64,000 nt of DNA from Planotetraspora mira (GTDB taxonomy: Bacteria > Actinomycetota > Actinomycetes > Streptosporangiales > Streptosporangiaceae), in contig NZ_BOOO01000036.1 in the NCBI RefSeq assembly GCF_016863275.1, positions 124,001 through 188,000 on the forward strand, read 5' to 3'. Made by a program: the position numbers and the translations under genes. Below the pieces are notes generated by a model. It was not told the origin of the DNA. It saw nothing but the letters and a program-made list of their open reading frames with translations, and did not search any database. Shown here piece after piece: positions 1-64,000 of the stretch (the stretch's first letter is position 1; each line of letters opens with the position of its first letter).

Positions 1-381
1 GGAGATGATGATCGCGGTTCCGGCCAGCTCCAGGGTCGCCGGCACGAACTCGGCCAGGTCGTCGCCGACCGGGCGGTGACTCTGCTGGCTCATCCCGAGG
101 TCGCCGTGCAGCAGGCCCTCCAGATGCAGCAGGTACTGCTCCGGGAGCGGCCGGTCGAGGCCGTGGTCGGTCCGCCACTGGGCCACGATGGCGGGGTCTC
201 CCAGCGCCTGCTGGCCGAGGTTGGCCGAGACGGGGTCGCCGGGGACCAGGTTGGTCAGCACGAACGTGACCAGCGTGATGGCGAGCGCGAGCAGCAGCGC
301 GATGGCCACCCTGCGGGCCAGGAAGCGGACCAGGGGCCTCCGGGAGCCGCGCGGTCCCCGTCCGGTACGGCCGCGCCGCAC
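1..381 (-). CDS. Peptide ABC transporter permease, DppB/OppB type (partial)
   Basis: N-terminal 127 residues of an inner-membrane permease of a dipeptide/oligopeptide ABC importer; the rest runs off the left edge. After a basic stretch comes one long hydrophobic helix (VAIALLLALAITLVTFVL), then the PGDPV motif and the GDLGMS segment typical of DppB. Start chosen at GTG 381, with an AGGGG about 12 nt upstream; the earlier in-frame codons overlap or abut the solute-binding-protein stop. It lies 43 nt downstream of that gene on the same strand, so both belong to one importer operon. Substrate (peptide, nickel or another solute) cannot be told from this. Confidence 0.85.
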   Translation of the reverse strand, partial: MRRGRTGRGPRGSRRPLVRFLARRVAIALLLALAITLVTFVLTNLVPGDPVSANLGQQALGDPAIVAQWRTDHGLDRPLPEQYLLHLEGLLHGDLGMSQQSHRPVGDDLAEFVPATLELAGTAIIIS

Positions 382-424
382 GGGGGCCGTGGGCCCCTGC
401 GCGGCCGTACCGGACTCGGGCTCG

Positions 425-2020
425 TTACTTGGCGCCGAGGCTGGCGACATCGACGGTCCACACGGGGTTGTACGCCAGGCCGGTGACGGACGCGGCCGTC
501 ACGATGTTCTGGCTGGGCTGGATGAGGGGGACGAAGGGGCCGGAGGCGTTGAGCTTCGTCTGGATGTCGGCGTAGGCCTGCTTCCTGGCGTCGTCGCCGA
601 GGGTCGTGGCCGCCTTGTCGCCGGCCGCCTCGAGCTCCTTGTCGGCTCCCGCCTTCCAGCCGGATCGCAGGCCGACGAGCTTGCCGGGGAGGAAGGCCAG
701 GTAGTCGCTGGGGTCCGGGTAGTCGGGCCCCCAGTACCAGAGGCCGAGCTCCTCCTTGCCGTTGCGGTAGTTGTCCAGGGCCGTGGTGACCGGCGCGGGG
801 GCCAGCTCCACGTTGATGCCGACCTCCTTGAGGTTGGCCTGGATCCGCTCGGCCAGCGGCTGGAAGGACAGGCCGTTCACGGTCAGCTCGCTCGGGTACT
901 CCAGCTTGACCGTCGGGTTGCTCTGGCCGCTCGACTGGAGCGCGGCCTTGGCGCCCTCGACGTCACGCTTGGCGACCTGGTCGGGCGGCAGCGCGCCGAG
1001 CAGCATCGACGGGATCACGCCGGGGGCCTGCACCGACCCTTCGCCCGCCAGTTCGAGCAGGCCCGCGTAGTCGACGCCCTTGCGGACGGCCTCGGCGAAC
1101 CCGGGGCTCGAGGTGACCTTGCTGACCGACGCGTCCTGGTTGGCCAGCAGGAAGATGACGTTGGCCGACGGCGTCTTGGTGACCTGGAGGCCGCCGGAGA
1201 TGGCGGACACCTGGTCGCCCGACAGGTTCAGCGCCACCTGGCTGTCGCCGCGCTGCACGTTGAGCTTCTGCGTGGCCGCCTCGACGTTGCGGATGACCAC
1301 CTTGTCGTAGACCGGCTTGTGCTCGCCCCAGTACTTCGTGTTCGCCTTGAGCACGACCTGGTTGCTGACGTTGAACGACTCGATCGTGTACGGCCCCGAG
1401 CCGGCGGAGGTCGAGTTCAGGTACTGCTCGGCCTTGTCGGTCGAGTCGGTGGTCGCCCCGTTGGCCTTGGCGACCTTGGAGTTGAGGATGCCGAGCGCCG
1501 GGTTGGGGAGCAGGAACGGCAGGGCGGGGTTGGGCGTCTTGGACGTCAGGGTGACCGTGGACTCGTCGGTCTTGGCGACGTCCACCCCGTCGAGGAGGAA
1601 GGACGGCGTGCCCTTCATGTCCCGCACCCGGGTCAGCGAGAACACCACGTCGTCGGCCGTGACGGGGGACCCGTCGGCGAAGGTCGCCCCCTTGCGCAGC
1701 TTCAGCGTGAGCGTGGTGCCGTCGGGCGACAGCTCGTACGACTCGGCGAGTGCCGGGACCGGCTTGGTGACGTCGGAACCGTCGAAGGTGAGCAGAGTGT
1801 CGTAGATCGCCTTGTCGACGATCAGGCCGGTGGGCTCGTAGGTGCGCCCGGGGTCGGCCGTCTTGAGGTCGAACGAGGTGTCGATCACGAGCGTCTTGCT
1901 CGCGGCGCCGCCTGAGGGCGTCGTGGACGAACCGCCGCCGGAGCAGGCGGCGAGGGAGAGGAAGCCGGTGAGCAGCACCGGCAGCAGGGCTGCCTGCGCC
2001 TGCCGCGAACGGGTCGCCAT
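425..2020 (-). CDS. Peptide-type ABC transporter solute-binding lipoprotein
   Basis: Extracytoplasmic substrate receptor of the SBP family 5 (DppA/OppA class), 531 aa, the usual length. A lipoprotein signal is clear: basic n-region, hydrophobic h-region and lipobox LAAC followed by a Gly/Ser/Thr-rich tether. The body has the family 5 landmarks DPGRTYEP near the start and ADDVVFSL near the first third. Start is ATG 2020, preceded by GGAGGA at good spacing; a longer reading frame reaching 2107 is unlikely because it would hide the signal peptide. The permease follows at once downstream. The divergent Lrp-type gene at 2141 may control the operon, which would fit peptide or amino-acid uptake. Confidence 0.93.
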   Translation of the reverse strand: MATRSRQAQAALLPVLLTGFLSLAACSGGGSSTTPSGGAASKTLVIDTSFDLKTADPGRTYEPTGLIVDKAIYDTLLTFDGSDVTKPVPALAESYELSPDGTTLTLKLRKGATFADGSPVTADDVVFSLTRVRDMKGTPSFLLDGVDVAKTDESTVTLTSKTPNPALPFLLPNPALGILNSKVAKANGATTDSTDKAEQYLNSTSAGSGPYTIESFNVSNQVVLKANTKYWGEHKPVYDKVVIRNVEAATQKLNVQRGDSQVALNLSGDQVSAISGGLQVTKTPSANVIFLLANQDASVSKVTSSPGFAEAVRKGVDYAGLLELAGEGSVQAPGVIPSMLLGALPPDQVAKRDVEGAKAALQSSGQSNPTVKLEYPSELTVNGLSFQPLAERIQANLKEVGINVELAPAPVTTALDNYRNGKEELGLWYWGPDYPDPSDYLAFLPGKLVGLRSGWKAGADKELEAAGDKAATTLGDDARKQAYADIQTKLNASGPFVPLIQPSQNIVTAASVTGLAYNPVWTVDVASLGAK

Positions 2021-2140
2021 TTCTGTATCCTCCGAAAATGGACCGTGTAGACGTTTGGTCGCCGATCGTCCAGGATTGTCCGGCAGAAAGTCCAGCTCGT
2101 ACGGCAAAGCCGAGACGAAACGCCCACGGAGGATTAGACG

Positions 2141-2779
2141 ATGACCGAAACGTCAAGCAACCCGAGCACTGAGGGCGGCCCGCCTGGACGGATCGGCATC
2201 GGCCTGGAGCTCGACGCCACGCATCTGAAGATCCTCGAAGTGCTCCGGGAGAACGGGCGGATCTCCGTCGCGGCGCTCGCCGAGCGGGTCGGGATCTCGC
2301 GGGCGAACGCGTACACGCGCTTCGAGGCGCTGCGCGCCGACGGCGCGATCAGAAGGTTCACGGCCGAGATCGACCACACGCGTGCCGGGTTGGGCATCAC
2401 CGCGCTGATCTTCGTGACCGTCCGGCAGCAGATGTGGCGTCAGTTCCGTGCCCAACTCGCCCAGATGCCCGAGGTGGAGTACTGCGCGATCACCACGGGA
2501 CAGCACGACGCCATGATCCAGATCCGGGTGGCCGACGTCGCCGCGGTCCACACCATGGTCACCGATCGTCTGGCCAACATCCCGGCGGTCAAGGCGACCG
2601 AGACGGTCTTCATCCTCGACGAGGTGCTCAGACGGCCCTATGTCCTGCCGAGTGACCGCGGCCAGGGCCGGCCCGTGCGCCGTTCGGCCCCCGCCCCCGC
2701 GCAGGACCCCGTTCCCCTCGGCAAGCTGGGTTTCGTGGGCGCGGCGGAGGGCCGGGCGGGGCTCGGCAAGGAGTCGTGA
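2141..2779 (+). CDS. Lrp/AsnC-family transcriptional regulator
   Basis: 212 aa DNA-binding regulator. Residues about 27-75 form the AsnC-type helix-turn-helix (LEVLRENGRISVAALAERVG, then SRANAYTRF). The following 80 residues form the ligand-binding RAM domain, with the beta-strands around EYCAITTGQHDAMIQI. The C-terminal 45 residues are a Pro/Ala-rich extension beyond the usual 150 aa. Start ATG 2141 has GGAGG 10 nt upstream. It is divergent from the peptide importer with a 120-bp gap, so it probably senses an amino acid and acts on that promoter. This target is inferred from position only. Confidence 0.93.
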   Translation: MTETSSNPSTEGGPPGRIGIGLELDATHLKILEVLRENGRISVAALAERVGISRANAYTRFEALRADGAIRRFTAEIDHTRAGLGITALIFVTVRQQMWRQFRAQLAQMPEVEYCAITTGQHDAMIQIRVADVAAVHTMVTDRLANIPAVKATETVFILDEVLRRPYVLPSDRGQGRPVRRSAPAPAQDPVPLGKLGFVGAAEGRAGLGKES

Positions 2780-2849
2780 GCAGGCGTCCGTCGAGGCCCG
2801 GGCGCTGCCGGGGCCCGGGGCGGCCGAGATCCGCGCGTGCCGGTGGGCC

Positions 2850-3197
2850 TCAGCGAAGCTCGGTGCACACGCTGACGTGCGTCTCGTCGTCACCGGCGAA
2901 CTGGAACTCCTCGACCAGCCGCAGCCGGCCGTCGGGAAGGGCCTCGATGCGGCTGCTGCTCTGGCCGGCCGCCCGCTCACCCGTCCTGAGCAGGTGGACG
3001 TACGACAGCTGGATCCGGTCGGCGTCCCTGGTCCCCACGAACCGGCCGTGCTCCACCGTGTCCCCGGCGTAGCTGCCCCAGATCACCCCGCCCGCCTCCT
3101 CGTAGGCGAACTCGGTCGGCGCGTCGGCGTCGACGGAGCTGGACGTGGAGCTGACCATGGCGAATCGGCGGCCGTTGAGGAGGTCCTTGTCGTTCAC
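2850..3197 (-). CDS. Small calycin-like protein of unknown function
   Basis: 115 aa from GTG 3197, chosen because GGAG lies just upstream; an ATG reading back to 3287 gives a poor leader. The alternating polar and aromatic pattern (EFAYEEAGGVIWGSYAGD, then GRFVGTRDADRIQLSYVH, then LRLVEEFQF) looks like a small antiparallel beta-barrel. It resembles a family of about 110 aa that databases often mislabel N-acetylglutamate synthase. No catalytic motif is visible. It lies downstream of the ROK kinase on the same strand, with 168 nt between them. Confidence 0.72.
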   Translation of the reverse strand: MNDKDLLNGRRFAMVSSTSSSVDADAPTEFAYEEAGGVIWGSYAGDTVEHGRFVGTRDADRIQLSYVHLLRTGERAAGQSSSRIEALPDGRLRLVEEFQFAGDDETHVSVCTELR

Positions 3198-3365
3198 GTC
3201 TCCGCATCGTGCCGGACTTGCGGACTTCCGCAACCAGACCTGGACGTTTCGCTCACAAGTGGGCGATACACATGGTGATCCGTCCAAGTCTTCCGCCGGA
3301 CGGCCCGGTCCGCGAGATCACAAATGACCCGGGCCGCGAGATCTCAGGCAGCCCGGGCAGTGGGA

Positions 3366-4394
3366 TCAGCGGCCGACGGTCTCGCTGAGGGCGGCCAGCG
3401 CGGCGCCGCGTGCGCCCGCCATGTCGAGGTCCTCCACGAGCGACACGGTCGCCACCTGCCGCTGCTCCTCGCGGAGAAGCGTGTGCTCGCGCACCTTCTC
3501 GAGGAACCACTCGCGGAAGTGCGGCGCGGCCTCGACCACGCCGCCACCCACGAAGTAGGCGTCGGGGTCGGTGAAGTTGGCCGCGATCGTGAACAGCCGC
3601 CCGATCGCCATCGCCTGCTGCCCGAAGACCTTGAGCGCGAGCCCGTCGCCGTTCTCGGCGTAGCCGCGCAGCAGCTTGGCGGCCTTGCCGATCGGCTCGA
3701 CCCGCGCCAGCTCGTGGTCGGGGAACCGGGACAGCCAGTACGGCAGGAGGTTCTTCTCGATGCCGGTCAGGGAGGCGACGCTCTCGGCGTCACCGGCGAA
3801 CCCGCAGTTGCAGGCGGGCAGCGGCTGACCGTCCTCGAGCAGGCCGTGCATCGGGATGTGGACGTGGCCGAGTTCGCCGGCCATTCCGGCGGACCCCTTC
3901 ACCACCTGGCCCGACTCGATGACGCCGCCGCCGAGCCCGGTGCCCACGATGGCGGAGACCGAGGAGTTGTCCCAGGCGTCGTCACCGAAGCGGACGTGAT
4001 GGGTGTAGAGAGCGGCGGCGTTCCCGTCGTTGTTGTAGACGACGGGCAGGCCCAGCCGGGCTTCGAGTGCGCCCCGGAAGTCGTAGCCGTACCAGCCGGG
4101 GTCGACGAAGTTCGTGGCGCCCTTCGAGGAGATCACGCCGTTGGCGCTGGCGGGCCCGGGAGTGTCCAGGCCCACGGCGCGGACCTGCTCCACGGCGGTG
4201 CCGGTGACGTCGAGCACGTTGTGCAGGGCGAGCACGAGTTGCTCCACGGCGGTCTCGGGGCCCTCCCGGACGAGACTGGGAGTCTCGACCAGACGGTCCA
4301 CCAGGAACCGCCCCGAGGCGTCGAGGACCGTCGCGTTGTTGCTGGTACCGCCGTTGTCCAGGCCGACGACGACCCAGGACCCTGCATCTGCCAT
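3366..4394 (-). CDS. ROK-family sugar kinase
   Basis: 342 aa cytoplasmic kinase of the ROK fold (glucokinase, N-acetylglucosamine or N-acetylmannosamine kinase class). The N-terminal phosphate loop is GLDNGGT (residues 11-17). Catalytic Asp123 sits in NNDGNAA, the second phosphate loop is GTGLGGG (151-157), and GELGH (173-177) supplies sugar-contacting Glu and the zinc His. The zinc motif CxCGxxGCxE reads CNCGFAGDAE at 195-204, so the third Cys is Asp; metal binding may be weakened or different. Start ATG 4394 has AAGGA upstream. It is divergent from the phosphodiesterase gene at 4634. The sugar specificity cannot be assigned. Confidence 0.9.
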   Translation of the reverse strand: MADAGSWVVVGLDNGGTSNNATVLDASGRFLVDRLVETPSLVREGPETAVEQLVLALHNVLDVTGTAVEQVRAVGLDTPGPASANGVISSKGATNFVDPGWYGYDFRGALEARLGLPVVYNNDGNAAALYTHHVRFGDDAWDNSSVSAIVGTGLGGGVIESGQVVKGSAGMAGELGHVHIPMHGLLEDGQPLPACNCGFAGDAESVASLTGIEKNLLPYWLSRFPDHELARVEPIGKAAKLLRGYAENGDGLALKVFGQQAMAIGRLFTIAANFTDPDAYFVGGGVVEAAPHFREWFLEKVREHTLLREEQRQVATVSLVEDLDMAGARGAALAALSETVGR

Positions 4395-4633
4395 TGGGGG
4401 AGTTCCTTCTGTCCGCGCTTGTCAGAGCAGAGACTACGAGAGATCTTGCGCCCAGCACAGCCCGTGCTCGCAGCCGTCGCCCGCCCGATGGGGCTGACAT
4501 GTCCAGGTGGAGCGGCTTTACAGAAACTGTGTTGGGTTTCGCGATGCGATGTCCTCGCCAGGACTTCTGGAACGGTACATAGTGGGTCCGTCCCTGCAAT
4601 CCCTTGATTCGACCCCTACCCCGGGTGGCGGCC

Positions 4634-5581
4634 ATGGCTGTAGTCGGCACGTGGAACCTCGAGAACCTCTACCGTCCGGGCGGCGAGTACGGCCCGCGCG
4701 ACCCGGCGGCCTACGAGGCCAAGCTCAAGGCGCTGAGCGCAACGATCACCAGGATCTCGCCCGACGTCCTCGGCGTCGAGGAGGTCGGGGATCCGGCCGC
4801 CCTCGACGACCTGGTCGCCCTCCTCGACGGGGAGTGGCACGTCGCGCTCTCGCGGCATCCCGACCCGCGCGGCATCCGCGTCGGCTTCGTCAGCAGGTTC
4901 CCTCTCCAGGTGCTCCACGACCTCGCCGCCTTCTCCCATCCGCTGGCGCCCGTCCAGGCGGACGACACGGGGGCGACCACCTTCCAGACCAGCCGCGGCG
5001 TGCTGGCCGTACGCGTGGAGCCCCGACAGGGGACGGCGCTCGACGTCGTGGTCTGCCACCTCAAGTCGAAGCTGCTGTCCTTCCCCGGCAGGCGCTTCCA
5101 GCCGCGTGACGAGCAGGAGCGGGCCAGGTTCGGCGCGTACGCGCTCTACCGGCGCAGCGCCGAGGCCGTCACCGTGCGGACCCTGGCCGACCGGCTGCTC
5201 GACCGGCAGGGCGGGACGCGCAACGTCATCGTGCTCGGCGATCTCAACGACGAGCCCGAAGCGGCCACCACCCAGATCCTGCTCGGCCCGCCCGGCTCGG
5301 AGATCGGCACGGTGGGGGAGCGACGGCCGGACAAGGGCGACGCGACGCGCCTGTGGAACCTCGCGCCGCTCATCCCCGAGGACGAGCGGCACTCGCGCGT
5401 CTATCACGGCCGCGGCGAACTGATCGACCACATCCTGGTCAGCCGGGCCGTCCTGGACCGGGTGGAGTCGGTCCGGTCGGTGGTCGACCACGGGTTGCCG
5501 TCGGTCGGCGACGAGCCCGCGGCGCGCCGGGACGCGGCCGACTCCGACCACGCGCCGATCGTCGCCACACTGTCGATCTGA
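4634..5581 (+). CDS. Endonuclease/exonuclease/phosphatase-family hydrolase
   Basis: 315 aa metal-dependent phosphoesterase of the EEP (DNase I-like) fold. Landmarks in order are TWNLENLY with the metal Asn/Glu, GVEEVGD with the catalytic Glu, VCHLKSK, VLGDLNDEPE with the Asp/Asn pair, and the terminal SDHAPIVA with the catalytic Asp-His pair. All catalytic positions are present. ATG 4634 is preferred over an upstream frame start at 4604 because the core begins directly with AVVGTWNLENL. There is no signal peptide, so it is probably intracellular. The substrate (nucleic acid, sphingolipid or inositol phosphate) is not visible. Confidence 0.88.
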   Translation: MAVVGTWNLENLYRPGGEYGPRDPAAYEAKLKALSATITRISPDVLGVEEVGDPAALDDLVALLDGEWHVALSRHPDPRGIRVGFVSRFPLQVLHDLAAFSHPLAPVQADDTGATTFQTSRGVLAVRVEPRQGTALDVVVCHLKSKLLSFPGRRFQPRDEQERARFGAYALYRRSAEAVTVRTLADRLLDRQGGTRNVIVLGDLNDEPEAATTQILLGPPGSEIGTVGERRPDKGDATRLWNLAPLIPEDERHSRVYHGRGELIDHILVSRAVLDRVESVRSVVDHGLPSVGDEPAARRDAADSDHAPIVATLSI

Positions 5582-5590
5582 CCGGGGCGC

Positions 5591-6691
5591 CTACGCGATC
5601 GTCTGCCACCAGGCGTCCACGGGCGGCGGGTCGTCCACGCTCACCCGCTCGCCCGGCCGGGGCACGATGAGCCGGACGTCGCGCGCCTTCGCCTCCTGCC
5701 AGAGCCGGTCGATCGGCTCGCTCCAGGCGTGATAGGAGAGGTTGAACGTCCCCCAGTGCACCGGGAGGAGCACACCCGCGCGCACGTCGAGATGCGTGAG
5801 GATCGCCTCCTCCGGCGTCATGTGGATGTCCGGCCAGCCGGGGCTGTACGCGCCGATCTGGATGAGGGACAGGTCGAAGGGGCCGTGCTCCTCGCCGATC
5901 TCCGCGTACCCGGAGAAGTAGCCCGAGTCGCCGCTGTAGAAGACCCGCCTGCGCTCGCCGGCCACCACCCACGAGGCCCAGAGGGTCCGGTCGCGGGTGA
6001 ACGCGCGGCCGGAGAAATGCTGGGCGGCGGTCGCGACGAAGCGCAGCCCGGCGACCGAGGCCTCCTCGTTCCAGTCGAGTTCGATGATCCGGGACGCGGG
6101 CACCTTCCACCGCTGCAGATGGGCGCCCACCCCCAGCGGCACGAGGAACGGCGCGGACCCCGCGCGGGTCAGCGCCCGGACGGTCTCCAGGTCGAGATGG
6201 TCGTAGTGGTCATGGGAGATCACGATGGCGTCGACCTCGGGCAGGTCGTGCAGGGGCACCGGGACCGGATGCAACCGGCGCGGGCCGACCAGCGTGGAGG
6301 GCGAGCAGCGGTCGCTCCACACCGGGTCGAACAGCACCCGCCTGCCCTCGATCTCCACAAGTGCCGAGGAGTGGCCGTACCAGATGACGTCCAGATCGCT
6401 CTCGGGCGCGCGGGAGGGCGTCATCAGAGGCACCGGCAGCCGGGGAGTGCGCCGCTGCTTCCCGAAGATCATCTCGCGGGCGACCCGGTTGACCGTGCCG
6501 GGCGGCAGGATCGGGCTGGGGTTGCCGTTCCTGAACGCGCCGTCGCGGAACTGGGGCGACCGCTTGACCCGCCGGGCCCTGTCGCCCGACGGCCGTGAGC
6601 CGAGGGCGGCCGAGACTCCGCGCAGGGCGTATCCGGCGGCGCCGAGCGCCAGCGCTCCGGCGGCCAGGCGCCACATCCGCCCGTCAGCCAT
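5591..6691 (-). CDS. MBL-fold metallo-hydrolase, NAPE-PLD/RomA-like
   Basis: About 366 aa metallo-beta-lactamase-fold hydrolase. The zinc motif HxHxDH is SHDHYDHLD, preceded by WYGHSS and the strand RVLFDPVWSDRCSP. Later zinc ligands lie in AAQHFSGRAF, YSGDSGYF and PVHWGTF, the pattern of the NAPE-PLD/RomA subfamily. The N-terminus has a hydrophobic helix (LAAGALALGAAGYAL), probably a membrane anchor. Start taken at ATG 6691. A TTG at 6754 with GCGGG upstream would add 21 residues, and AAGGAG near 6718 leaves the choice open. The stop is 9 nt from the convergent EEP gene. Confidence 0.88.
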   Translation of the reverse strand: MADGRMWRLAAGALALGAAGYALRGVSAALGSRPSGDRARRVKRSPQFRDGAFRNGNPSPILPPGTVNRVAREMIFGKQRRTPRLPVPLMTPSRAPESDLDVIWYGHSSALVEIEGRRVLFDPVWSDRCSPSTLVGPRRLHPVPVPLHDLPEVDAIVISHDHYDHLDLETVRALTRAGSAPFLVPLGVGAHLQRWKVPASRIIELDWNEEASVAGLRFVATAAQHFSGRAFTRDRTLWASWVVAGERRRVFYSGDSGYFSGYAEIGEEHGPFDLSLIQIGAYSPGWPDIHMTPEEAILTHLDVRAGVLLPVHWGTFNLSYHAWSEPIDRLWQEAKARDVRLIVPRPGERVSVDDPPPVDAWWQTIA

Positions 6692-6797
6692 GGTGGACTG
6701 CCATAGAACTCGCTCCTTGTGGGGGACCGGGGATGGTTCGATCAGCCTAGACAATTTCCCGCCATGCTCCGCCCGCGGGCGACGGGCAGGCGCAGGG

Positions 6798-7415
6798 TCA
6801 GCGGCGGCGGGGCAGGCGCAGGGTCAGCAACTTCGCCCGCGGCGCGACCCGCCCGGCCAGCGCGAACAACGCCTCGGTGCGGCTGTTGTCGGTGTCGAGA
6901 TGGGTGAAGAGGTTCACTCCGAGGTAGAACGTGATGGCCGCGTACGCCAGGTCGCGCGGCGGCAGGAGCTTGGCCAGGGGGGATCCGCCGATGATCCGGT
7001 CGAGCGTGTGCTCGACGAAATCGATCCACGGCCCGGCCCGCTCGATGATCTCCTTGCGCAGTTCGGGACGGGCGATGCTCGCGCCGACGAGTTCGGAGAA
7101 CAGCGTGATGTGGCCGCCCTCGATGTCGGCCCGGTAGATGGCGGTCGCGATCTCGGCCAGTTCCTCCAGGGTTCGCGCACCCGCCACCGCCTCCTGGTAG
7201 GCGCTCATCCGCTGCTCGGAAGAGCGGTCGAGCGCGGCGAGCAGCAGGGGGTCGACGCCGCCGAAGTGGTAGAAGACGAGCGCCGAGTTGACCTCGGCGG
7301 CTCGGGCGATCGTGCGTGCGCTGGTTCCGGCGTACCCCTCGGTGCGCAGCGTCTCGGCCGCGGCCTCGATGAGCCGCTCGCGCGTCTCCGCGCCCGGTTG
7401 CTGCTTCCCGGTCAT
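6798..7415 (-). CDS. TetR/AcrR-family repressor
   Basis: 205 aa. The TetR helix-turn-helix lies at residues 10-55 (RERLIEAAAETLRTEGYAGTSARTIARAAEVNSALVFYHFG). The C-terminal all-helical ligand and dimer domain contains RPELRKEIIERAGPWIDF. Divergent from the membrane operon starting at 7510. The 94-bp gap holds one long perfect dyad at 7460-7483, the obvious operator, so it probably represses itself and the membrane operon. The downstream MBL gene on the same strand starts about 105 nt after its stop. Confidence 0.93.
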   Translation of the reverse strand: MTGKQQPGAETRERLIEAAAETLRTEGYAGTSARTIARAAEVNSALVFYHFGGVDPLLLAALDRSSEQRMSAYQEAVAGARTLEELAEIATAIYRADIEGGHITLFSELVGASIARPELRKEIIERAGPWIDFVEHTLDRIIGGSPLAKLLPPRDLAYAAITFYLGVNLFTHLDTDNSRTEALFALAGRVAPRAKLLTLRLPRRR

Positions 7416-7459
7416 GGCGACTCCCTCTTGACATGACAGCCGACGGTGCCTTCATCATA

Positions 7460-7483
7460 CGGTTTAATCAATCGATTAAACCG
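7460..7483. promoter_or_regulatory. Perfect dyad operator for TetR repressor
   Basis: Two perfect 10-bp arms, CGGTTTAATC and its complement, are separated by AATC. It lies 44 nt upstream of the TetR start and 26 nt upstream of the divergent operon start. The AT-rich arms stand out in this GC-rich DNA. This is the layout of an autoregulating TetR operator covering both promoters. Confidence 0.8.
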
Positions 7484-7509
7484 ATCGATCAATCCCGATG
7501 GGAGTACCG

Positions 7510-8385
7510 ATGGATCCCGACGACCACAGGAGCGCGCGACTGCTCCTCGCGGCCGTGCTCGCCGGTCTCTTCGCCGCGCTGCTGCTCTACCGCGTGCTTC
7601 ATGCCGGGCACCTGGAGCAGACCGTGCTGTTCTACGTGGGCATTCCGGCGGTCATCGCCCTCACCGTGGCACTGACCGCCCGCCCGAAGAGCGCCACGGG
7701 CCTGATCATGTCGGTGATCACCATCGGGCTCGCCCTCGCGGGGCCGCTGCTCAACGAGGGCATCGTCTGCCTGCTCATGGCGGCGCCGATCTTCTACTTC
7801 ATCGGCTTCCTCATCGGAGGAGTCCTGGACTGGGTGGCCAGGGGAAGGAGGCGGGAACACGCGCTGGTGGCCGTTCCGCTCCTCCTCGGCCTGGCCTTAC
7901 AGGGCGGCTCGTCCACGCCGCACCTCGAGGAGGTGCGCGCGACCCGCATCGCGGCACCGGGCGCCGACATCGAGGGCGCGCTCGCGCGCACCCCGGTCTT
8001 CCGCCCGTTCGACTCGCTGTTCCTCAAAGCGGGTTTCCCCCGGCCGCTCGCCTCGGACGGCCAGGGTCTCCAGATCGGCGACACCCGGAAGATCACGTTC
8101 ACGCCGCGCAGGCCGCTGGGCATCGGGGCGCCGCCCGAGCCGCGCTCCATGACGTTGCGGGTCAGCGCGCTCGCCTCCGGGCGCGTCGTGTTCGCCGTGG
8201 TGGAGGACACGACGCTGGCCCGCTGGCTCGACCTGCGCGAGGCCGACTTCCGCTGGCAGGGCGAACGCCTGGAGGTGACGCTGCGCTACCGCCGCACCTT
8301 CGACCCGGGATGGTACTTCGGCCCGCTCCAGCGGTACGCCCTCTCGGAGGCGGCCGGCTACCTCGCCGCCACCTTCACCTCATGA
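7510..8385 (+). CDS. Polytopic membrane protein with C-terminal extracytoplasmic or soluble domain, unknown function
   Basis: 291 aa. Four hydrophobic segments in the first 130 residues (LLLAAVLAGLFAALLLY; VLFYVGIPAVIALTVAL; GLIMSVITIGLALAGPLL; LLMAAPIFYFIGFLIGG) are followed by about 150 residues of soluble domain with no recognised motif. Start ATG 7510 is preferred over ATG 7498 because GGGAG sits 5 nt before it. The stop overlaps the next gene by ATGA, so the two are translationally coupled. Both are probably controlled by the divergent TetR through the 7460-7483 dyad. Confidence 0.8.
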   Translation: MDPDDHRSARLLLAAVLAGLFAALLLYRVLHAGHLEQTVLFYVGIPAVIALTVALTARPKSATGLIMSVITIGLALAGPLLNEGIVCLLMAAPIFYFIGFLIGGVLDWVARGRRREHALVAVPLLLGLALQGGSSTPHLEEVRATRIAAPGADIEGALARTPVFRPFDSLFLKAGFPRPLASDGQGLQIGDTRKITFTPRRPLGIGAPPEPRSMTLRVSALASGRVVFAVVEDTTLARWLDLREADFRWQGERLEVTLRYRRTFDPGWYFGPLQRYALSEAAGYLAATFTS

Positions 8386-9623
8386 TCGCCCTCATCCGGG
8401 CGCTGGCCCTGCTCGGCCCCGTCGCCGCGCTCTGGTTCGCCCTGGCCGTACGGCGCCCGGCAGGCCGGGACGTCGCGGCCGTGATCGTCGCAACGGCGTG
8501 GAACCTCCTCACCCTCGCGGCGGTCAACGAGGTCGCCCTGGCCGCCGGATGGTGGACCTTCCACGCGGACGGGGCCGTCGTCGCGGGGACGCCCGCGGAC
8601 CTGCTCATCGGCTGGGCACTGCTGTGGGGCGCCCTGCCCGCCCACGCCGCCAGGAGCCTCCCGCTGCCGCTGACCGTCGCCGTGCTCACCTGGGCCGACC
8701 TCGCGCTGATGCCGCTGACCGCTCCCGTGGTGCGGCTCGGGCCCGGCTGGCTGTACGGCGAGGCCCTGGCGGTGGCGCTGTGCCTCGTCCCGGGCCTCCT
8801 ACTGGCCCGCTGGACCCGAGACGACCGGCGGCTGCCCTGGCGGGCCGCGGCCCAGGTCGTGCTCGCCGGCGGCCTGATGCTGGGCCTGCCGGTGGCGCTC
8901 ACCGGCGTGTGGCGCCAGCCCGCGTGGGTGATCGGGCTGTTCGCGCAGCTCCTGGCCGCCCCGATGACGCTCGGCCTGGCCGCCGTGCGGGAGTTCGCGT
9001 GGGCGGGCGGCACGCCGGTGCCGTACGACCCGCCGCGCCGCCTGGCGACCGGCGGGCCGTACGCCTACGTCCGCAACCCGATGCAGGTGTCCATGGCCGC
9101 GAGTTTCCTGCTGCTCGGCGCGCTGGACGTGAGCTTCCTCGCCGCGGCGGTCGTCGCCGTCGCCTACGGCGCGGGCCTGGCCGCATGGCACGAGGGCGAG
9201 CAGCTCGCCGCCCGGCACGGGGAGGCGTGGGTGGGCTACCAGGCCCGGGTGCGCCCCTGGTGGCCGCGCCTGCGCCCGCATCCGGAGACGCCGCACGCCG
9301 TCGTGTACGTCGCGGAGGGATGCGAGCAGTGCCGCGCGCTCGGCCGGTGGATCGCCCGGCGCCGCCCCGTGGCCCTGCACCTGTGCGCCGCCGAGGACCA
9401 CCCGCACGGCATCCGCCGCATGACCTACGAGCGGTCCGACGGGGTGCGCGCCCAGGGCGTCGCCGCGTTCGCGCACACCGCAGGCCACCTCCACCTCGGC
9501 TGGGCCCTGATGGGCTGGATCCTGCTGCTCCCCGGGATCGCCTGGTTCGCGCAGCTCTGTGCGGACGCCCTCGGCGCGGGCCCCCGCACCGTCACGCGGC
9601 GGCAGCCGTACGAGCCGGGGAGC

Positions 9624-9653
<30 letters not shown>
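8382..9653 (+). CDS. ICMT/PEMT-like membrane methyltransferase with C-terminal CxxC domain
   Basis: 423 aa, coupled to the previous gene. About nine hydrophobic segments fill residues 1-290. A methyltransferase signature of the isoprenylcysteine carboxyl methyltransferase/PEMT type follows: [13 protein letters not shown], then an [20 protein letters not shown] tail. After residue about 305 comes a short soluble region ([18 protein letters not shown], then [16 protein letters not shown]) like a DUF393 or thioredoxin-type fold with a CEQC dithiol. It ends with a last transmembrane helix. This fusion suggests membrane thiol or lipid modification, but no substrate is visible. The 3' end overlaps tex by 30 bp on the opposite strand. 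Confidence 0.78.
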
Positions 9654-12056
<2,403 letters not shown>

Positions 12057-12267
12057 GATCCTGATCTGCTTTCTTCCGGGAGGGCACTCATTCTGCCGGA
12101 TCGCGGAGGTGATCCCGCCTCCGTGGAGAAAGCCCGGAGGACAAGCCGGATGACCGGGCTGGACGACGGAGCCGGAAACGGCCCGGCGGAACGCGGCGTG
12201 CCGCGTGATTGGTCAGTATGGTCTCCCTGCCGCCATCGTGTCCCCCAGCCGAGGAGAGTGAGCCGGA

Positions 12268-14184
12268 TTGACCACGTCCGCGCAGCGGGAAAGCCCCGGG
12301 ACCGTCCGTGCCTGGCTCCTGGAGGGCCTTCAGCGCGAACGCCGGGCCACCGGCCCGCATGAGGAGCATCCGGAGAAGCGGCACACCTGGTGGCAGGTCA
12401 TGTGCCTCACCGGCGTCGACTACTTCTCCACCCTGGGATACCAGCCGGGGATCGCGGCGGTCGCCGCCGGAGCGCTGTCGCCGATCGCCACGCTCCTGCT
12501 GGTGCTGCTCACCCTGTTCGGCGCCCTGCCCACCTACCGTGCCGTCGCCCAGCACAGCCCCAACGGAATGGGCTCCATCGCGATGCTGGAGGGCCTGCTG
12601 CCGCGCTGGTGGGGCAAGCTCTTCGTCCTCGTGCTGCTCGGGTTCGTCGCGACGGCGTTCATCTTCACGATCACCCTGTCGGCGTCGGACGCCACCGCCC
12701 ACATCCTGCAGAACCCGTTCGTGCCGGGGTTCCTCAGCGGCCACCAGGTCGGCATCACGCTGCTGCTGATCGCGCTGCTCGGCGGCATCTTCCTGCGCGG
12801 CTTCAGCGAGGCGATCGGGCTCGCGGTCGTCCTCGTCGTGGTCTACCTCGTGCTCAACGTGGTGGTCGTCGGGGTGGCCCTGGCGAAGGTCGTGACGCAC
12901 CCCGAACTCCTGGACGGCTGGCAGCACTCGCTCACGGCTGATCACTCCAGCCCGGTGGCGATGATCGCGATGTCCCTGCTGGTGTTGCCCAAGCTCGCTC
13001 TCGGCCTGTCCGGCTTCGAGACCGGCGTGGCCGTGATGCCGCAGATCGAGGGCGACCTGCGAGCCCGCATCGCCGGCGCCCGGCGGCTGCTCACGACCGC
13101 CGCGCTGATCATGAGCGTCTTCCTTCTCGCGAGCAGCGTCGCGACGACCATGCTCATCCCGGCCGGGGAGTTCGCCGAGGGCGGCAAGGCGTCCGGCCGC
13201 GCGCTCGCCTACCTGGCCCACGAGAACCTGGGCGACGCCTTCGGCACCGTCTACGACGTCAGCACGATCGCCATCCTGTGGTTCGCGGGCGCGTCCGCGC
13301 TGACCGGGCTGCTGAACATCGTCCCCCGTTACCTGCCCCGGTACGGCATGGCCCCCGACTGGGCCAGGGCCGTACGCCCGCTCGTCCTGGTCTTCACCGC
13401 CATCGCCTTCGGCATCACGATCCTGTTCGGCGCCGAGGTGGAGCCCCAGGGTGGCGCATACGCCACAGGGGTGCTCGTGCTGATCCTCTCGGCGGCGATC
13501 GCCGTCACGCTCACCGTCTTCCGCGCCGGGCGCACGGTCGCCGGGGCCGGGTTCGGCCTGATCACCCTCGTCATCGCCTACGCCGCCGTCGAGAACATCA
13601 GGGAGCGGCCCGACGGCCTGAGCATCGCGATCGGCTTCGTCGTCGCCATCGTCGTGAGCTCACTCGTGTCCCGCGCCACCCGGTCGACGGAGTTGCGGGT
13701 CACCGAGGTGAGGCTGGACGAGACCGCCCGCAGGATCGTCGCCGAGGCACCGGGACAGCTCCGCCTGATCGCCAACGAGCCCGACGCGCGGGACACGGCC
13801 GAGTACGCCGAGAAGGACCGCGAGACGCGCGAATACCACCATCTGCCCGAGGACGAGCCGATGATCTTCTTGGAGGTCACCCTCGGCGACGCGTCGGAGT
13901 TCGAGGCGGATCTGCTCGTCAAGGGGGAGACGCGGCACGGTTACCAGGTGCTGACCGTGCAGAGCCCCGCGGTGGCCAACACGATCGCGGCGATCCTGTT
14001 CCACCTCAGGGATGTGACGGGCAAACGGCCACACGTGTACTTCCACTGGGCCGAGGGGAACCCGGTCGGCGCGCTGCTGCGTTACCTGGTCTTCGGCGGG
14101 GGAGACGTGCCGCCGCTGACGCGGGAGGTCATCAGGAAGGCGGAGCCCGACATCGGCCGCCGCCCCCAGGTCCATGTGAGCTGA
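12268..14184 (+). CDS. APC-superfamily amino-acid permease
   Basis: 638 aa inner-membrane transporter. It has an N-terminal cytoplasmic stretch of about 40 residues, then 11-12 hydrophobic segments from about residue 45 to 470, including [19 protein letters not shown] and the helix with [15 protein letters not shown]. The soluble C-terminal domain of about 160 residues starts after [11 protein letters not shown] and is longer than in standard permeases. It may be regulatory. Start is TTG 12268, with GAGGAGAG about 9 nt upstream. The transported solute is not evident; proton-coupled uptake of an amino acid is the family expectation. Confidence 0.88.
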
Positions 14185-14197
14185 TCCCCCGGCGCTC

Positions 14198-14271
14198 GGG
14201 CGTTCACGCAGTCAGGCGCTCGGGAGCTTGGGCGTTCACGCAGTCGGGCGGTCTGGCGGGCTTGGGCGTTC
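14198..14271. repeat. Short imperfect tandem repeat (about 33-bp period)
   Basis: GGGCGTTCACGCAGTC occurs at 14198 and 14230, and a shortened GGGCGTTCA at 14263, with similar GCTCGGG/GCTTGGG lead-ins. It fills the gap between the APC permease stop and the TSUP gene. No hairpin or coding role was seen. Confidence 0.6.
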
Positions 14272-14375
14272 AGTGGTCACCCCTGTGATGATGCGATTTG
14301 TCCGGCGGCTAACCTCGGCCTAGCCGACCGCGCGTCGCAGAGCGCCGTCGAACACACACGGGGGGACGCGCCGCG

Positions 14376-15137
14376 ATGCAGGTCGGACAGATCGTGCTCC
14401 TGCTTCTGGCGGCGCTGGCCGCGGGATGGGTCGACGCCGTCGTGGGCGGGGGCGGGCTGCTTCAGCTTCCTGTGCTGATCCTCGCGGGCCTGTCGCCGGT
14501 GCAGGCGCTGGCCACCAACAAGTCCGCGGCCATCTTCGGCACGGCGTCCGCCGCGGTGACGTACGTGCGGGGGACGAAGCTGGACCGGGCCGTGGCCGTA
14601 CCGGCGGGTGTTCTCGCGGTGGTGTTCGCCGGGCTGGGAGCGGCGTCGGCGGCGCTGCTGGACGCCTCGATGCTCAAGCCGCTGGTGATGGTCGTGCTGC
14701 TGGTGGTCGCGGCGTTCGTGACGTTCCGCCCTGCTTTCGGGAGGTTGCCGCACCCGCACCTGCGGACGAGGACCCGCGTCGTGACCGCCGTCGGGATCGC
14801 CGGCGTCGCGATCGCGTTCTACGACGGCATCCTCGGCCCGGGAACGGGGACGTTCCTGCTCATCGCGTTCACCTCCCTGCTGGGGATGGACTTCGTGCAC
14901 GCTTCCGCGACGGCGAAGGTGATCAACACGGGGACGAACCTCGGCGCGCTGATCGTGTTCGGCGCCCAGGGGCACGTGATGTGGGCGCTCGGCCTGGGCA
15001 TGGCCGTGTGCAACATCGCCGGCGCGCAGTTGGGTGTGCGGATGGCGTTGCGCCGCGGTGCGGGGTTCGTGCGGATCGTCCTGCTGTGCGTGGTGACGGT
15101 GCTGGTTCTGAAGCTCGGCTACGAGACGTTCGCCTGA
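14376..15137 (+). CDS. TSUP/TauE-SafE family membrane transporter
   Basis: 253 aa with 7-8 transmembrane helices. Two homologous halves carry the family signatures: WVDAVVGGGGLLQLPVL with ATNKSAAIFGTASAA in the first, and GILGPGTGTFLLIAF with ATAKVINTGTNLGALIVF in the second. TSUP proteins export or import small sulfur compounds or organic anions (sulfite, sulfoacetate, taurine degradation products). Substrate unknown here. Start ATG 14376. The last 19 bp overlap the convergent MFS gene. Confidence 0.93.
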   Translation: MQVGQIVLLLLAALAAGWVDAVVGGGGLLQLPVLILAGLSPVQALATNKSAAIFGTASAAVTYVRGTKLDRAVAVPAGVLAVVFAGLGAASAALLDASMLKPLVMVVLLVVAAFVTFRPAFGRLPHPHLRTRTRVVTAVGIAGVAIAFYDGILGPGTGTFLLIAFTSLLGMDFVHASATAKVINTGTNLGALIVFGAQGHVMWALGLGMAVCNIAGAQLGVRMALRRGAGFVRIVLLCVVTVLVLKLGYETFA

Positions 15138-16420
15138 GCGGGCGCGGCGGAGGTCGTTCCGCCGGTGCGCACCGGCCGTACGGCGGGAGCGGCGAGGGCG
15201 ACGAGGAGCGTCAGCAAGGCGGGGACGAACAGGGCTCTCGGCAGTGTGACGAGCTCCGCGAGGGCGCCGATGATCACCGGGCCGGCGAGAAACCCCGTGT
15301 AGCCGAGGCTCGCCACCGTCGCCAGCGCACGCCCGGACTGGGCCGGATCGCGGTGCCCGGCGGCAGAGAAGACCTGCGGGATGACGCACGACAGCCCCGC
15401 GCCGAACAGCGCGAACCCGATAACCCCGGCGACCGGCGTGCCGATCACGAGGTTGACCGCGAGGCCCACGGCGCCGAGCAGGCCGCACCCGCGCACCAGG
15501 GCCACCGGGCCCAGGCGGGCGGCGAGCCGGTCGCCGGCGAAGCGCCCGGCGGTCATCATGATCGAGAAGGCGGCGAAGGCGGCGGCCGCGAAGCCGGGGG
15601 AGGAGCCGAGGTCGTCGTGGAGGTAGACCGAACTCCAGTCGGCTGAGGCTCCCTCGCCGATGAGACCGCAGAAGGCGAGCACACCGAGGAAGAACGCGCC
15701 TTGCGGCAGTCGGCGGCGGGGCGCGGCGGTCCGGCGATCGGAGGCGGCCTCCTGAGGGGCGGCCTCTTCGGAGGTGACCTCTTGTGGGGTGGCCTCTTGC
15801 TGGATGGCCGCGGCCGCGGCCGACTGCGGCTCCCGGGGGTCGGGGGTGTCGCGCAGGGCCCAGCGGGCGGACAGCACGGCGACGACCAGGATGATCGCCC
15901 CGGCCACCGCGAACGTGGCGGTCGGGCCGGCCTCGGCGTGGGCGAACAGCCCGCCCAACGCCGCCCCGGCGAAGCCTCCGACACTGAACACGGCGTGGAA
16001 CGCCGACATGATCGGCCGGCCGTACGCGCGTTCGACCGTGACGGCGTTGGCGTTCATCGAGACGTCGAGCGTGCCGTTGACCACGCCGAACAGGAACAGG
16101 GTCAGGGCGAGCACCGGCAGATCGGGCGCGAGGGCGGGGAGCACCAGGACGGCCCCCTGGGCGATGGCCGCCGGGATCATGACGCGGTCGCTGCCGTACC
16201 TGTCGACGAGACGGCCGATGATCAGCATTCCGGTGATGGCGCCCGCCGCGACGCCGAGCAGGGCCAGGCTCAGGCGGCCGTCCGAGAGGGCGAGGTCCTC
16301 CTTGATGGCGGGGATGCGGGCCGTCCAGGTGCCGATGGCCGTCCCGGCGAGCAGGAACAGCCCGAAGACGGCGAGGCGGGCGCGTCGCAGGGACGGCCGG
16401 GCGGTGGCGAGTAGCGCCAT
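15119..16420 (-). CDS. MFS transporter
   Basis: 433 aa major facilitator with 12 predicted helices in two halves. They are joined by a long hydrophilic Glu/Ala/Gln-rich loop (around residues 195-235, repeats like ATPQEVTSEEA) that is longer than usual. The loop-2 motif is GRLVDRYGSDRVM, of the sugar/purine-type FucP or YbjJ-like class. Start ATG 16420 was chosen because the first helix follows at once; in-frame codons up to 16498 add an unlikely leader. Its upstream region is the palindromic repeat array at 16444-16672, so that array may influence its expression. Confidence 0.9.
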   Translation of the reverse strand: MALLATARPSLRRARLAVFGLFLLAGTAIGTWTARIPAIKEDLALSDGRLSLALLGVAAGAITGMLIIGRLVDRYGSDRVMIPAAIAQGAVLVLPALAPDLPVLALTLFLFGVVNGTLDVSMNANAVTVERAYGRPIMSAFHAVFSVGGFAGAALGGLFAHAEAGPTATFAVAGAIILVVAVLSARWALRDTPDPREPQSAAAAAIQQEATPQEVTSEEAAPQEAASDRRTAAPRRRLPQGAFFLGVLAFCGLIGEGASADWSSVYLHDDLGSSPGFAAAAFAAFSIMMTAGRFAGDRLAARLGPVALVRGCGLLGAVGLAVNLVIGTPVAGVIGFALFGAGLSCVIPQVFSAAGHRDPAQSGRALATVASLGYTGFLAGPVIIGALAELVTLPRALFVPALLTLLVALAAPAVRPVRTGGTTSAAPAQANVS

Positions 16421-16443
16421 GTGGCAGGGCTCCAACGGTGAGA

Positions 16444-16672
16444 ATGCCAGATCACAAAGGACGTTCGGCCAGGTGAGAGGTGACGCGGCCGAATCCACGC
16501 ATGATCACGATGCGAGAACGCGCAGGTGGAAGGGGGTTTTCCCGAATCCGTGCATGATCACGGCGGGGGGAGGGGCAGGTGGGAGGGGGCGCGGGCGAAG
16601 GTGTGCATGATCACGCGGGGGATTGACGCGTGCGCATGATCACGGCGGGGGAGGTGCGGGGGGATCATGCGG
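16444..16672 (+). repeat. Array A of the 53-bp-period GTGCATGATCAC repeat
   Basis: Core sites start at 16444 (degenerate, ATGCCAGATCAC), 16497 (ACGCATGATCAC), 16550 and 16603 (both exact GTGCATGATCAC): three successive intervals of exactly 53 bp. Two more follow at 29-bp steps, 16632 (GCGCATGATCAC) and 16661 (core inverted relative to the others). Sites at 16497 and 16550 are preceded by CGAATCC, and the one at 16603 by CGAAGGT. The sequences between cores are G-rich and differ from those in the arrays near 36-37 kb. The last core overlaps the DeoR stop codon. The gap between MFS and DeoR holds nothing else. Confidence 0.88.
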
Positions 16673-17429
16673 AGGGGATGCGGACGGTCACGCCGGCGGC
16701 GGTCAGGGCGTCGTGCTGCTCGCGGGGGATGCCGTCGTCGGTGACGACCACATCCAGTTTGTCGAGCGTGCAGACCGAGCCGAACGCGGTGCGGGAGAAC
16801 TTCCCCGAGTCGCACGCCACCACGACCCGGCGGGCGGCCGCGATCGCGGCCTGTTTGATCGCGACCTCCGGCAGGTCGTGGGCGGTCAGCCCATGCTCGG
16901 CGGACAGCCCGCAACAGCCGATGACCGCGGTGTCGAAACGCAACGCCCTGATGGAGGCCTCGGTCAGCGGGCCCACGAAGTTCATCTCGCTGTGCCGTAC
17001 CTCGCCGCCGGGAAGGACGAGGCGGATCCGCGGGGCGCCGGCGAGTTCCTGTGTCGCCTGGAGGGCGAGCGGGAGCACGGTGAGCCGCCGGTCGTGGATC
17101 GCCCTGGCGACCTCCAGGACGGTCGTGCCGCCGTCGAGCAGGACCGCCTCGCCGTCGGCGAGCAGGCCCGCGACCTCGGCGCCGATCCGCTGCTTGGCGT
17201 CGACGGCCTCGCGTTCGCGGACGCCGAAGGGGGGTTCCTCGCCGCGCAGGAGCAGGCTGAGAGCGCCTCCGCGCACCCGCCGCACCACACCCTGCTGGGC
17301 CAGTTCGTCGAGGTCGCGGCGGATGGTCATCTCCGAGACGCCGTGCAATGCGGCGAGCTCGGTCACCGAGACGCTGTCGGAGGTCCGCAGCTCGTTCATG
17401 ATGGCGCGGATCCTGTCGGCACCTTCCAT
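16665..17429 (-). CDS. DeoR/GlpR-family transcriptional regulator
   Basis: 254 aa. N-terminal DeoR helix-turn-helix at about residues 6-55 (IRAIMNELRTSDSVSVTELAALHGVSEMTIRRDLDEL), then the DeoRC sugar-phosphate sensor domain with LDGGTTVLEVARAI, GGEVRHSEMNFVGP and VACDSGKFSRTAF. These repressors usually answer to a sugar phosphate. Start ATG 17429. A perfect GTTCA-TT-TGAAC dyad lies directly upstream, suggesting autoregulation. It is divergent from the WYL regulator. The stop codon is built from a palindromic repeat core. Confidence 0.94.
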   Translation of the reverse strand: MEGADRIRAIMNELRTSDSVSVTELAALHGVSEMTIRRDLDELAQQGVVRRVRGGALSLLLRGEEPPFGVREREAVDAKQRIGAEVAGLLADGEAVLLDGGTTVLEVARAIHDRRLTVLPLALQATQELAGAPRIRLVLPGGEVRHSEMNFVGPLTEASIRALRFDTAVIGCCGLSAEHGLTAHDLPEVAIKQAAIAAARRVVVACDSGKFSRTAFGSVCTLDKLDVVVTDDGIPREQHDALTAAGVTVRIPSA

Positions 17430-17431
17430 GC

Positions 17432-17443
17432 GTTCATTTGAAC
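17432..17443. promoter_or_regulatory. Candidate DeoR operator
   Basis: Perfect dyad GTTCA-TT-TGAAC ending 3 nt before the DeoR start codon, in the short divergent gap with the WYL gene. Its position suggests autorepression. DeoR binding is inferred. Confidence 0.5.
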
Positions 17444-17468
17444 ATTGTCGATGTGCGAACGCAAATAA

Positions 17469-17484
17469 ATCTACATTGTAAAGG
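17469..17484 (+). repeat. 16-bp AT-rich repeat, copy 1
   Basis: ATCTACATTGTAAAGG, identical to copies at 19388 and 36984. It contains the dyad TACA-T-TGTA. Here it lies 17 nt before the WYL regulator start and could include its -10 element or an operator. Copies 1 and 2 are direct repeats that exactly bracket the WYL and alpha/beta-hydrolase genes. Confidence 0.85.
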
Positions 17485-17500
17485 TGGCAGACTGGAGCGC

Positions 17501-18484
17501 ATGCGCGCGAGCCGACTGCTCTCCCTCCTGCTGCTCCTCCAGACCCGCGGCAGGATGACCGCGCCCGAGTTGGCCGCGGAACTCGAGGTCTCGGTCCGCA
17601 CGGTCTACCGCGACGTGGAGGCCCTGTCGTCGGCAGGCGTGCCGGTGTACGCCGATCGCGGCCCGCTGGGGGGATACCAGTTGCTCGACGGGTACCGCAC
17701 TCGGCTGAACGGGCTGACGGCCGACGAGGCCTCGGCCCTGTTCCTCGCGGGCCTTCCCGGCCCCGCCGCCGAACTCGGGCGGGCCGACGTCGCCGCGACG
17801 GCCGAGCTGAAGCTTCTCGCCGCGCTCCCGCCCGAGCCCCGTTCGCACGCGGCCCGGATGCGCGAGCGGTTCCATCTCGACGTGCCCGGGTGGTATCGGG
17901 GCAACGACGACGTGCCGTTCCTCATGGACGTCGCGGAGGCGGTGTGGGAGGACCGCGTCGTCCGGCTGCGCTACCGCCGATGGGGGCCGGCCGAGGTGGA
18001 GCGGGTGGTCCATCCCTACGGACTCATCCTCAAGGGCGGCTCGTGGTATCTCGCGGCGTCCTGCGACGGAACCGTGCGCACATACCGGGTCAGCCGCATC
18101 ATCGCGGCCGAGGCCCTGGACGAGACGTTCACGCGGGCGCCGGACTTCGACCTCGCGGACTTCTGGCGCGAGTTCGCCGCGGAGTTCGCCGTGCGGATGT
18201 ACACCGCCAAGGCGGTCATCCGCCTCGCACCCGGGATGCAGGACCTGCTGCGCTACACCATGGGCGCCGACGTGAGCGACAAGGCGCTGGCCGACGGGGT
18301 GACCGGCGCGGACGGGTGGATCCGCATCACCCTGCCGATCGAGTCGGTCAACCACGCGGCGTGGCAACTGCTGCGGCTGGGCTCCTCCGTGGAAGTCCTG
18401 GAGCCGGCCGAGGTGCGCGATCGGATAGCGAGGACGGTGGCCGAGTTGTCCGTCATGTACGGCGACGCCCCCGATGAGGAATGA
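17501..18484 (+). CDS. WYL-domain (YafY-type) transcriptional regulator
   Basis: 327 aa. The N-terminal winged helix of the HTH_11 type (RLLSLLLLLQTRGRMTAPELAAELEVSVRTVYRDVEAL) is followed by the WYL domain with VVRLRYRRWGPAEVERVVHPYGLILKGGSWYLAA. The WCX C-terminal extension holds the terminal 90 residues. WYL domains sense nucleotides or other ligands. Start ATG 17501, with GGAG upstream, is preferred over a frame start at 17438 that would run through the promoter. Next gene downstream on the same strand is an alpha/beta hydrolase, likely under its control. Both sit between direct 16-bp repeats. Confidence 0.93.
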   Translation: MRASRLLSLLLLLQTRGRMTAPELAAELEVSVRTVYRDVEALSSAGVPVYADRGPLGGYQLLDGYRTRLNGLTADEASALFLAGLPGPAAELGRADVAATAELKLLAALPPEPRSHAARMRERFHLDVPGWYRGNDDVPFLMDVAEAVWEDRVVRLRYRRWGPAEVERVVHPYGLILKGGSWYLAASCDGTVRTYRVSRIIAAEALDETFTRAPDFDLADFWREFAAEFAVRMYTAKAVIRLAPGMQDLLRYTMGADVSDKALADGVTGADGWIRITLPIESVNHAAWQLLRLGSSVEVLEPAEVRDRIARTVAELSVMYGDAPDEE

Positions 18485-18641
18485 CACTGACGATCAGCAG
18501 GGTTCCGGCGCGGGTGAATGATGTTGATCGTCCGCCCCGGCCCCGGAACGATGGGCACATGCATCTGACTGCTTCACCGCCCGCGGCGCCACCTCCTCTC
18601 GCCGCCCTGACGCCGGTCCCACCGTACGGGCGGGTCGCTCG

Positions 18642-19388
18642 ATGACGGTCTGGCACGAACGTGGGGGAGCGGGCGATCCGGTCGTGCTGCTGCATTCCAG
18701 CGTCGCCGACTCGGGCATGTGGGACGCGCAGTGGGAGCCGCTGACCGCCTGCTTCGACGTGGTGCGGATGGACTTCCGGGGCCACGGGCGCACGCCGTAC
18801 GCGTCGGAGGGGCCCTACTCCGACGCCGGCGACGTGGCCTCGCTGCTCGCGGCACTGGACCTTCGCAGCGTGGCGCTCGTCGGATCGTCGTACGGCGGGC
18901 GGGTGGCGCTCGAACTCGCCACCGAGCATCCCGATCTGGTGTCGCAGCTGGCGCTGCTGAACGCCGGGTGCGGGCTGCCCCCAACGCCGGACCTGACCGA
19001 GTTCGACGCCGAGGAGGAGCGCCTGATCGACGCCGGCGACCTGGACGGAGCGGTGGCCCTCAACGTGCGTACCTGGCTCGGCCCGTCGGCCGACGACGCC
19101 ACCCGGACGCGTCTCGCGGCGATGCAGCGGCATGCGTTCGAGATGCAACTGGCCGCCGTCTCCGAGCCTGACAAGCGCCGCGCCCCGATCGACCTGGCCG
19201 TCATCGGCGCGCCCACCCTGGTGGTCACCGGCGCACATGACCTGCCGTACTTCAGGGAGAGCGGCCGGCACATGGCGGACACCATGCCGCTCGCGGCGCT
19301 CTTCGAGTTCGACTGGGCCGGTCACCTGCCCAGTCTGGAACGCCCCGACGAGGTGACCTCGCTCCTGCTGAGCTTCCTACCTTGTTGA
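18642..19388 (+). CDS. Alpha/beta-hydrolase
   Basis: 248 aa soluble hydrolase. The oxyanion-hole region is VLLHSS, the nucleophile elbow is GSSYGG (Ser near residue 85), the acid is in VVTGAHD, and the catalytic His is in WAGHLPSLERP near the C-terminus. The full triad is visible. This is close to 3-oxoadipate enol-lactonase-like and haloperoxidase-like small hydrolases, substrate unknown. Start ATG 18642 fits the first strand. It is separated from the WYL gene by 157 nt with no gene in it. The stop codon touches repeat copy 2. Confidence 0.92.
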   Translation: MTVWHERGGAGDPVVLLHSSVADSGMWDAQWEPLTACFDVVRMDFRGHGRTPYASEGPYSDAGDVASLLAALDLRSVALVGSSYGGRVALELATEHPDLVSQLALLNAGCGLPPTPDLTEFDAEEERLIDAGDLDGAVALNVRTWLGPSADDATRTRLAAMQRHAFEMQLAAVSEPDKRRAPIDLAVIGAPTLVVTGAHDLPYFRESGRHMADTMPLAALFEFDWAGHLPSLERPDEVTSLLLSFLPC

Positions 19389-19403
19389 TCTACATTGTAA
19401 AGG
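19388..19403 (+). repeat. 16-bp AT-rich repeat, copy 2
   Basis: ATCTACATTGTAAAGG, exact match to copies 1 and 3. It begins on the last base of the hydrolase stop codon and is followed by GCGC as in copy 3. There is no gene start nearby on this strand, so a promoter role is unlikely at this copy. Confidence 0.85.
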
Positions 19404-19407
19404 CGCC

Positions 19408-19441
19408 GGGTTGGGCGCGGTGAGCTCACCGCGCCCAACCC
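19408..19441. terminator. 34-bp perfect palindrome, bidirectional terminator candidate
   Basis: Two 17-bp arms match perfectly with no spacer, centred on GAGCTC between 19424 and 19425. It lies between the convergent hydrolase and aldo/keto reductase genes. No T-run follows on either side, as is common for actinomycete hairpin terminators. Confidence 0.75.
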
Positions 19442-19497
19442 CAAAACCCCGCCTGCCCCCAACCTCGCCTGGACGAACCGGCCTTCCTGGGCGCCGG

Positions 19498-20475
19498 TCA
19501 GCGGTTGACCCCGGACATCTGCGTCGCGTTGTACCGGGGGCCGGACACCTGGGCGGCCAGCGATTCGAGGGCCTCGACGTCGCCGGAGCCGAGCTCGATC
19601 CCGGCGGCCGCGGCGTTCTCCTCGAGACGGCCGACATGCTTGGTGCCCGGGATCGGCACGACGTCCTCGCCCTGGGCGATCACCCAGGCGAGTGCGACCT
19701 GGGCGGGCGTGGCGCCGATACCCGACGCCACCTCGCCGATCTTCGCCGCGAGGGCGTGGTTGGCGGCGAAGTTGTCACCCTGCCAGCGCGGGTGCGTGTG
19801 ACGGACGTCGCCGTCCGCGAGATCGCCGGGCTTGCTGAAGGCGCCGGCCAGGAAGCCGCGGCCGAGGGGGCTGTAGGCCACCAGGCCGACGCCGAGCTCG
19901 CGCAGCGTCGGCAGGAGTTCGTCTTCGATGTCCCGGGTGAACAGCGAATACTCGTACTGGCCCGCGGTGATCGGGTGGACCGCGTGGGCTCGCCGCACGG
20001 TCGCGGGAGCGGCCTCCGAGATGCCCAGATGACGGACCTTGCCCGCCTCGACCAGCTCCTTGAGCGCTCCCCAGGTGTCCTCGATCGGGACGTCCGGGTC
20101 GATCCTGTGCTGGTAGTAGAGGTCGATGTGGTCCACGCCGAGCCGTTCCAGGGAGGCGTCGCAGGACTTGCGCACGTAGTCGGGGCGGCCGTTGTGCCCC
20201 AGCCGGGTGCCATCGGGCAGCCGCTCGATGCCGAACTTGGTGGCGAGCACCACCTCGTCGCGGCGGCCGGCGACGGCCTTGCCGACGAGGCGCTCGTTGG
20301 TGAAGGGCCCGTACGCGTCGGACGTGTCGAGAAAGGTGATCCCCAGGTCGAGCGCACGGTGGATCGTGGCGGTCGACTCGGTGTCGTCTCCGGGACCGTA
20401 GAAGTCGCTCATGCCCATGCAGCCGAGTCCGAGCGCGGACGTGCGCAGGCCCTGGCCGAGTGTGCGCTGCTTCAT
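19498..20475 (-). CDS. Aldo/keto reductase
   Basis: 325 aa NADPH-dependent TIM-barrel reductase of the AKR13/YakC type. Catalytic tetrad visible: Asp and Tyr in [11 protein letters not shown], Lys in VLATKFG and His in LYYQHRID. The cofactor region near the C-terminus contains [15 protein letters not shown]. The N-terminus ([13 protein letters not shown]) is typical. Start ATG 20475. Single gene, convergent with the alpha/beta hydrolase across the palindrome at 19408-19441. The carbonyl substrate is unknown. Confidence 0.94.
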
Positions 20476-20760
20476 TGCTCCCCCATCATCGGGTTGTGCG
20501 TGGTGTCGTGAACGCCGTTCGCGTGGCGCTGTCGCGATCTACGGACCAAGTCTTCTCCTCCGGGGGCGCCCTGGGGTAAGCGCCCCCCTTGATCGGGGCC
20601 GAGAGGATCTCCACGAGGTCTGTGGACGGCTGAGCCGGTCACGCGGCGGGACGGCTCGATCAGCCGTCGCCGGCCTCTGCGATCGGGAGGCCTCCGCGAC
20701 CGCGTCGGGGCCGAAGGGTCGCCGATGGAAACTGTCGGTGGCGGACGGCACTATGGCGGC

Positions 20761-21240
20761 ATGGCTTCATGGCAGGAGATCGAGAAGGAGATCCCCGAGC
20801 TGGCCGCGCGCGTGCTGGCGCTCATGGGGAGACGCAAGCACAAGACGATGGCCACACTCCGCAAGGACGGCTCGCCGCGGATCAGCGGGACCGAGGTGGA
20901 GTTCAAGGACGGCGAGGTGTGGCTGGGCTCGATGACCGGCGCGGTGAAGGCGCTCGACCTTCGGCGGGATCCACGCGTGGCGATCCACGGCATGTCCGAC
21001 GACCCGGACGAGTCCGATCCGACCGCGTGGGACGGCGACGCGAAGCTCGCGGGCACGGCGGTGGAGATCACCGACCCGGCGGCGCGCGAGCGGTTCGGCG
21101 CTTCGCCCGAGATGGACTCCCACCTGTTCCGGGTGGACGTCACCGAGGTCGTCCTGACGAAGGTCGACCCGGCGGGGGAGCACCTCGTGATCGAGATGTG
21201 GCACGAGGGGCAAGGCGTCCGGGTGGTCCGCCGCAAGTGA
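20761..21240 (+). CDS. Pyridoxamine 5'-phosphate oxidase-family protein
   Basis: 159 aa split-barrel flavin- or F420-binding protein. The fold is marked by KTMATLRKDGSPRISGTEVEFKDGEVWLGSM near the start and LRRDPRVAIHG, the usual features of the PPOX/F420-dependent reductase superfamily. It lacks the extra C-terminal PNPOx dimer region, so a housekeeping PdxH role is unlikely. Start ATG 20761 was preferred over ATG 20725. The 285-bp gap upstream to the aldo/keto reductase shows no gene. Confidence 0.85.
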   Translation: MASWQEIEKEIPELAARVLALMGRRKHKTMATLRKDGSPRISGTEVEFKDGEVWLGSMTGAVKALDLRRDPRVAIHGMSDDPDESDPTAWDGDAKLAGTAVEITDPAARERFGASPEMDSHLFRVDVTEVVLTKVDPAGEHLVIEMWHEGQGVRVVRRK

Positions 21241-21298
21241 CCGGCACGTTGATAGCCACATCGGCCGGTGGGGTGCACGACGTCGCGGGTCCAGGTGG

Positions 21299-21420
21299 CG
21301 GTCACAGCGGCGGTCACAGCGGCGGTCACGGGGGCTGCCTTGGCGGCGGTCGTGACGCCCGGGGCGGCGGGCATCGGCGTGGGCGTCCTCAATGGACCCT
21401 CAGTGGACCCTCAGTGGACG
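21299..21420 (+). repeat. Two short 12-bp tandem repeats
   Basis: GGCGGTCACAGC-type 12-mers occur three times from about 21297, and GGACCCTCAGT(G)-type units three times just before the SDR stop codon. They lie between the PPOX and SDR genes. No function is apparent. Confidence 0.5.
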
Positions 21421-22184
21421 CTGAAGCCTCCGTCGACGCGGATTTCCTGACCGGTGACATACGCGGAGGCGTCACCGGCCAGGAAGACCGCGGCTCCGGC
21501 GAAGTCGGCGGGGACGGCGTTGCGACCGGTCATCGAGCGGGCGGCGAGCGCCTCCACGCGTCCGGGCACGGCCTGGGCCGGCTCGGTCAGGGGAGTGAGC
21601 ACGAACCCGGGGATGATCGTGTTGCTCGTGACACCTGATGCCGACCACGCCTCGGCCTGGGAGCGCGTCAGCCCGCAGATGCCCGCCTTGGAGGCTCCGT
21701 AGGCGCCGCTGTCGCCGAAGGCGCTGATCGACTGCTGCGAGCCGACGTTGATGATCCGTCCCCAGCCGCGCTCGGCCATGCGTGGGCCGAAGTGCCCACC
21801 GAGGAGGAACGGCGCGGTGAGGTTCACCGCGATGGTGTGGTCGTAGTCGTCGACGGTGAGCTCGGCCATGGGCCGCCGGATGTTGTTGGCGGCGTCATTG
21901 ACGAGGATGTCGATGTCGCCGAAGAAGCGGGGCGCCTGCTCGCACACCCGGGCGACGGCCGTGCGGTCGCCGAGGTCGGCGCTGATCGCGGCCGCGCGCA
22001 CGCCGTGCCCCTCGAGGCGACTGACGGCTTTGGCGAGTTCCTCCTCGCGCCGGGCGACGATGACCACGGCGGCGCCGGCCCGGCCGAGTGCCTCGGCTAT
22101 CGTGTGGCCGATGCCGGAGCTGCCTCCGGTTACCAGGGCGACGCGGTCGGTGAGGGAGAACAGCGACTCAAGGTATGCCGACAT
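21411..22184 (-). CDS. SDR-family oxidoreductase
   Basis: 257 aa short-chain dehydrogenase, classical type. The cofactor loop is TGGSSGIG, the catalytic Ser lies in INVGSQQS, and Tyr-Lys in YGASK. The C-terminal SDR signature is AGAAVFLAGDASAYVTGQEIRVDGGFSVH. The usual NNAG motif is NDAANN, an unusual variant. Closest in style to gluconate 5-dehydrogenase and 3-oxoacyl reductases. Start ATG 22184. It follows the MarR gene by 30 nt on the same strand, so the two form an operon. Confidence 0.93.
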   Translation of the reverse strand: MSAYLESLFSLTDRVALVTGGSSGIGHTIAEALGRAGAAVVIVARREEELAKAVSRLEGHGVRAAAISADLGDRTAVARVCEQAPRFFGDIDILVNDAANNIRRPMAELTVDDYDHTIAVNLTAPFLLGGHFGPRMAERGWGRIINVGSQQSISAFGDSGAYGASKAGICGLTRSQAEAWSASGVTSNTIIPGFVLTPLTEPAQAVPGRVEALAARSMTGRNAVPADFAGAAVFLAGDASAYVTGQEIRVDGGFSVH

Positions 22185-22214
22185 GTCGTGGAAAGCTATC
22201 AGCGCTGATCACTG

Positions 22215-22754
22215 TCAGTGCGAGGGGGAGTGGTCTTCCGCCGCCATGTCCCGCATGGCCTGCTGTATCTTCCGCATGACGGTCTCCATCGTCCGCAGCG
22301 TCTCGGTGTCGAGATGCTCGAGGAGGCGGCGGTAGCCGGTGGTCCCGGCGTCGACGATCTCGGCGGTCAGCCGCTTGCCCGCGTCGGTGAGCTCGACCCG
22401 GCGGATGCGGCGGTCGTTCGGATCCTCCCGGCGGCCGGCCAGGCCCTGGGCGACGATGCGGTCCACGATCCCGGTCACGGTTCCGAGGCCGACGTGCAGA
22501 TGGCGGGCCAGCTCCTGCCCGGAGGTCGAACCGTGGAAGGACAGGAACATCACGACCTTGAGCTGCTGCATGGTCAGGTTGGAGGCCATGATGGGCAGGG
22601 ATCGGTCGCGGGCGAAGAACCGGCCGAGCCCTCGTTGCAGCTCGGCGAGCCGGGCGATGATCTCGTCCCGGTCACCGGCCTGATCCTGGTCGGGCCCCTG
22701 AGTGTCGACGTCGGCTGCTGCGTCGCCGGGCCGCCCTGTTCGACAGTCGCTCAC
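22215..22754 (-). CDS. MarR-family transcriptional regulator
   Basis: 179 aa. The winged helix lies around SGQELARHLHVGLGTVTGIVDRIVAQGLAGRREDPNDRRIRRVELTDAG, with the basic wing DPNDRR. Start taken at GTG 22754, with GAGAGGTG upstream; longer frames to 22841 would run through the promoter. It is divergent from the large RND transporter and upstream of the SDR. An inverted repeat AAGTGTT-N12-AACACTT lies in the shared promoter gap. It probably represses the efflux gene and itself, as MarR proteins often do. Confidence 0.92.
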   Translation of the reverse strand: MSDCRTGRPGDAAADVDTQGPDQDQAGDRDEIIARLAELQRGLGRFFARDRSLPIMASNLTMQQLKVVMFLSFHGSTSGQELARHLHVGLGTVTGIVDRIVAQGLAGRREDPNDRRIRRVELTDAGKRLTAEIVDAGTTGYRRLLEHLDTETLRTMETVMRKIQQAMRDMAAEDHSPSH

Positions 22755-22817
22755 GTTCACCTCTCGCCTGGAGAGGTTACCAGAAGTTAATGCCATGCTA
22801 AATGTTCGTGCCAAGCG

Positions 22818-22870
22818 AAGTGTTATCGTTGGCCAAAACACTTTGATGTCTTACCTAGATAACCCGGTTA
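22818..22870. promoter_or_regulatory. MarR/RND divergent regulatory region
   Basis: A perfect inverted repeat AAGTGTT (22818-22824) and AACACTT (22837-22843) with a 12-nt spacer, plus TAACC-C-GGTTA at 22860-22870 just before the RND ribosome site AAGGAG. The gap is AT-rich compared with the genes around it. Either dyad could be the MarR operator. Confidence 0.55.
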
Positions 22871-22883
22871 AGGAGCTTGCCAG

Positions 22884-25800
22884 ATGACCTCGCTGGCCAG
22901 GCTGAGTCTTGCCAATCGCAGTCTGGTGATCATGATTGCGGTTGTCCTCGGCCTCTTTGGCGCCTTCGCGATCCCCTCGCTGAAGCAACAGCTTTTCCCC
23001 TCGCTGGAGTTCCCGGCGGCCTTCACGGTCGCGAGTTACCCCGGCGCCTCGCCTGAGATCGTCGAGGAACAGGTCACCAAGCCGATCGAGAGTGGCTTCC
23101 AGGGCCTGCCCGGCGTGACGGAGATCACCTCCACCTCGAAGGAGGGGGTGGCCCAGATCCAGGTGGCCTACGAGTTCGGCACCGACATCGACGACGTCGT
23201 CGGCAAGATGCAGCAGGCTCTGACCCGGGTCAGGCCGCAGCTTCCGGAGAACGTGGACCCGCAGGTGGTCGCCGGCAGCACCGACGACATCCCCGTCATG
23301 GCCATCGCGGTCGACGACGCCGGCGACAAGCACGGCACGTTCGAGAAGCTCGAGCGGGTCATGGTGCCCAAGCTGCAGTCGATCACCGGCGTCCGTGAGG
23401 TGACCGTGAGCGGCGCAGGCGAGAAGCAGGTCGTGGTCACCCCCGACCAGCGCAAGCTCGCGCTCCTCGGCCTGTCCGCCGCCTCGATCCCCGACCTGCT
23501 GCGGGCGAACGGCGTGCTGATCCCCGCCGGCAGTCTCACCGAGGCCGGCAAGTCCCTCACCGTGCAGACGGGCGACCGGATCCAGAGCGTCGACGACCTC
23601 AAGAACCTCTACCTCACCCCCGCCGCGCCGCCCGCCGGAGCCGGCAGGGCCGGAGGACAGGGAGGCCAGGCCGTACAGGGCGCGGGAGCGCGGGCCGGGC
23701 AGCCCGGTCTGCCGGGTGGTGTCGCCTCGCTGCGGCTCCGGCCGGTCAAGCTGGGCGACGTCACGACCATTGAGATCAAGGACGCCCCCGCGACGACGCT
23801 GACCCGCACGAACGGCAAGTCGAGCCTCGGTGTGTCGGTCACGATGACGCCGGACGGCAACGCCGTGCAGATCTCCCATGACGTGCGTGACGCGCTGCCG
23901 GCGCTGACGCGCTCGCTCGGCGACGTCTCCCAGTTGACGGTCGTGTTCGACCAGGCTCCCTACGTCGAGCGTTCGATCGAGGACCTGACGACCGAGGGCC
24001 TGCTCGGGCTGGTCTTCGCCGTGCTGATCATTCTGGTGTTCCTGCTGTCGGTCCGGTCGACGCTGGTGACGGCCGTGTCGATCCCGCTGTCGGTGGTCAT
24101 CGCCCTGATCGCGTTGTGGATCGGGGACTACTCGCTCAACCTGCTCACACTGGGCGCGCTGACCATCGCCATCGGCCGCGTGGTCGACGACTCCATCGTC
24201 GTGCTGGAGAACATCAAACGACATCTGGCGTACGGCGAGCCGAAACGCCAGGCCATCCTCGGGGCCGTACGTGAGGTGTCGGGGGCGGTGACCGCGTCCA
24301 CACTGACGACGGTGGCGGTGTTCCTGCCGATCGCGTTCGTCGGCGGCCTGGTCGGCCAGCTGTTCAGCCCGTTCGCGATCACCGTGACGGTGGCCCTGCT
24401 CGCGTCGCTGCTGGTCGCGCTCACCGTGATCCCGGTCCTGGCGTACTGGTTCCTCAAGACGCCGAAATTCACGCCGCAGGAGGCCGAGGCGGCACGGGAG
24501 GACGCGGAGCGCAGGGAACTGCGCAGCCCGCTGCAGCGCATGTACCTGCCGGTGTTGCGGTTCGCCACCAAGCGGCGGCTCGTCACGCTCCTGATCGGGC
24601 TGGTCATCTTCATCGGCACGATGGGGCTCGTCCCCAACCTGAAGACCAACTTCCTCGACTCCTCGGGCAACGACACCACCCAGGTCAGCCAGCGGATGCC
24701 CGTCGGCACCGACCTCGCGACCACCGACGCCGCGGCGAAGAAGGTCGAGGGCGTCCTGTCGTCGGTCAAGGGAATCGCGTCGTACCAGGTGACGGTCGGC
24801 GGCGGCAACCAGTTCCTCGCGGGTGTGGGCGGGGGCGCCGACCGCGCGTCCTTCTCCCTCACGCTGTCCGACGGGGTCGACACCCCGACGGTGGAGCAGA
24901 CGCTCCGCGACCGGCTGAAGCAGGTGTCCGGCATCGGCGACATCACGGTCGGCGGGGGAGGCGGCGGCGGGTTCAACTCGAACCAGGTCCAGGTCATCCT
25001 GCAGGGTTCCGACCCCGCGGAGCTGAAGACGGCCGCCACCACGGTGCGTGACGCGATGGCCGGGGTCGGCGGGCTGCGTGACGTGGCCTCCAACCTGGAA
25101 GACAGCGCGCAGCGCGTCGAGGTCCACGTGGACAGGGAGAAGGCCGCGGCCAAGGGGCTGACCGAGGCCGGGATCGGCCAGATCGTCGCGCAGTCCTTCC
25201 GCGGGGCGCCGATCGGATCGCTCGACATCGACGAGCGGTCGAGCGACGTCGTGCTGCGTGTGGGTGACGCACCCGACGACCTGAACGCGATCAAGGACAT
25301 TCAGCTGCCCACGCCCACCGGGCTGGTCAAGCTGAGCCAGGTCGCCGACGTGGTCAAGACCGACGGGCCGACGCAGATCAGCCGTCAGGACGGCGATCGG
25401 ACGGCGACGGTCTCCGGCGCGGCCGACGCCTCCGACCTCGGGGCGATCACCTCGAAGGTGACCGACAAGCTGAAGACGCTCACGCTGCCCGCCGGGGTGA
25501 CCTACGAGATGGGCGGAGCGAGCTCCGACCAGCAGGAGGCGTTCTCCAGCCTCGGCATCGCGATGTTGCTGGCGATCGCGATCGTCTTCATGATCATGGT
25601 CGCGACGTTCCGTAGCCTCGTGCAGCCGCTGATCCTGCTCGTGTCGATCCCGTTCGCGGCGACCGGCGCGATCGGGCTGCTGCTGGCCACCGACACGGCG
25701 CTGGGCGTCCCCGCGCTGATCGGCATGCTCATGCTGATCGGCATCGTGGTCACCAACGCCATCGTGCTCATCGACCTGATCAACCAGTACCGAGCCAAGG

Positions 25801-26120
25801 GGCTGGGCATCGTGGAGGCGGTCATCGAGGGCGGCAGGCGCCGGCTGCGCCCCATCCTCATGACGGCCATCGCGACGATCTGCGCGCTGACCCCGATGGC
25901 GCTGGGTGTGACCGGGTCGGGCGGGTTCATCTCCCAGCCGCTCGCGATCGTCGTGATCGGCGGACTGATCTCCTCGACGCTGCTCACGCTGGTGCTCGTG
26001 CCCACCCTCTACACGATGGTCGAGCGGACCAAGGAGCGCATGCGCCGTACGCCCAAGGAGCCGTCGGGCGACGGCGACCTCAAGGTGTACGAGAAGGAGG
26101 CACTCACCCCGGCCCAGTGA
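22884..26120 (+). CDS. RND-superfamily efflux transporter (AcrB/SwrC-like)
   Basis: 1078 aa. It has the AcrB layout: TM1 after about residue 14, first porter loop, TM2-6 from about residue 370, TM7 around 570, second porter loop, TM8-12 ending near 1045. Proton-relay acids are seen in AIGRVVDDSIVVLENIKRH (TM4). The first periplasmic loop has a Gly/Ala/Gln/Pro-rich insertion at about residues 248-283. Being alone, with no membrane-fusion or outer-membrane partner, fits SwrC-like Gram-positive pumps. Start ATG 22884 with AAGGAG. Divergent from MarR, so probably an inducible drug or lipid exporter. Confidence 0.93.
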   Translation: MTSLARLSLANRSLVIMIAVVLGLFGAFAIPSLKQQLFPSLEFPAAFTVASYPGASPEIVEEQVTKPIESGFQGLPGVTEITSTSKEGVAQIQVAYEFGTDIDDVVGKMQQALTRVRPQLPENVDPQVVAGSTDDIPVMAIAVDDAGDKHGTFEKLERVMVPKLQSITGVREVTVSGAGEKQVVVTPDQRKLALLGLSAASIPDLLRANGVLIPAGSLTEAGKSLTVQTGDRIQSVDDLKNLYLTPAAPPAGAGRAGGQGGQAVQGAGARAGQPGLPGGVASLRLRPVKLGDVTTIEIKDAPATTLTRTNGKSSLGVSVTMTPDGNAVQISHDVRDALPALTRSLGDVSQLTVVFDQAPYVERSIEDLTTEGLLGLVFAVLIILVFLLSVRSTLVTAVSIPLSVVIALIALWIGDYSLNLLTLGALTIAIGRVVDDSIVVLENIKRHLAYGEPKRQAILGAVREVSGAVTASTLTTVAVFLPIAFVGGLVGQLFSPFAITVTVALLASLLVALTVIPVLAYWFLKTPKFTPQEAEAAREDAERRELRSPLQRMYLPVLRFATKRRLVTLLIGLVIFIGTMGLVPNLKTNFLDSSGNDTTQVSQRMPVGTDLATTDAAAKKVEGVLSSVKGIASYQVTVGGGNQFLAGVGGGADRASFSLTLSDGVDTPTVEQTLRDRLKQVSGIGDITVGGGGGGGFNSNQVQVILQGSDPAELKTAATTVRDAMAGVGGLRDVASNLEDSAQRVEVHVDREKAAAKGLTEAGIGQIVAQSFRGAPIGSLDIDERSSDVVLRVGDAPDDLNAIKDIQLPTPTGLVKLSQVADVVKTDGPTQISRQDGDRTATVSGAADASDLGAITSKVTDKLKTLTLPAGVTYEMGGASSDQQEAFSSLGIAMLLAIAIVFMIMVATFRSLVQPLILLVSIPFAATGAIGLLLATDTALGVPALIGMLMLIGIVVTNAIVLIDLINQYRAKGLGIVEAVIEGGRRRLRPILMTAIATICALTPMALGVTGSGGFISQPLAIVVIGGLISSTLLTLVLVPTLYTMVERTKERMRRTPKEPSGDGDLKVYEKEALTPAQ

Positions 26121-26129
26121 GACACCCCC

Positions 26130-26188
26130 GGCAGGCGGGCCAGAGCGGCCCGCCTGCCGCCAGAGCGGCCGGGGACGGCCGCTCTGGC
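26130..26188 (+). terminator. Double perfect hairpin terminator
   Basis: Two consecutive stem-loops, each with a perfect 12-bp stem: 26130-26158 (5-nt loop) and 26159-26188 (6-nt loop). They start 10 nt after the RND stop codon and separate that gene from purB. No T-run follows. Confidence 0.8.
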
Positions 26189-26221
26189 GGGGCGGCAGCG
26201 CAAGAGGGTGGGTGGCCTCAA

Positions 26222-26235
26222 TAGACTGACCCAAC
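26222..26235 (+). promoter_or_regulatory. Candidate leaderless promoter of purB
   Basis: TAGACT at 26222-26227 fits an actinomycete -10 element and ends 8 nt before the GTG start at 26236. No ribosome-binding site is present, so the transcript may begin at or next to the start codon. Confidence 0.45.
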
Positions 26236-27663
26236 GTGAGTGCCAAGCCGCGAATCCCGAATGTCCTGGCCGCCCGCTACGCGTCAGCGGAGCTGGCCCG
26301 CCTGTGGTCCCCCGAGCACAAGGTCGTGCTGGAGCGCAGGCTCTGGCTGGCCGTGCTGAAGGCGCAGAGCGACCTCGGGATCGACGTGCCGCCGGGCGTG
26401 GTCGCCGACTACGAGAAGGTCGTCGACCAGGTCGACCTCGGATCCATCGCCGAGCGTGAGCGGGTCACCCGCCACGACGTGAAGGCCCGCATCGAGGAGT
26501 TCAACGCCCTGGCTGGGCACGAACACGTCCACAAGGGCATGACCTCGCGCGACCTGACCGAGAACGTCGAGCAACTCCAGGTCCGCGACAGCCTGCTGCT
26601 CGTCCGGGGGCGTGTCGTGGCGCTGCTCGCCCGCCTCGGACGGCTGGCCGCCGAGCACTCCCCGACGGTGCTGGCCGGCCGCTCCCACAACGTCGCCGCG
26701 CAGGCCACCACGCTCGGGAAACGCTTCGCGACCACGGCCGACGAACTGCTCGCCGCCTTCGAACGCCTCGAGAACCTGCTGGACCGCTACCCGCTGCGCG
26801 GCATCAAGGGCCCGGTCGGCACCGCGCAGGACATGCTCGACCTCCTCGGATCCGGTGACCGCCTCACCGAACTGGAGGACCGGGTCGCCGCGCACCTTGG
26901 GTTCGCCCGCCGCTTCACGAGCGTGGGTCAGGTCTACCCGCGCTCCCTCGACTACGACGTGCTCACCACGCTGGTGCAACTGGCCGCCGCGCCGTCGTCG
27001 CTGGCCAAGACCATCCGCCTGATGGCCGGGCACGAGCTCGTCACCGAGGGATTCAAGGAGGGCCAGGTCGGGTCCTCGGCGATGCCCCACAAGATGAACA
27101 CCCGCTCGTGTGAACGCGTCAACGGCCTCACCGTCATCCTGCGTGGGTACGCGTCCATGGCGGGAGAACTGGCGGGGGACCAGTGGAACGAGGGCGACGT
27201 GTCGTGCTCGGTCGTGCGCAGGGTCGCCCTGCCCGACGCGTTCTTCGCCTTCGACGGACTCGTGGAGACCATGCTCACCGTCCTCGACGAGTTCGGCGCG
27301 TTCCCCGCCGTCATCGAGGCCGAGCTGGACCGCTACCTTCCCTTCCTCGCCACGACCAAGATGCTCATGGCCGCGGTCCGCGCCGGGATGGGGCGCGAGA
27401 CCGCACACGAGCTGATCAAGGAGCACGCGGTGGCGTCCGCGCTCGCCATGCGCTCCGAGGGCAAGGCCAACGAACTGCTGGACCGGCTGGCCGCCGACAC
27501 CCGGTTCCCGCTCGGCAGGGCCGAGCTCGACGCGCTGCTCGCCGACCGGATCTCCTTCACCGGTGCCGCGCCCGACCAGGTCACCCAGATCGTCGAACGC
27601 GTCGGGAGGATCACCGCCGCCCACCCCGCGGCCGCCGCCTACACGCCCGGCGCGATCCTTTGA
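26236..27663 (+). CDS. purB: Adenylosuccinate lyase
   Basis: 475 aa cytoplasmic purine enzyme of the fumarase/aspartase superfamily. It cleaves SAICAR to AICAR and adenylosuccinate to AMP. The superfamily signature GSSAMPHKMNTRSCERV (catalytic Ser loop) is intact near residue 285. The N-terminal HKGMTSRDLTENVEQLQ and the central GPVGTAQDML segment are also seen. Start is GTG 26236 with no ribosome site, so probably leaderless. The stop overlaps the TTG start of the downstream GNAT gene by 4 nt, so the two are coupled. Confidence 0.96.
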   Translation: MSAKPRIPNVLAARYASAELARLWSPEHKVVLERRLWLAVLKAQSDLGIDVPPGVVADYEKVVDQVDLGSIAERERVTRHDVKARIEEFNALAGHEHVHKGMTSRDLTENVEQLQVRDSLLLVRGRVVALLARLGRLAAEHSPTVLAGRSHNVAAQATTLGKRFATTADELLAAFERLENLLDRYPLRGIKGPVGTAQDMLDLLGSGDRLTELEDRVAAHLGFARRFTSVGQVYPRSLDYDVLTTLVQLAAAPSSLAKTIRLMAGHELVTEGFKEGQVGSSAMPHKMNTRSCERVNGLTVILRGYASMAGELAGDQWNEGDVSCSVVRRVALPDAFFAFDGLVETMLTVLDEFGAFPAVIEAELDRYLPFLATTKMLMAAVRAGMGRETAHELIKEHAVASALAMRSEGKANELLDRLAADTRFPLGRAELDALLADRISFTGAAPDQVTQIVERVGRITAAHPAAAAYTPGAIL

Positions 27664-28418
27664 GGGAGCTCACCCGCACGGCGGAGGTCGTGGACGCCTC
27701 CGCCGACGACGACCTCATCGTGTGGGCGGCCCAGGACATGAAGCCCGGCGTGCGGGCCTGGGCCGCCGGTGACGCGGTGGCCGTGGCCAGCCCGCAGGCG
27801 TCCCGCCGCGACCGGCTGGCCGTCCGCGGGAGCACCGCCTACGCCACCCGGCTGGTACGGCACGCCCTGGCCGAGATGGGCCCGGAGTTCCGCCCGTTCG
27901 GCGATGTCCAGCTCGTCCGCGAACTGTCGGAGACCATCGACGAGCTGGCGCTCCTGGGCCGCTTCTCCTGGATGGCGACCACCTCGCCGCCACCCGCCCC
28001 GGCTCTGCCCGCCGCCGGTGACCGGGACGTCGCCTGGCTGCCTCCGGACGAGGAGCCGGATGTGACCGATCTCCTCAAGACCGCCAACCCCGACTCCTAC
28101 GCCGTGCCGGGCATCCCCGGGGTCCGCCGATGGGCCGGCATCCGAGACACGACCGGCGAACTGCTCGCCGTCGCCGCCGACGCCTGGTCGGCGCCCACGG
28201 TCGGGCTGCTCGCCGGCGTCGCGACAGCCGTACAGGCCAGAGGGCGCGGGCTGGGGGAGCGGACCTGCCGGTTCGTCACCGAGGCGCTGCTGGCCGAGCA
28301 CGACCGGGCGGCGCTGATGGTGGACGACGAGAACCCCGCCGCGATCGGCGTCTACGAGCGCCTGGGCTTCGCCCGCCGCTTCGTCGCGGCCGCCGCCGTC
28401 GACGGCCACCTCGCCTGA
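27660..28418 (+). CDS. GNAT-family N-acetyltransferase
   Basis: 252 aa, beginning at TTG 27660 in the purB stop overlap. The acetyl-CoA site is in the second half: VGLLAGVATAVQARGRGLGERTCRFVTEALLAEH, with the Q/RxxGxG loop RGRGLG, then NPAAIGVYERLGFARRF, the usual motif B end. The first 120 residues are a separate helical and strand-rich region with no known motif. The translation coupling with purB suggests co-expression, though any metabolic link is unknown. The 3' end overlaps the HAD gene by 67 bp. Confidence 0.88.
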   Translation: MRELTRTAEVVDASADDDLIVWAAQDMKPGVRAWAAGDAVAVASPQASRRDRLAVRGSTAYATRLVRHALAEMGPEFRPFGDVQLVRELSETIDELALLGRFSWMATTSPPPAPALPAAGDRDVAWLPPDEEPDVTDLLKTANPDSYAVPGIPGVRRWAGIRDTTGELLAVAADAWSAPTVGLLAGVATAVQARGRGLGERTCRFVTEALLAEHDRAALMVDDENPAAIGVYERLGFARRFVAAAAVDGHLA

Positions 28419-29164
28419 CCCGGACCCGCCGTACGCCATGGGGGAGCGGGGGAGACCCTTCCGAGTGCGCGGACGACGTCCGGCAGCCGGGTCAGTGACG
28501 TGATCGTCGCGATCTCCGCGGGCGCGGCCGCGGGCGTGCTGCCGTAACGGTCGAGCCAGACCCCGTGCATGCCCACCCGGGTCGGGCCGACCGCGTCGAG
28601 CAGGAGGTTGTCACCGACGAGCACGACCTCCTGCGGCCGCAGCCCCAGCTTGGCCGAGGCCCGCAGGTAGCACTCCGCCGACGGCTTGAAGTGCCCACCG
28701 AGAGAGTCGGGCGTCAGGACCGGGTCGAGGCGGTCCATCAGCCCGATACGGCGCAGCTTGGCCTCCTGCTGCACGGGCACCCCGTTGGTGAGCACCCCGA
28801 GAGTCAGGCCGGCACCCGCGAGAACGTCGATCACCTCGGCCGCGTCCGGAAACGCGGACCACGCGGCCTCGTAGTGCACGAGGAAGTCCGCGTAGGCCGC
28901 GTCCGGGTCCTCCGCCGGCACCGGGAACCCCAGCCGGCCGCAGAACTCCCGCACCCTCCTGCGCCGCTGCTCGGCGAACGAGCACTCGCCCGCATGCCAC
29001 GCGGGGAGATGCCTGTTCTCCAGATCCAGCCACAACGCGGGCGTCTCCATCAGCAGCGGATGCCCGGGGGAGACCGACTCCGTCCAGCTCGTCGCGGCGT
29101 ACGCGACGGCCCGACGGTGGTCGAAAAGGGTCTCGTCAAGGTCGAACAGAATGGCCCTGATCAC
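28352..29164 (-). CDS. HAD-superfamily hydrolase
   Basis: 270 aa. HAD motif I is FDLDETL (nucleophile Asp8 and acid Asp10), motif II is LTNG, motif III Lys is in FKPSAECY, and motif IV is LVGDNLLLDAVG. A helical cap lies between motifs I and II (about 15-95), as in subclass IA phosphatases such as YjjG and phosphoglycolate phosphatase. The last 30 residues are basic and Ala/Pro-rich and overlap the convergent GNAT gene. Start ATG 29164. Substrate not predictable. Confidence 0.92.
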   Translation of the reverse strand: MIRAILFDLDETLFDHRRAVAYAATSWTESVSPGHPLLMETPALWLDLENRHLPAWHAGECSFAEQRRRRVREFCGRLGFPVPAEDPDAAYADFLVHYEAAWSAFPDAAEVIDVLAGAGLTLGVLTNGVPVQQEAKLRRIGLMDRLDPVLTPDSLGGHFKPSAECYLRASAKLGLRPQEVVLVGDNLLLDAVGPTRVGMHGVWLDRYGSTPAAAPAEIATITSLTRLPDVVRALGRVSPAPPWRTAGPGQARWPSTAAAATKRRAKPRRS

Positions 29165-29271
29165 CAGGCCATCGTGACCAGCCGGTGTTTCACCCGGATT
29201 TCCTGCGGATGAAGGCCCGTGACCGCACCGGTCAACTCAGGTCAACTCGGGCCGGGGGCCGGTTGGGACGG

Positions 29272-30030
29272 TCAGGAACGGCGCTCGGCGTTCGCGTGGA
29301 GAGCGTCCCGGACGTACACCGCCAGCCCCTCCGCCACCTGCTCGTAGTTAGCGGCGAACCGGGGATCGGCGACGAACATGTCGCCCAGCCCCTTGTGCAT
29401 CTCCGGCGAGCAGTCGTAGAACCACCGGCCGAGGTGCTCACGATGCCGCTCGGCCACGTCCATCGCACGCACGTCGTCAGCCGGGACGCCCGCCTCGAAC
29501 GCCGCGGCGAAGTCCCGCACCACCTCGCCGGCCTCCTCCTTGATCCTCAGCCAGTCCTCCTTCGTGTACGCGGCCGTCCGGCGGCGGCTCTGCTCGAACG
29601 CGTCCGTGCCGCCCCACCGCTCCTCTGCCTCCTGCGCGTGCTCGTCCGGATCGAAGTCGCCGAACACCTCGAACCGCTCCTGCGGGGTCAGCGAGATCCC
29701 CATCGTCTGTGCCTCCATCGCCTTGTCCACCGCCGCCACCATCTCCTGGAGCCTGCCGATCCGCCGCCGCAGCAACTCGTGCTGACGCCGCAGGTGCGTC
29801 ATCGGGTCGACGCCCGGCTCGTCCAGGATGGTGGCGATCTCCTCCAGGGAGAACCCGAGCTCGCGGTAGAACAGGATCCGCTGCAACCGGTCGAGATCCG
29901 GCTCGGTGTACCGCCGGTACCCCGCGCGGGTCCGCTCACCCGGCGACAGCAGTCCGATCTCGTCGTAATGATGCAGCGTCCGGACCGTCACTCCGGCGAG
30001 CGCGGCGACCTGGCCGACCGAATAGCCCAT
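29272..30030 (-). CDS. MerR-family regulator with TipAS drug-sensing domain
   Basis: 252 aa, the length of TipAL. The N-terminal MerR winged helix (YSVGQVAALAGVTVRTLHHYDEIGLL) and coiled coil (about 75-110) are followed by a TipAS-type domain: YTKEDWLRIKEE, then MDVAERHREHLGRWFYDCSPEMHKGLGDMF. Cys207 sits where TipAL has the Cys that bonds to the dehydroalanine tail of thiopeptides. It probably senses thiopeptide or similar antibiotics and activates its own promoter. A palindrome with TTGACC lies upstream. Start ATG 30030, with AAAGGGGGT upstream. Confidence 0.93.
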   Translation of the reverse strand: MGYSVGQVAALAGVTVRTLHHYDEIGLLSPGERTRAGYRRYTEPDLDRLQRILFYRELGFSLEEIATILDEPGVDPMTHLRRQHELLRRRIGRLQEMVAAVDKAMEAQTMGISLTPQERFEVFGDFDPDEHAQEAEERWGGTDAFEQSRRRTAAYTKEDWLRIKEEAGEVVRDFAAAFEAGVPADDVRAMDVAERHREHLGRWFYDCSPEMHKGLGDMFVADPRFAANYEQVAEGLAVYVRDALHANAERRS

Positions 30031-30062
30031 GGGTTCACCCCCTTTCAGGATCCAGCGTGTGG

Positions 30063-30084
30063 CCTGACGTTACGGGAGGGTCAA
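30063..30084 (-). promoter_or_regulatory. MerR-type autoregulated promoter of the TipAL-like gene
   Basis: On the minus strand TTGACC (30084-30079) runs into an imperfect 17-bp palindrome at 30063-30079 with 6 of 8 matching pairs. This is the dyad-in-spacer arrangement of MerR activators. It lies 33 nt upstream of the start codon in a 75-bp gap. Confidence 0.55.
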
Positions 30085-30105
30085 CTCGTCATCTTCGCCG
30101 GTGGG

Positions 30106-31200
30106 TCAGCGTGCGCGCCAGAACGCCCCGTTCGCGGATGGATCGTCGGGATCGCCCTGCGGAACCGTGAACCCCGCGCCCCACGTCGTCGCCGTCCCCG
30201 GTATCCGGGCGATGGACGACAACACGGCGTCCGTCCCCGGCTTGCGCGGCAGCGGCGTGCTCTTCCACCCCGACCCGGTGACATGCCACAACGTGGCGTT
30301 CCACGCACCCTGCACGATCCAGACCCCGCCCCGGCCGTCGGGCGTCACCTGGGTGTACGGCTGGCCGCCGATCTTCCCCACGGACGTCGTCCACTTCGTG
30401 CCGTTCCAGTGCATGACAAGCGTACGGCTGAACGTGACGTCGTCACCCTCTTCGTTCGCGCCCTCCCAGCTGATGCCGCCGACCGCCCAGACGTTCTTGG
30501 GTCCCATCACCAGGATGTCCCGGAAGCCCACCTCCGCGTCAGGTGAAGGCAGCGCCACCGGGGGAAGGGGGACGGGTTTCCACGAGGAGCCCCCTCTCCA
30601 CCGCATGATCGCCGGTTGCGACCCGTTCAGGCCTGCGGCCCAGACGTCGCGCGCCTTGTAGATGTCGATCGCGCTCGCCTGACCGGGGAGTGCGAAGCTC
30701 CGCCAGGACTTGCCGTTCCAGTGCCGGGCAGAGGACGTCTGGGCCCCGACGGCCCAGACGTCCTTCACGTTCAGAGCGTCGGCGTCGGCGGTCGAGAACC
30801 GCTTGCCCAGCGACCGGGTGGTCCAGGACTTCCCGTTCCACCGGGCCGCCTTGCCCTGCCCGAACACCCACACGCTCTTGGGTGAACTCGCGGCTATGGC
30901 CGTCAGGTCGACCGCCGGCACGCCGGGCAGCAGGGTCCACTTCTTGCCGTCGAAGCGCTCGACGACGCCCTTCGCCTTCCCGTTCACCACCCGGTGACCC
31001 GCAGCCCAGACCGAGCCGTTCTTCAGCGTGGCCACGTCGTTGAGCACGTCGTCCTTCGGCAGGGTGTTGACCTTGACCAGCTTCCACACCGGCGGGGCCT
31101 GGCCGGCCGCTCCCGTACCTCCCGCCCCGGCAGGCGGAGCGACGACCACCACCCCGGTCAGCCCGACAACCGCCGCTCCCGCCACCAGCACATACCGCAT
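30106..31200 (-). CDS. Secreted beta-propeller-like protein
   Basis: 364 aa. The N-terminus (YVLVAGAAVVGLTGVVVVAPPAGAGG) is a Sec signal peptide with an AxA-like end. The body is built of repeated blades with the recurring theme DVWAVG, a gap, then HWNGKSW (seen five or more times, e.g. SVWAAGH, SVWVFGQ, DVWAVGA, DVWAAGL, NVWAVGG). This marks a Kelch or sialidase-like propeller. It has no catalytic residues that I can recognise. Start ATG 31200 with GGGAGGG. It lies upstream of the TipAL-like gene on the same strand. Confidence 0.85.
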   Translation of the reverse strand: MRYVLVAGAAVVGLTGVVVVAPPAGAGGTGAAGQAPPVWKLVKVNTLPKDDVLNDVATLKNGSVWAAGHRVVNGKAKGVVERFDGKKWTLLPGVPAVDLTAIAASSPKSVWVFGQGKAARWNGKSWTTRSLGKRFSTADADALNVKDVWAVGAQTSSARHWNGKSWRSFALPGQASAIDIYKARDVWAAGLNGSQPAIMRWRGGSSWKPVPLPPVALPSPDAEVGFRDILVMGPKNVWAVGGISWEGANEEGDDVTFSRTLVMHWNGTKWTTSVGKIGGQPYTQVTPDGRGGVWIVQGAWNATLWHVTGSGWKSTPLPRKPGTDAVLSSIARIPGTATTWGAGFTVPQGDPDDPSANGAFWRAR

Positions 31201-31258
31201 GGGCCCTCCCTGTTTACAGGTTGGACGCCAACTAGAGGGGATTCGTTCGGGACAGGTT

Positions 31259-31298
31259 GGGGTCCCCGTAGTACTCGCCGAAAATCGGGCGGATATGG
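31259..31298 (+). repeat. Left terminal inverted repeat of the Tn3-family element
   Basis: 40 bp beginning GGGGTCCCCGTAGTACTCGC. It pairs with 34974-35013 with one mismatch and is preceded by the AGGTT target copy. Confidence 0.9.
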
Positions 31299-31409
31299 CT
31301 GGGTAGGCTTCTGAGCGGGGAATCTGTGGGTCTGGCGGTAGGTCGTTCTTGTCGACGCAGGTGTTCGCGGACGAGGAGCTGGAGCGCTCTTCCCGCGCAC
31401 CGGGCCGCT

Positions 31410-31983
31410 GCTGACCCGCTCAACACTGACCTGATCGCCGAGCACTACGACGACCTGCTCCGGCTGGCCGGTTCGCTAAAGTTCGGGCACGCCACCGGCT
31501 CGCTACTGGTCGGCAAGCTGTCCGCGGCCGGCAGGCAGAACGCGCTCGCCGCAGCGCTCAAGGAGTACGGGGCATTGCGGCGCACCATCTACGCCGCCCG
31601 GTACCTCGCCGACCCGGCCTACCGGCGCAAGATCTCCCGGCAGCTGAACAGGGCGAGTCGCTGCGCGCGCTCAAGCGAGACCTGCTCTACGCCCACGAGG
31701 GCGCCATCCGAGCGCGGCAGCTCGAAGCTCAGACCGAGCAGGCGTGGTGCCTGACGCTGGCCACCAACGCCGTGGTCGCCTGGACCACCGAGTAGTACGG
31801 CCTCGCGGTCGAGTCGATGCGCAGGGCGGGACGCCGCATCGACGACGAGGTCCTGGCCCACATCTCCCCGGCGCATAGCGAGAACATCAACTTCTTCGGC
31901 GCAAACGAGGTCGACATCGAAGGTGAACTCGCCCAGCTCGGTCCCACCGGCTATCGGCCGCTGCTCGTCCGCGACACGCTCGG
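31410..31983 (+). pseudogene. Tn3-family transposase TnpA, C-terminal remnant
   Basis: Only about the last 190 of some 1000 residues are left. Recognisable pieces are LIAEHYDDLLRLAGSLKFG, then AALKEYGALRRTIYAARYLADPAYRRKISRQLN in one frame. The reading then shifts by one missing base near 31650 to continue as ESLRALKRDLLYAHEGAIRA. A TAG at 31793-31795 interrupts it before YGLAVESMRRAGR and AHISPAHSENINFFG. The 5' part is deleted between the left repeat and 31410. It is the evidence that fixes the element's family. Confidence 0.85.
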
Positions 31984-32442
31984 ATCTTGCCGGGCACGTG
32001 CGGCCGCTGGTTGCCGAGCGAGATGCCCAGCGTCGGGAACTGGTTGGCGATCTCCAGCGCGGTGAGGGGGCCTGGCTGGCGCTATAGCTGTGTGATCAGG
32101 CGTTCGGGGACCCAGATCGCTCACACTCCTGCTCGCACAGCGAGCGCGTCGAGCGCTACCGCAACGCCTCTGCGAAAGTAGACAGCCTCTGTTGCAGGTG
32201 GCCGTGGAAGGCCTTCCCGTCCGGGCAGACGGCAGCAGCGGCCGGGGAGAGCTGGCCATGGGTGCGCCGCTGCCCGTACGAGGGTGAAGTCGAGATCCGG
32301 TGGGTAGTGCTCGAGCCCAGCCGAGTACGCCGAGCCGAGTCCGGAACGCGAGGACTACCTGCGGACGCAGATCGCGCACCGATTAGGTTTCCGCGCCGTG
32401 CCCGTCTGTACGTGTGAGATCGACTCACGAGAGGCTGGCACG
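31984..32442. other. 459-bp stretch without a supportable gene
   Basis: This DNA lies between the tnpA remnant and the RibD-like gene inside the transposon. Short frames are present on both strands, but none has family-like sequence or a good start. It may be decayed transposon DNA such as a resolution site, though no dyad typical of one was found by eye. Confidence 0.5.
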
Positions 32443-33006
32443 ATGCGGAAACTGATCTTCGGCATGAACCTGAGCCTGGACGGCTACATCGCCGCGCCCG
32501 GCGACGACCTCGGCTGGAGCGTACCGAGCGACGAGCTGTTCCGGTGGTGGTCCGACCGGGTGGGGGCGACCGGCCTGGCGCTGTACGGGCGCAAACTGTG
32601 GGAGACGATGAGCTCCCACTGGCCGACCGCCGACCAGCAGCCTGGCGCTACCCCGGCGGAGATCGAGTACGCCCGCCGCTGGCGGGACATGCCGAAGGTG
32701 GTGTTCTCCTCGACGACCAGCACGGTCGACTGGAACACCCGCCTGGTCACCGGCGACGCGGTCGCCGAGATCACCCGGCTCAAGGCCGAAGACGGCGGCC
32801 CGATGGACATCGGCGGCGCCACACTTGCCGCAGCGGCCATGCGGGCCGGGCTGATCGACGAGTACGTGCTGGTCACCCACCCGGTCCTGGTGGGCGGCGG
32901 CACGCCGTTCTTTACGGCCCTGGACAGCTGGGTGAACCTGAATCTGGTCGAGACGCGGACGTTTCCCGGCGGCGTGGTGCTGACCCGATACGAGACGAGG
33001 CGATGA
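32443..33006 (+). CDS. RibD C-terminal/dihydrofolate reductase-like protein
   Basis: 187 aa. The N-terminal KLIFGMNLSLDGYIAAPGDDLGW and the later VFSSTTSTVDWNTRLVTGD, MDIGGATLAAAAMRAGLIDEYVLVTHPVLVGGGTPFF follow the RibD_C fold, an NADPH-dependent reductase family. This version is small and stand-alone, so it is not the riboflavin bifunctional enzyme. Start ATG 32443 has GAGG upstream. It is transposon cargo and converges with the ECF sigma gene across a hairpin. Confidence 0.88.
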   Translation: MRKLIFGMNLSLDGYIAAPGDDLGWSVPSDELFRWWSDRVGATGLALYGRKLWETMSSHWPTADQQPGATPAEIEYARRWRDMPKVVFSSTTSTVDWNTRLVTGDAVAEITRLKAEDGGPMDIGGATLAAAAMRAGLIDEYVLVTHPVLVGGGTPFFTALDSWVNLNLVETRTFPGGVVLTRYETRR

Positions 33007-33214
33007 GGACGGGCCAGATGCTCGGCTCGTGAAGCCAGGTCCTGGGCTCGTGAGGCCAGGTCGAAATCCTTCCTGGCGTGCTCACCGTGACCCTCGGCTA
33101 TGAGGGAACCTTTCCCGGGCCCTTCCTTGCGTTCCGAGTGAGCTGTTGACCGACTTGCTGGAGATGAGGGCGACGGCATCGTTGATTGTGACGATGTTGT
33201 TCGGGCATGAAGAT

Positions 33215-33239
33215 GCCCCGCCGGCAACGCCGGCGGGGC
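33215..33239. terminator. GC-rich hairpin terminator
   Basis: Perfect 11-bp stem (GCCCCGCCGGC) with an AAC loop between the convergent RibD-like and ECF sigma genes. It can serve both. Confidence 0.7.
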
Positions 33240-33284
33240 GGTGGTGTTCGCGTTGTCGCGTTGGTGTTCAGCTGGTCGGGGTGC

Positions 33285-34367
33285 TCATTCCACGGTGACT
33301 TCGGTGACGGCGGCCCGTGCGCTGGACTCGTCGACGATGGGGCTTTTGTCTGATGACAGTGTCGGGGGCAGGCCCAGCCATGGTTTGTCGGTGGCGTCGA
33401 ATCCGGTGAGCTCGGCGATCTTCCTGTCGACGATGTGCAGGACCGCGATGGCAAATAGCCGGTACGCCGGGTCGTCGGGGGTGCGGAGGTACAGCACGGC
33501 GGCAGGCATGCGGTTGACCGTCGTGGTGATACAGCGCCAGTCGTCGTGGCCGCGCTGGAAGAGCCCACCGGAGACCCAGCCGTCCACCGCGTCCTTGGCC
33601 GTGATGACCGAGGTTCCCGACTCGGGCAGCATCGCGAAGCGCAGGTCGTCGCGCAGCAGGGACATCAGCCCGTCCAGGTCGTTGCGCTCATGGGCGTCGA
33701 TATACGACTTCACCACGCCCCGCTCGTCATTCGACAGCTCGTGGGTGGCGGGGCTCCGCCAGTCGAGGCGGCGGTCGGGCAGCTGCTCGCGCATCGTCAC
33801 ACGCGCCCGCTGCAGTGCGCTGGTCACCGATGCGACGGTCAGCTCGAGGGCGTCGGCGGCCTTCGTCGCCGGCCAGCCGAGGACGTCGCGCAGGATGAAC
33901 ACCGCCCGCTGCCGCGGCGGCAGGTGCTGGACGGCGACGATGAACGCCAGCTCGATCGTCTCCCGCGCCACCACCGATTCCTGCGGGTCCTCGGGGAGCA
34001 TCCGGTCGGGGTAGGGCTGCAGGTACAGCACCTCGGAGCCGGGGTCCGGCAGCTCGGAGGGTACGGGTGTGCGGTCGTTGCGCTTCTCCAGGAAGTCGAG
34101 GCAGGCGTTCGTCGCGATTCGGTACAGCCAGGTCCGCAGGGCCGCGTGGCCCTTGAACGACTCCCGCTTATTCCACGCGCGCAGGAACGTCTCCTGCGTC
34201 AGGTCCTGGGCATCCTCGTAGTTCGCGAGCATCCGGTAGCAGTGCACCTGCAGCTCACGCCGGTGGCGCTCCGTGATGAGTGCGAACCGCGCCGTGTCGC
34301 CTGAGCGGACCGCCGCGAGGAACGTGGCCTCGTCGGCGCCCAGCGGTCTGCTGTCGGTCATGGTCAT
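33285..34367 (-). CDS. ECF sigma factor with C-terminal SnoaL-like domain
   Basis: 360 aa. Sigma region 2 (LITERHRRELQVHCYRMLANYEDAQDLTQETFLRAWNKRESF) and region 4 (AVQHLPPRQRAVFILRDVLGWPATKAADALELTVASVTSALQRARVTMRE) are complete. They are followed by about 140 residues of a SnoaL/NTF2-type domain, the SigG/SigJ-like architecture in which that domain controls activity in place of an anti-sigma factor. Start ATG 34367, with GGAAGGA; ATG 34361 is possible. It is carried inside the transposon. Target promoters are unknown. Confidence 0.9.
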   Translation of the reverse strand: MTMTDSRPLGADEATFLAAVRSGDTARFALITERHRRELQVHCYRMLANYEDAQDLTQETFLRAWNKRESFKGHAALRTWLYRIATNACLDFLEKRNDRTPVPSELPDPGSEVLYLQPYPDRMLPEDPQESVVARETIELAFIVAVQHLPPRQRAVFILRDVLGWPATKAADALELTVASVTSALQRARVTMREQLPDRRLDWRSPATHELSNDERGVVKSYIDAHERNDLDGLMSLLRDDLRFAMLPESGTSVITAKDAVDGWVSGGLFQRGHDDWRCITTTVNRMPAAVLYLRTPDDPAYRLFAIAVLHIVDRKIAELTGFDATDKPWLGLPPTLSSDKSPIVDESSARAAVTEVTVE

Positions 34368-34379
34368 CAATCCTTCCAC

Positions 34380-34668
34380 CGGTGCGAGGGCTAACAGAAC
34401 TGACGACGTGGCGGAGGATTTCTGATCGGTGAAGCCGCTGACACCGGGCCGTTCGCCAGGCCGGATGGGTCGGGGTCGATCCAGGGAACGTGCTCCGGGT
34501 CGGGCACACCCTCGATGTCGAGGTGGGGCCGGCGCGGCTAAGCGTTGTTTCTCGGCGCCTGCTACTTAGGGGCCGCGTCGGCGCGCCTCCGACCGCGATG
34601 CCAAACCAGACGCCGCCTCGGCGAGGTCAGTCACCCGCGGCCTCGCCGAGGTCGGACAGGACGCCTAA
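34380..34668. other. 289-bp stretch upstream of the ECF sigma gene, no gene seen
   Basis: It holds the sigma gene promoter region and the unreadable start of the integrase remnant. In-frame stop TAA at 34666-34668 closes the integrase frame on its 5' side. GAGGTCAGTC/GAGGTCGGAC are short direct repeats near 34623 and 34648. Confidence 0.5.
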
Positions 34669-34935
34669 CCGACGGTTCAGACCAGCGGTGGCCCGGTCAC
34701 CGACGGCTGGAATCTGCACGACCTGCGCCACTCCCGACTCACCCACGCCGGCGAGGACGGCGCCACCGAAGCCGACCTGATGAACCTCTCCGGCCACGAA
34801 GACCGCCGCACCCTCCAGCGCTACCTCAAGCCCAGCAAAGAAGGCACCCAGCGCCGACTCGACGGCATCGAGGCCCAGCGCGGTACCTGGACACTCAGCG
34901 CCGACGAACTCGTAGACCGCATGACCACCCGGTGA
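34669..34935 (+). pseudogene. Tyrosine integrase, C-terminal remnant
   Basis: 88 codons without a start. HDLRHSRLTHAGEDG is the catalytic H-x-x-R-H box, LSGHEDRRTLQRYLKPS holds the second His and the Tyr nucleophile, and a 35-residue tail ends at TGA 34933. The N-terminal half and the first catalytic Arg are missing. Some Tn3 relatives use a tyrosine recombinase for cointegrate resolution, so this may be a decayed TnpI-like gene. It is unlike the intact recombinase next door. Confidence 0.8.
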
Positions 34936-34973
34936 TCGTGCCGCCTGCCCGGTCGGATCATCGCTGGTCAGCG

Positions 34974-35013
34974 CCATATCCGTCCGATTTTCGGCGAGTA
35001 CTACGGGGACCCC
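34974..35013 (-). repeat. Right terminal inverted repeat of the Tn3-family element
   Basis: 40 bp ending ...GTACTACGGGGACCCC, complementary to the left end with one mismatch. It is followed by the AGGTT target copy, whose last base is part of the recombinase stop codon. Confidence 0.9.
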
Positions 35014-35017
35014 AGGT

Positions 35018-36079
35018 TCATCCGTGCGGCGGTGATGGGGTGTCCCCGTCACGGAGCAGCGGGTGGGAGCGCATCGCGACCTCCAGCTCTCCGGGAAGCT
35101 CGTCCCGGTACCGGCCGAGTGTGGACAGGTCGCTGTGCCCGAGAACCCGGCGCACCGCGTCCATGTCCGTGCCGTCCGCTAAGAGATGCGTCGCCGTCGT
35201 GTGGCGTAAGCCGTGCGGGGTGACGCTGCGCCGCCGCCCCGGCTCGACCCGCTGCTGCATGCGGTCGATCACCGCCTGCACGTCGCCCCGTGCGAGCCGC
35301 CGGCCGCGCCAGGACAACAGCAGAGCCTTGTCCCGCTCGGCCGCCCGGACCACCAGATACGCGTCGAACACCGCGGCGACGTCACGGGGGAGCGGCACAT
35401 CCCTGGTCTTCCCGCCCTTGCCGAAGATCCGCCAGTAACGCACCCCGTCGTTGGTGTAGAAGTCCTCCACATTTGCCCTGACTAGCTCGGACACTCTCGG
35501 CCCCAGCGTCGCGAGCAGCAGGACGATCAAGGCGTCACGGATGTCGGTCCGCTGGTCCCTTCGCCGGGCGGGCTCGGCGGCGGGGGAGCGGGCCGCGCCG
35601 ATCAGGCCCTCCGCCTGCTCCTTGGTCAGGGCCCGGCGCTCGGCCCGCAGCCCGCCACGCTCCCGCGCCGTGACCGATGCCGTCGCCATCGGGTTCAGCT
35701 GCACCCAGCCCACCGACGCGGCGTGCTTGAACAACGCGGAGACCGATCGCCGGAAGCGGGCCTGCGACGCCGCGCTCTGCACACCCTCATCCTTGCGGGG
35801 GGCGTCCGCCCTGCGCCGCTCGTCGGGTTTCCTCGCGAACGCCAGGAGCACCTCGTCGACGTCCTCACCCGTCAGGTCGTCGAGCACCCGGCCCGGGCCT
35901 GCCAGCCGTACGAACGTGGTGACGTCGCGCGCGTAGACCTCGGCGGTGGCGGGGGAGAGCGCCCCGGTCACGGTCTTGGCCCGCACCAGATCCACGTAAC
36001 GATCGGCGGCCTCCTCCACGGTCAGGCGGTTCACCTGTGCGGGCAGCATGATCGAAACCGTACCGGTGCCCACCGACAT
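35018..36079 (-). CDS. Tyrosine recombinase/integrase, XerC-like
   Basis: 353 aa. N-terminal SAM-like DNA-binding domain (about 18-125) and catalytic domain with all active residues: Arg195 in GPRVSEL, Lys224 in GKGGK, His289 and Arg292 in HGLRH, His315 in GHSD and Tyr324. It is longer than XerC/D by about 50 residues, mainly a basic insert at 83-105. Start ATG 36079; ATG 36049 is possible. The start is 28 nt from repeat array B. Its stop codon is at the transposon insertion point but is intact. Role unknown; the palindromic arrays may be its sites, a hypothesis only. Confidence 0.92.
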   Translation of the reverse strand: MSVGTGTVSIMLPAQVNRLTVEEAADRYVDLVRAKTVTGALSPATAEVYARDVTTFVRLAGPGRVLDDLTGEDVDEVLLAFARKPDERRRADAPRKDEGVQSAASQARFRRSVSALFKHAASVGWVQLNPMATASVTARERGGLRAERRALTKEQAEGLIGAARSPAAEPARRRDQRTDIRDALIVLLLATLGPRVSELVRANVEDFYTNDGVRYWRIFGKGGKTRDVPLPRDVAAVFDAYLVVRAAERDKALLLSWRGRRLARGDVQAVIDRMQQRVEPGRRRSVTPHGLRHTTATHLLADGTDMDAVRRVLGHSDLSTLGRYRDELPGELEVAMRSHPLLRDGDTPSPPHG

Positions 36080-36106
36080 TCACAGATCGAAGAGCCGGCG
36101 ACCACC

Positions 36107-36276
36107 GTGATCATGCACACCTTCGGGAATGTGCGGCCTGAGCTGCACCGACTCGTTCCGTGATCATGCACGGATTCGGCCGCACCTGCCGTGACGTGCG
36201 TCTTTGCCGTGCGTGATCGTGCGCACTTTCTGGCAGATCCCGCTGAGCTGGCCTTACGTCAAGCGCGATCATGCAC
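36107..36276 (-). repeat. Array B of the 53-bp-period repeat
   Basis: Written on the plus strand the core is GTGATCATGCAC. Starts at 36107 and 36160 are exact, 36213 reads GTGATCGTGCGC, and 36265 reads GCGATCATGCAC. Spacings are 53, 53 and 52 bp. Flanks are ACCTTCG at 36107 and GGATTCG at 36160, the complements of CGAAGGT and CGAATCC in arrays A and D. About 120 bp (36107-36226) match array D in inverted orientation at roughly 93 percent by eye. It fills the region directly upstream of the recombinase start. Confidence 0.9.
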
Positions 36277-36355
36277 GTGACTGTGTGCAGCGGCCTGGCC
36301 TCGGCATTCAGTTTCTGGTGGCGCCGCGTTGGCGAGGGTGCTCAGAAGAACCGTT

Positions 36356-36397
36356 CTCCCATACCGGACAGAATTCACCTTCTGTCCGGTATGGGAG
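36356..36397 (-). terminator. 18-bp perfect stem terminator after the L7/L12-like gene
   Basis: Arms 36356-36373 and 36380-36397 pair perfectly with a 6-nt loop. The hairpin abuts the TAA stop codon of the minus-strand gene with no gap. Confidence 0.8.
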
Positions 36398-36838
36398 TTA
36401 GAGGGCATTGATGAATGCTTCTGCTTCCACTTGTCCCATTCCGGTCTCGCCGCGGACGAGTAGCACGGCCTGCTGGGTACGGCCGGCCGCCTTCAGCTCG
36501 CGAACCCGGGAGGCGAGGTCGGAGGGGGTGGGGGTGACTCCTGGAATCGGCTGTCCCGCGGCGATGGCATCCACGACGCTCTTGCCTTCTCTGGGGCCGA
36601 TCCCGGTTTCCTCCCTGACGACCTTGATCGCCTGAGTTTTCCGTCCTTCGGCGATGAGAGCCCGTACACGGTTCTGCAGGTCAGCGGAGATCGGCGGCGG
36701 AAGCCCGGGTGAACGCCAGCCAAGCGAGGTGCTGGGCCGGGCGCCTGTCCGGACTGCGGCCAGCACGACCACGAGTGCCGCGACCGTGAGAAGGGCGGCG
36801 AGCACCAAGACGACTAACTCGATCGTGAGGCCGAACAT
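36398..36838 (-). CDS. Membrane-anchored protein with two L7/L12-like repeats
   Basis: 146 aa. One N-terminal transmembrane helix (residues 6-30) is followed by a Pro-rich linker. Two copies of a helical motif like the C-terminal domain of ribosomal protein L7/L12 follow: RVRALIAEGRKTQAIKVV with ETGIGPREGKSVVDAI (57-94) and RVRELKAAGRTQQAVLLV with ETGMGQVEAEAFI (111-144). Such anchored proteins are common in actinomycetes and uncharacterised. Start ATG 36838. It lies between inverted copies of the palindromic repeat. Confidence 0.82.
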   Translation of the reverse strand: MFGLTIELVVLVLAALLTVAALVVVLAAVRTGARPSTSLGWRSPGLPPPISADLQNRVRALIAEGRKTQAIKVVREETGIGPREGKSVVDAIAAGQPIPGVTPTPSDLASRVRELKAAGRTQQAVLLVRGETGMGQVEAEAFINAL

Positions 36839-36885
36839 GTCGTGATCGTACGGCTTTACCTACCCATTGCCCCAGCCCCCTCGGC

Positions 36886-36950
36886 GTGATCATGCACACC
36901 TTCGGGAATGCGCGGCGCGAGCTGCACCGACACGTTTCGTGATCATGCGA
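36886..36950 (-). repeat. Array C of the 53-bp-period repeat
   Basis: Two cores on the plus strand at 36886 (GTGATCATGCAC then ACCTTCG) and 36939 (GTGATCATGCGA), 53 bp apart. About 64 bp from 36885 are identical to array D read in the opposite direction, so C and D form an inverted pair around 36950-37170. A weaker GTGATCGTACGG lies at 36842 by the L7/L12-like start. Confidence 0.85.
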
Positions 36951-36983
36951 TGCGCAGGCATGCTCGCCGGCAATCATTAATTA

Positions 36984-36999
36984 ATCTACATTGTAAAGG
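36984..36999 (+). repeat. 16-bp AT-rich repeat, copy 3
   Basis: ATCTACATTGTAAAGG followed by GCGC, as in copy 2. It sits between arrays C and D in the least GC-rich DNA of the window. The rest of 36950-37117 holds no gene; a weak hairpin GTTTTGGA/TCCAAAAC lies at about 37006-37036. Confidence 0.85.
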
Positions 37000-37117
37000 C
37001 GCTCAGTTTTGGAAAATTGTTCCATCTCTCCAAAACCCAAACCAGCACCTACGAGCGCGGCTGCTGAGTTGTCTCGTCCGTTGGGTCCGGCCTGCTAGAC
37101 AAGACTGAGCCGGCAGC

Positions 37118-37288
37118 GCGCATGATCACGCACGGCAAAGACGCACGTCACGGCAGGTGCGACCGAATCCGTGCATGATCACGAAACGTGTCGGTGCAGC
37201 TCGCGCCGCGCATTCCCGAAGGTGTGCATGATCACGCATCGGGGATGGCGAGGTCGTGCAGGGTATTTGCGAATCTGTGCATGATCAC
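37118..37288 (+). repeat. Array D of the 53-bp-period repeat
   Basis: Cores at 37118 (GCGCATGATCAC), 37171, 37224 and 37277 (all exact GTGCATGATCAC): three intervals of exactly 53 bp. Preceding heptamers are CGAATCC at 37171, CGAAGGT at 37224 and CGAATCT at 37277. A bare TGATCAC follows at 37300 and a degenerate GTGCTTGATAAG at 37322, close to the end of the next gene. Confidence 0.9.
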
Positions 37289-37348
37289 GCCCATTAAAGT
37301 GATCACGCCTATGAAGGAGTTGTGCTTGATAAGGAACATTATGTCAAG

Positions 37349-38134
37349 TTACTTGGGTTGAGGCTTCTCTCTTGGGGGTTGTGGGGCGCATGGCGTCGTC
37401 GGTTTGAGGGTGGGCTTGCTTTGTGTGGGTTGTGCTGGTGAAAGCTTCTTCGGGTCGGTCTTACTCGCCACTGCCGACACGCTCGGACACGGGACGATCG
37501 GCTCCGGGGTCGCCGTGAGCCGCAGCATGGCCAGGATCACGACGCCGATCAGCACCACGGCGCCGGCCAGGAGAATCACACCGGTGTGATTATGCCGCCC
37601 GGGGTCGGGCGTCTCGAAGTCCTCGATTCCCGGCATCGACGACTGGGCTGACTCCTCAGGCTCCGTGACGCCGCCGTTGAAGCCGGAGCGCAATGCGAAC
37701 CCGTGCCCGGACTCCACCCGGAACGCCTCCTCGTCCGCCAGGAACCTCCGGTAGGCGGCCAGTGACAGATCCCGGCAGATTCGCAGGTCGTCGGAGCCCG
37801 GTGGACCTGCTCCCCCGCCCACGTAGACGAATCCGTAGATCAACTGGAGAGGCCGGCTGTGCGTGTCCCGGGGTGCGCGCTCGGCCGGCGGCGTTCCCGG
37901 TTCGGCGACGTCCGCGGCGGTGACGATGTGGGTGGCGTGGACGATCGATATCCTCCGTCCGGAGGGTGTTTCCGTTTCGACGACGGCCGCCCGGTCCTCC
38001 TGGCTGTCCGGCACCACGGTGTCGTCGAGGACGCCGTGCTCCCCCGCCGATATGAGGAAGCCGGGCGCGAGGATGGTGCGGTATCCGAGGCGCCTCCCCC
38101 GGGCTACGAGGAACGGCCAGGCGTACCCGCTCAT
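37349..38134 (-). CDS. Single-pass membrane protein of unknown function
   Basis: 261 aa, not recognised. About 185 residues of soluble N-terminal domain (YAWPFLVARGRRLGYRTILAPGFLISAGEHG, then LQLIYGFVYVGGGAGPPG, LRICRDLSLAAYRRFLADEEAF) precede one transmembrane helix (VILLAGAVVLIGVVILAML) and a Pro/Lys/Thr-rich tail of about 50 residues. Start ATG 38134, 4 nt after the GTPase stop, so it is coupled to that gene. It is probably a partner of the membrane GTPase. Confidence 0.72.
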   Translation of the reverse strand: MSGYAWPFLVARGRRLGYRTILAPGFLISAGEHGVLDDTVVPDSQEDRAAVVETETPSGRRISIVHATHIVTAADVAEPGTPPAERAPRDTHSRPLQLIYGFVYVGGGAGPPGSDDLRICRDLSLAAYRRFLADEEAFRVESGHGFALRSGFNGGVTEPEESAQSSMPGIEDFETPDPGRHNHTGVILLAGAVVLIGVVILAMLRLTATPEPIVPCPSVSAVASKTDPKKLSPAQPTQSKPTLKPTTPCAPQPPREKPQPK

Positions 38135-38138
38135 GTCA

Positions 38139-39407
38139 TCACCCGCCTTCGGACAGCCGGGAGTACGGCAGACGTCCTTCCATGGCGTCCACTTTGCGGC
38201 GCATGTCGTACATGACACGTCGGCGGGCGAGCTGGATGCTTTCGATGCGCTGTTCCGCCTCGTTCAGCTCTCTGCCGAGGCGTGCTCGTTCGTCGTCGGG
38301 TGCGCCCATGCGTGAGTCGAGGAAGAAGCCGAGCACGGTGTCGCCGAATGCCGCGCCCGGGGTGCCGAGCATGGCGAGCACCGTACGGCCGGCGAGTTGG
38401 CCGGCGAAGTTGGTGAGCGAGGCGAACGCCTCGAGGGCGCCCTGCCGGGTGCGCTTGTCGACCTCGGCTCTGATGGCGGCGATGCTGTCGTGGTCGAGGC
38501 GGGTCTCGATCTGTTCGAAGAGTCCGGGGACGACGGCCGACAGCGGGACGTCCACGTTGGTCGGCTGTACCGCGCTCTGCGGGGTTTTGACGATCTCTCC
38601 GCTCGGGTCGATGGTGGCGAATCCGGGTCCGACGGCGCTGACGGGGATGAGGCGGACCACCCGGGTGGCGCCGTGCAGGTTCACCAGTGAGCGGAAGTGG
38701 TCGTTGGACGTCAGCAGGTTGCGGACGATGTTGAGCCGGGTGCTCTCGTCGGGGTGGAGGCCGGCGAGCAGGTCCCATTTGGTGATGACGAAGCTGATGG
38801 GGGCTGTCGCCTCGAGCATGACGGGCAGGAGCGCGTTGAGGGTTCGTTCGAGGTGGAGCGGCCCTTCGGGGTGGCCGTCGACGTGCTGGCGTATGCGGTA
38901 GCCGTCGATGACTCCGATGAGGGCGTCGGCGGAGTCGATGTGGGAGAAGAGTTCCTGCTGTTTGGTGGATCCGGCGTCCTGGAGGTCGGTGAGCAACTCC
39001 CCCGCGTATTCGAGGTACTTCAGGTCGAGGATGGGGTGCGCCGCGCCGTCGATGTGCGTTTTCACGGTGAAGGTGAAGTGGCGTGTCTCGCCTTTGGCGG
39101 TGCCGCGTGGCCAGGCGCCGGTGGCGGCGGTGTCGGCCATCTGGAGGTACCAGTCGTTGAGTTGCAGGACGTCGTCGCGGGTCGCGGTGATGAAGTAGCA
39201 CTGGCCGGTCGGCGCCTTGAGCCGGTGGTACATGCTGGCGAGCAGCAGTGTCTTCCCCGACCCCTGCAGGCCGAGGGCGACGACGTTGAAGGTCGGGATC
39301 GTTTCGGTGACGGTGAGCGGGCCGGTGTCGCGTCGCCTGCGGATGTGTTTGGCGAGCAGCGTGAGGAGGATGCTGAGGATGATGATGATCAGGACGACAG
39401 CCATCAT
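38139..39407 (-). CDS. Membrane-anchored TRAFAC-type GTPase
   Basis: 422 aa. One N-terminal transmembrane helix (residues 2-19) and an RRRR stop-transfer are followed by a P-loop GTPase domain. Walker A is GLQGSGKT (46-53), the switch-like segment is DLKYLEYAGE (128-136), and the base-specificity motif is TKWD (209-212). The C-terminal 120 residues form a helical region with heptad-like charge (RARLGRELNEAEQRIESIQLARRR). This resembles the double-GTPase-like proteins found in actinobacterial conflict or signalling operons. That link is family inference and weak. Start ATG 39407, GGAG upstream. Confidence 0.78.
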   Translation of the reverse strand: MMAVVLIIIILSILLTLLAKHIRRRRDTGPLTVTETIPTFNVVALGLQGSGKTLLLASMYHRLKAPTGQCYFITATRDDVLQLNDWYLQMADTAATGAWPRGTAKGETRHFTFTVKTHIDGAAHPILDLKYLEYAGELLTDLQDAGSTKQQELFSHIDSADALIGVIDGYRIRQHVDGHPEGPLHLERTLNALLPVMLEATAPISFVITKWDLLAGLHPDESTRLNIVRNLLTSNDHFRSLVNLHGATRVVRLIPVSAVGPGFATIDPSGEIVKTPQSAVQPTNVDVPLSAVVPGLFEQIETRLDHDSIAAIRAEVDKRTRQGALEAFASLTNFAGQLAGRTVLAMLGTPGAAFGDTVLGFFLDSRMGAPDDERARLGRELNEAEQRIESIQLARRRVMYDMRRKVDAMEGRLPYSRLSEGG

Positions 39408-39491
39408 GTCGTCTCCGTCCTGGGATGGCTGAGCTGAGTGGGCGCGGAGGGGCGTGGCTCCGATCCTGGTCCGGGGCCGGGTGGGTCCGCG

Positions 39492-39509
39492 TGAGTAGGC
39501 CCGTACTCA
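39492..39509. promoter_or_regulatory. TGAGTA-N6-TACTCA dyad upstream of the GTPase operon
   Basis: A perfect 6-bp arm dyad 85 nt upstream of the GTPase start. The same arms with a 5-nt spacer lie at the LuxR start (40697-40713). The pair may be a common operator. Confidence 0.5.
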
Positions 39510-39536
39510 AATCCTGCGCGCTATCGGTTTCCCGGG

Positions 39537-40661
39537 TCAGGGACTGACGGGCAGGGCGAGGGCGAGGTCGGCGATGAATCTGGTGAGGGCGATCCGTTTG
39601 CGGAACAGTTCGTCCAGTTCGGGTGTCGGCTCCTCCCCCAGGAGTTCGCCGGGCAGCGCGCTGAAGCCGCAGCGGATCAGCGTCGTCGCGGTGTGGCCGA
39701 AGGCGACGTGGGCGGGGTCTCCCCCGGATCCTTCGGTGTACGCGTTGAGGATTTCGGTGTTGATCGCGGGTAGGTCGCGGGGGTCGGTCGTGCCGCTGAA
39801 GGCGAGTCCGGCCAGCAGTTGGGCGAGGTCGAAGGCGAGGGGGTACGAGCCGGACCAGCCCCAGTCGATCGCGACGAACTCGGCTGAGCCGTCGGCGGGG
39901 ATCAGCAGGTTCTGGGGGCAGGCGTCGCCGTGGACGAAGGTCTGCGGGAGGCGGTCGAGCGCGTCGAGCAGGGCGGGGACGCGTTCGGCGAGGGTGGCGA
40001 GGTCGGTGCGGAGGTCCGGGTCCGCGTGCCGGGCCACGAGTGGGTGTTCCCAAGTGGCCGGGTCGCGCAGGATCGGCAGCAGTCCCAGGGTGACCCGGCC
40101 GAGCCAGTAGGGGCGAAGGCCGGGCCCGGTGGCGTCCGTCACCTGTCGCAGGGCGGCGAGGCGGCCCAGCAGCCGGGCGGCGGTGCGGTATCGGGGCAGG
40201 TCCCAGTCGCGGGGGGCGACGCGTACGTCTTCCATCCACAGGACGAGGCGGTCGTCGCCGAGGTCGTCCACTCGGTACAGCCGGGGCAGCCGGAGGCCGT
40301 CGGGAAGGGGCAGGTCGCAGGCGTGGGCGTCCAGTTCGGCGCGCCAGGGGAACTGGGCGATGAACTCGTCTCTGGCCTGTTCGGGGATCTGGTCGATGAG
40401 CGGCCAGTGGCGGGCGGATGCGATGGCCTTGATGAACACCGACCACTTCTCCCCCCATGCCGTCGTTCCTGTCATGCGGGCGAGTGCGGTGGTGGACGGG
40501 GTGGACAGGGGGTGGTCGACCGGTGTGAACCGCCACTCGGCGACGTCGGCGTCGCCGCGTCCGATCGCGGCGTGGACCACGTCCGTGACGGCGGCTGTGG
40601 TCAGCCGTGTGCCGAGCAGTGTGGTCAGTGCGGTGATCGCGGGGTCGTCGAGTTGTGTCAT
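39537..40661 (-). CDS. Aminoglycoside phosphotransferase-family kinase
   Basis: 374 aa APH/choline-kinase fold. Catalytic loop FVHGDACPQNLLIP and metal loop AIDWGWSGSYPLAFDLAQ are complete. The N-lobe is less typical, with WGEKWSVFIKAIA and the RLVLWMEDV hinge. Start ATG 40661 avoids overlap with the divergent LuxR gene; an ATG at 40697 would overlap it. It lies 129 nt upstream of the GTPase on the same strand. It may phosphorylate a small molecule; antibiotic resistance is not shown. Confidence 0.88.
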   Translation of the reverse strand: MTQLDDPAITALTTLLGTRLTTAAVTDVVHAAIGRGDADVAEWRFTPVDHPLSTPSTTALARMTGTTAWGEKWSVFIKAIASARHWPLIDQIPEQARDEFIAQFPWRAELDAHACDLPLPDGLRLPRLYRVDDLGDDRLVLWMEDVRVAPRDWDLPRYRTAARLLGRLAALRQVTDATGPGLRPYWLGRVTLGLLPILRDPATWEHPLVARHADPDLRTDLATLAERVPALLDALDRLPQTFVHGDACPQNLLIPADGSAEFVAIDWGWSGSYPLAFDLAQLLAGLAFSGTTDPRDLPAINTEILNAYTEGSGGDPAHVAFGHTATTLIRCGFSALPGELLGEEPTPELDELFRKRIALTRFIADLALALPVSP

Positions 40662-40695
40662 GGACTGAGGGTGCGCCGGGGGTTTGGGCTCTGGC

Positions 40696-43296
40696 ATGAG
40701 TATGGCGTACTCATTTACGCTCGACGCCGTGCGGACCACCTGGCCCTTCGCGGGCCGTATGGCGCAGTTGGCGGCGATGGGCGCGGCGATCCGCGGTGGC
40801 CGTGGTGTCGTCGTGGCGGGTCCGGCGGGGGTGGGTAAGAGCCGTCTGGCCGCGCGGGCCGTGGGTGAGGCGGCGGGTTTCTCGGTGGCCGAGGTCCGGG
40901 CGACGGAGGCGGCGGCGGAGCTTCCGTTCGGTGCGTTCGCTCATCTGCTGCCCGCTCCCCCGGCTGATCGGGTCAATCCCCTTCGGTGGGCGGCCGGGGA
41001 GTTGAGCGCGACGGGTCTGCTGCTGGTCGATGACGCTCATCTGCTCGATGGTGCCTCTGCCGCGTTGGTTCATCATCTGGTGAGGTACGGCGGGGTGCGG
41101 GTGGTCGCGACCGTCAGGACCGGGGAGGCGACCGCTGACGCGGTGATCGCTTTGTGGAAGGACGGTCTGGTTCCGCGGCTGGAGTTGGGTCCGTTGTCGT
41201 TGGAGGAGGCGGGCGACGCGCTGGGCGGGGCGCTCGGCGGGCCGGTCGAGGAGCGGACGGTTCGCCGGCTGTGGGAGGTCAGTCAGGGCAATCCGTTGTT
41301 CTTGCGTGAGCTGGTGCTGGCGGGGCAGGCCACCGGTTCGCTCGCGGTCGGCGGTGGGTCGTGGCGGTGGCAGGGCGAGCTTGCGGTCACGACGCGGCTG
41401 CGGGAGCTCGTCGGCCGGCGTATCGGGGCGGTGAACGATGCCGAGCGGGACGTCCTGGAGTTGGTGGCGTATGGGGAGCCGCTCGGTGCGGAGTTGCTGG
41501 GCCGGTTGGGGTCGGCGGAGGTTCTGGAGCGGCTGGAGGATCGTCAGCTCGTGTCGGTCGTGGTTGAGGGGCGGCGGCTGCAGGTGCGGCTCGCGCATCC
41601 TCTGTACGGCCAGGCCGTACGGGCCAGGTGCGGGACGTTGCGGACGCGGCGGGTGTTGTCGCGGCTGGCCGAGGCCGTGGAGGCGGCGGGGTTGCGGCGG
41701 CGTGAGGACGCGTTGCGGGTGGCGTTGTGGCGGCTGGACAGTGGGACGGCGGCTGATCCGCGTCTGTTGCTGGAGGCCTGCCGGGTGGCGCGGCTCGCGC
41801 GTGATCTGGGGTTGGCCGAGCGGCTGGCGCGGGCGGCGTCGGCGGCGGGTGGCGGAGCCGAGGCCGACCTTCATCTGTCGCGGATCCTGCACTACATGGA
41901 CCGGTATGAGGAGGCGGAGGAGGTGCTCCAGGGGGTGCGGTTGGGCGATGACTTGCAGCGGATCGAGTACGTCGCGGCGCGGTCGTTCAATCTGTACTGG
42001 GGTCTGGGGCGGGAGGGTGAGGCGCGGGCTCTGGCCGACGAGGCGGGTGGGGGGATGTCGGAGCCCGTCTACCAGCAGGGCCTGGCTGTTCTTCGGGCCG
42101 TGATGGATTCCTTCGCCGGGGATCTGGTCGCGGCGGAGGCGGGGCTGGAGCGGGTGCTGGCGCTGGGGCCGATGCCGGAGGAGGGCGCTCGGTCGGTGAC
42201 GCCGTTGCGGATGAGTGTCTATGCCTTCGACGGGCGGGCCGTTCAGGCTCTGGAGCTTGTCGAGGGGAACTCTTCTGAGGCCTTTCCGAGTTATCGGGCG
42301 GCGTTGCTCGAGTATGGGGTGGTGGCCGCGCTCCTGGTCGGTGATCTGCGGGCGGCTGAGCGGTATTCGGCGGCGGGGCTCCGGTTGGCGGAGGAGTTCG
42401 GTGCGTGGAACCGGGCGCTGGTGGGGTTCGGCGTGGACCGGGCGCGGGTGTGCCGGTTGCGTGGCGAGTCGGATGAGGCGCTGCGTCTGTGCCGGGAGGC
42501 GGCGGCGAGGTTGCCGCGGCGCAGTGTGTATGCGGGTGGGTGTCTGGGCGAGTTGGCTCTTGTGCTGGCGATGCGGGGGGACGCGGCGGCGGCGGGGGAC
42601 GCGTTGCGGGCCGCTGCGGAGATGACGGTGTCGGAGGGTCATCCTGTGGTGTTCCCTGTGCGGCTCGCCCGTACGTGGGTTCTCGCGGTGGGTGGTGATC
42701 TCGCGGCGGCCGTCAGGAACGGGGTGGAGACGGCTGGTGAGGCGGCGTCTCGGGGTTTGCGGGTTTATGAGGTGACCGCGTGGCATGACCTTGTGCGGCT
42801 GGGTGCGGCTCATCTGGCGGAGTCGCGTCTGGTTCAGTTGGCGGGCGAGGTCGAGGGTCCTTTGGTCGGGTTGTTGTCCCGGCATGCCACGGCGTGCGTG
42901 TCGAGGGACGGGGTGGGTCTGGACGCCTTGTCGGCCGAGTTCGCGGCGCTGGAGTTGCGGGTGCTCGCTGCGGAGGCGGCTGCTCAGGCGGCGGTCGTCC
43001 ACGATGGGGAGGGGAACGTGCGGGCGGCTCAGGCGTCGAGGACGAGGGCCTGGTCGCTGGCGCGTGACTGTCCGGGGGTTCGGACCCCGGCGTTGGTGCG
43101 TCTGGTGCTTCCCGAGTTGACCGCGCGGCAGCGTGAGGTCGCGGCGCTGGCCGCTGAGGGGTTGACCAATCGGCAGATCGCCGATCGGCTGGTGTTGTCG
43201 ATCCGTACGGTGGCGAACCACCTCGGGGCGGTGTATGAGCGGCTCGGTGTGGGTGACCGGGTGGCTCTGGGCGAGATTCTGAGCCGCCTCGACTGA
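40696..43296 (+). CDS. Large LuxR-family regulator with AAA/STAND-type ATPase
   Basis: 866 aa. N-terminal P-loop domain with Walker A GPAGVGKS and Walker B LLLVDDAHLLDG, then about 500 residues of helical TPR-like repeats. C-terminal LuxR helix-turn-helix: LTARQREVAALAAEGLTNRQIADRLVLSIRTVANHLGAVYERLGV. This is the LAL/MalT-like design that opens on ligand and ATP binding. Start ATG 40696 lies in the dyad ATGAGTA-TGGCG-TACTCAT. Leucine codons are unusually often TTG. It is divergent from the APH gene and may control it and the GTPase pair. Confidence 0.92.
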   Translation: MSMAYSFTLDAVRTTWPFAGRMAQLAAMGAAIRGGRGVVVAGPAGVGKSRLAARAVGEAAGFSVAEVRATEAAAELPFGAFAHLLPAPPADRVNPLRWAAGELSATGLLLVDDAHLLDGASAALVHHLVRYGGVRVVATVRTGEATADAVIALWKDGLVPRLELGPLSLEEAGDALGGALGGPVEERTVRRLWEVSQGNPLFLRELVLAGQATGSLAVGGGSWRWQGELAVTTRLRELVGRRIGAVNDAERDVLELVAYGEPLGAELLGRLGSAEVLERLEDRQLVSVVVEGRRLQVRLAHPLYGQAVRARCGTLRTRRVLSRLAEAVEAAGLRRREDALRVALWRLDSGTAADPRLLLEACRVARLARDLGLAERLARAASAAGGGAEADLHLSRILHYMDRYEEAEEVLQGVRLGDDLQRIEYVAARSFNLYWGLGREGEARALADEAGGGMSEPVYQQGLAVLRAVMDSFAGDLVAAEAGLERVLALGPMPEEGARSVTPLRMSVYAFDGRAVQALELVEGNSSEAFPSYRAALLEYGVVAALLVGDLRAAERYSAAGLRLAEEFGAWNRALVGFGVDRARVCRLRGESDEALRLCREAAARLPRRSVYAGGCLGELALVLAMRGDAAAAGDALRAAAEMTVSEGHPVVFPVRLARTWVLAVGGDLAAAVRNGVETAGEAASRGLRVYEVTAWHDLVRLGAAHLAESRLVQLAGEVEGPLVGLLSRHATACVSRDGVGLDALSAEFAALELRVLAAEAAAQAAVVHDGEGNVRAAQASRTRAWSLARDCPGVRTPALVRLVLPELTARQREVAALAAEGLTNRQIADRLVLSIRTVANHLGAVYERLGVGDRVALGEILSRLD
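40697..40713. promoter_or_regulatory. TGAGTA-N5-TACTCA dyad at the LuxR start
   Basis: Perfect 6-bp arms (7 counting the outer A-T pair) overlap the first codons of the LuxR gene, 36 nt upstream of the divergent APH start. It matches the arms at 39492-39509. Autoregulation is possible. Confidence 0.5.
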
Positions 43297-43313
43297 TGAG
43301 CCGCCTCGACTGA
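43280..43313 (+). repeat. 17-bp tandem duplication at the LuxR stop codon
   Basis: TGAGCCGCCTCGACTGA occurs twice in a row, 43280-43296 and 43297-43313. The first copy contains the stop codon, so the second lies wholly downstream and the protein is unchanged. Confidence 0.85.
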
Positions 43314-43338
43314 GCGGCCGCGGCCTGGGAGTCGGGTT

Positions 43339-43734
43339 TCAGCCGGTCGGGAGGTTCGGGCTTTCCTCCTCCTCGACGAGATGCGGCCGGCCGACACCCG
43401 TTCCGTGTCCCTCGGGGGTCTTCCCGTAGGGTCGGCCGGTCTTTTCGTGGGTGCCGGTCCGGTGGTGGGCCGATTCCTTCTTGTGGGCGATGTCCTCGGC
43501 GCGGGTGGTCGTGCTGACGCCGACGCCGAGGGGTGAGGAGGCGCTGACGTCGGTGGCCGGGACGCCGTGGCGTTCGGTGGCGCCGACCTCGCGTCCGGGT
43601 CCCTGGTCGGCGGAGGGCTTGCGGAAGGCGCGGTCGCCCGCTCGGACGACCTCTTCGCTGGCCTTGCCGACGTCGGGTGAGAATCCGTGCTGGTGTTTGC
43701 CTTCGAAGCGGCCGGGCTTGGTGGTTTTGGTCAT
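43339..43734 (-). CDS. Small hydrophilic protein, probably disordered
   Basis: 131 aa with many Gly, His, Lys, Glu and Thr and no hydrophobic core (FEGKHQHGFSPDVGKASEEVV; HKKESAHHRTGTHEKTGRPY). No known family recognised. Start ATG 43734 has GGGGGAG upstream. It follows hypE by 26 nt on the same strand and is the last gene of the hydrogenase operon. Its several His residues could bind metal, but that is only a guess. Confidence 0.65.
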   Translation of the reverse strand: MTKTTKPGRFEGKHQHGFSPDVGKASEEVVRAGDRAFRKPSADQGPGREVGATERHGVPATDVSASSPLGVGVSTTTRAEDIAHKKESAHHRTGTHEKTGRPYGKTPEGHGTGVGRPHLVEEEESPNLPTG

Positions 43735-43760
43735 GTCCGACTCCCCCGGGTCGGCGGATC

Positions 43761-44837
43761 TCAGCAGATCCGCGGTAGCGGGTCACCGACCAGCAGGTCG
43801 ACGATGCGGGTCCCGCCGAATGCGGTTTTCAGCAGGACGAGGCCGGGCGGGTCGTCGTTGACCCGGCCGACGACGGCGGCTTCGCGGCCGAGCGGGTGCG
43901 AGTGCAGCGCGGTGAGCGCCGTCTCGGCGGACGCCTGGGACACGATCGCGACCATCCGGCCTTCGCAGGCGACGTACAGCGGGTCGATGCCTAGGAGTTC
44001 ACATGCCCCGCGAACGTCAGGACGAACCGGAATTATGTCCTCATTCACGACAATTGCCGCTTTGGATGCCTCGGCGATCTCGTTGAGGACGGTGGCCACT
44101 CCCCCGCGGGTGGCGTCGCGGAGGCAGCGGACCTCGCCGTCGTCGCAGGCGTCCAGCAGTCGCGCGGTGAGTTCGTTGAGCGGCGCGGTGTCGGAGGTGA
44201 GGTCGGCCTGGATGTCGAGCTCTCCCCTGGCCAGCATGATCGTGATGCCGTGTTCGCCGATGGGCCCGGACACGATGACCGCGTCGCCGGGCCGGGCGGC
44301 GGCGGCGCTCAGCCGGGTGGGCCGGTCGAGCGTGCCGACGCCCGCGGTGACGACGTAGCAGCCGTCGGCCTTGCCCCTCTCGACGACCTTGGTGTCGCCG
44401 GTGACGATCTGCACGTCCGCCGCCTTTGCGGCCGCGGCCATGGACGCGGTGATGCGCCGCAGGTGGGCGAGGGGGAAGCCTTCCTCGAGGATGAAGCCGG
44501 CCGACAGGTATCGGGGCCGGGCCCCGCACATGGCGAGGTCGTTGACGGTGCCGTTGACGGCCAGGTCGCCGATGTCGCCGCCGGGGAAGAACAGCGGGGT
44601 GACGACGAACGAGTCGGTCGTGAAGGCCATCTCGTCGATGACCGCGCCGTCCTCCAGCGGTTCGAGGAGGGCGTTGCGGAAGGACTCGAGGAACACCCCT
44701 TCGATCAGCGTGTGGGTCGCCTTGCCGCCTGCCCCGTGGGCGAGGGTGATGTACTCCTCGCGCACGCGGGCCTTGCGGCGGCGGGCCCGCTCGATGCGTT
44801 CGAGGACCTGCTCCTCCAGGCCGGTGTCTCCTGTCAC
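43761..44837 (-). CDS. hypE: Hydrogenase maturation protein HypE
   Basis: 358 aa AIR-synthase/PurM-like fold. HypE dehydrates the carbamoyl group held on its C-terminal Cys to make the cyanide ligands of the [NiFe] site. The protein ends PRIC, with that Cys last, as required. AHGAGGKATHTLIE and DEMAFTTDSFVVTPLFFPGGDIG are the ATP-binding motifs. Start ATG 44837 overlaps the hypD stop by ATGA. HypF, which supplies the carbamoyl group, is not in this window. Confidence 0.97.
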   Translation of the reverse strand: MTGDTGLEEQVLERIERARRRKARVREEYITLAHGAGGKATHTLIEGVFLESFRNALLEPLEDGAVIDEMAFTTDSFVVTPLFFPGGDIGDLAVNGTVNDLAMCGARPRYLSAGFILEEGFPLAHLRRITASMAAAAKAADVQIVTGDTKVVERGKADGCYVVTAGVGTLDRPTRLSAAAARPGDAVIVSGPIGEHGITIMLARGELDIQADLTSDTAPLNELTARLLDACDDGEVRCLRDATRGGVATVLNEIAEASKAAIVVNEDIIPVRPDVRGACELLGIDPLYVACEGRMVAIVSQASAETALTALHSHPLGREAAVVGRVNDDPPGLVLLKTAFGGTRIVDLLVGDPLPRIC

Positions 44838-45961
44838 TGGCGGGTCGCCTCCTTGACGCGCTCACGGGAGAAGCGCCCGAAGTTGTAGTAGGCGGCGCAT
44901 GCTCCTTCGGAGGAGACCATGCAGGTGCCGATCGGCGTCTCCGGCGTGCAGGCGGTGCCGAAGACTTTGCACTCCCAGGGTTTGAGCACGCCCTTGAGCA
45001 CCTCGCCGCACTGGCAGGAGGTGGGGTCGGCGACGCGGCCGCCGGGGATCTGGAAGATCCGTTCCGCGTCGTAGCGGGCGTACTTGGCGCTCACCCTGAG
45101 CGCGGACTGGGAGATGAATCCGAGGCCGCGCCATTCGAAGTGGGGCCGCAACTCCATGACCTCGTTGATGGCGGCCAGGGCCTTGGGGTTGCCGTCCCAG
45201 GGCACGACGCGGGCGTACTGGTTCTCCACTTCGCAACGGCGCTGCGCGAGTTGGGTGAGGATCTGGTGGACCGACTGCAGGACGTCGAGCGGTTCGAATC
45301 CGGCCACGACGATGGGCTTGCCGTAGTCGCGGGCGATGAACCGGTACGGCCGGCAGCCGATGACGGTGGAGACGTGGCCGGGGCCGATGAAGGCGTCCAG
45401 GCGCAGGTCGGGCGAGTCGAGGATGGCCTTGATGGCGGGGATGATCGTGACGTGGTTGCAGAAGACCGAGAAGTTGTCGACGCCGTCGGCCTTGGCCCGC
45501 AGGACGGTCATGGCGGTCGACGGTGCGGTCGTCTCGAAGCCGATGGCCATGAAGACGACGCGTTTGGACGGGTTCTGCTTGGCGATCTTCAGGGCGTCGA
45601 GCGGTGAGTAGACCATGCGGATGTCGGCGCCGCGCGCCTTGGCGTCGAGGAACGAGCCCTTGCCGCCGGGGACGCGCATCATGTCGCCGAACGACGTCAT
45701 GATGACGTCGGGCTGCGCGGCGATGTGGATGGCGTCGTCGACCCGTCCCATCGGGATGACGCAGACGGGACATCCGGGTCCGTGGACGAGCGTGACCGCT
45801 TCGGGCAGGTAGTCCTCGATGCCGTGCTTGTAGATCGTGTGGGTGTGGCCGCCGCAGACCTCCATGAACTTGTAGGAACGGCCGGGTTCGCAGAGCGCGG
45901 TGATCCGGGCGGCCAGTGCTCTGGCCGTGTCGGCGTCGCGGTATTCGTCGACGAAGCGCAT
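44834..45961 (-). CDS. hypD: Hydrogenase maturation protein HypD
   Basis: 375 aa. HypD is the iron-sulfur scaffold that, with HypC, builds Fe(CN)2CO. Conserved Cys motifs are seen: MEVCGGHTHTIYKHGI near residue 38, LVHGPGCPVCVIP near 67, and the [4Fe-4S] ligands toward the C-terminus (CQCGEVLKGVLKPWECKVFGTACTPE). Length is normal. Start ATG 45961 lies 7 nt after the hypC stop. It is the central partner of HypC and HypE here. Confidence 0.97.
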   Translation of the reverse strand: MRFVDEYRDADTARALAARITALCEPGRSYKFMEVCGGHTHTIYKHGIEDYLPEAVTLVHGPGCPVCVIPMGRVDDAIHIAAQPDVIMTSFGDMMRVPGGKGSFLDAKARGADIRMVYSPLDALKIAKQNPSKRVVFMAIGFETTAPSTAMTVLRAKADGVDNFSVFCNHVTIIPAIKAILDSPDLRLDAFIGPGHVSTVIGCRPYRFIARDYGKPIVVAGFEPLDVLQSVHQILTQLAQRRCEVENQYARVVPWDGNPKALAAINEVMELRPHFEWRGLGFISQSALRVSAKYARYDAERIFQIPGGRVADPTSCQCGEVLKGVLKPWECKVFGTACTPETPIGTCMVSSEGACAAYYNFGRFSRERVKEATRQ

Positions 45962-45968
45962 TCAGGTG

Positions 45969-46247
45969 TCACCCCTGTTCGATCATGGATTCTCGGAGCG
46001 CCGCGATCTCGTCGTCGTAGGCCTGGCCGATGCTCTCGAGGAAGTCGAGAGCGGCCTTGGCCTCGGTCTCGTCGATCTTGGACAGGGCGAAGCCGACGTG
46101 GATGAGGATCCAGTCGCCGGGTGCGACGGTCTCGTCCTCGAGCAGGCCGATGTTGATCGCGCGCCGTACGCCGCTGACGGCGACCATGGCGAGGTCGGGA
46201 CGGTCATTCAGGATTTCCACGATCTCGCCGGGGATTCCCAGGCACAT
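45969..46247 (-). CDS. hypC: Hydrogenase assembly chaperone HypC
   Basis: 92 aa. N-terminal MCLGIPGEIVEI has the essential Cys2 (after Met removal) that carries the Fe(CN)2CO unit with HypD and hands it to the large subunit. The body GDWILIHVGFALSKIDETEA is the usual beta-barrel end. Start ATG 46247 lies inside the end of hypA, a 44-bp overlap, and hypD follows by 7 nt. Confidence 0.96.
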   Translation of the reverse strand: MCLGIPGEIVEILNDRPDLAMVAVSGVRRAINIGLLEDETVAPGDWILIHVGFALSKIDETEAKAALDFLESIGQAYDDEIAALRESMIEQG

Positions 46248-46587
46248 GGGTGGCCTCCGCCATCTCAATGGATTCGAGGATGAGGTCGTCGCCGCCCTCG
46301 GTGTCGATGTCCGCGCCGCCACAGCCCGGGCATGTGACGAACGGGTCGTGTGAGGTCGTCGTCTGACCGCAGGACCGGCAGGTCAGCCTGGCCGGGACGA
46401 TGACCAGGTCCACGCGGGCGCCCTCGGCGGCCGATCCCTCGGCGACCATGGCGAACGCCTGGTTGATCGCGGGCTCGGTGATGCGCAGCAGCGCTCCGGC
46501 GCGTACGCGTGCCTGCCGGACGCGACGGCCGGCGGCGCGTTGCTCGACCGCGGAGAGGATGGCTTCGGCGATTCCGAACTCGTGCAT
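46204..46587 (-). CDS. hypA: Hydrogenase nickel-insertion protein HypA
   Basis: 127 aa. N-terminal MHEFGIAEAIL provides the Met1-His2-Glu3 nickel site. The zinc-binding loop has two CxxC pairs, CRSCGQ and CPGCGG, at about residues 70-93. The C-terminal tail is 25 residues longer than usual because of the overlap with hypC. Start ATG 46587. HypB, its usual GTPase partner, is absent from the window. Confidence 0.94.
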   Translation of the reverse strand: MHEFGIAEAILSAVEQRAAGRRVRQARVRAGALLRITEPAINQAFAMVAEGSAAEGARVDLVIVPARLTCRSCGQTTTSHDPFVTCPGCGGADIDTEGGDDLILESIEMAEATHVPGNPRRDRGNPE

Positions 46588-46615
46588 GTCGTGCCTTCCT
46601 GGTCGGCGACGGGTC

Positions 46616-46720
46616 TCACATCTTGCGGATCTCCATGTAGCGCCTCAGGTCGGGCATCGCCCGGTAGACCATGACTCCGACGGTGACGACGGCGGCGCCG
46701 ATGACGAGTCGTCTCAACAT
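46616..46720 (-). CDS. DUF6893-type 34-residue membrane protein
   Basis: 34 aa: a short hydrophobic helix (LVIGAAVVTVGVMVYRA) then a basic tail (MPDLRRYMEIRKM). GAGGAG lies 3-8 nt before ATG 46720. The start overlaps the protease gene end by ATGTTGA. It matches the pattern of the small DUF6893 proteins that occur in actinobacterial hydrogenase operons. Probably a membrane anchor or a small regulator. Confidence 0.75.
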   Translation of the reverse strand: MLRRLVIGAAVVTVGVMVYRAMPDLRRYMEIRKM

Positions 46721-47238
46721 GTCCGCTCCTCTTGCTGGGCAGGTGGGTGGGCGGGTGCGTGGTCGTGGTGGCCGGCGTTGATGTGCTGTTCGATGAGGTC
46801 GGCGACGACGGACGCGGCCTTGGGCACGGCGTCGGCGACGGGTGGGGTGAGCTCCATGCCGGGTGAGGTGTCGGCGGGTTCGCAGCCGACGATCAGCACC
46901 TGGCCCGCTCCCCCGCCGAAGGTGCCGGCCAGGGCGAGCACGGTTTCCGGTGTCAGGGCGTGGGCGTCGACGAAGGCCGCCCCGCGCTGCTGGTCAGGTG
47001 GGGGTTCGAGCACGTAGACGGTGCCGGGTGCGCCGCCGCGGGCGGTGGCGTCGACCAGGATGGTGAGGTCGTAGCCGCCGCCGGTGAGCTCGTAGGCGAG
47101 GTGGATGCCGCGGATGCCGAAGTCGGCGACCCGCGCCTGCTCGGGCAGGTCGACGTCGGCCAGGTGCCTGGCGACGGCGACGCCGAACCCGTCGTCGCGC
47201 AGGAAGATGTTGCCCACTCCCGCGACCAGGATCTTCAT
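46714..47238 (-). CDS. [NiFe]-hydrogenase maturation protease
   Basis: 174 aa, HyaD/HupD/HycI fold. VGVGNIFLRDDGFG (here VAGVGNIFLRDDGFG) bears the nickel-binding Asp/Glu region, the second metal Asp is in ILVDATARGG, and a later DAHALTPETVLAL takes the usual His position. It clips the C-terminal tail of the large subunit after nickel insertion. Start ATG 47238 overlaps the upstream gene by ATGA. The C-terminus is extended by a His/Pro-rich tail (INAGHHDHAPAHPPAQQ). Confidence 0.93.
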   Translation of the reverse strand: MKILVAGVGNIFLRDDGFGVAVARHLADVDLPEQARVADFGIRGIHLAYELTGGGYDLTILVDATARGGAPGTVYVLEPPPDQQRGAAFVDAHALTPETVLALAGTFGGGAGQVLIVGCEPADTSPGMELTPPVADAVPKAASVVADLIEQHINAGHHDHAPAHPPAQQEERTC

Positions 47239-48794
47239 GGGTGCGCCTCCTCGTCGCCGAGCGGCTCCACCTCGTCGGGTGCGAAGTAGAGGAAACGCCC
47301 TTGGGTTCGTTGCAGGTCAGCGGCCGGGTCGTCGGCGAGGGTGACCGCCAGGTGACGGGATCCGTCCACGTCGAGGAACACCGCCTCGACGTGGGCGACC
47401 TTCCCGGTGAGGAACATGTCGTGGGCGTCGGCGCGGCGTTTGCCGGGATTGAGGCGGACGCGGCTGCCCTTGGCGAGCGGGACTCCGGAGACGGTGACGG
47501 TGTCGGTCTCCGGAGACACGCGCGCATCGGTGCCGGGGTCCCACCACGGCGTGCCGGGAGCCGCACCGGGAACGCCCGGGTCCGCGGCATGACCGTTCGC
47601 GAGGCCGCCGGCCGGTCCGGGGACACCAGGAACCCCGGGGAGACCGGGGGCACCGTCGGGGCCGGAAACACCGGAAACACCACGAACGCCGGAGAAGCCG
47701 GGGAAGCCCGCCAGGGCCGGACCGCCGGGCCCCGCCGTGGCGGGGGCGCCGGGAGCGGCGGGATGCGACGGCGCGCCGAGGTACCTGATGACGCCGTGCA
47801 GCCGCTCGACCAGTTCCGGGGGCAACTCCCGCGCCCTGCGGAGGATCTCGGCCGCTCGCGGGTCGGTCGCCGCCGCCTCCCGCGTCTCCTCGTCGGTCAG
47901 TGTGATCGCCCGCAGGTGGAGCATCTCGTCGATCTCGGTCGAGTCGAACATGTCGCCCTGGCTCTCCGGGGCGATGTCCGGGTAGTCGTAGAGGATGATC
48001 GGCGAGGACAACATCAGCGAACGGTCGCCGGGCTCGCCGACCAGGACCGGCCAGACATGCTGGTTCCTGCAGCCGTCGACGGCGGGGCCCGCCCATTCCG
48101 GTGGGTCGATCAGGGAGACGAACCCTCCCCGGGTGGTTCCGATGAGCAGGTGCGCCGCGATCAGCGACCGGCGCAGCGCCTCCTCGCGAGGCGCCCCCGG
48201 CTCGTCCCAGGAGCTCGTGTTCCTCGTCTCGATGTGAAGTTTGATCAGGCCGTACGGCCCGGCCTGCCGCGTCGCGGAGACGCGGAGCCTGGCGTCGAGG
48301 GGCTGCTGCTGCGACACCACCCGGCCCAGAGGTTCGCCCGCCGGCGACAGGATCGGCTCGGCCGTCCTGCCCCCGGCGACCTGGACCTCGACGGAGTGTT
48401 CTTCGGTGAGGAGGTCGCGCAGCGGGAGGACGGCCTCCGCCTCACGCTCGGTCGCGTCGTCGAAGCCGAGGTACACGGTCTCGCCGCTGGTCAGCTCGGG
48501 CACGGCCCGGTAGCCGCCGTCGCCGGTCAGCTCCTCGACGGTGCGGGACCTGATGTGGAGGAACCGCAGGCGCAGGTGGACGTCGGCGTCCTCGGCGTCG
48601 CCGCCGGCCTCGAGGAGACACTCGGTCACGCTCCTGGACGGCTCGGCGGTGGCCGAGTAGCCGTTCGGGACGAGCACGCCGAACTGCCAGCGGAGCTGGT
48701 TCTTGGCCGCCGAGGCGCGATACGGGTAGAGCAGGTAGCCCTCGTACAGGACGGCGTCGGCCACCCGCCGGGCGATGTCCATGGGGACGCTCAC
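47235..48794 (-). CDS. Hydrogenase-cluster protein with collagen-like segment, unknown function
   Basis: 519 aa. Start GTG 48794 overlaps the DUF6084 stop (GTGA) and has AAGGAGG. The first 345 residues form a soluble domain of strands and helices (DIARRVADAVLYEGYLLYPYR; FVSLIDPPEWAGPAV; ILYDYPDIAPESQGDMFDSTEIDEML). Residues 363-398 are about 12 unbroken Gly-X-Y triplets. The last 70 residues (GKVAHVEAVFLDVDGSRHLAVTLADDP, then FLYFAPDEVEPL) form a small domain seen near such hydrogenases. No enzyme motif is visible. Its place in the operon suggests assembly or electron transfer of the hydrogenase. Confidence 0.75.
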   Translation of the reverse strand: MSVPMDIARRVADAVLYEGYLLYPYRASAAKNQLRWQFGVLVPNGYSATAEPSRSVTECLLEAGGDAEDADVHLRLRFLHIRSRTVEELTGDGGYRAVPELTSGETVYLGFDDATEREAEAVLPLRDLLTEEHSVEVQVAGGRTAEPILSPAGEPLGRVVSQQQPLDARLRVSATRQAGPYGLIKLHIETRNTSSWDEPGAPREEALRRSLIAAHLLIGTTRGGFVSLIDPPEWAGPAVDGCRNQHVWPVLVGEPGDRSLMLSSPIILYDYPDIAPESQGDMFDSTEIDEMLHLRAITLTDEETREAAATDPRAAEILRRARELPPELVERLHGVIRYLGAPSHPAAPGAPATAGPGGPALAGFPGFSGVRGVSGVSGPDGAPGLPGVPGVPGPAGGLANGHAADPGVPGAAPGTPWWDPGTDARVSPETDTVTVSGVPLAKGSRVRLNPGKRRADAHDMFLTGKVAHVEAVFLDVDGSRHLAVTLADDPAADLQRTQGRFLYFAPDEVEPLGDEEAHP

Positions 48795-49435
48795 TTCTGG
48801 GCCTCCTTGAGTCCCCGGGCCTCGCCCAGAAGCATGTCGATGGCGTCGTCCCAGGTGGGAACGGCGTGTTCGGATTTGTAGCGGTGGAGCGCCCGCAGGG
48901 TGTCCCGCCGCAACAGCAGCCAGCCGGAGCCGGGGAAGTAGCGGTCCATAAGTTCGCGCCACACCGCGACCGGCAGCCGATGGCGGCTCTCGCAGTGCCA
49001 GGGCACCTGCCGTACGGTGAAACCGCTCTCGGTCCGGACGAAAACGGTGCCGCTGAACAGCAGGATGAGCGGGATCTCGCCGTCGTCGAGCGCGGCGAAG
49101 TACTTCCCGGCGGCGACTTCCAGGTCGTAGGTGAACGGCACCTGCAGGTCGATCTCGGTGGAGCCTTCGAAGCCGGGGACCATGACGGAGACGCCGGCGA
49201 GGTGGAGGGGTTTGAGGGTCTCCCCCCAGCGGGACGGCTCTCCGAACAGGTCGCCGAGCAGCGCGGCTTCGGCGGGGCCGTACCTCCTGCGTTGCGGCTC
49301 GATGCGGATCTGGCAGTGCAGCAGGATGGCGTGCACCGGTGAGGGGTCGGTGATCCGCAGGCGGAAGTCCATGGTGGGCGAGGCCGCGTACGGCTCCGGC
49401 CGTGCGCCAAGGCAGTCGAACCGCGGCTCGCTCAC
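48791..49435 (-). CDS. DUF6084-type hydrogenase-cluster protein
   Basis: 214 aa. Start GTG 49435 overlaps the previous stop (GTGA). The pattern RLRITDPSPVHAILLHCQIRIEPQRRRYG, then VPFTYDLEVAAGKYFAALDDGEIPLILLFSGTVF and WHCESRHRLPVAVWRELMDRYFPGSGWLLL fits the DUF6084 family known only beside actinobacterial group 1h hydrogenases. Looks like a beta-sandwich. No catalytic motif. Partner of the following 519-residue protein by coupling. Confidence 0.8.
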   Translation of the reverse strand: MSEPRFDCLGARPEPYAASPTMDFRLRITDPSPVHAILLHCQIRIEPQRRRYGPAEAALLGDLFGEPSRWGETLKPLHLAGVSVMVPGFEGSTEIDLQVPFTYDLEVAAGKYFAALDDGEIPLILLFSGTVFVRTESGFTVRQVPWHCESRHRLPVAVWRELMDRYFPGSGWLLLRRDTLRALHRYKSEHAVPTWDDAIDMLLGEARGLKEAQK

Positions 49436-50211
49436 CAGCGCCCGCCTCCCCCGTCGCCGCCGCCCGGTCCGTACGGCACGGCCGTGCCTCGCCGTACGAG
49501 TTCGGCGAAGAAGCCGTCGATGGCGGCCCAGGCTTCCTCGCCTCCGCTGAACCCTTTCCAGTGCAGCCGGACGAGGCCGACCAGTTCGTAGCAGGCGGAG
49601 ATCGGCACGAGGTGGCAGACGAAGGCTCCCGTGCGGTCGGTGCCGGCGCCGCGGTCGACGAGCAACGCCTCGACGTCGGGCTCCGCCCCGGGAAGCTCGG
49701 GGTTGGCCGCGAGGATCCGCTCCCAGGCCGGGATCGGGAGCAGTGATTCGGTGGCGCCGGCGGGGCTGGGATAGAACGCGACGGCGTGGCCGAGCGCGGA
49801 GTTGTGGAAGAAGAACGCGGTGCGGACCGGGATCTGCAGTTCGTCCCAGTCGGTGGCCGACATGCGGAACTCCGGGGCGTGCAGGTAGCGGCGCGGCACG
49901 GCGCGGTAGCGGCCCTGCGCGGCGGGTGCGAAGAGCAGGTGGCAGCCGGGGCAGGCACACAGCAGTGCCCTGTCGTCCATGTCGACGACGTGGCCGTGGT
50001 CCTCCCCGACGGGTTCGGAGCACAGCTCACACCGTGTGCCCTCCGCGGGGCGCCGCGCCGTTCCCGGACCGGCGGCCGGGGACACCTGTGCCCCCGCCGC
50101 CGGGTGAGCCTGCTGATGGGCGCGCTGATGGTCAGGATGGTGGTCGAGATGGTGGTCCTGGTGGGTTCGCTGCGGCGGTTCGCGGAACCGGCGCAGCCCG
50201 CTCCCCGTCAC
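49432..50211 (-). CDS. DUF5947-type hydrogenase-cluster protein
   Basis: 259 aa from GTG 50211, overlapping the NifU-like stop (GTGA). A His-rich N-terminus (HQDHHLDHHPDHQRAHQQAH) could hold metal ions. CELCSEPVGEDHGHVVDMDDRALLCACPGCHLLFAP carries two CxxC-type pairs, like a zinc ribbon or rubredoxin-like site. The rest (AFFFHNSALGHAVAFYPSPAG, WKGFSGGEEAWAAIDGFF) is family-typical. Likely a metal or iron-sulfur assembly factor for the hydrogenase. Confidence 0.82.
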   Translation of the reverse strand: MTGSGLRRFREPPQRTHQDHHLDHHPDHQRAHQQAHPAAGAQVSPAAGPGTARRPAEGTRCELCSEPVGEDHGHVVDMDDRALLCACPGCHLLFAPAAQGRYRAVPRRYLHAPEFRMSATDWDELQIPVRTAFFFHNSALGHAVAFYPSPAGATESLLPIPAWERILAANPELPGAEPDVEALLVDRGAGTDRTGAFVCHLVPISACYELVGLVRLHWKGFSGGEEAWAAIDGFFAELVRRGTAVPYGPGGGDGGGGRW

Positions 50212-50891
50212 GAGATCTCCTCCGGCACCGGGCAGGGCCCCGGCGGGCGCCGCTGGATCTGCAGCAGCGGCCGGCCCGCGCCATGCCCGTTCGACGGTTC
50301 GGACGCGGTGCCATGGTGGTGATCGTGGCGCCCGGCGCGGCCGTCGATGCCGTCGTCGTGGTCGAGTCCTTCGACGTCGACCCTGGTCACCTCGGGGGCC
50401 GCGCGCGTGATGGCCCGCTCGATGGCGCCGGTCACGGTCAGCCGCGAGGACGGGCAGCCGTGACAGGTTCCTTCGAGCCGCAGCCGCACCACCCCGGAGG
50501 GATCGACCCCGACCAGTTCCACTCCCCCGTCGTGCAGCCCGAGATGCGGCCGGACCTCCTCCAGCGCGCCCAGCACCCGGTCGGCCGTCCCCAGCGGATG
50601 CAGGTCGTGCACGATGAGCAGGCCGGAGACGAGGTCGTCGGTGGTGAGCCGGTGCAGGACCTCGGCGGCCTCGGCCCCGGTGACGGTCCGCATGACACGC
50701 TCGAGGGCCTCGCCGTACAGGCCGACGAGGACCCGGACGAGTTCCTCGGCCTTCGACCGCGTGCCGTGCGGGCCGAGTTCGGCGAGTTCGGCGATGAGCG
50801 CCTCGACCCGGGCCCCCGCCTCGTGGACGTCCGCCATAGGCCCGTCAAAGGCCGCGCCGGCCCTGGTGTTGTGGTCGCTGGCTTCGGGCAT
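50208..50891 (-). CDS. NifU-like protein with C-terminal Fe-S scaffold domain
   Basis: 227 aa. The region LEEVRPHLGLHDGGVELVGV with LEGTCHGCPSSRLTVTGAIERAI is the NifU C-terminal domain, with the CxxC that binds a transient [4Fe-4S] cluster. A helical N-terminal 110 residues and a His-rich tail (HDDGIDGRAGRHDHHHG) flank it. It probably supplies clusters to the small subunit. Start ATG 50891; it lies 53 nt after hhyL. Confidence 0.9.
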   Translation of the reverse strand: MPEASDHNTRAGAAFDGPMADVHEAGARVEALIAELAELGPHGTRSKAEELVRVLVGLYGEALERVMRTVTGAEAAEVLHRLTTDDLVSGLLIVHDLHPLGTADRVLGALEEVRPHLGLHDGGVELVGVDPSGVVRLRLEGTCHGCPSSRLTVTGAIERAITRAAPEVTRVDVEGLDHDDGIDGRAGRHDHHHGTASEPSNGHGAGRPLLQIQRRPPGPCPVPEEIS

Positions 50892-50944
50892 CTGCCCCGG
50901 GTTCCTTTCCGTCAGTCGGTCGTCAGCCGGTCACCGGGGGCCGG

Positions 50945-52732
50945 TCACGGCGCGGTGAAGGCGTGGGGGCTGTGCAGCGTGCGCAGCAGCTTTCCTTCGC
51001 CGAGGTACATGTGCACGCCGCAGGGCAGGCACGGATCGAAGCTGCGGATGGCGCGCATGATGTCGATGCCCTTGAAGTTCTCCGGGGAGTTCTCCTCGAA
51101 GATGGGCGTGTTCTGCACCGCGTCCTCGTACGGCCCGGGCGTGCCGTAGCTGTCGCGGACGCTGGCGTTCCACGGCGTCGGCGGGTAGGGGTGGTAGTTG
51201 GCGATCTTGCCGTTCCTGATGACCATGTGGTGGGACAGGACGCCGCGGACGGCCTCGGTGAAGCCGCAGCTGATCGCCTCGTCGGGAACGGTGAACGGCT
51301 CCCAGGTCTGCGTACGGCCCTGCCGCACCTCGTTGAGCCCCTGCTCGGCGAAGTGGAGCGCGCAGGCCGCGACGTAGGCCTGGAAGTAGGAACGCGCGCG
51401 ATTGCGTTCGAGGGCGTTGGACAGCGGCTCACCCTTGTGCGTCGGGATCTTCCACTCGAACGTCTTCTCCGGCTTGGTGGCCGTCCGCGGGAGGTTGATC
51501 AGCACACTGTGCCCGGTGGCCTTGACGTAGCCGATGTCGACGAGCCCGTTGAGCGCCGTCGACCACAGCCGCGCGATGGGTCCGCCGCCGGTGTCGAGGG
51601 CGAGCATGTCCTTCCCGTCGAACCAGCGGGGTGACATGACCCAGCTGTACTTGTCGGTGAAGTCGCGTTTCTGCGGCCGCGGGATGGTGTGCTGGTTCCA
51701 CGGATGGCGGATGTCGACGGGGTTGCCGAGCGGGTCGTGGGTGACGAACGGGTCGGTGGCGCCCACCCAGTCGTCGTAGTAGGAACTGCCGAGCAGGATG
51801 CGGATGCCGAGGTTGATGTCGACGAGGTCGTTGGTGACCAGCCGCCCGTCGACGATGACGCCCGGCGTGACGAACATCTTCCGGCCCCAGTCGCCCATGT
51901 TCTCGTAGGTGAAGTCGCAGTGGTCGGGGTCGTTGAGGCTTCCCCAGCAGCCGAGCAGGACGCGGCGGCGGCCGACGTTCTCGTAGCCGGGCAGCGCGTC
52001 GTAGAAGAAGTCGAACAGGTCGTCGTGCATCGGCACGACCCGCTTCATGAACTCGACGTAGCGCATCAGCCGGGTCATGTAGTCGGTGAACAACTGCACG
52101 GTCGCGACCGTGCCGACCCCGCCCGGGTAGAGGGTGGAGGGATGCACGTGCCTGCCCTCCATCAGGCAGAACATCTCGCGGGTGAGGCGGCTCATCGCCA
52201 GCGCCTCGCGGTAGAAGTCCCCCTCCAGGGGGTTGAGCGAGCGCATGATGTCGGCGATCGTCTTGTAGCCGTGGTCTCCGGCGTGCGGCGCCTCGGTCCG
52301 CTCGGCCTTGGCCAGGACCCCGGGGTTGGTCTCGCGGACCATCTTCTCGCAGTAGTCCACCCCCACCAGGTTCTCCTGGTAGATGTTGTGGTCGAACATG
52401 TATTCGGCGGCCTCGCCGCAGTTGATGATCCATTCGGCGAGGGCCGGTGGGCGTACGCCGTAGGCCATGTTCTGCGCGTAGACCGAGCAGGTGGCGTGGT
52501 TGTCGCCGCAGATGCCGCAGATCCTGCTGGTGATGAAGTGGGCGTCGCGGGGGTCCTTGCCCTTCATGAAGATGCTGTAGCCGCGGAAGATGGACGAGGT
52601 GCTGTAGCACTCGGCCACCTGCCGGTTGGCGAAGTCGATCTTGCAGTAGACGCCGAGACTGCCGACGATCCTGGTGATGGGATCCCAGGCCATCTCGACC
52701 AGCTCACGGCCTTGCTCCGATGAGGTCGTCAT
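50945..52732 (-). CDS. hhyL: [NiFe] hydrogenase large subunit, group 1h type
   Basis: 595 aa. Catalytic nickel-iron subunit. N-terminal L1 motif RICGICGDNH (Cys72, Cys75) and C-terminal L2 motif DPCLPCGVH (Cys568, Cys571) carry the four metal-binding Cys. The 21 residues after His574 are the tail removed by the protease. The L2 form DPCLPCGVHMY is typical of the high-affinity actinobacterial group. Start ATG 52732 follows the hhyS stop by 1 nt. Confidence 0.97.
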   Translation of the reverse strand: MTTSSEQGRELVEMAWDPITRIVGSLGVYCKIDFANRQVAECYSTSSIFRGYSIFMKGKDPRDAHFITSRICGICGDNHATCSVYAQNMAYGVRPPALAEWIINCGEAAEYMFDHNIYQENLVGVDYCEKMVRETNPGVLAKAERTEAPHAGDHGYKTIADIMRSLNPLEGDFYREALAMSRLTREMFCLMEGRHVHPSTLYPGGVGTVATVQLFTDYMTRLMRYVEFMKRVVPMHDDLFDFFYDALPGYENVGRRRVLLGCWGSLNDPDHCDFTYENMGDWGRKMFVTPGVIVDGRLVTNDLVDINLGIRILLGSSYYDDWVGATDPFVTHDPLGNPVDIRHPWNQHTIPRPQKRDFTDKYSWVMSPRWFDGKDMLALDTGGGPIARLWSTALNGLVDIGYVKATGHSVLINLPRTATKPEKTFEWKIPTHKGEPLSNALERNRARSYFQAYVAACALHFAEQGLNEVRQGRTQTWEPFTVPDEAISCGFTEAVRGVLSHHMVIRNGKIANYHPYPPTPWNASVRDSYGTPGPYEDAVQNTPIFEENSPENFKGIDIMRAIRSFDPCLPCGVHMYLGEGKLLRTLHSPHAFTAP

Positions 52733-52733
52733 G

Positions 52734-53810
52734 TCAGCTCCAGGGCGCCTTGTATCCGGTGAGCAGCTCGCGGCCCTTCCTGCGCCACTTCGGCTCCTTG
52801 TCGACGGTTCTGAAGGTGAAGCCGCGCAGCGTGCGGATGACCGAGCCGTACGCCTCGCTGATGGTCGAGGAGACGTGCGCGCCGGGCGGCTCGTCCATGA
52901 AGGGCATGAACTTGTCCGGGAAGCCCGGCATGGTGCAGGCGATGCAGATGCCGCCCACATTGGGGCAGCCGCCGATGCCGTTCATCCAGCCGCGTTTGGG
53001 GACGTTGCACTTCACGACCGGCCCCCAGCAGCCGATCTTGACGAGGCACTCGGGCGTGCCGTACCCGGTGGCGAACTGGCCCTGCTCGTAGTAGCCGGCC
53101 CGGTCGCATCCCTCGTGGACGGTGGCGGTGAACAGCCAGGTTGGGCGGAGCGCCTGGTCCAGCGGGATCATCGGCGCCTGCCCGGCGAGCTGGTAGAGCA
53201 GGTAGAGCACGGTCTCCGACAGGTTGTCCGGCTGGATGGGGCAGCCGGGCACGTTGACGATGGGCAGGCCGGCCTTCGACCGCCAGTCCCAGCCGAGGTA
53301 GTCGGCCACGCCCATGGCGCCGGTCGGGTTGCCCGCCATGGCGTGGATGCCGCCGTAGGTGGCGCACGTGCCCGCGGCGATGATGCCGGTCGCGTTCGGC
53401 GCGAGCCGGTCGAGCCATTCGGGGACCGTCATGGGCTGGCCGGTGTCGGGATTGTTGCCGAAACCGGTCCAGTAGCCCTCCCGCTTGAGCGACTCGTTGG
53501 GGATCGACCCCTCGACGACGAGGACGAACGGGTCGAGTTCGCCGCGCGCGGCCTTGAAGAACCATTCGATGAAGGCGTCCGCGCCCTGCATCGGGCCGGA
53601 CTCGTAGTCGATCAGGGGCCAGTGCACGGCCACCTTGGGCAGCCCGGGGAACACGCCGAGCACGATGTCCTCGATGCTCGGCTGGGTCGCGGCGGTGAGG
53701 GCCACGGAATCGCCGTCACAGCTCAGGCCGGCGTTCATCCAGAGAATGTGGATGACCGGCTCTTCCTGCTTGCGCTGCTTGCTGGTCGCTGACTTCGTCG
53801 GCGTTGTCAT
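52734..53810 (-). CDS. hhyS: [NiFe] hydrogenase small subunit, group 1h type
   Basis: 358 aa iron-sulfur subunit carrying electrons from the active site. There is no Tat signal, so it stays on the cytoplasmic side. The proximal cluster motif is LSCDGDS (Cys31, Asp34), Asp replacing the usual second Cys of CxxC, as described for the oxygen-tolerant group 1h/5 enzymes. Other cluster ligands lie in AGTCATYGG, VPGCPIQP, VHEGCDRAGYYE, CLVKIGCWGPVVKC and GGCPNVGGICIACTMPGFPDKF. Start ATG 53810. Confidence 0.97.
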   Translation of the reverse strand: MTTPTKSATSKQRKQEEPVIHILWMNAGLSCDGDSVALTAATQPSIEDIVLGVFPGLPKVAVHWPLIDYESGPMQGADAFIEWFFKAARGELDPFVLVVEGSIPNESLKREGYWTGFGNNPDTGQPMTVPEWLDRLAPNATGIIAAGTCATYGGIHAMAGNPTGAMGVADYLGWDWRSKAGLPIVNVPGCPIQPDNLSETVLYLLYQLAGQAPMIPLDQALRPTWLFTATVHEGCDRAGYYEQGQFATGYGTPECLVKIGCWGPVVKCNVPKRGWMNGIGGCPNVGGICIACTMPGFPDKFMPFMDEPPGAHVSSTISEAYGSVIRTLRGFTFRTVDKEPKWRRKGRELLTGYKAPWS

Positions 53811-53938
53811 GACGCCTCCCCGTCTCGATACCGTGTCGATGGCTGTCGATGCAGGTCGACGGCCTCAGATGCCGTGCCTCGTGCCTGGTTCGCCGTGTGT
53901 CTCCGGGCTCGTCCCCCCGGTCTGCTCGGTCTGCTCGG

Positions 53939-54670
53939 TCACGGTGGGCTGGACGCCGGCGTGGCAGCGGCATGGTCGTGCTCCGCCGCCCGACGGCCGG
54001 CCAGGACGTGCTGGGTGATCTCCCACAGCACGTGGTAGACCGTCGTCTGCGTCTCCTGGATGCGGTGCACCGACGAGGACGGGACGACGAAGAGGTGGTC
54101 GAGCACCCCTGCTTCGCAAAGCTCGGTGAGCATCCCGCCGTGCCCGCCGGCGAGGCCGACCGTGAGCATGCCCCGGCGTGCCGCCTCCTCGAAGGCCCGG
54201 GCCACGTTGGCCGAGCCCCCGCTGGTGGACAACCCGAGCGCGACGTCGCCGCGGCGGCCGAGCGCGGCGAGTTGGCGGGCGAATACGGCGTCGAAGCCCA
54301 CGTCGTTGGACAGTGCCGTGACGACGGCGACATCGGTGGTCAGCGACAGGGCGGGCAGTGGGCGGCCATGGGCGGGACGCAGGAACGCGGTCGCCACCTC
54401 CTGGGCGTCGGTGCTGCTTCCGCCGTTGCCGAACGTGAACAGCCGCCCGCCGCCGGCGAAGGCGGCCGCCATCCGCTCGGCGCACACGGCGACGCGGTCG
54501 CCGCACAACTCGGCCATCCGGCGGCGCAGCAGCACGATCTCGGTGGCCTTGCCCTCGGAGGACCGGGTGGCGTCGGCCCAGACCGGGGCCGGGTCGGCCG
54601 AGGCCTCGTAGAGGAACGGGTACAGCTCCCGCATCCCCCGGCCGCGTGCCGGGTCCTCAGCGACACCCAT
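53939..54670 (-). CDS. SIS-domain sugar isomerase-like protein (GmhA-like), copy 2
   Basis: 243 aa. The SIS fold is seen from RLFTFGNGGSSTDAQEVATAFL to GLSTSGGSANVARAFEEA and AGVLDHLFVVPSSSVHRIQETQTTVYHVLWEI, the phosphosugar-binding motifs of phosphoheptose isomerase. N-terminal 40 residues are extra. Start ATG 54670 overlaps the HypC-like stop by 14 nt. It is in the hydrogenase operon, so a role in hydrogenase assembly rather than heptose synthesis is suspected, unproven. Confidence 0.88.
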   Translation of the reverse strand: MGVAEDPARGRGMRELYPFLYEASADPAPVWADATRSSEGKATEIVLLRRRMAELCGDRVAVCAERMAAAFAGGGRLFTFGNGGSSTDAQEVATAFLRPAHGRPLPALSLTTDVAVVTALSNDVGFDAVFARQLAALGRRGDVALGLSTSGGSANVARAFEEAARRGMLTVGLAGGHGGMLTELCEAGVLDHLFVVPSSSVHRIQETQTTVYHVLWEITQHVLAGRRAAEHDHAAATPASSPP

Positions 54671-55031
54671 CGTCGTCCACCCTCGTGACGACGGCGATGG
54701 CCTCCTTGGCGTGCACCAGGATGGTGTCGCCCACGGCGGTCTCCACCAGCGCCACGCTGACCTCCTCCGGCTCGCCGTCACCGGTGTCGACGACCGCCAT
54801 GTCCCGGTACTTCAGGCGCACGACCGTGACCGGTATGGCCTCGTCGGAACATGTGACGCAGCCGCCGGTCGAGTGGCAGTCGTCACCCGAACCGTCGAAA
54901 GCGTCATCGGTGTCGCCGATCTCGAGGATCTCGCCGAATTCGCCGACGAACAGGTCGCTCAAGCGGTCGTGCGAGCCGTCATCCGAGCCGTCGCGCAGAC
55001 GGCCGCCGGGCTCGCCGGTGGGTTCGTTCAT
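54657..55031 (-). CDS. HypC/HupF-like chaperone with acidic N-terminal extension
   Basis: 124 aa. About 55 acidic, Gly-rich residues precede a HypC-like domain: CVTCSDEAIPVTVVRLKYRDMAVVDTGDGEPEEVSVALVETAVGDTILVHAKEAIAVV. The key Cys is not at position 2 as in HypC but begins the domain as CVTC. It is flanked by the two SIS genes with overlaps on both sides. Likely a second chaperone that carries an intermediate or targets the small subunit. Confidence 0.85.
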   Translation of the reverse strand: MNEPTGEPGGRLRDGSDDGSHDRLSDLFVGEFGEILEIGDTDDAFDGSGDDCHSTGGCVTCSDEAIPVTVVRLKYRDMAVVDTGDGEPEEVSVALVETAVGDTILVHAKEAIAVVTRVDDDGCR

Positions 55032-55654
55032 GTGAGGGCCTCCCCGCCCTGTTCGAGAAAGACGTGGACCAGTTCCCACATCAGGTGATAGGTCGTGACG
55101 TGGATCTCTTTGACCACGGCGGGGTCGGTCGAGGCGACGGCGATGACATGGTCGGCGCGCGTCATCGGTCCGGCACGGTCTGCATGATCTGTACGGTCTG
55201 CATGGTGTGCGCCCGTCAGGGCGACGGTCAGCAGGTCCAGATCATGGGCGGCCGCAAGGCCCTGCCGTACGGCGGGGCTTCCGCCGTCCCGGGAGATCCC
55301 CAGTGCGATGTCGCCGGGATCCGCCCAGTGGCGGACCTGATGGGCGAACACCTCGGCCATCCCGTCGTCGGTGCCGACCGCGGAGACCGTCGCGGCGTCG
55401 TTGCTGAGCGCCAGGGCGGGCAGCGCCGGTTTGCCCACGATGACGGGGTGCATGAACTCGACGGCGACGTGGGCGGCGTCGGTGCCCGCCCCTCCGCTGC
55501 CGAAGACGACGAGCTTTCCGCCGCGGCGGAACCGCACGGCCATGTCACGGGCCGTGCGGGTGATCAGCTCCGCGTCGCGCGCGAGTGCGCCGCCGGCGGT
55601 GTCCCGGCGGGCGAAGGCCTCACGTGCGACCTGCTCGATCGATGCGACGGACAT
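55028..55654 (-). CDS. SIS-domain sugar isomerase-like protein, copy 1
   Basis: 208 aa, first gene of the operon. SIS signature GGKLVVFGSGGAGTDAAHVAVEFMHP with LGISRDGGSPAVRQGL and VKEIHVTTYHLMWELVHVFLE. It is a divergent paralogue of the other SIS protein, with FGSGGAG in place of FGNGGSS. Start ATG 55654 with AAGGAG upstream. The promoter region 55655-55853 lies between it and the plus-strand epimerase gene. Confidence 0.88.
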   Translation of the reverse strand: MSVASIEQVAREAFARRDTAGGALARDAELITRTARDMAVRFRRGGKLVVFGSGGAGTDAAHVAVEFMHPVIVGKPALPALALSNDAATVSAVGTDDGMAEVFAHQVRHWADPGDIALGISRDGGSPAVRQGLAAAHDLDLLTVALTGAHHADRTDHADRAGPMTRADHVIAVASTDPAVVKEIHVTTYHLMWELVHVFLEQGGEALT

Positions 55655-55775
55655 GTGACGCTCCTTGACGGTAGTCGTCAGGCTACGGTGGGTGTCCGAG
55701 GACGAGATACCTCGAGCGTCACAACCCCGAGTAAAGCTCTTATCGCGGGCGTAATCCCCCTGTCTCCGGCAGGTC

Positions 55776-55814
55776 CTCGCGAGGCGAGCCGCTCGGGCAC
55801 TCGCGAGGCGAGCC
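55776..55814 (+). repeat. 15-bp direct repeat in the hydrogenase promoter gap
   Basis: CTCGCGAGGCGAGCC occurs at 55776-55790 and 55800-55814, 24 bp apart start to start. It lies in the divergent gap between the hydrogenase operon and the epimerase gene. Possible regulator sites. Confidence 0.5.
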
Positions 55815-55853
55815 ACAGGGCGGAGGGGTGCGGCAGGACTATCATCCGCCGCT

Positions 55854-56810
55854 ATGCGGATTCTGATTCTCGGCGGCACCTCGTTCGTCGGCCGGGCCAT
55901 CGTCGACGAAGCACGGGAGACCGGTGCCGATGTGACCCTCTTCTGCCGCGGCAGAACCGGCCCCGAGGTGTTCCCCGACCTGCCGCGACGCATCGGCGAC
56001 CGCGACGCCGGCGACTACGCGGCGCTGGGTGACGATGTCTGGGACGCGGTGGTGGATGTCAGCGGCTACGTGCCCCGGCACGTACGGCAGGCCTCCGACG
56101 CGATCGGCGAGCAGGTCGGCCGGTACCTGTTCATCTCCAGCAACGCGGTCTACCGGCCCGGTTGCGGGCCGGGCTCGGACGAGGACGCGCCGCGCCTCCC
56201 GGCGGAGCGGGACACCGAACAGATCGGGGCCGACACCTACGGGCCGCTCAAGGTGGCCTGTGAGGACGACCTGCTGGCCAGGTTCGGGCAACGGGCAACG
56301 ATCGTGCGGCCCGGGGTCGTGGCCGGGCCGTACGACAACCAGGACCTGTTCACGTACTGGGTGCGCCGGGCCTCACGCGGTGGACGGGTCGCCCTGCCCG
56401 GACGTCCCGAACAGCCGGTGCAGGTGGTCGATTCACGTGACCTCGCCCGTCTCGTCGTGCGCCTGCTCGCCGATGACCGGCCGGGCGCCTTCAACGCGGT
56501 GGGCCCGGCCGAGCCGGTGACGCTGGCCGGGCTCGTCGAGACGTGCGCGGCCGCGGCCGGCACTCACGTCGAGATCGTGCCGGTGCCGCCCGAGTCGGCG
56601 CCGCCCCGGTTCCCGCTGGTGCGCACCGATCCGGTCTGGGCGTTGACGTTCCAGCGCAGCGCCGCGCGCGCTCATGCGGCCGGCATGCCCGCGACGCCGC
56701 TGGCCGTCACCGCCGCCGACGTCCTGGCCTGGGATCGCGAGCGGGGCCTGCCGCCGCTGTCGGTGGGCCTGTCCCCGGAGGAGGAGGACAGGATTCTCGC
56801 CGGAGCATGA
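55854..56810 (+). CDS. NAD-dependent epimerase/dehydratase-family protein
   Basis: 318 aa extended SDR fold. Cofactor loop ILGGTSFVG, then DVSGY, ISSNAVY, and TYGPLKVACEDDLL, where the catalytic Tyr-x3-Lys is YGPLK. The substrate half (RPGVVAGPYDNQDLFTYWVRR; VVDSRDLARLVVRLLAD) resembles the NDP-sugar epimerase and mRNA-binding-like families. Start ATG 55854. Divergent from the hydrogenase operon. Confidence 0.9.
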   Translation: MRILILGGTSFVGRAIVDEARETGADVTLFCRGRTGPEVFPDLPRRIGDRDAGDYAALGDDVWDAVVDVSGYVPRHVRQASDAIGEQVGRYLFISSNAVYRPGCGPGSDEDAPRLPAERDTEQIGADTYGPLKVACEDDLLARFGQRATIVRPGVVAGPYDNQDLFTYWVRRASRGGRVALPGRPEQPVQVVDSRDLARLVVRLLADDRPGAFNAVGPAEPVTLAGLVETCAAAAGTHVEIVPVPPESAPPRFPLVRTDPVWALTFQRSAARAHAAGMPATPLAVTAADVLAWDRERGLPPLSVGLSPEEEDRILAGA

Positions 56811-56864
56811 GCGCGTCACGTGAGGTCCCGGTCGGCGGGCTGGGACCTACTGCAGGGCTGGGAC

Positions 56865-57263
56865 CTACTCCACGGCGTAGTCGAGCGTGTAGGCGTGGCC
56901 GCCGTCCTCGAGGATCTCGATCCGGCCCTCGCCGCGCAGCCCGGTGAGCTCACCGGTTCCCGAGGTGGAGACGATCAGCCAGCGCATCCAGGGTTTGCCG
57001 TCGTCGTCGCCGCCCGCGCTGTGCTGCAGGACGAAGGTGCCCTTGCGGCCGCCAAGAGTTCCTTCGACATGCTCGATGCCGACGTAGGCCGCGGGGCCGG
57101 CTTCGGTGCCGACGGTCATGATCTCGGTGGTGCTGGTGCCCTCGAGGTCGCCGCGGAATGCCTTGCTGATGCGCGTCCGCCCGATCGTGGCGCCTGTCTT
57201 CTCCTCAGTGGCCACCTCTTCCCAGCCGGTGATGTCGAACATGCCCGTCGCGTGATTCGTCAT
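56865..57263 (-). CDS. DUF3224-family protein
   Basis: 132 aa. A small beta-barrel (allene oxide cyclase-like) with the family pattern TRISKAFRGDLEGTSTTEIM, then AYVGIEHVEGTLGGRKGTFVLQHSA, SGTGELTGLRGEGRIEI. Function unknown in this common actinobacterial family. Start ATG 57263. It is convergent with the epimerase and 73 nt from the SnoaL-like gene on the same strand, possibly an operon. Confidence 0.9.
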   Translation of the reverse strand: MTNHATGMFDITGWEEVATEEKTGATIGRTRISKAFRGDLEGTSTTEIMTVGTEAGPAAYVGIEHVEGTLGGRKGTFVLQHSAGGDDDGKPWMRWLIVSTSGTGELTGLRGEGRIEILEDGGHAYTLDYAVE

Positions 57264-57336
57264 GTCTCGACCCTGCCGCATTTTCCTGTCATCCGCCGTC
57301 AGGTATGACCGGCTCGGCTGACGTCGCCCGCCTCCG

Positions 57337-57798
57337 TCATCCGGGCAGTTCGCCGAGCGCCGCGGCAATGGCCGGCCCATCCTGGTACTCCCGGACGTGC
57401 ACGATCTTCCCGTCGCGGACGCGGAGAACGGTGACGAATCCCGCCGACGCCTGGCGGCCGGTCGTGAGCACCGTGCCGGCGAGAAGGTACTCGGCGATGA
57501 TCACCTCGGGGTCGGCGGTCTCATGGATGACGAGGTCGCGGAACTCCTCGAACCGCACAGGCAGTGCGGCCCGGCCGGGCCCGGCGATCGCCTCGAACGC
57601 GGCTCTGCCCTCGATGCGGCGCGGCCGTCCCGGCAGGTTGAAGGGCCACTCCACCACCAGGTCGTCCGCGAGGTCGCCGCCGTACGCCGTGGGGCCGGCC
57701 GTGCTCGTCGCGCCGTTCGCGTCTTGTTGCTCATCGGGGAAACCGGACAGCACGGCGTGCTGCCACCGGGTGAAGGCGTCGCGTGGGGTGAGGGTCAT
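57337..57798 (-). CDS. SnoaL-like/NTF2-fold protein
   Basis: 153 aa. The conical barrel is suggested by FEAIAGPGRAALPVRFEEF, then PEVIIAEYLLAGTVLTTGRQASAGFVTVLRVRDGKIVHVREYQD, the usual PhzB/SnoaL ending. Start ATG 57798. It is divergent from the TetR gene across a two-site operator and probably repressed by it. Could be an enzyme for a small hydrophobic molecule. Confidence 0.88.
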   Translation of the reverse strand: MTLTPRDAFTRWQHAVLSGFPDEQQDANGATSTAGPTAYGGDLADDLVVEWPFNLPGRPRRIEGRAAFEAIAGPGRAALPVRFEEFRDLVIHETADPEVIIAEYLLAGTVLTTGRQASAGFVTVLRVRDGKIVHVREYQDGPAIAAALGELPG

Positions 57799-57846
57799 GA
57801 GGTCCTGATTCCTTTCCCTGGGGGTCCGGACTGCATGCCGTACACT

Positions 57847-57889
57847 CGGAGTCGTGACTCCGCTTAGAAAATACGGAGCGACGACTCCG
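57847..57889. promoter_or_regulatory. Two-site TetR operator
   Basis: Site 1 (57847-57862) is CGGAGTC-GT-GACTCCG with perfect 7-bp arms. Site 2 (57874-57889) has CGGAG and CTCCG arms with six bases between. Site starts are 27 bp apart. It sits in the 98-bp gap between the SnoaL and TetR genes. Confidence 0.75.
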
Positions 57890-57896
57890 CTTGTCA

Positions 57897-58463
57897 ATGG
57901 GTGAGGGGCGGCCGCTGCGCGCGGACGCCCAGCGGAACCGCGCAAAGATCCTCGACGCGGCCGAAGCCGTCTTCGCGGCCCAGGGCCTGTCGGCCTCCAC
58001 GGAGGATGTGGCGAAGGAGGCCGGCGTCGGCATCGGCACCGTCTTCCGCCACTTCCCCGCCAAGGAGTCGCTGATCGAGGCGGTCTTCCTCGCGCGGGTG
58101 CGCGCACTGGCCGACAAGGCGGCGGCGTTGTCGCAGGCCCAGGCGGGCCCGGCGTTCTACGGGTTCTTCACCTACGCGGTGGAGCAGGCGGCGACACAGA
58201 GCGCCTACGCCGACGTGCTGTCGGAGGCCGCGGTCGCGGGGGGCGGCGGCGGGGAGCCGTCCGTGGTCGGGGTGGAACTGGCGGCCACCGTCGAGACGTT
58301 GCTGGTCCGCGCGCAGCAGGCCGGAGCCGTCCGCGCCGACGTCGGTCCCGCGGAGCTGATCGCGTTGCTGATCGGAGCGTCCCGGGCGGCGGAGCGGGTG
58401 AGTCCGGACGTCCGGACTCGGGCGCTCGACATCGTGTTCGACGGGCTTCGTCCTATTCGGTGA
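57897..58463 (+). CDS. TetR/AcrR-family repressor
   Basis: 188 aa. HTH at about residues 15-57 (RAKILDAAEAVFAAQGLSASTEDVAKEAGVGIGTVFRHFPAKESLIEAV). Ligand domain with a Gly-rich loop (AVAGGGGGEP). Start ATG 57897 preferred over TTG 57891. It lies 8 bp after the second operator site, so it is autorepressed and also controls the divergent SnoaL-like gene. Confidence 0.94.
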   Translation: MGEGRPLRADAQRNRAKILDAAEAVFAAQGLSASTEDVAKEAGVGIGTVFRHFPAKESLIEAVFLARVRALADKAAALSQAQAGPAFYGFFTYAVEQAATQSAYADVLSEAAVAGGGGGEPSVVGVELAATVETLLVRAQQAGAVRADVGPAELIALLIGASRAAERVSPDVRTRALDIVFDGLRPIR

Positions 58464-58613
58464 TGACATGAGCGCATCCGACAAGAAACTTATCTGAATC
58501 CTGAAAACCCCGTCACTTCCCAACCTTCAATGACAGATGATCGGAGGCATGCGTCTTCCTCGGCTGCTCCCGCAGTCCGCGTCCGTCGGGGCCTTCCGGG
58601 AGTCACTCCGAGG

Positions 58614-59315
58614 ATGTTGACCTCACCGTTCTCCTCCCATGGCGATCGGCGGGTCGCCGACAGGGTGTTCGGCTCCGCGCTGACCGCGCCGAGACGGGCC
58701 CGGGCGTTCGTGCGCTGTCAACTCGGCAGGTGGGAGCTGGCCAACCTCGCGGACACCGCAGAACTGCTGGTGTCCGAGCTGGTGACCAACGCCGTGCACG
58801 CCACCAACCTGGTGCGCAACGCCCCGATCGCGTCGTCGATGTTCCCCGTGGCGTTGCGGATGGTCGCGCTCCGGTTGCGCGTCTCCTCAGGCCCGCGCAG
58901 CCTGTTCATCGAGGTGTGGGACGGCAGCGAGCGGGCGCCCGTGGTGGCCGAGAACGACACGTCCGCCGAGGGCGGCCGGGGGCTCGCCCTCGTCGGCACG
59001 TTGTCGACGAATTGGGGCCACTACACCGCGCGTGACCGAGGGAAGATCGTCTGGTGTGAGGTCCCTCTCCCGCCGCCCGCTCTGGCCCGGTCCGTCGCCA
59101 GGCCGGCCCGCGTCGCGGCCGCCATCGGCCGCAGGAAGGGTTCGGCCGCCGGCGCCGACGACGCGCACAGGGGCCTGCCCCGGCGGGTCCGGCAACATCC
59201 ACAGGCCGAGCGGGCCGCGGGGCCGGATGAGATGACGCTGCTACGCGTCCTCGACGGTCTGCGCAACCTCGATGTCGCCGCCCCCAGCGGTGATGTGCTG
59301 GACGGTCCCGGCTGA
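58614..59315 (+). CDS. ATP-binding anti-sigma/regulatory protein (HATPase_c_2)
   Basis: 233 aa. GHKL fold with ADTAELLVSELVTNAVHAT (N box), FIEVWDGSERAP (G1) and GGRGLALVGTLSTNWGHY (G2), typical of the RsbW/SpoIIAB-like proteins in streptomycetes. The C-terminal 85 residues are a basic tail. Start ATG 58614 with GAGG; an ATG at 58530 lacks a ribosome site. Partner sigma factor not known. Confidence 0.88.
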   Translation: MLTSPFSSHGDRRVADRVFGSALTAPRRARAFVRCQLGRWELANLADTAELLVSELVTNAVHATNLVRNAPIASSMFPVALRMVALRLRVSSGPRSLFIEVWDGSERAPVVAENDTSAEGGRGLALVGTLSTNWGHYTARDRGKIVWCEVPLPPPALARSVARPARVAAAIGRRKGSAAGADDAHRGLPRRVRQHPQAERAAGPDEMTLLRVLDGLRNLDVAAPSGDVLDGPG

Positions 59316-59332
59316 CATGGCACTCATGGCAC

Positions 59333-59782
59333 TCATGGCACGACGGTGACGGGCCACCGGCCGACGCGGACGAGGCGGATCGCCACCGAGCCCATGATGC
59401 GGTGGCCCGCCTGAACCGAGGCGCCGACGACGACGGCGTCGGCTCTGACCTCGTCGGCGACGCGGATCAGCATGGACGCGGCGTCGCCCTGCTCGACGCG
59501 GAAGGTGTAGGGAACCGGGGGGTGGATGGTCTCCGAGACCTTGCTCACCCGCTCGATCAGGTCGGTCGCCACCTCCTGGCCGGCCATGATGGCGGAGGCG
59601 GTGGCATCGGGCAGGAACGTGGTGATCGTGTTGGAGGAGGCGGCGAACACGAAGACCAGCCGGGAGCCCTGTCTGCGGGCGAGCCCCCAGGCGTAGGCCG
59701 TCGCGCGCAACGAGGTGTCAGAGCCGTCGATTCCCACGACGATCACCTGAGGGCCGTCGGTGCCTATCTCGAACCCGCTCAT
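59333..59782 (-). CDS. Universal stress protein
   Basis: 149 aa UspA fold: VIVVGIDGSDTSLRATAYAWGLARRQG at the start and DAVVVGASVQAGHRIMGSVAIRLVRVGRWPVTVVP at the end. GxxxxxGxxxGS is the ATP-binding loop. Likely expressed in dormancy, as in mycobacteria. Start ATG 59782. Confidence 0.93.
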   Translation of the reverse strand: MSGFEIGTDGPQVIVVGIDGSDTSLRATAYAWGLARRQGSRLVFVFAASSNTITTFLPDATASAIMAGQEVATDLIERVSKVSETIHPPVPYTFRVEQGDAASMLIRVADEVRADAVVVGASVQAGHRIMGSVAIRLVRVGRWPVTVVP

Positions 59783-59885
59783 ATCGTGAGCTTATGGCCC
59801 GGCGGAGGCGCTGATCCACGGCAGGGGCGGTGAGCGGCGCGGACCATGCGCCCGGCGTCCGGGCATGGCGGAGGCCGAAAACCTG

Positions 59886-59916
59886 TTGCGGAAATGTCGG
59901 TGCCGTTGGTTAGGGT
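59886..59916 (+). promoter_or_regulatory. Promoter of the DrrA-type operon
   Basis: TTGCGG at 59886-59891 and TAGGGT at 59911-59916 with a 19-bp spacer, ending 8 nt before GTG 59925. No ribosome site is seen, so the transcript is probably leaderless. Confidence 0.5.
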
Positions 59917-59924
59917 CTCGACAC

Positions 59925-60860
59925 GTGGCTGACCAATCTCTGATCTCTGCGCGCGGCCTGGTCAAGCGCTTCGGGGACTTCACCGCCGTCGACGGGATCG
60001 ACCTGGAAGTGGCTCCGGGCGAGGCATTTGGCTTCCTTGGGCCCAACGGCGCCGGCAAGTCCTCGACGATGCGCATGATCGGCTGTGTTTCCACGCCGAC
60101 CGCCGGTGAGCTGCGCATCCTGGGGATGGATCCGGTTCGCGACGGCACCCGGATCCGGGCCAGGCTCGGGGTCTGCCCGCAGTTGGACAACCTCGATCCC
60201 GACCTGTCCGTCCGGGAGAACCTGACGACCTATGCGCGCTATTTCGGGGTGACCAGGGCCGAGGCGCGCAGGCGGGCCGATGAGCTTCTGGAGTTCGTCC
60301 AGCTGTCCGATCGTGCCAACGGCAAGGTGGAGCCGCTGTCCGGCGGCATGAAGCGGCGCCTGACGATCGCCAGGGCGATGGTCAACGAGCCCGACCTGGT
60401 GCTGCTCGACGAGCCCACGACCGGCCTCGACCCGCAGGCACGCCATCTGGTGTGGGAGCGCCTCTTCCGGCTCAAGCAGCGCGGCACCACCCTGGTGCTG
60501 ACCACGCACTACATGGACGAGGCGGAGCAGTTATGCGACCGGCTCGTCGTCATGGACGGCGGGAAGATCGTCGCTGAGGGCTCCCCGCGCGCGCTCATCG
60601 AGAACTATTCGACGGCCGAGGTCGTCGAGTTGCGCTTCTCCGACGGGCTCGACTCCAACGCCCAGTACGCCGCCAAGCTCGACGGGATCGGCGATCGGGT
60701 CGACCCGCTGCCCGACCGGGTGCTCCTCTACGCCGACGACGGCGACGCCGCCGTGGCCGAGGTGCACCGCCGCGGCCTGACACCGGCGAGCGTGCTCGTG
60801 CGCCGCTCCACCCTGGAAGACGTGTTCCTGCACCTGACCGGCCGGACGCTGGTGGACTGA
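59925..60860 (+). CDS. ABC exporter ATP-binding protein, DrrA/NodI type
   Basis: 311 aa. Walker A GPNGAGKS, Q loop VCPQLDNL, signature LSGGMKRR, Walker B LVLLDEPT, H loop TTHYMDEAEQ. The C-terminal 80 residues are the DrrA-type extension. Start GTG 59925 was chosen because the ATPase core begins right after. It is followed by two ABC-2 permease genes, so it drives a multidrug, lipid or polysaccharide exporter. Confidence 0.95.
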   Translation: MADQSLISARGLVKRFGDFTAVDGIDLEVAPGEAFGFLGPNGAGKSSTMRMIGCVSTPTAGELRILGMDPVRDGTRIRARLGVCPQLDNLDPDLSVRENLTTYARYFGVTRAEARRRADELLEFVQLSDRANGKVEPLSGGMKRRLTIARAMVNEPDLVLLDEPTTGLDPQARHLVWERLFRLKQRGTTLVLTTHYMDEAEQLCDRLVVMDGGKIVAEGSPRALIENYSTAEVVELRFSDGLDSNAQYAAKLDGIGDRVDPLPDRVLLYADDGDAAVAEVHRRGLTPASVLVRRSTLEDVFLHLTGRTLVD

Positions 60861-60862
60861 CG

Positions 60863-61672
60863 ATGACCACGGAAACGATCACGGTGACGGGCGCCGGCGA
60901 CCCGCGCCCGTTGCGGTTGCGTCCCGTCGTCGCCGTCGTGGAGCGGTATCTGACGCTCTACCGGCGGCTCTGGCAGGCATCGGTCTTCTCGTCGTTCATC
61001 CTGCCGATCCTGTTCCTCATCAGCATCGGCATCGGGGTCGGCGGATATGTCGGGTCCATCGAGGGCGTCGACTACCTGTCGTGGATCGTCCCCGGAGTGC
61101 TCGTCTCGACGGCGTTCCAGATCTGCGTCGGCGAGTCGACCTATCCGGTTCTGGGCGATTTCAAATGGGTGCGGGCCTACCACGCCATGCGCGCCGCGCC
61201 GGTCCAGCCGAAGGACATCGTCCACGGGCACCTGCTCTACATGATCTTCCGGGTGCAGCTCTCCATCGTGGCGTTCCTGCTGGTGGTCGTCTTCTTCGGC
61301 GGCCTGCACTCACCCTGGGCGCTCGCCACCCTGCCCATCTGCGCGCTGCTGACGGCCGCGGTCGTCACTCCGGTCACCGCGTTCGCCGCCACGATCGAGA
61401 GTGACAGCTACTTCGCGTTGCTCTTCCGGTTCGTCGTGATCCCCGCGACGTTGTTCTCCGGCGTGTTCTTCCCCGTCGAGCAGCTTCCCGTCGCGATCCG
61501 GCCTGTGGCGTACGCGTCGCCGGTGTGGCATGCGGTGGAGCTGAGCCGGGCCGCCACGCTCGGCCGCGCGCCGAGCTGGCCGATAGTCGTGCACATCGGA
61601 TATCTGCTGCTGTGGGCCGTGATCGGGCTGCTGGCGGCGAGACGAGCGTTCGCCCGGAGGCTGGAAGACTGA
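60863..61672 (+). CDS. ABC-2 type permease, first subunit
   Basis: 269 aa with six hydrophobic segments, e.g. FILPILFLISIGIGVGGYVG and FVVIPATLFSGVFFPVEQLP, the ABC-2 signature. It starts 2 nt after the ATPase stop and its own stop overlaps the next start (TGATG). NodJ/DrrB class. Confidence 0.93.
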   Translation: MTTETITVTGAGDPRPLRLRPVVAVVERYLTLYRRLWQASVFSSFILPILFLISIGIGVGGYVGSIEGVDYLSWIVPGVLVSTAFQICVGESTYPVLGDFKWVRAYHAMRAAPVQPKDIVHGHLLYMIFRVQLSIVAFLLVVVFFGGLHSPWALATLPICALLTAAVVTPVTAFAATIESDSYFALLFRFVVIPATLFSGVFFPVEQLPVAIRPVAYASPVWHAVELSRAATLGRAPSWPIVVHIGYLLLWAVIGLLAARRAFARRLED

Positions 61673-62478
61673 TGATGACCACCCTTGTGGCCGCCCGGAT
61701 CTCGGTCTCACCCGGCCGGGTGGGCGCCGTGATCAACCGGAACGTGGGTGCGCTCCGGTCGGGCCCCTCCTACTGGGTCGTGCTCATATCCGGCTTCTTC
61801 GAGCCGCTGCTCTACCTGTTGTCCATCGGTGTGGGGGTGGGCGCCCTCGTCGGGGATCTGACCCTCGACGGGCAGACCATGTCCTACGCGGCGTTCGTCG
61901 CCCCGGCGATGCTCGCCGTGTCGGCCATGTCCGGCGCGCTGGCGGAGACCACGTTCAACTTCTTCTTCAAGCTCAAATACATGAAGACGTTCGAAGCGGT
62001 CCTCGCCACCCCGGTGCGGCCCTTCGAGATCGCGGTGGGTGAGCTCGTCTGGGCGGTGATCCGCGGTTCGCTGTACACCGCGATCTTCCTCGGGTTCATG
62101 GTCGCGATGGGGTTGACGACGGTGGCCGGGGCTCTGGCCGCGTTCCCGGCGACCGTGCTGATCGGCCTGGCCTTCGGCGCCGTCGGCATGTGGGTCAGCA
62201 CGCTGATGCGCGGATGGCAGGACTTCGACCTGATGGGCACGGGCCAGTTCGCGCTGTTCCTGTTCTCCGGCACCTTCTCGCCTGTGCAGAACTACCCCGT
62301 CGGGGTGGAGATCCTGATCCAGCTCACTCCGCTCTACCACGCGGTCGAGTTGGTGCGGGCGCTGTGCACGGGAATCGTCGGGCCTGGCATCCTGGTGAAC
62401 ATCGCCTACCTGGCCATCATGGGTGTGGGCGGGTTGTGGCTCGCCTCGCGCCGCGTGGAGAAGATGTTGTGCCTCTAG
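61672..62478 (+). CDS. ABC-2 type permease, second subunit
   Basis: 268 aa with six hydrophobic segments. YWVVLISGFFEPLLYLLSIGVGVG and QFALFLFSGTFSPVQNYPVGVEI carry the same signature as the first subunit; the two are distant paralogues and likely form a heterodimer. Start ATG 61672, one base inside the previous stop; ATG 61675 is possible. Confidence 0.93.
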   Translation: MMTTLVAARISVSPGRVGAVINRNVGALRSGPSYWVVLISGFFEPLLYLLSIGVGVGALVGDLTLDGQTMSYAAFVAPAMLAVSAMSGALAETTFNFFFKLKYMKTFEAVLATPVRPFEIAVGELVWAVIRGSLYTAIFLGFMVAMGLTTVAGALAAFPATVLIGLAFGAVGMWVSTLMRGWQDFDLMGTGQFALFLFSGTFSPVQNYPVGVEILIQLTPLYHAVELVRALCTGIVGPGILVNIAYLAIMGVGGLWLASRRVEKMLCL

Positions 62479-62574
62479 TGTGTCCCGCCTGCCGTGTCCG
62501 GACGCCGTCCGGCGCCGAGTCCCGGATGTCGTGACCGGGTGCCGGTGACGGACGCGCGTGACAGCGGCGTCGTG

Positions 62575-63297
62575 ATGGACCCCGATCCCGGCGCCTACCG
62601 GGAGCGGGCCTCGCGCGTCCCCGGCGCGGTCCTGTGGCGACGGGTGATGCCGGCCTCGGAGTCCGCGCAGCGGGTGCTGCCGGACGGCTGCATGGACCTC
62701 ATCTGGACGGACGGCGAGTTGATGGTCGCCGGGCCCGACACCGAGGCGCACCTGGCCGCGGATCCGGCGGGCACGCGCTACGTCGGGCTTCGGTTCGCGC
62801 CGGGCACCGGCCCCGCCGTCCTCGGAGTGCCCGCGCATGAGCTGCGTGACCGCCGGGTTCCGCTCGATGATCTGTGGCTGGCCGTACGAGTCCGGCGGCT
62901 GGCCGATCACCTGCACGCGGTGCTGGAGTCAGGAACGATGACGGATCTCGGCGCGGCGATGGAGCAGGTCGCGGGAGGTCGCTACCGGCAGGCCGGTCCG
63001 CCGGACCCCGCGGTGGCGGAGGTGGTCGCGCTGGTGCGTGCCGGACTGCCCGCCGCGGGCGTGGCCGACGCGACGGGGATCAGTGAGCGGCAGTTGCACC
63101 GGCGGTGCCTGGCGGTCTTCGGATACGGTCCCAAGACCCTGGGGCGGATCCTCCGCATGAACCGCGCGGTCGACCTGGCACGCACCGGCACGTCGTTCGC
63201 GACCGTGGCCGCCGTGGCCGGCTATGCCGACCAGGCCCACCTCGCGCGTGAGGTGAGGGCGCTGACCGGGGTGACTCTCGGCACGCTCATCCGCTGA
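62575..63297 (+). CDS. AraC-family regulator
   Basis: 240 aa. An N-terminal ligand-type domain (LPDGCMDLIWTDGELMVAGPD, GLRFAPGTGPAVLGVPAHELRD, DUF6597-like) is followed by two AraC helix-turn-helices (AAGVADATGISERQLHRRCLAVFGYGPKTLGRILRMNRAV, then FATVAAVAGYADQAHLAREVRALTGVTLGTL). Start ATG 62575; GTG codons upstream are possible. Downstream of the ABC exporter on the same strand, overlapping the VOC gene by 11 bp at its end. Confidence 0.92.
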   Translation: MDPDPGAYRERASRVPGAVLWRRVMPASESAQRVLPDGCMDLIWTDGELMVAGPDTEAHLAADPAGTRYVGLRFAPGTGPAVLGVPAHELRDRRVPLDDLWLAVRVRRLADHLHAVLESGTMTDLGAAMEQVAGGRYRQAGPPDPAVAEVVALVRAGLPAAGVADATGISERQLHRRCLAVFGYGPKTLGRILRMNRAVDLARTGTSFATVAAVAGYADQAHLAREVRALTGVTLGTLIR

Positions 63298-63688
63298 CGG
63301 GAAGCGGCGCGAACAGTTCGACGTTGTTGCCGTCCGGATCGAACACGGTCGCGTAGCGCTGGCCCCAGAACGCGTCCCACGGAGGGTTGTGCCCCTCGTA
63401 CCCGGCTTCGACGAGCCCCGCGTAGGCGCGGTCCACGTCCGAGGGGTCGTCGCACAGGAAGGCCAGGCTGATCTTGGAGCCGGTGCTCGGCGGTGTCCAG
63501 GCCGGGTCGAAGGAACGGATGGTCTCGACGTCGTCCCACGCGAGCCGTATGCCGCCGGGCAGAACCACCTCGACGTGCGGTTCCGCGTCGGCCGTCGCCG
63601 GGATGTCGAGCCCGAGGCGGCGGTAGAAGGCGAGTGATTTGCCCATGTCGGCCACCACGAGGCCGATCAGATTGAAGGAAGGTGCCAT
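63287..63688 (-). CDS. VOC/glyoxalase-family protein
   Basis: 133 aa. Two beta-alpha-beta-beta-beta halves: NLIGLVVADMGKSLAFYRRLGLDIP and RAYAGLVEAGYEGHNPPWDAFWGQRYATVFDPDGNNVELFAP, the usual end with Glu. The first metal His is replaced (NLIGLVV), so it may be a binding protein and not an enzyme. Start ATG 63688, with GGAAGG upstream. Confidence 0.88.
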   Translation of the reverse strand: MAPSFNLIGLVVADMGKSLAFYRRLGLDIPATADAEPHVEVVLPGGIRLAWDDVETIRSFDPAWTPPSTGSKISLAFLCDDPSDVDRAYAGLVEAGYEGHNPPWDAFWGQRYATVFDPDGNNVELFAPLPVSG

Positions 63689-63751
63689 GCCGGTCACGCT
63701 ACGGGACCCGCATGGCACCGTCTTGAACGAATCAGACACCCGGTGCCCTGG

Positions 63752-64000
63752 TCAGCTCCAGGTCATCGTGATCTGACGTTCGTAGTTGGCATACCCGGCC
63801 CGCTGGAAGGCCTTCGCCATGGGGACGTTGCCGACGTCCGTGGCGGCCCGGATACGCGGAACGTCCTGTCCGGCGAGCACACGAGTGCCCTCGGCGAGGA
63901 TGCCGTCGATGTAGCCGTTGCCGCGGTGGGCGGGCAGAACGCCGATGTAGGCGATGATCGGGTTGTAGTCGTTGCGGGCCGCGATGACGAACCCCACCGG
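63752..64000 (-). CDS. GNAT-family N-acetyltransferase (C-terminal part)
   Basis: 83 residues, N-terminal part beyond the right edge. AYIGVLPAHRGNGYIDGILAEGTRVL is the acetyl-CoA loop (RGNGY), and ATDVGNVPMAKAFQRAGYANYERQ is the C-terminal motif B. Substrate unknown. Confidence 0.85.
   Translation of the reverse strand, partial: PVGFVIAARNDYNPIIAYIGVLPAHRGNGYIDGILAEGTRVLAGQDVPRIRAATDVGNVPMAKAFQRAGYANYERQITMTWS

Follow-up and report, generated by a model that had tools for sequence, protein, structure and literature searches.

Hundreds of short arrays of a directly repeated 53-bp unit lie chiefly at gene ends in the soil actinomycete Planotetraspora mira and in part of its relatives, and paired arms of these arrays point outward from the intergenic gap. 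The features observed belong to the DNA side: copy number, phasing, an orientation rule, position, conservation, differences of core and flank between lineages, and decay at one locus. From these we infer a protein, its cooperativity and a transcription-blocking role; the reading that we prefer, at somewhat less than even confidence, is that these are binding arrays for a putative clade-specific DNA-binding protein and that they probably serve, where genes end, as polar roadblocks or insulators.

The repeat was recognized in a window of 64,000 nucleotides (the whole stretch of DNA that was analysed), located on contig C36 of the 9.03-Mb P. mira genome (G000). Array A (16497..16643, plus strand) contains three cores at 53-bp steps, the first with two mismatches, and a fourth core follows 29 bp on. 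An earlier note on this DNA had listed ten cores in arrays B, C and D, all of which were recovered with at most two mismatches and at the spacing claimed: array B (36107..36276, minus strand) holds four, at 36107, 36160, 36213 and 36265 (steps of 53, 53 and 52 bp); array C (36886..36950, minus strand) two, at 36886 and 36939 (53 bp); and array D (37118..37288, plus strand) four, at 37118, 37171, 37224 and 37277 (53, 53 and 53 bp). The conserved CGAA flank beside the core and the between-core sequences common to different loci were also found as described; the core itself, taken for a palindrome, has partial symmetry and is not a full one. At up to two mismatches the window contains 20 core matches, compared with a mean of 4.65 and a largest value of 9 in 100 shuffles.

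If the outer end of an array is defined as the end toward which GATCACG points, array B faces the start of a tyrosine recombinase gene (Phage_integrase, PF00589; 35018..36079, minus strand), array C the start of the small gene 36398-36838 and array D the stop codon of gene 37349-38218, and arrays C and D together point outward. On its inner side, array B is accompanied by a terminator-like inverted repeat with an 18-bp stem (36356..36397, no strand assigned; recognized by eye), which immediately follows the stop codon of gene 36398-36838. The product of this small gene, located between arrays B and C, begins by eye with a hydrophobic N-terminal stretch and includes a segment like the C-terminal domain of ribosomal protein L7/L12, just below the Pfam cut-off. 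Other genes of the window include 38139-39407, for a putative Double-GTPase 2 protein (PF19993, just below cut-off), which at its 3' end overlaps the beginning of the like-oriented gene 37349-38218, and a region (43761-46322) coding for proteins that by eye resemble hydrogenase maturation HypE, HypD and HypC.

Beyond the window, the exact core GTGCATGATCAC occurs 623 times in the P. mira genome (307 + 316) and its reversed control 0 times; in the five genomes of the genus, P. mira included, 165-698 core copies were counted in each and 0 in the control. A position weight matrix described the P. mira unit as cCGAAcCT-GTGCATGATCACG, about a dozen loose bases, GcGCaGGTCgG and a loose spacer with a period of 53 bp, that is, a core with its left flank and a middle motif, GCAGGTC. 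When 2.04 Mb from four genomes were scanned with this matrix (844 kb of G000 and 400 kb each of G001, G062 and G168), 436 units were detected versus 2 in reversed sequence, and 116 arrays of at least two units versus 0. Chained steps measured exactly 53 bp in 247 of 285 cases over the four genomes (127/130 in G000 and 50/50 in G001), proportions in which regular steps are favored by the method, as chaining permitted 52-54 bp or the double only, the training set of the matrix consisted of units that had a phased partner and came from the stretches later scanned, and the reversed-sequence control guards against chance alone. The commonest distance between same-strand units (20-180 bp) was 53 bp by far, and it ranked first in every stretch; on contig C1 it occurs 62 times, and any distance other than 53, 106 and 159 bp once or twice. 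Array size is also restricted, with 3-5 units in 37 of the 40 arrays from the G000 stretches (844 kb); each of the 49 G062 arrays has 2-4, and 82 of the 87 units of contig C1 are inside arrays.

Random spacing of the cores elsewhere in the genome, which had been named as evidence against the period, was thus not encountered, steps in the scanned stretches being mostly 53 bp. The stepping in G000 and G001 supports the proposal of phased sites for one putative protein, and such a step, about five helical turns, would place all cores on one side of the DNA. Looser stepping in G062 (57/85 exactly 53 bp) and G168 (13/20) counts against the binding-array reading.

The tyrosine recombinase appears as a bystander outside this system. 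Its start codon does lie 28 nt from array B, as the earlier note had reported, and this proximity is what speaks for the arrays being arm-type sites of the adjacent enzyme. The adjacency holds for array B but does not characterize the system: the genome has 623 exact cores, and ten array-adjacent genes checked at other places are unrelated to this recombinase. Among 24 genomes tested (13 with arrays and 11 without), the orthologue is present in 23 regardless of arrays: 22 of the 23 genomes other than P. mira carry it at 78-97% identity, ten of them without arrays, in two pieces in G068 and with one in-frame TAG in G037 and G086, and the hit in G054 is weak and partial. Cores were seen at 3 of 12 loci around the recombinase (G000, G003 and G004) and were absent there in the array-bearing G001, G002, G062, G037 and G086 (the G086 locus being incomplete), whereas arrays are found genome-wide. 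The orthologue distribution and the core-free loci disfavor the recombinase as the cognate protein, and arm-type sites are a scarcely credible explanation.

The location of the arrays was analysed with genes called by a home-made codon-usage finder, for which start codons are approximate and stop codons firmer. Outer ends face a stop codon in 82 of 116 arrays and a start codon in 34, the latter counting against a roadblock at gene ends. Relative to the stop, 61 of the 82 stop-facing ends fall between -60 and 30 bp, and 17 exactly at -4, which puts the stop codon TGA within the outermost core; the median distance for start-facing arrays is 92.5 bp. In gaps measuring at least 200 bp, arrays are present between convergent genes in 20/63 cases, between tandem genes in 36/225 and between divergent genes in 3/163 (convergent versus divergent, p = 6e-10; convergent versus tandem, p = 0.011), and among shorter gaps 9/244, 9/921 and 0/140, respectively. 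Overlap with predicted genes is 3% on average; three G062 arrays lie largely within called genes (overlap 0.54, 0.88 and 1.0), which may be false gene calls. Paired arms, counted when at most 150 bp apart, are outward in 35 cases and inward in 0, with inward pairs sought up to 400 bp apart. The inner gaps of these 35 pairs include nine of 10-12 bp and three of 0 bp (G168), so short that the facing inner cores would be able to form a hairpin.

Outward polarity at gene ends suggests a polar transcription barrier or insulator; the 3'-end bias could also be mere promoter avoidance. Arrays in divergent gaps were considered as a pointer to an autoregulated gene for the binder and this was abandoned, the genes at the three gaps and at one start-facing array not being shared. 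Ten array-adjacent proteins that were checked are mutually unrelated enzymes and regulators. This lack of relatedness, the preference for convergent over tandem gaps and the density of 40 arrays in 844 kb would also suit gene-end anchors that organize the chromosome or control supercoiling, engaged by a nucleoid protein or a gyrase-recruiting complex, and E. coli BIME-2 elements have been described as working in this manner. Anchors of this type leave the strict outward polarity unexplained, and restriction to one clade would be odd for a housekeeping role; we consider them unlikely.

Comparison of P. mira with G001 (median protein identity 94%) indicated that array positions are mostly stable between these two species. 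Where the neighbouring genes are conserved, the two agree at every gap, 12/12 with arrays and 289/289 without. A comparison based on flanks, which works without called gene neighbours, located 14 of the G000 array gaps within the stretch of G001, 13 of them with arrays; the exception was C1 60118. Arrays are likewise absent from the recombinase locus of the close species G001 and G002, and these differing positions argue against binding arrays. For a transposon or MITE, which would be expected to differ in insertion site between close species, the comparisons give mixed indications. In orthologous G000/G001 arrays, substitutions per site amounted to 0.053 for the core, 0.234 for the flank, 0.231 for the middle motif and about 0.44 for spacers, where the value partly reflects units misaligned after unit gain or loss; 114 ordinary gaps change at 0.132 per site. 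The ratio of indels to substitutions was 0.023 in arrays versus 0.080 in those ordinary gaps. These values indicate that the core, the middle motif and the array length are maintained and that the remainder turns over fast, and the retention of array length as spacers diverge agrees with phased sites for one putative protein. Part of the turnover consists of whole-unit gain and loss: at locus 1 (L129-L151), where arrays are present in 6 of 24 genomes (the genus and G168), species of the genus have 1, 2, 3 or 4 units, changing by whole 53-bp units, from which it follows that arrays expand and contract. Another part is the resemblance among arms located at one place, as in arrays B and D.

Across genera, under strict gene adjacency, G168 has an array in only 1 of 4 G000 array gaps (p = 0.059); better evidence of conservation comes from locus 2, which was inspected by eye. 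At this locus, the 3' end of one conserved gene, recognizable arrays occur in 9 of 24 genomes (five of the genus, G062, G168, G037 and G086), and ten further genomes retain by eye alignable remnants with broken cores (G163, G166, G120, G162, G099, G169, G165, G164, G119 and G098); G161 is doubtful and G068, G054, G007 and G034 show nothing on the same inspection. G037, G086, G168 and G062 have one and the same inner spacer, GACCTGCCCAAAAGGC, which can be read in the remnants as well but not in the own genus; this implies that the arrays sharing it have common descent despite differing cores and flanks. Four genomes (G163, G120, G165 and G169) have arrays elsewhere and no more than remnants at locus 2, an observation that weighs against the binding-array reading.

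Such remnants, together with the whole-unit changes at locus 1, the few positions that differ between close species and a REP-like location, are what would be expected of a selfish high-copy extragenic repeat, REPIN/RAYT-like and maintained by a putative recombination or transposition enzyme, whose position bias would result solely from selection against promoter hits. By eye, arrays B and D are also more alike within G000 and within G003 than across species. Against a selfish origin stand the array and empty gaps shared by G000 and G001 (12/12 and 289/289), an array length kept tighter than that of ordinary gaps, a unit without pairing covariation and locus 1, where no target duplication was noticed by eye. 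The Y1 transposase (PF01797) is absent from 7 of 11 array-bearing genomes (G000, G001, G002, G003, G062, G168 and G163) and present in the other four (G004, G037, G086 and G120) and in 5 of 10 further genomes, 9 of 21 overall. A selfish repeat is regarded as unlikely, although it is the alternative to be taken most seriously.

With the REP/BIME and REPIN/RAYT (TnpA-REP) families the arrays share hundreds of extragenic copies, 3'-end bias, a paired or arrayed layout and differences between lineages. Membership was examined through four features. The extragenic, 3'-end-biased location in more than 100 copies was found; a Y1 transposase throughout the array-bearing genomes, a stem-loop palindrome and alternating orientation were not, and membership is not supported. 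The units within an arm are direct repeats with no alternation, set in outward arms, in contrast to the alternating orientation of REP/BIME; no stem-loop unit or GTAG/CGTC tag was seen, the step is 53 bp, and positions are common to species and partly to genera. Because REP/BIME, the nearest known kind, fails in three of the four features tested, the element is rated as a new kind.

Most arrays are located directly after stop codons and would consequently be transcribed, as expected for an RNA element of 3' untranslated regions that aids termination, affects stability or acts as an sRNA. By eye, locus 2 in several genomes has a hairpin after the innermost unit, so that the array is between stop codon and hairpin, and stems of 11-17 bp arise from some of the inner cores that face each other. 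In 177 units, however, the columns that depend on one another revealed no pairing pattern: dependency is strongest between adjacent columns, and the one distant pair to exceed the largest shuffled value, 34-43 (0.160 versus 0.147), has non-complementary letters. Rfam gave no match in window positions 35900-37500 at E <= 0.1. P. mira arrays fold less stably than random genomic windows (median -20.4 versus -23.0) despite being longer. At positions 20-21, 136 of the 177 units read TT, TC, AA or GA (TY or RA); this strand-symmetric preference suggests duplex DNA, which the fixed step also fits. An RNA element is consequently very unlikely.

Terminator-like hairpins occur in 10 of 29 convergent gaps with arrays versus 29 of 51 array-free ones of at least 150 bp (p = 0.066), a difference compatible with arrays standing in for terminators and not significant. 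A best 50-nt fold of -25 kcal/mol or lower was present on the inner side of 30% of arrays in G000, 56% in G001 and 20% in G062, compared with 48% when 380 3' ends lacking arrays were examined and 32% for 300 random windows. As hairpins are not enriched in array gaps, they give no sign of a termination role, and arrays as companions of intrinsic terminators, an arrangement seen by eye at locus 2, were rejected as a general rule on the fold and hairpin counts. Inverted repeats of another type were noticed on contig C1 of G062, in the array-bearing gaps from 114736 and 165842, where a variant core (CGTGACCTTGCAC ... GTGCAAGGTCACG) forms 15-bp stems; they are possibly a second, related repeat family.

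The arrays have a narrow distribution. A search of 345 genomes belonging to the order for TGCATGATCAC paired at 53 bp (up to 3 mismatches) detected one or more such pairs in 30 and at least 10 in 13: the five of the own genus (194-731), G062 (532), 5 of 15 genomes of genus g65 (10-180) and both of g34 (52 and 239). The remaining 17 genomes have 1 or 2 pairs, about chance level (the control gave two hits in all); those of G054 and G098, which carry the middle motif, may be remnants. The pattern GATCACG-N13-CAGGTC, searched in 120 genomes, has at least 17 matches in each of eight genomes, all from these four genera, and 1-2 matches in a further 31, and a survey of 296 genomes of the phylum returned G000 and one single match only. 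Core and flank vary lineage by lineage: the consensus is cCGAAcCTGTGCATGATCACG in G000, cCGAACTTCTGCATGATCACG in G004, gGGAAcctGTGCATGATCACG in G062, TGCGAg.aacTGCAAGATCACG in g34 (commonest flank TGCGAGTTTC, 5/25) and TGCAAGATCACG in G163 of g65 (commonest flank TGCGACAAAC, 8/28). The 53-bp step is kept with these other cores or flanks (G004, 24/24; g34, 16/16; G163, 11/18), in counts from units chosen for a partner 52-54 or 105-107 bp away.

Differences of core and flank that run through a whole lineage, and facing inner cores capable of forming hairpins, recall an uptake or transfer dialect. DNA uptake sequences are rewritten species by species and are often inverted pairs at gene ends; those of Neisseria and Haemophilus resemble the present element in a core of about 12 bp, inverted pairs at gene ends and species-wide rewriting. 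Uptake sequences are also single and common inside genes, whereas the present units are in 53-bp phased arrays (82/87 on contig C1) and almost absent from genes (3% mean overlap), so that an uptake function is highly improbable. CRISPR arrays have a similar period and repeat-plus-spacer look; the middle motif conserved inside the spacers bears out the earlier note's statement that these are not CRISPR spacers, and the arrays here are many and short in each genome and their outermost core can contain the stop codon of a gene. Mycobacterial MIRU and intergenic tandem repeats, some with units of about 53 bp, have a similar tandem length and lie at gene boundaries; in the arrays only core, flank and middle motif are kept, spacers vary widely and arms are inverted. 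A phage origin was rejected, since no exact phased pair was found in viral contigs, a search from which near-own records were possibly excluded. In the titles and opening lines of abstracts of open-licence literature on intergenic or phased repeats, REPINs, BIMEs and Planotetraspora repeats, no matching element was found, and a search of that literature for 12-base strings of the element gave no repeat paper by title, with a single match in a paper on Streptomyces ArgR (PMC5839063).

Under the binding-array reading, each 53-bp unit would be a double-stranded DNA site for one putative clade-specific protein or complex that recognizes the core with its flank and the middle motif GCAGGTC. The step of about five turns would set the units on one face of the DNA and allow 3-5 copies to assemble cooperatively, and the assembled complex, directed outward from the gap centre and located mostly after stop codons, would most probably act as a polar roadblock or insulator against transcription into the neighbour. 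A more specific version is offered tentatively, well short of even confidence: a genome-wide, sequence-specific polar boundary system at gene ends in which a dedicated protein polymerizes on the phased arrays, outward from the gap centre, and in which protein and arrays changed specificity together with the step kept. Given five core/flank lineage types, such joint changes would have taken place at least four times, over several hundred arrays.

Sal-box/TTF-I terminators of eukaryotic rDNA are likewise tandem, oriented duplex sites just downstream of genes; the arrays described here differ in being bacterial, genome-wide and located at unrelated genes. We are aware of no bacterium in which gene ends across the genome are marked by phased, oriented protein-binding arrays. 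Should they obstruct transcription or shield neighbouring genes from each other, the arrays would correspond, in bacteria, to the boundary elements or terminator boxes of eukaryotes. The lineage-wide change of core and flank at many sites under a fixed 53-bp step would also constitute a natural experiment on how a protein and all its sites change together.
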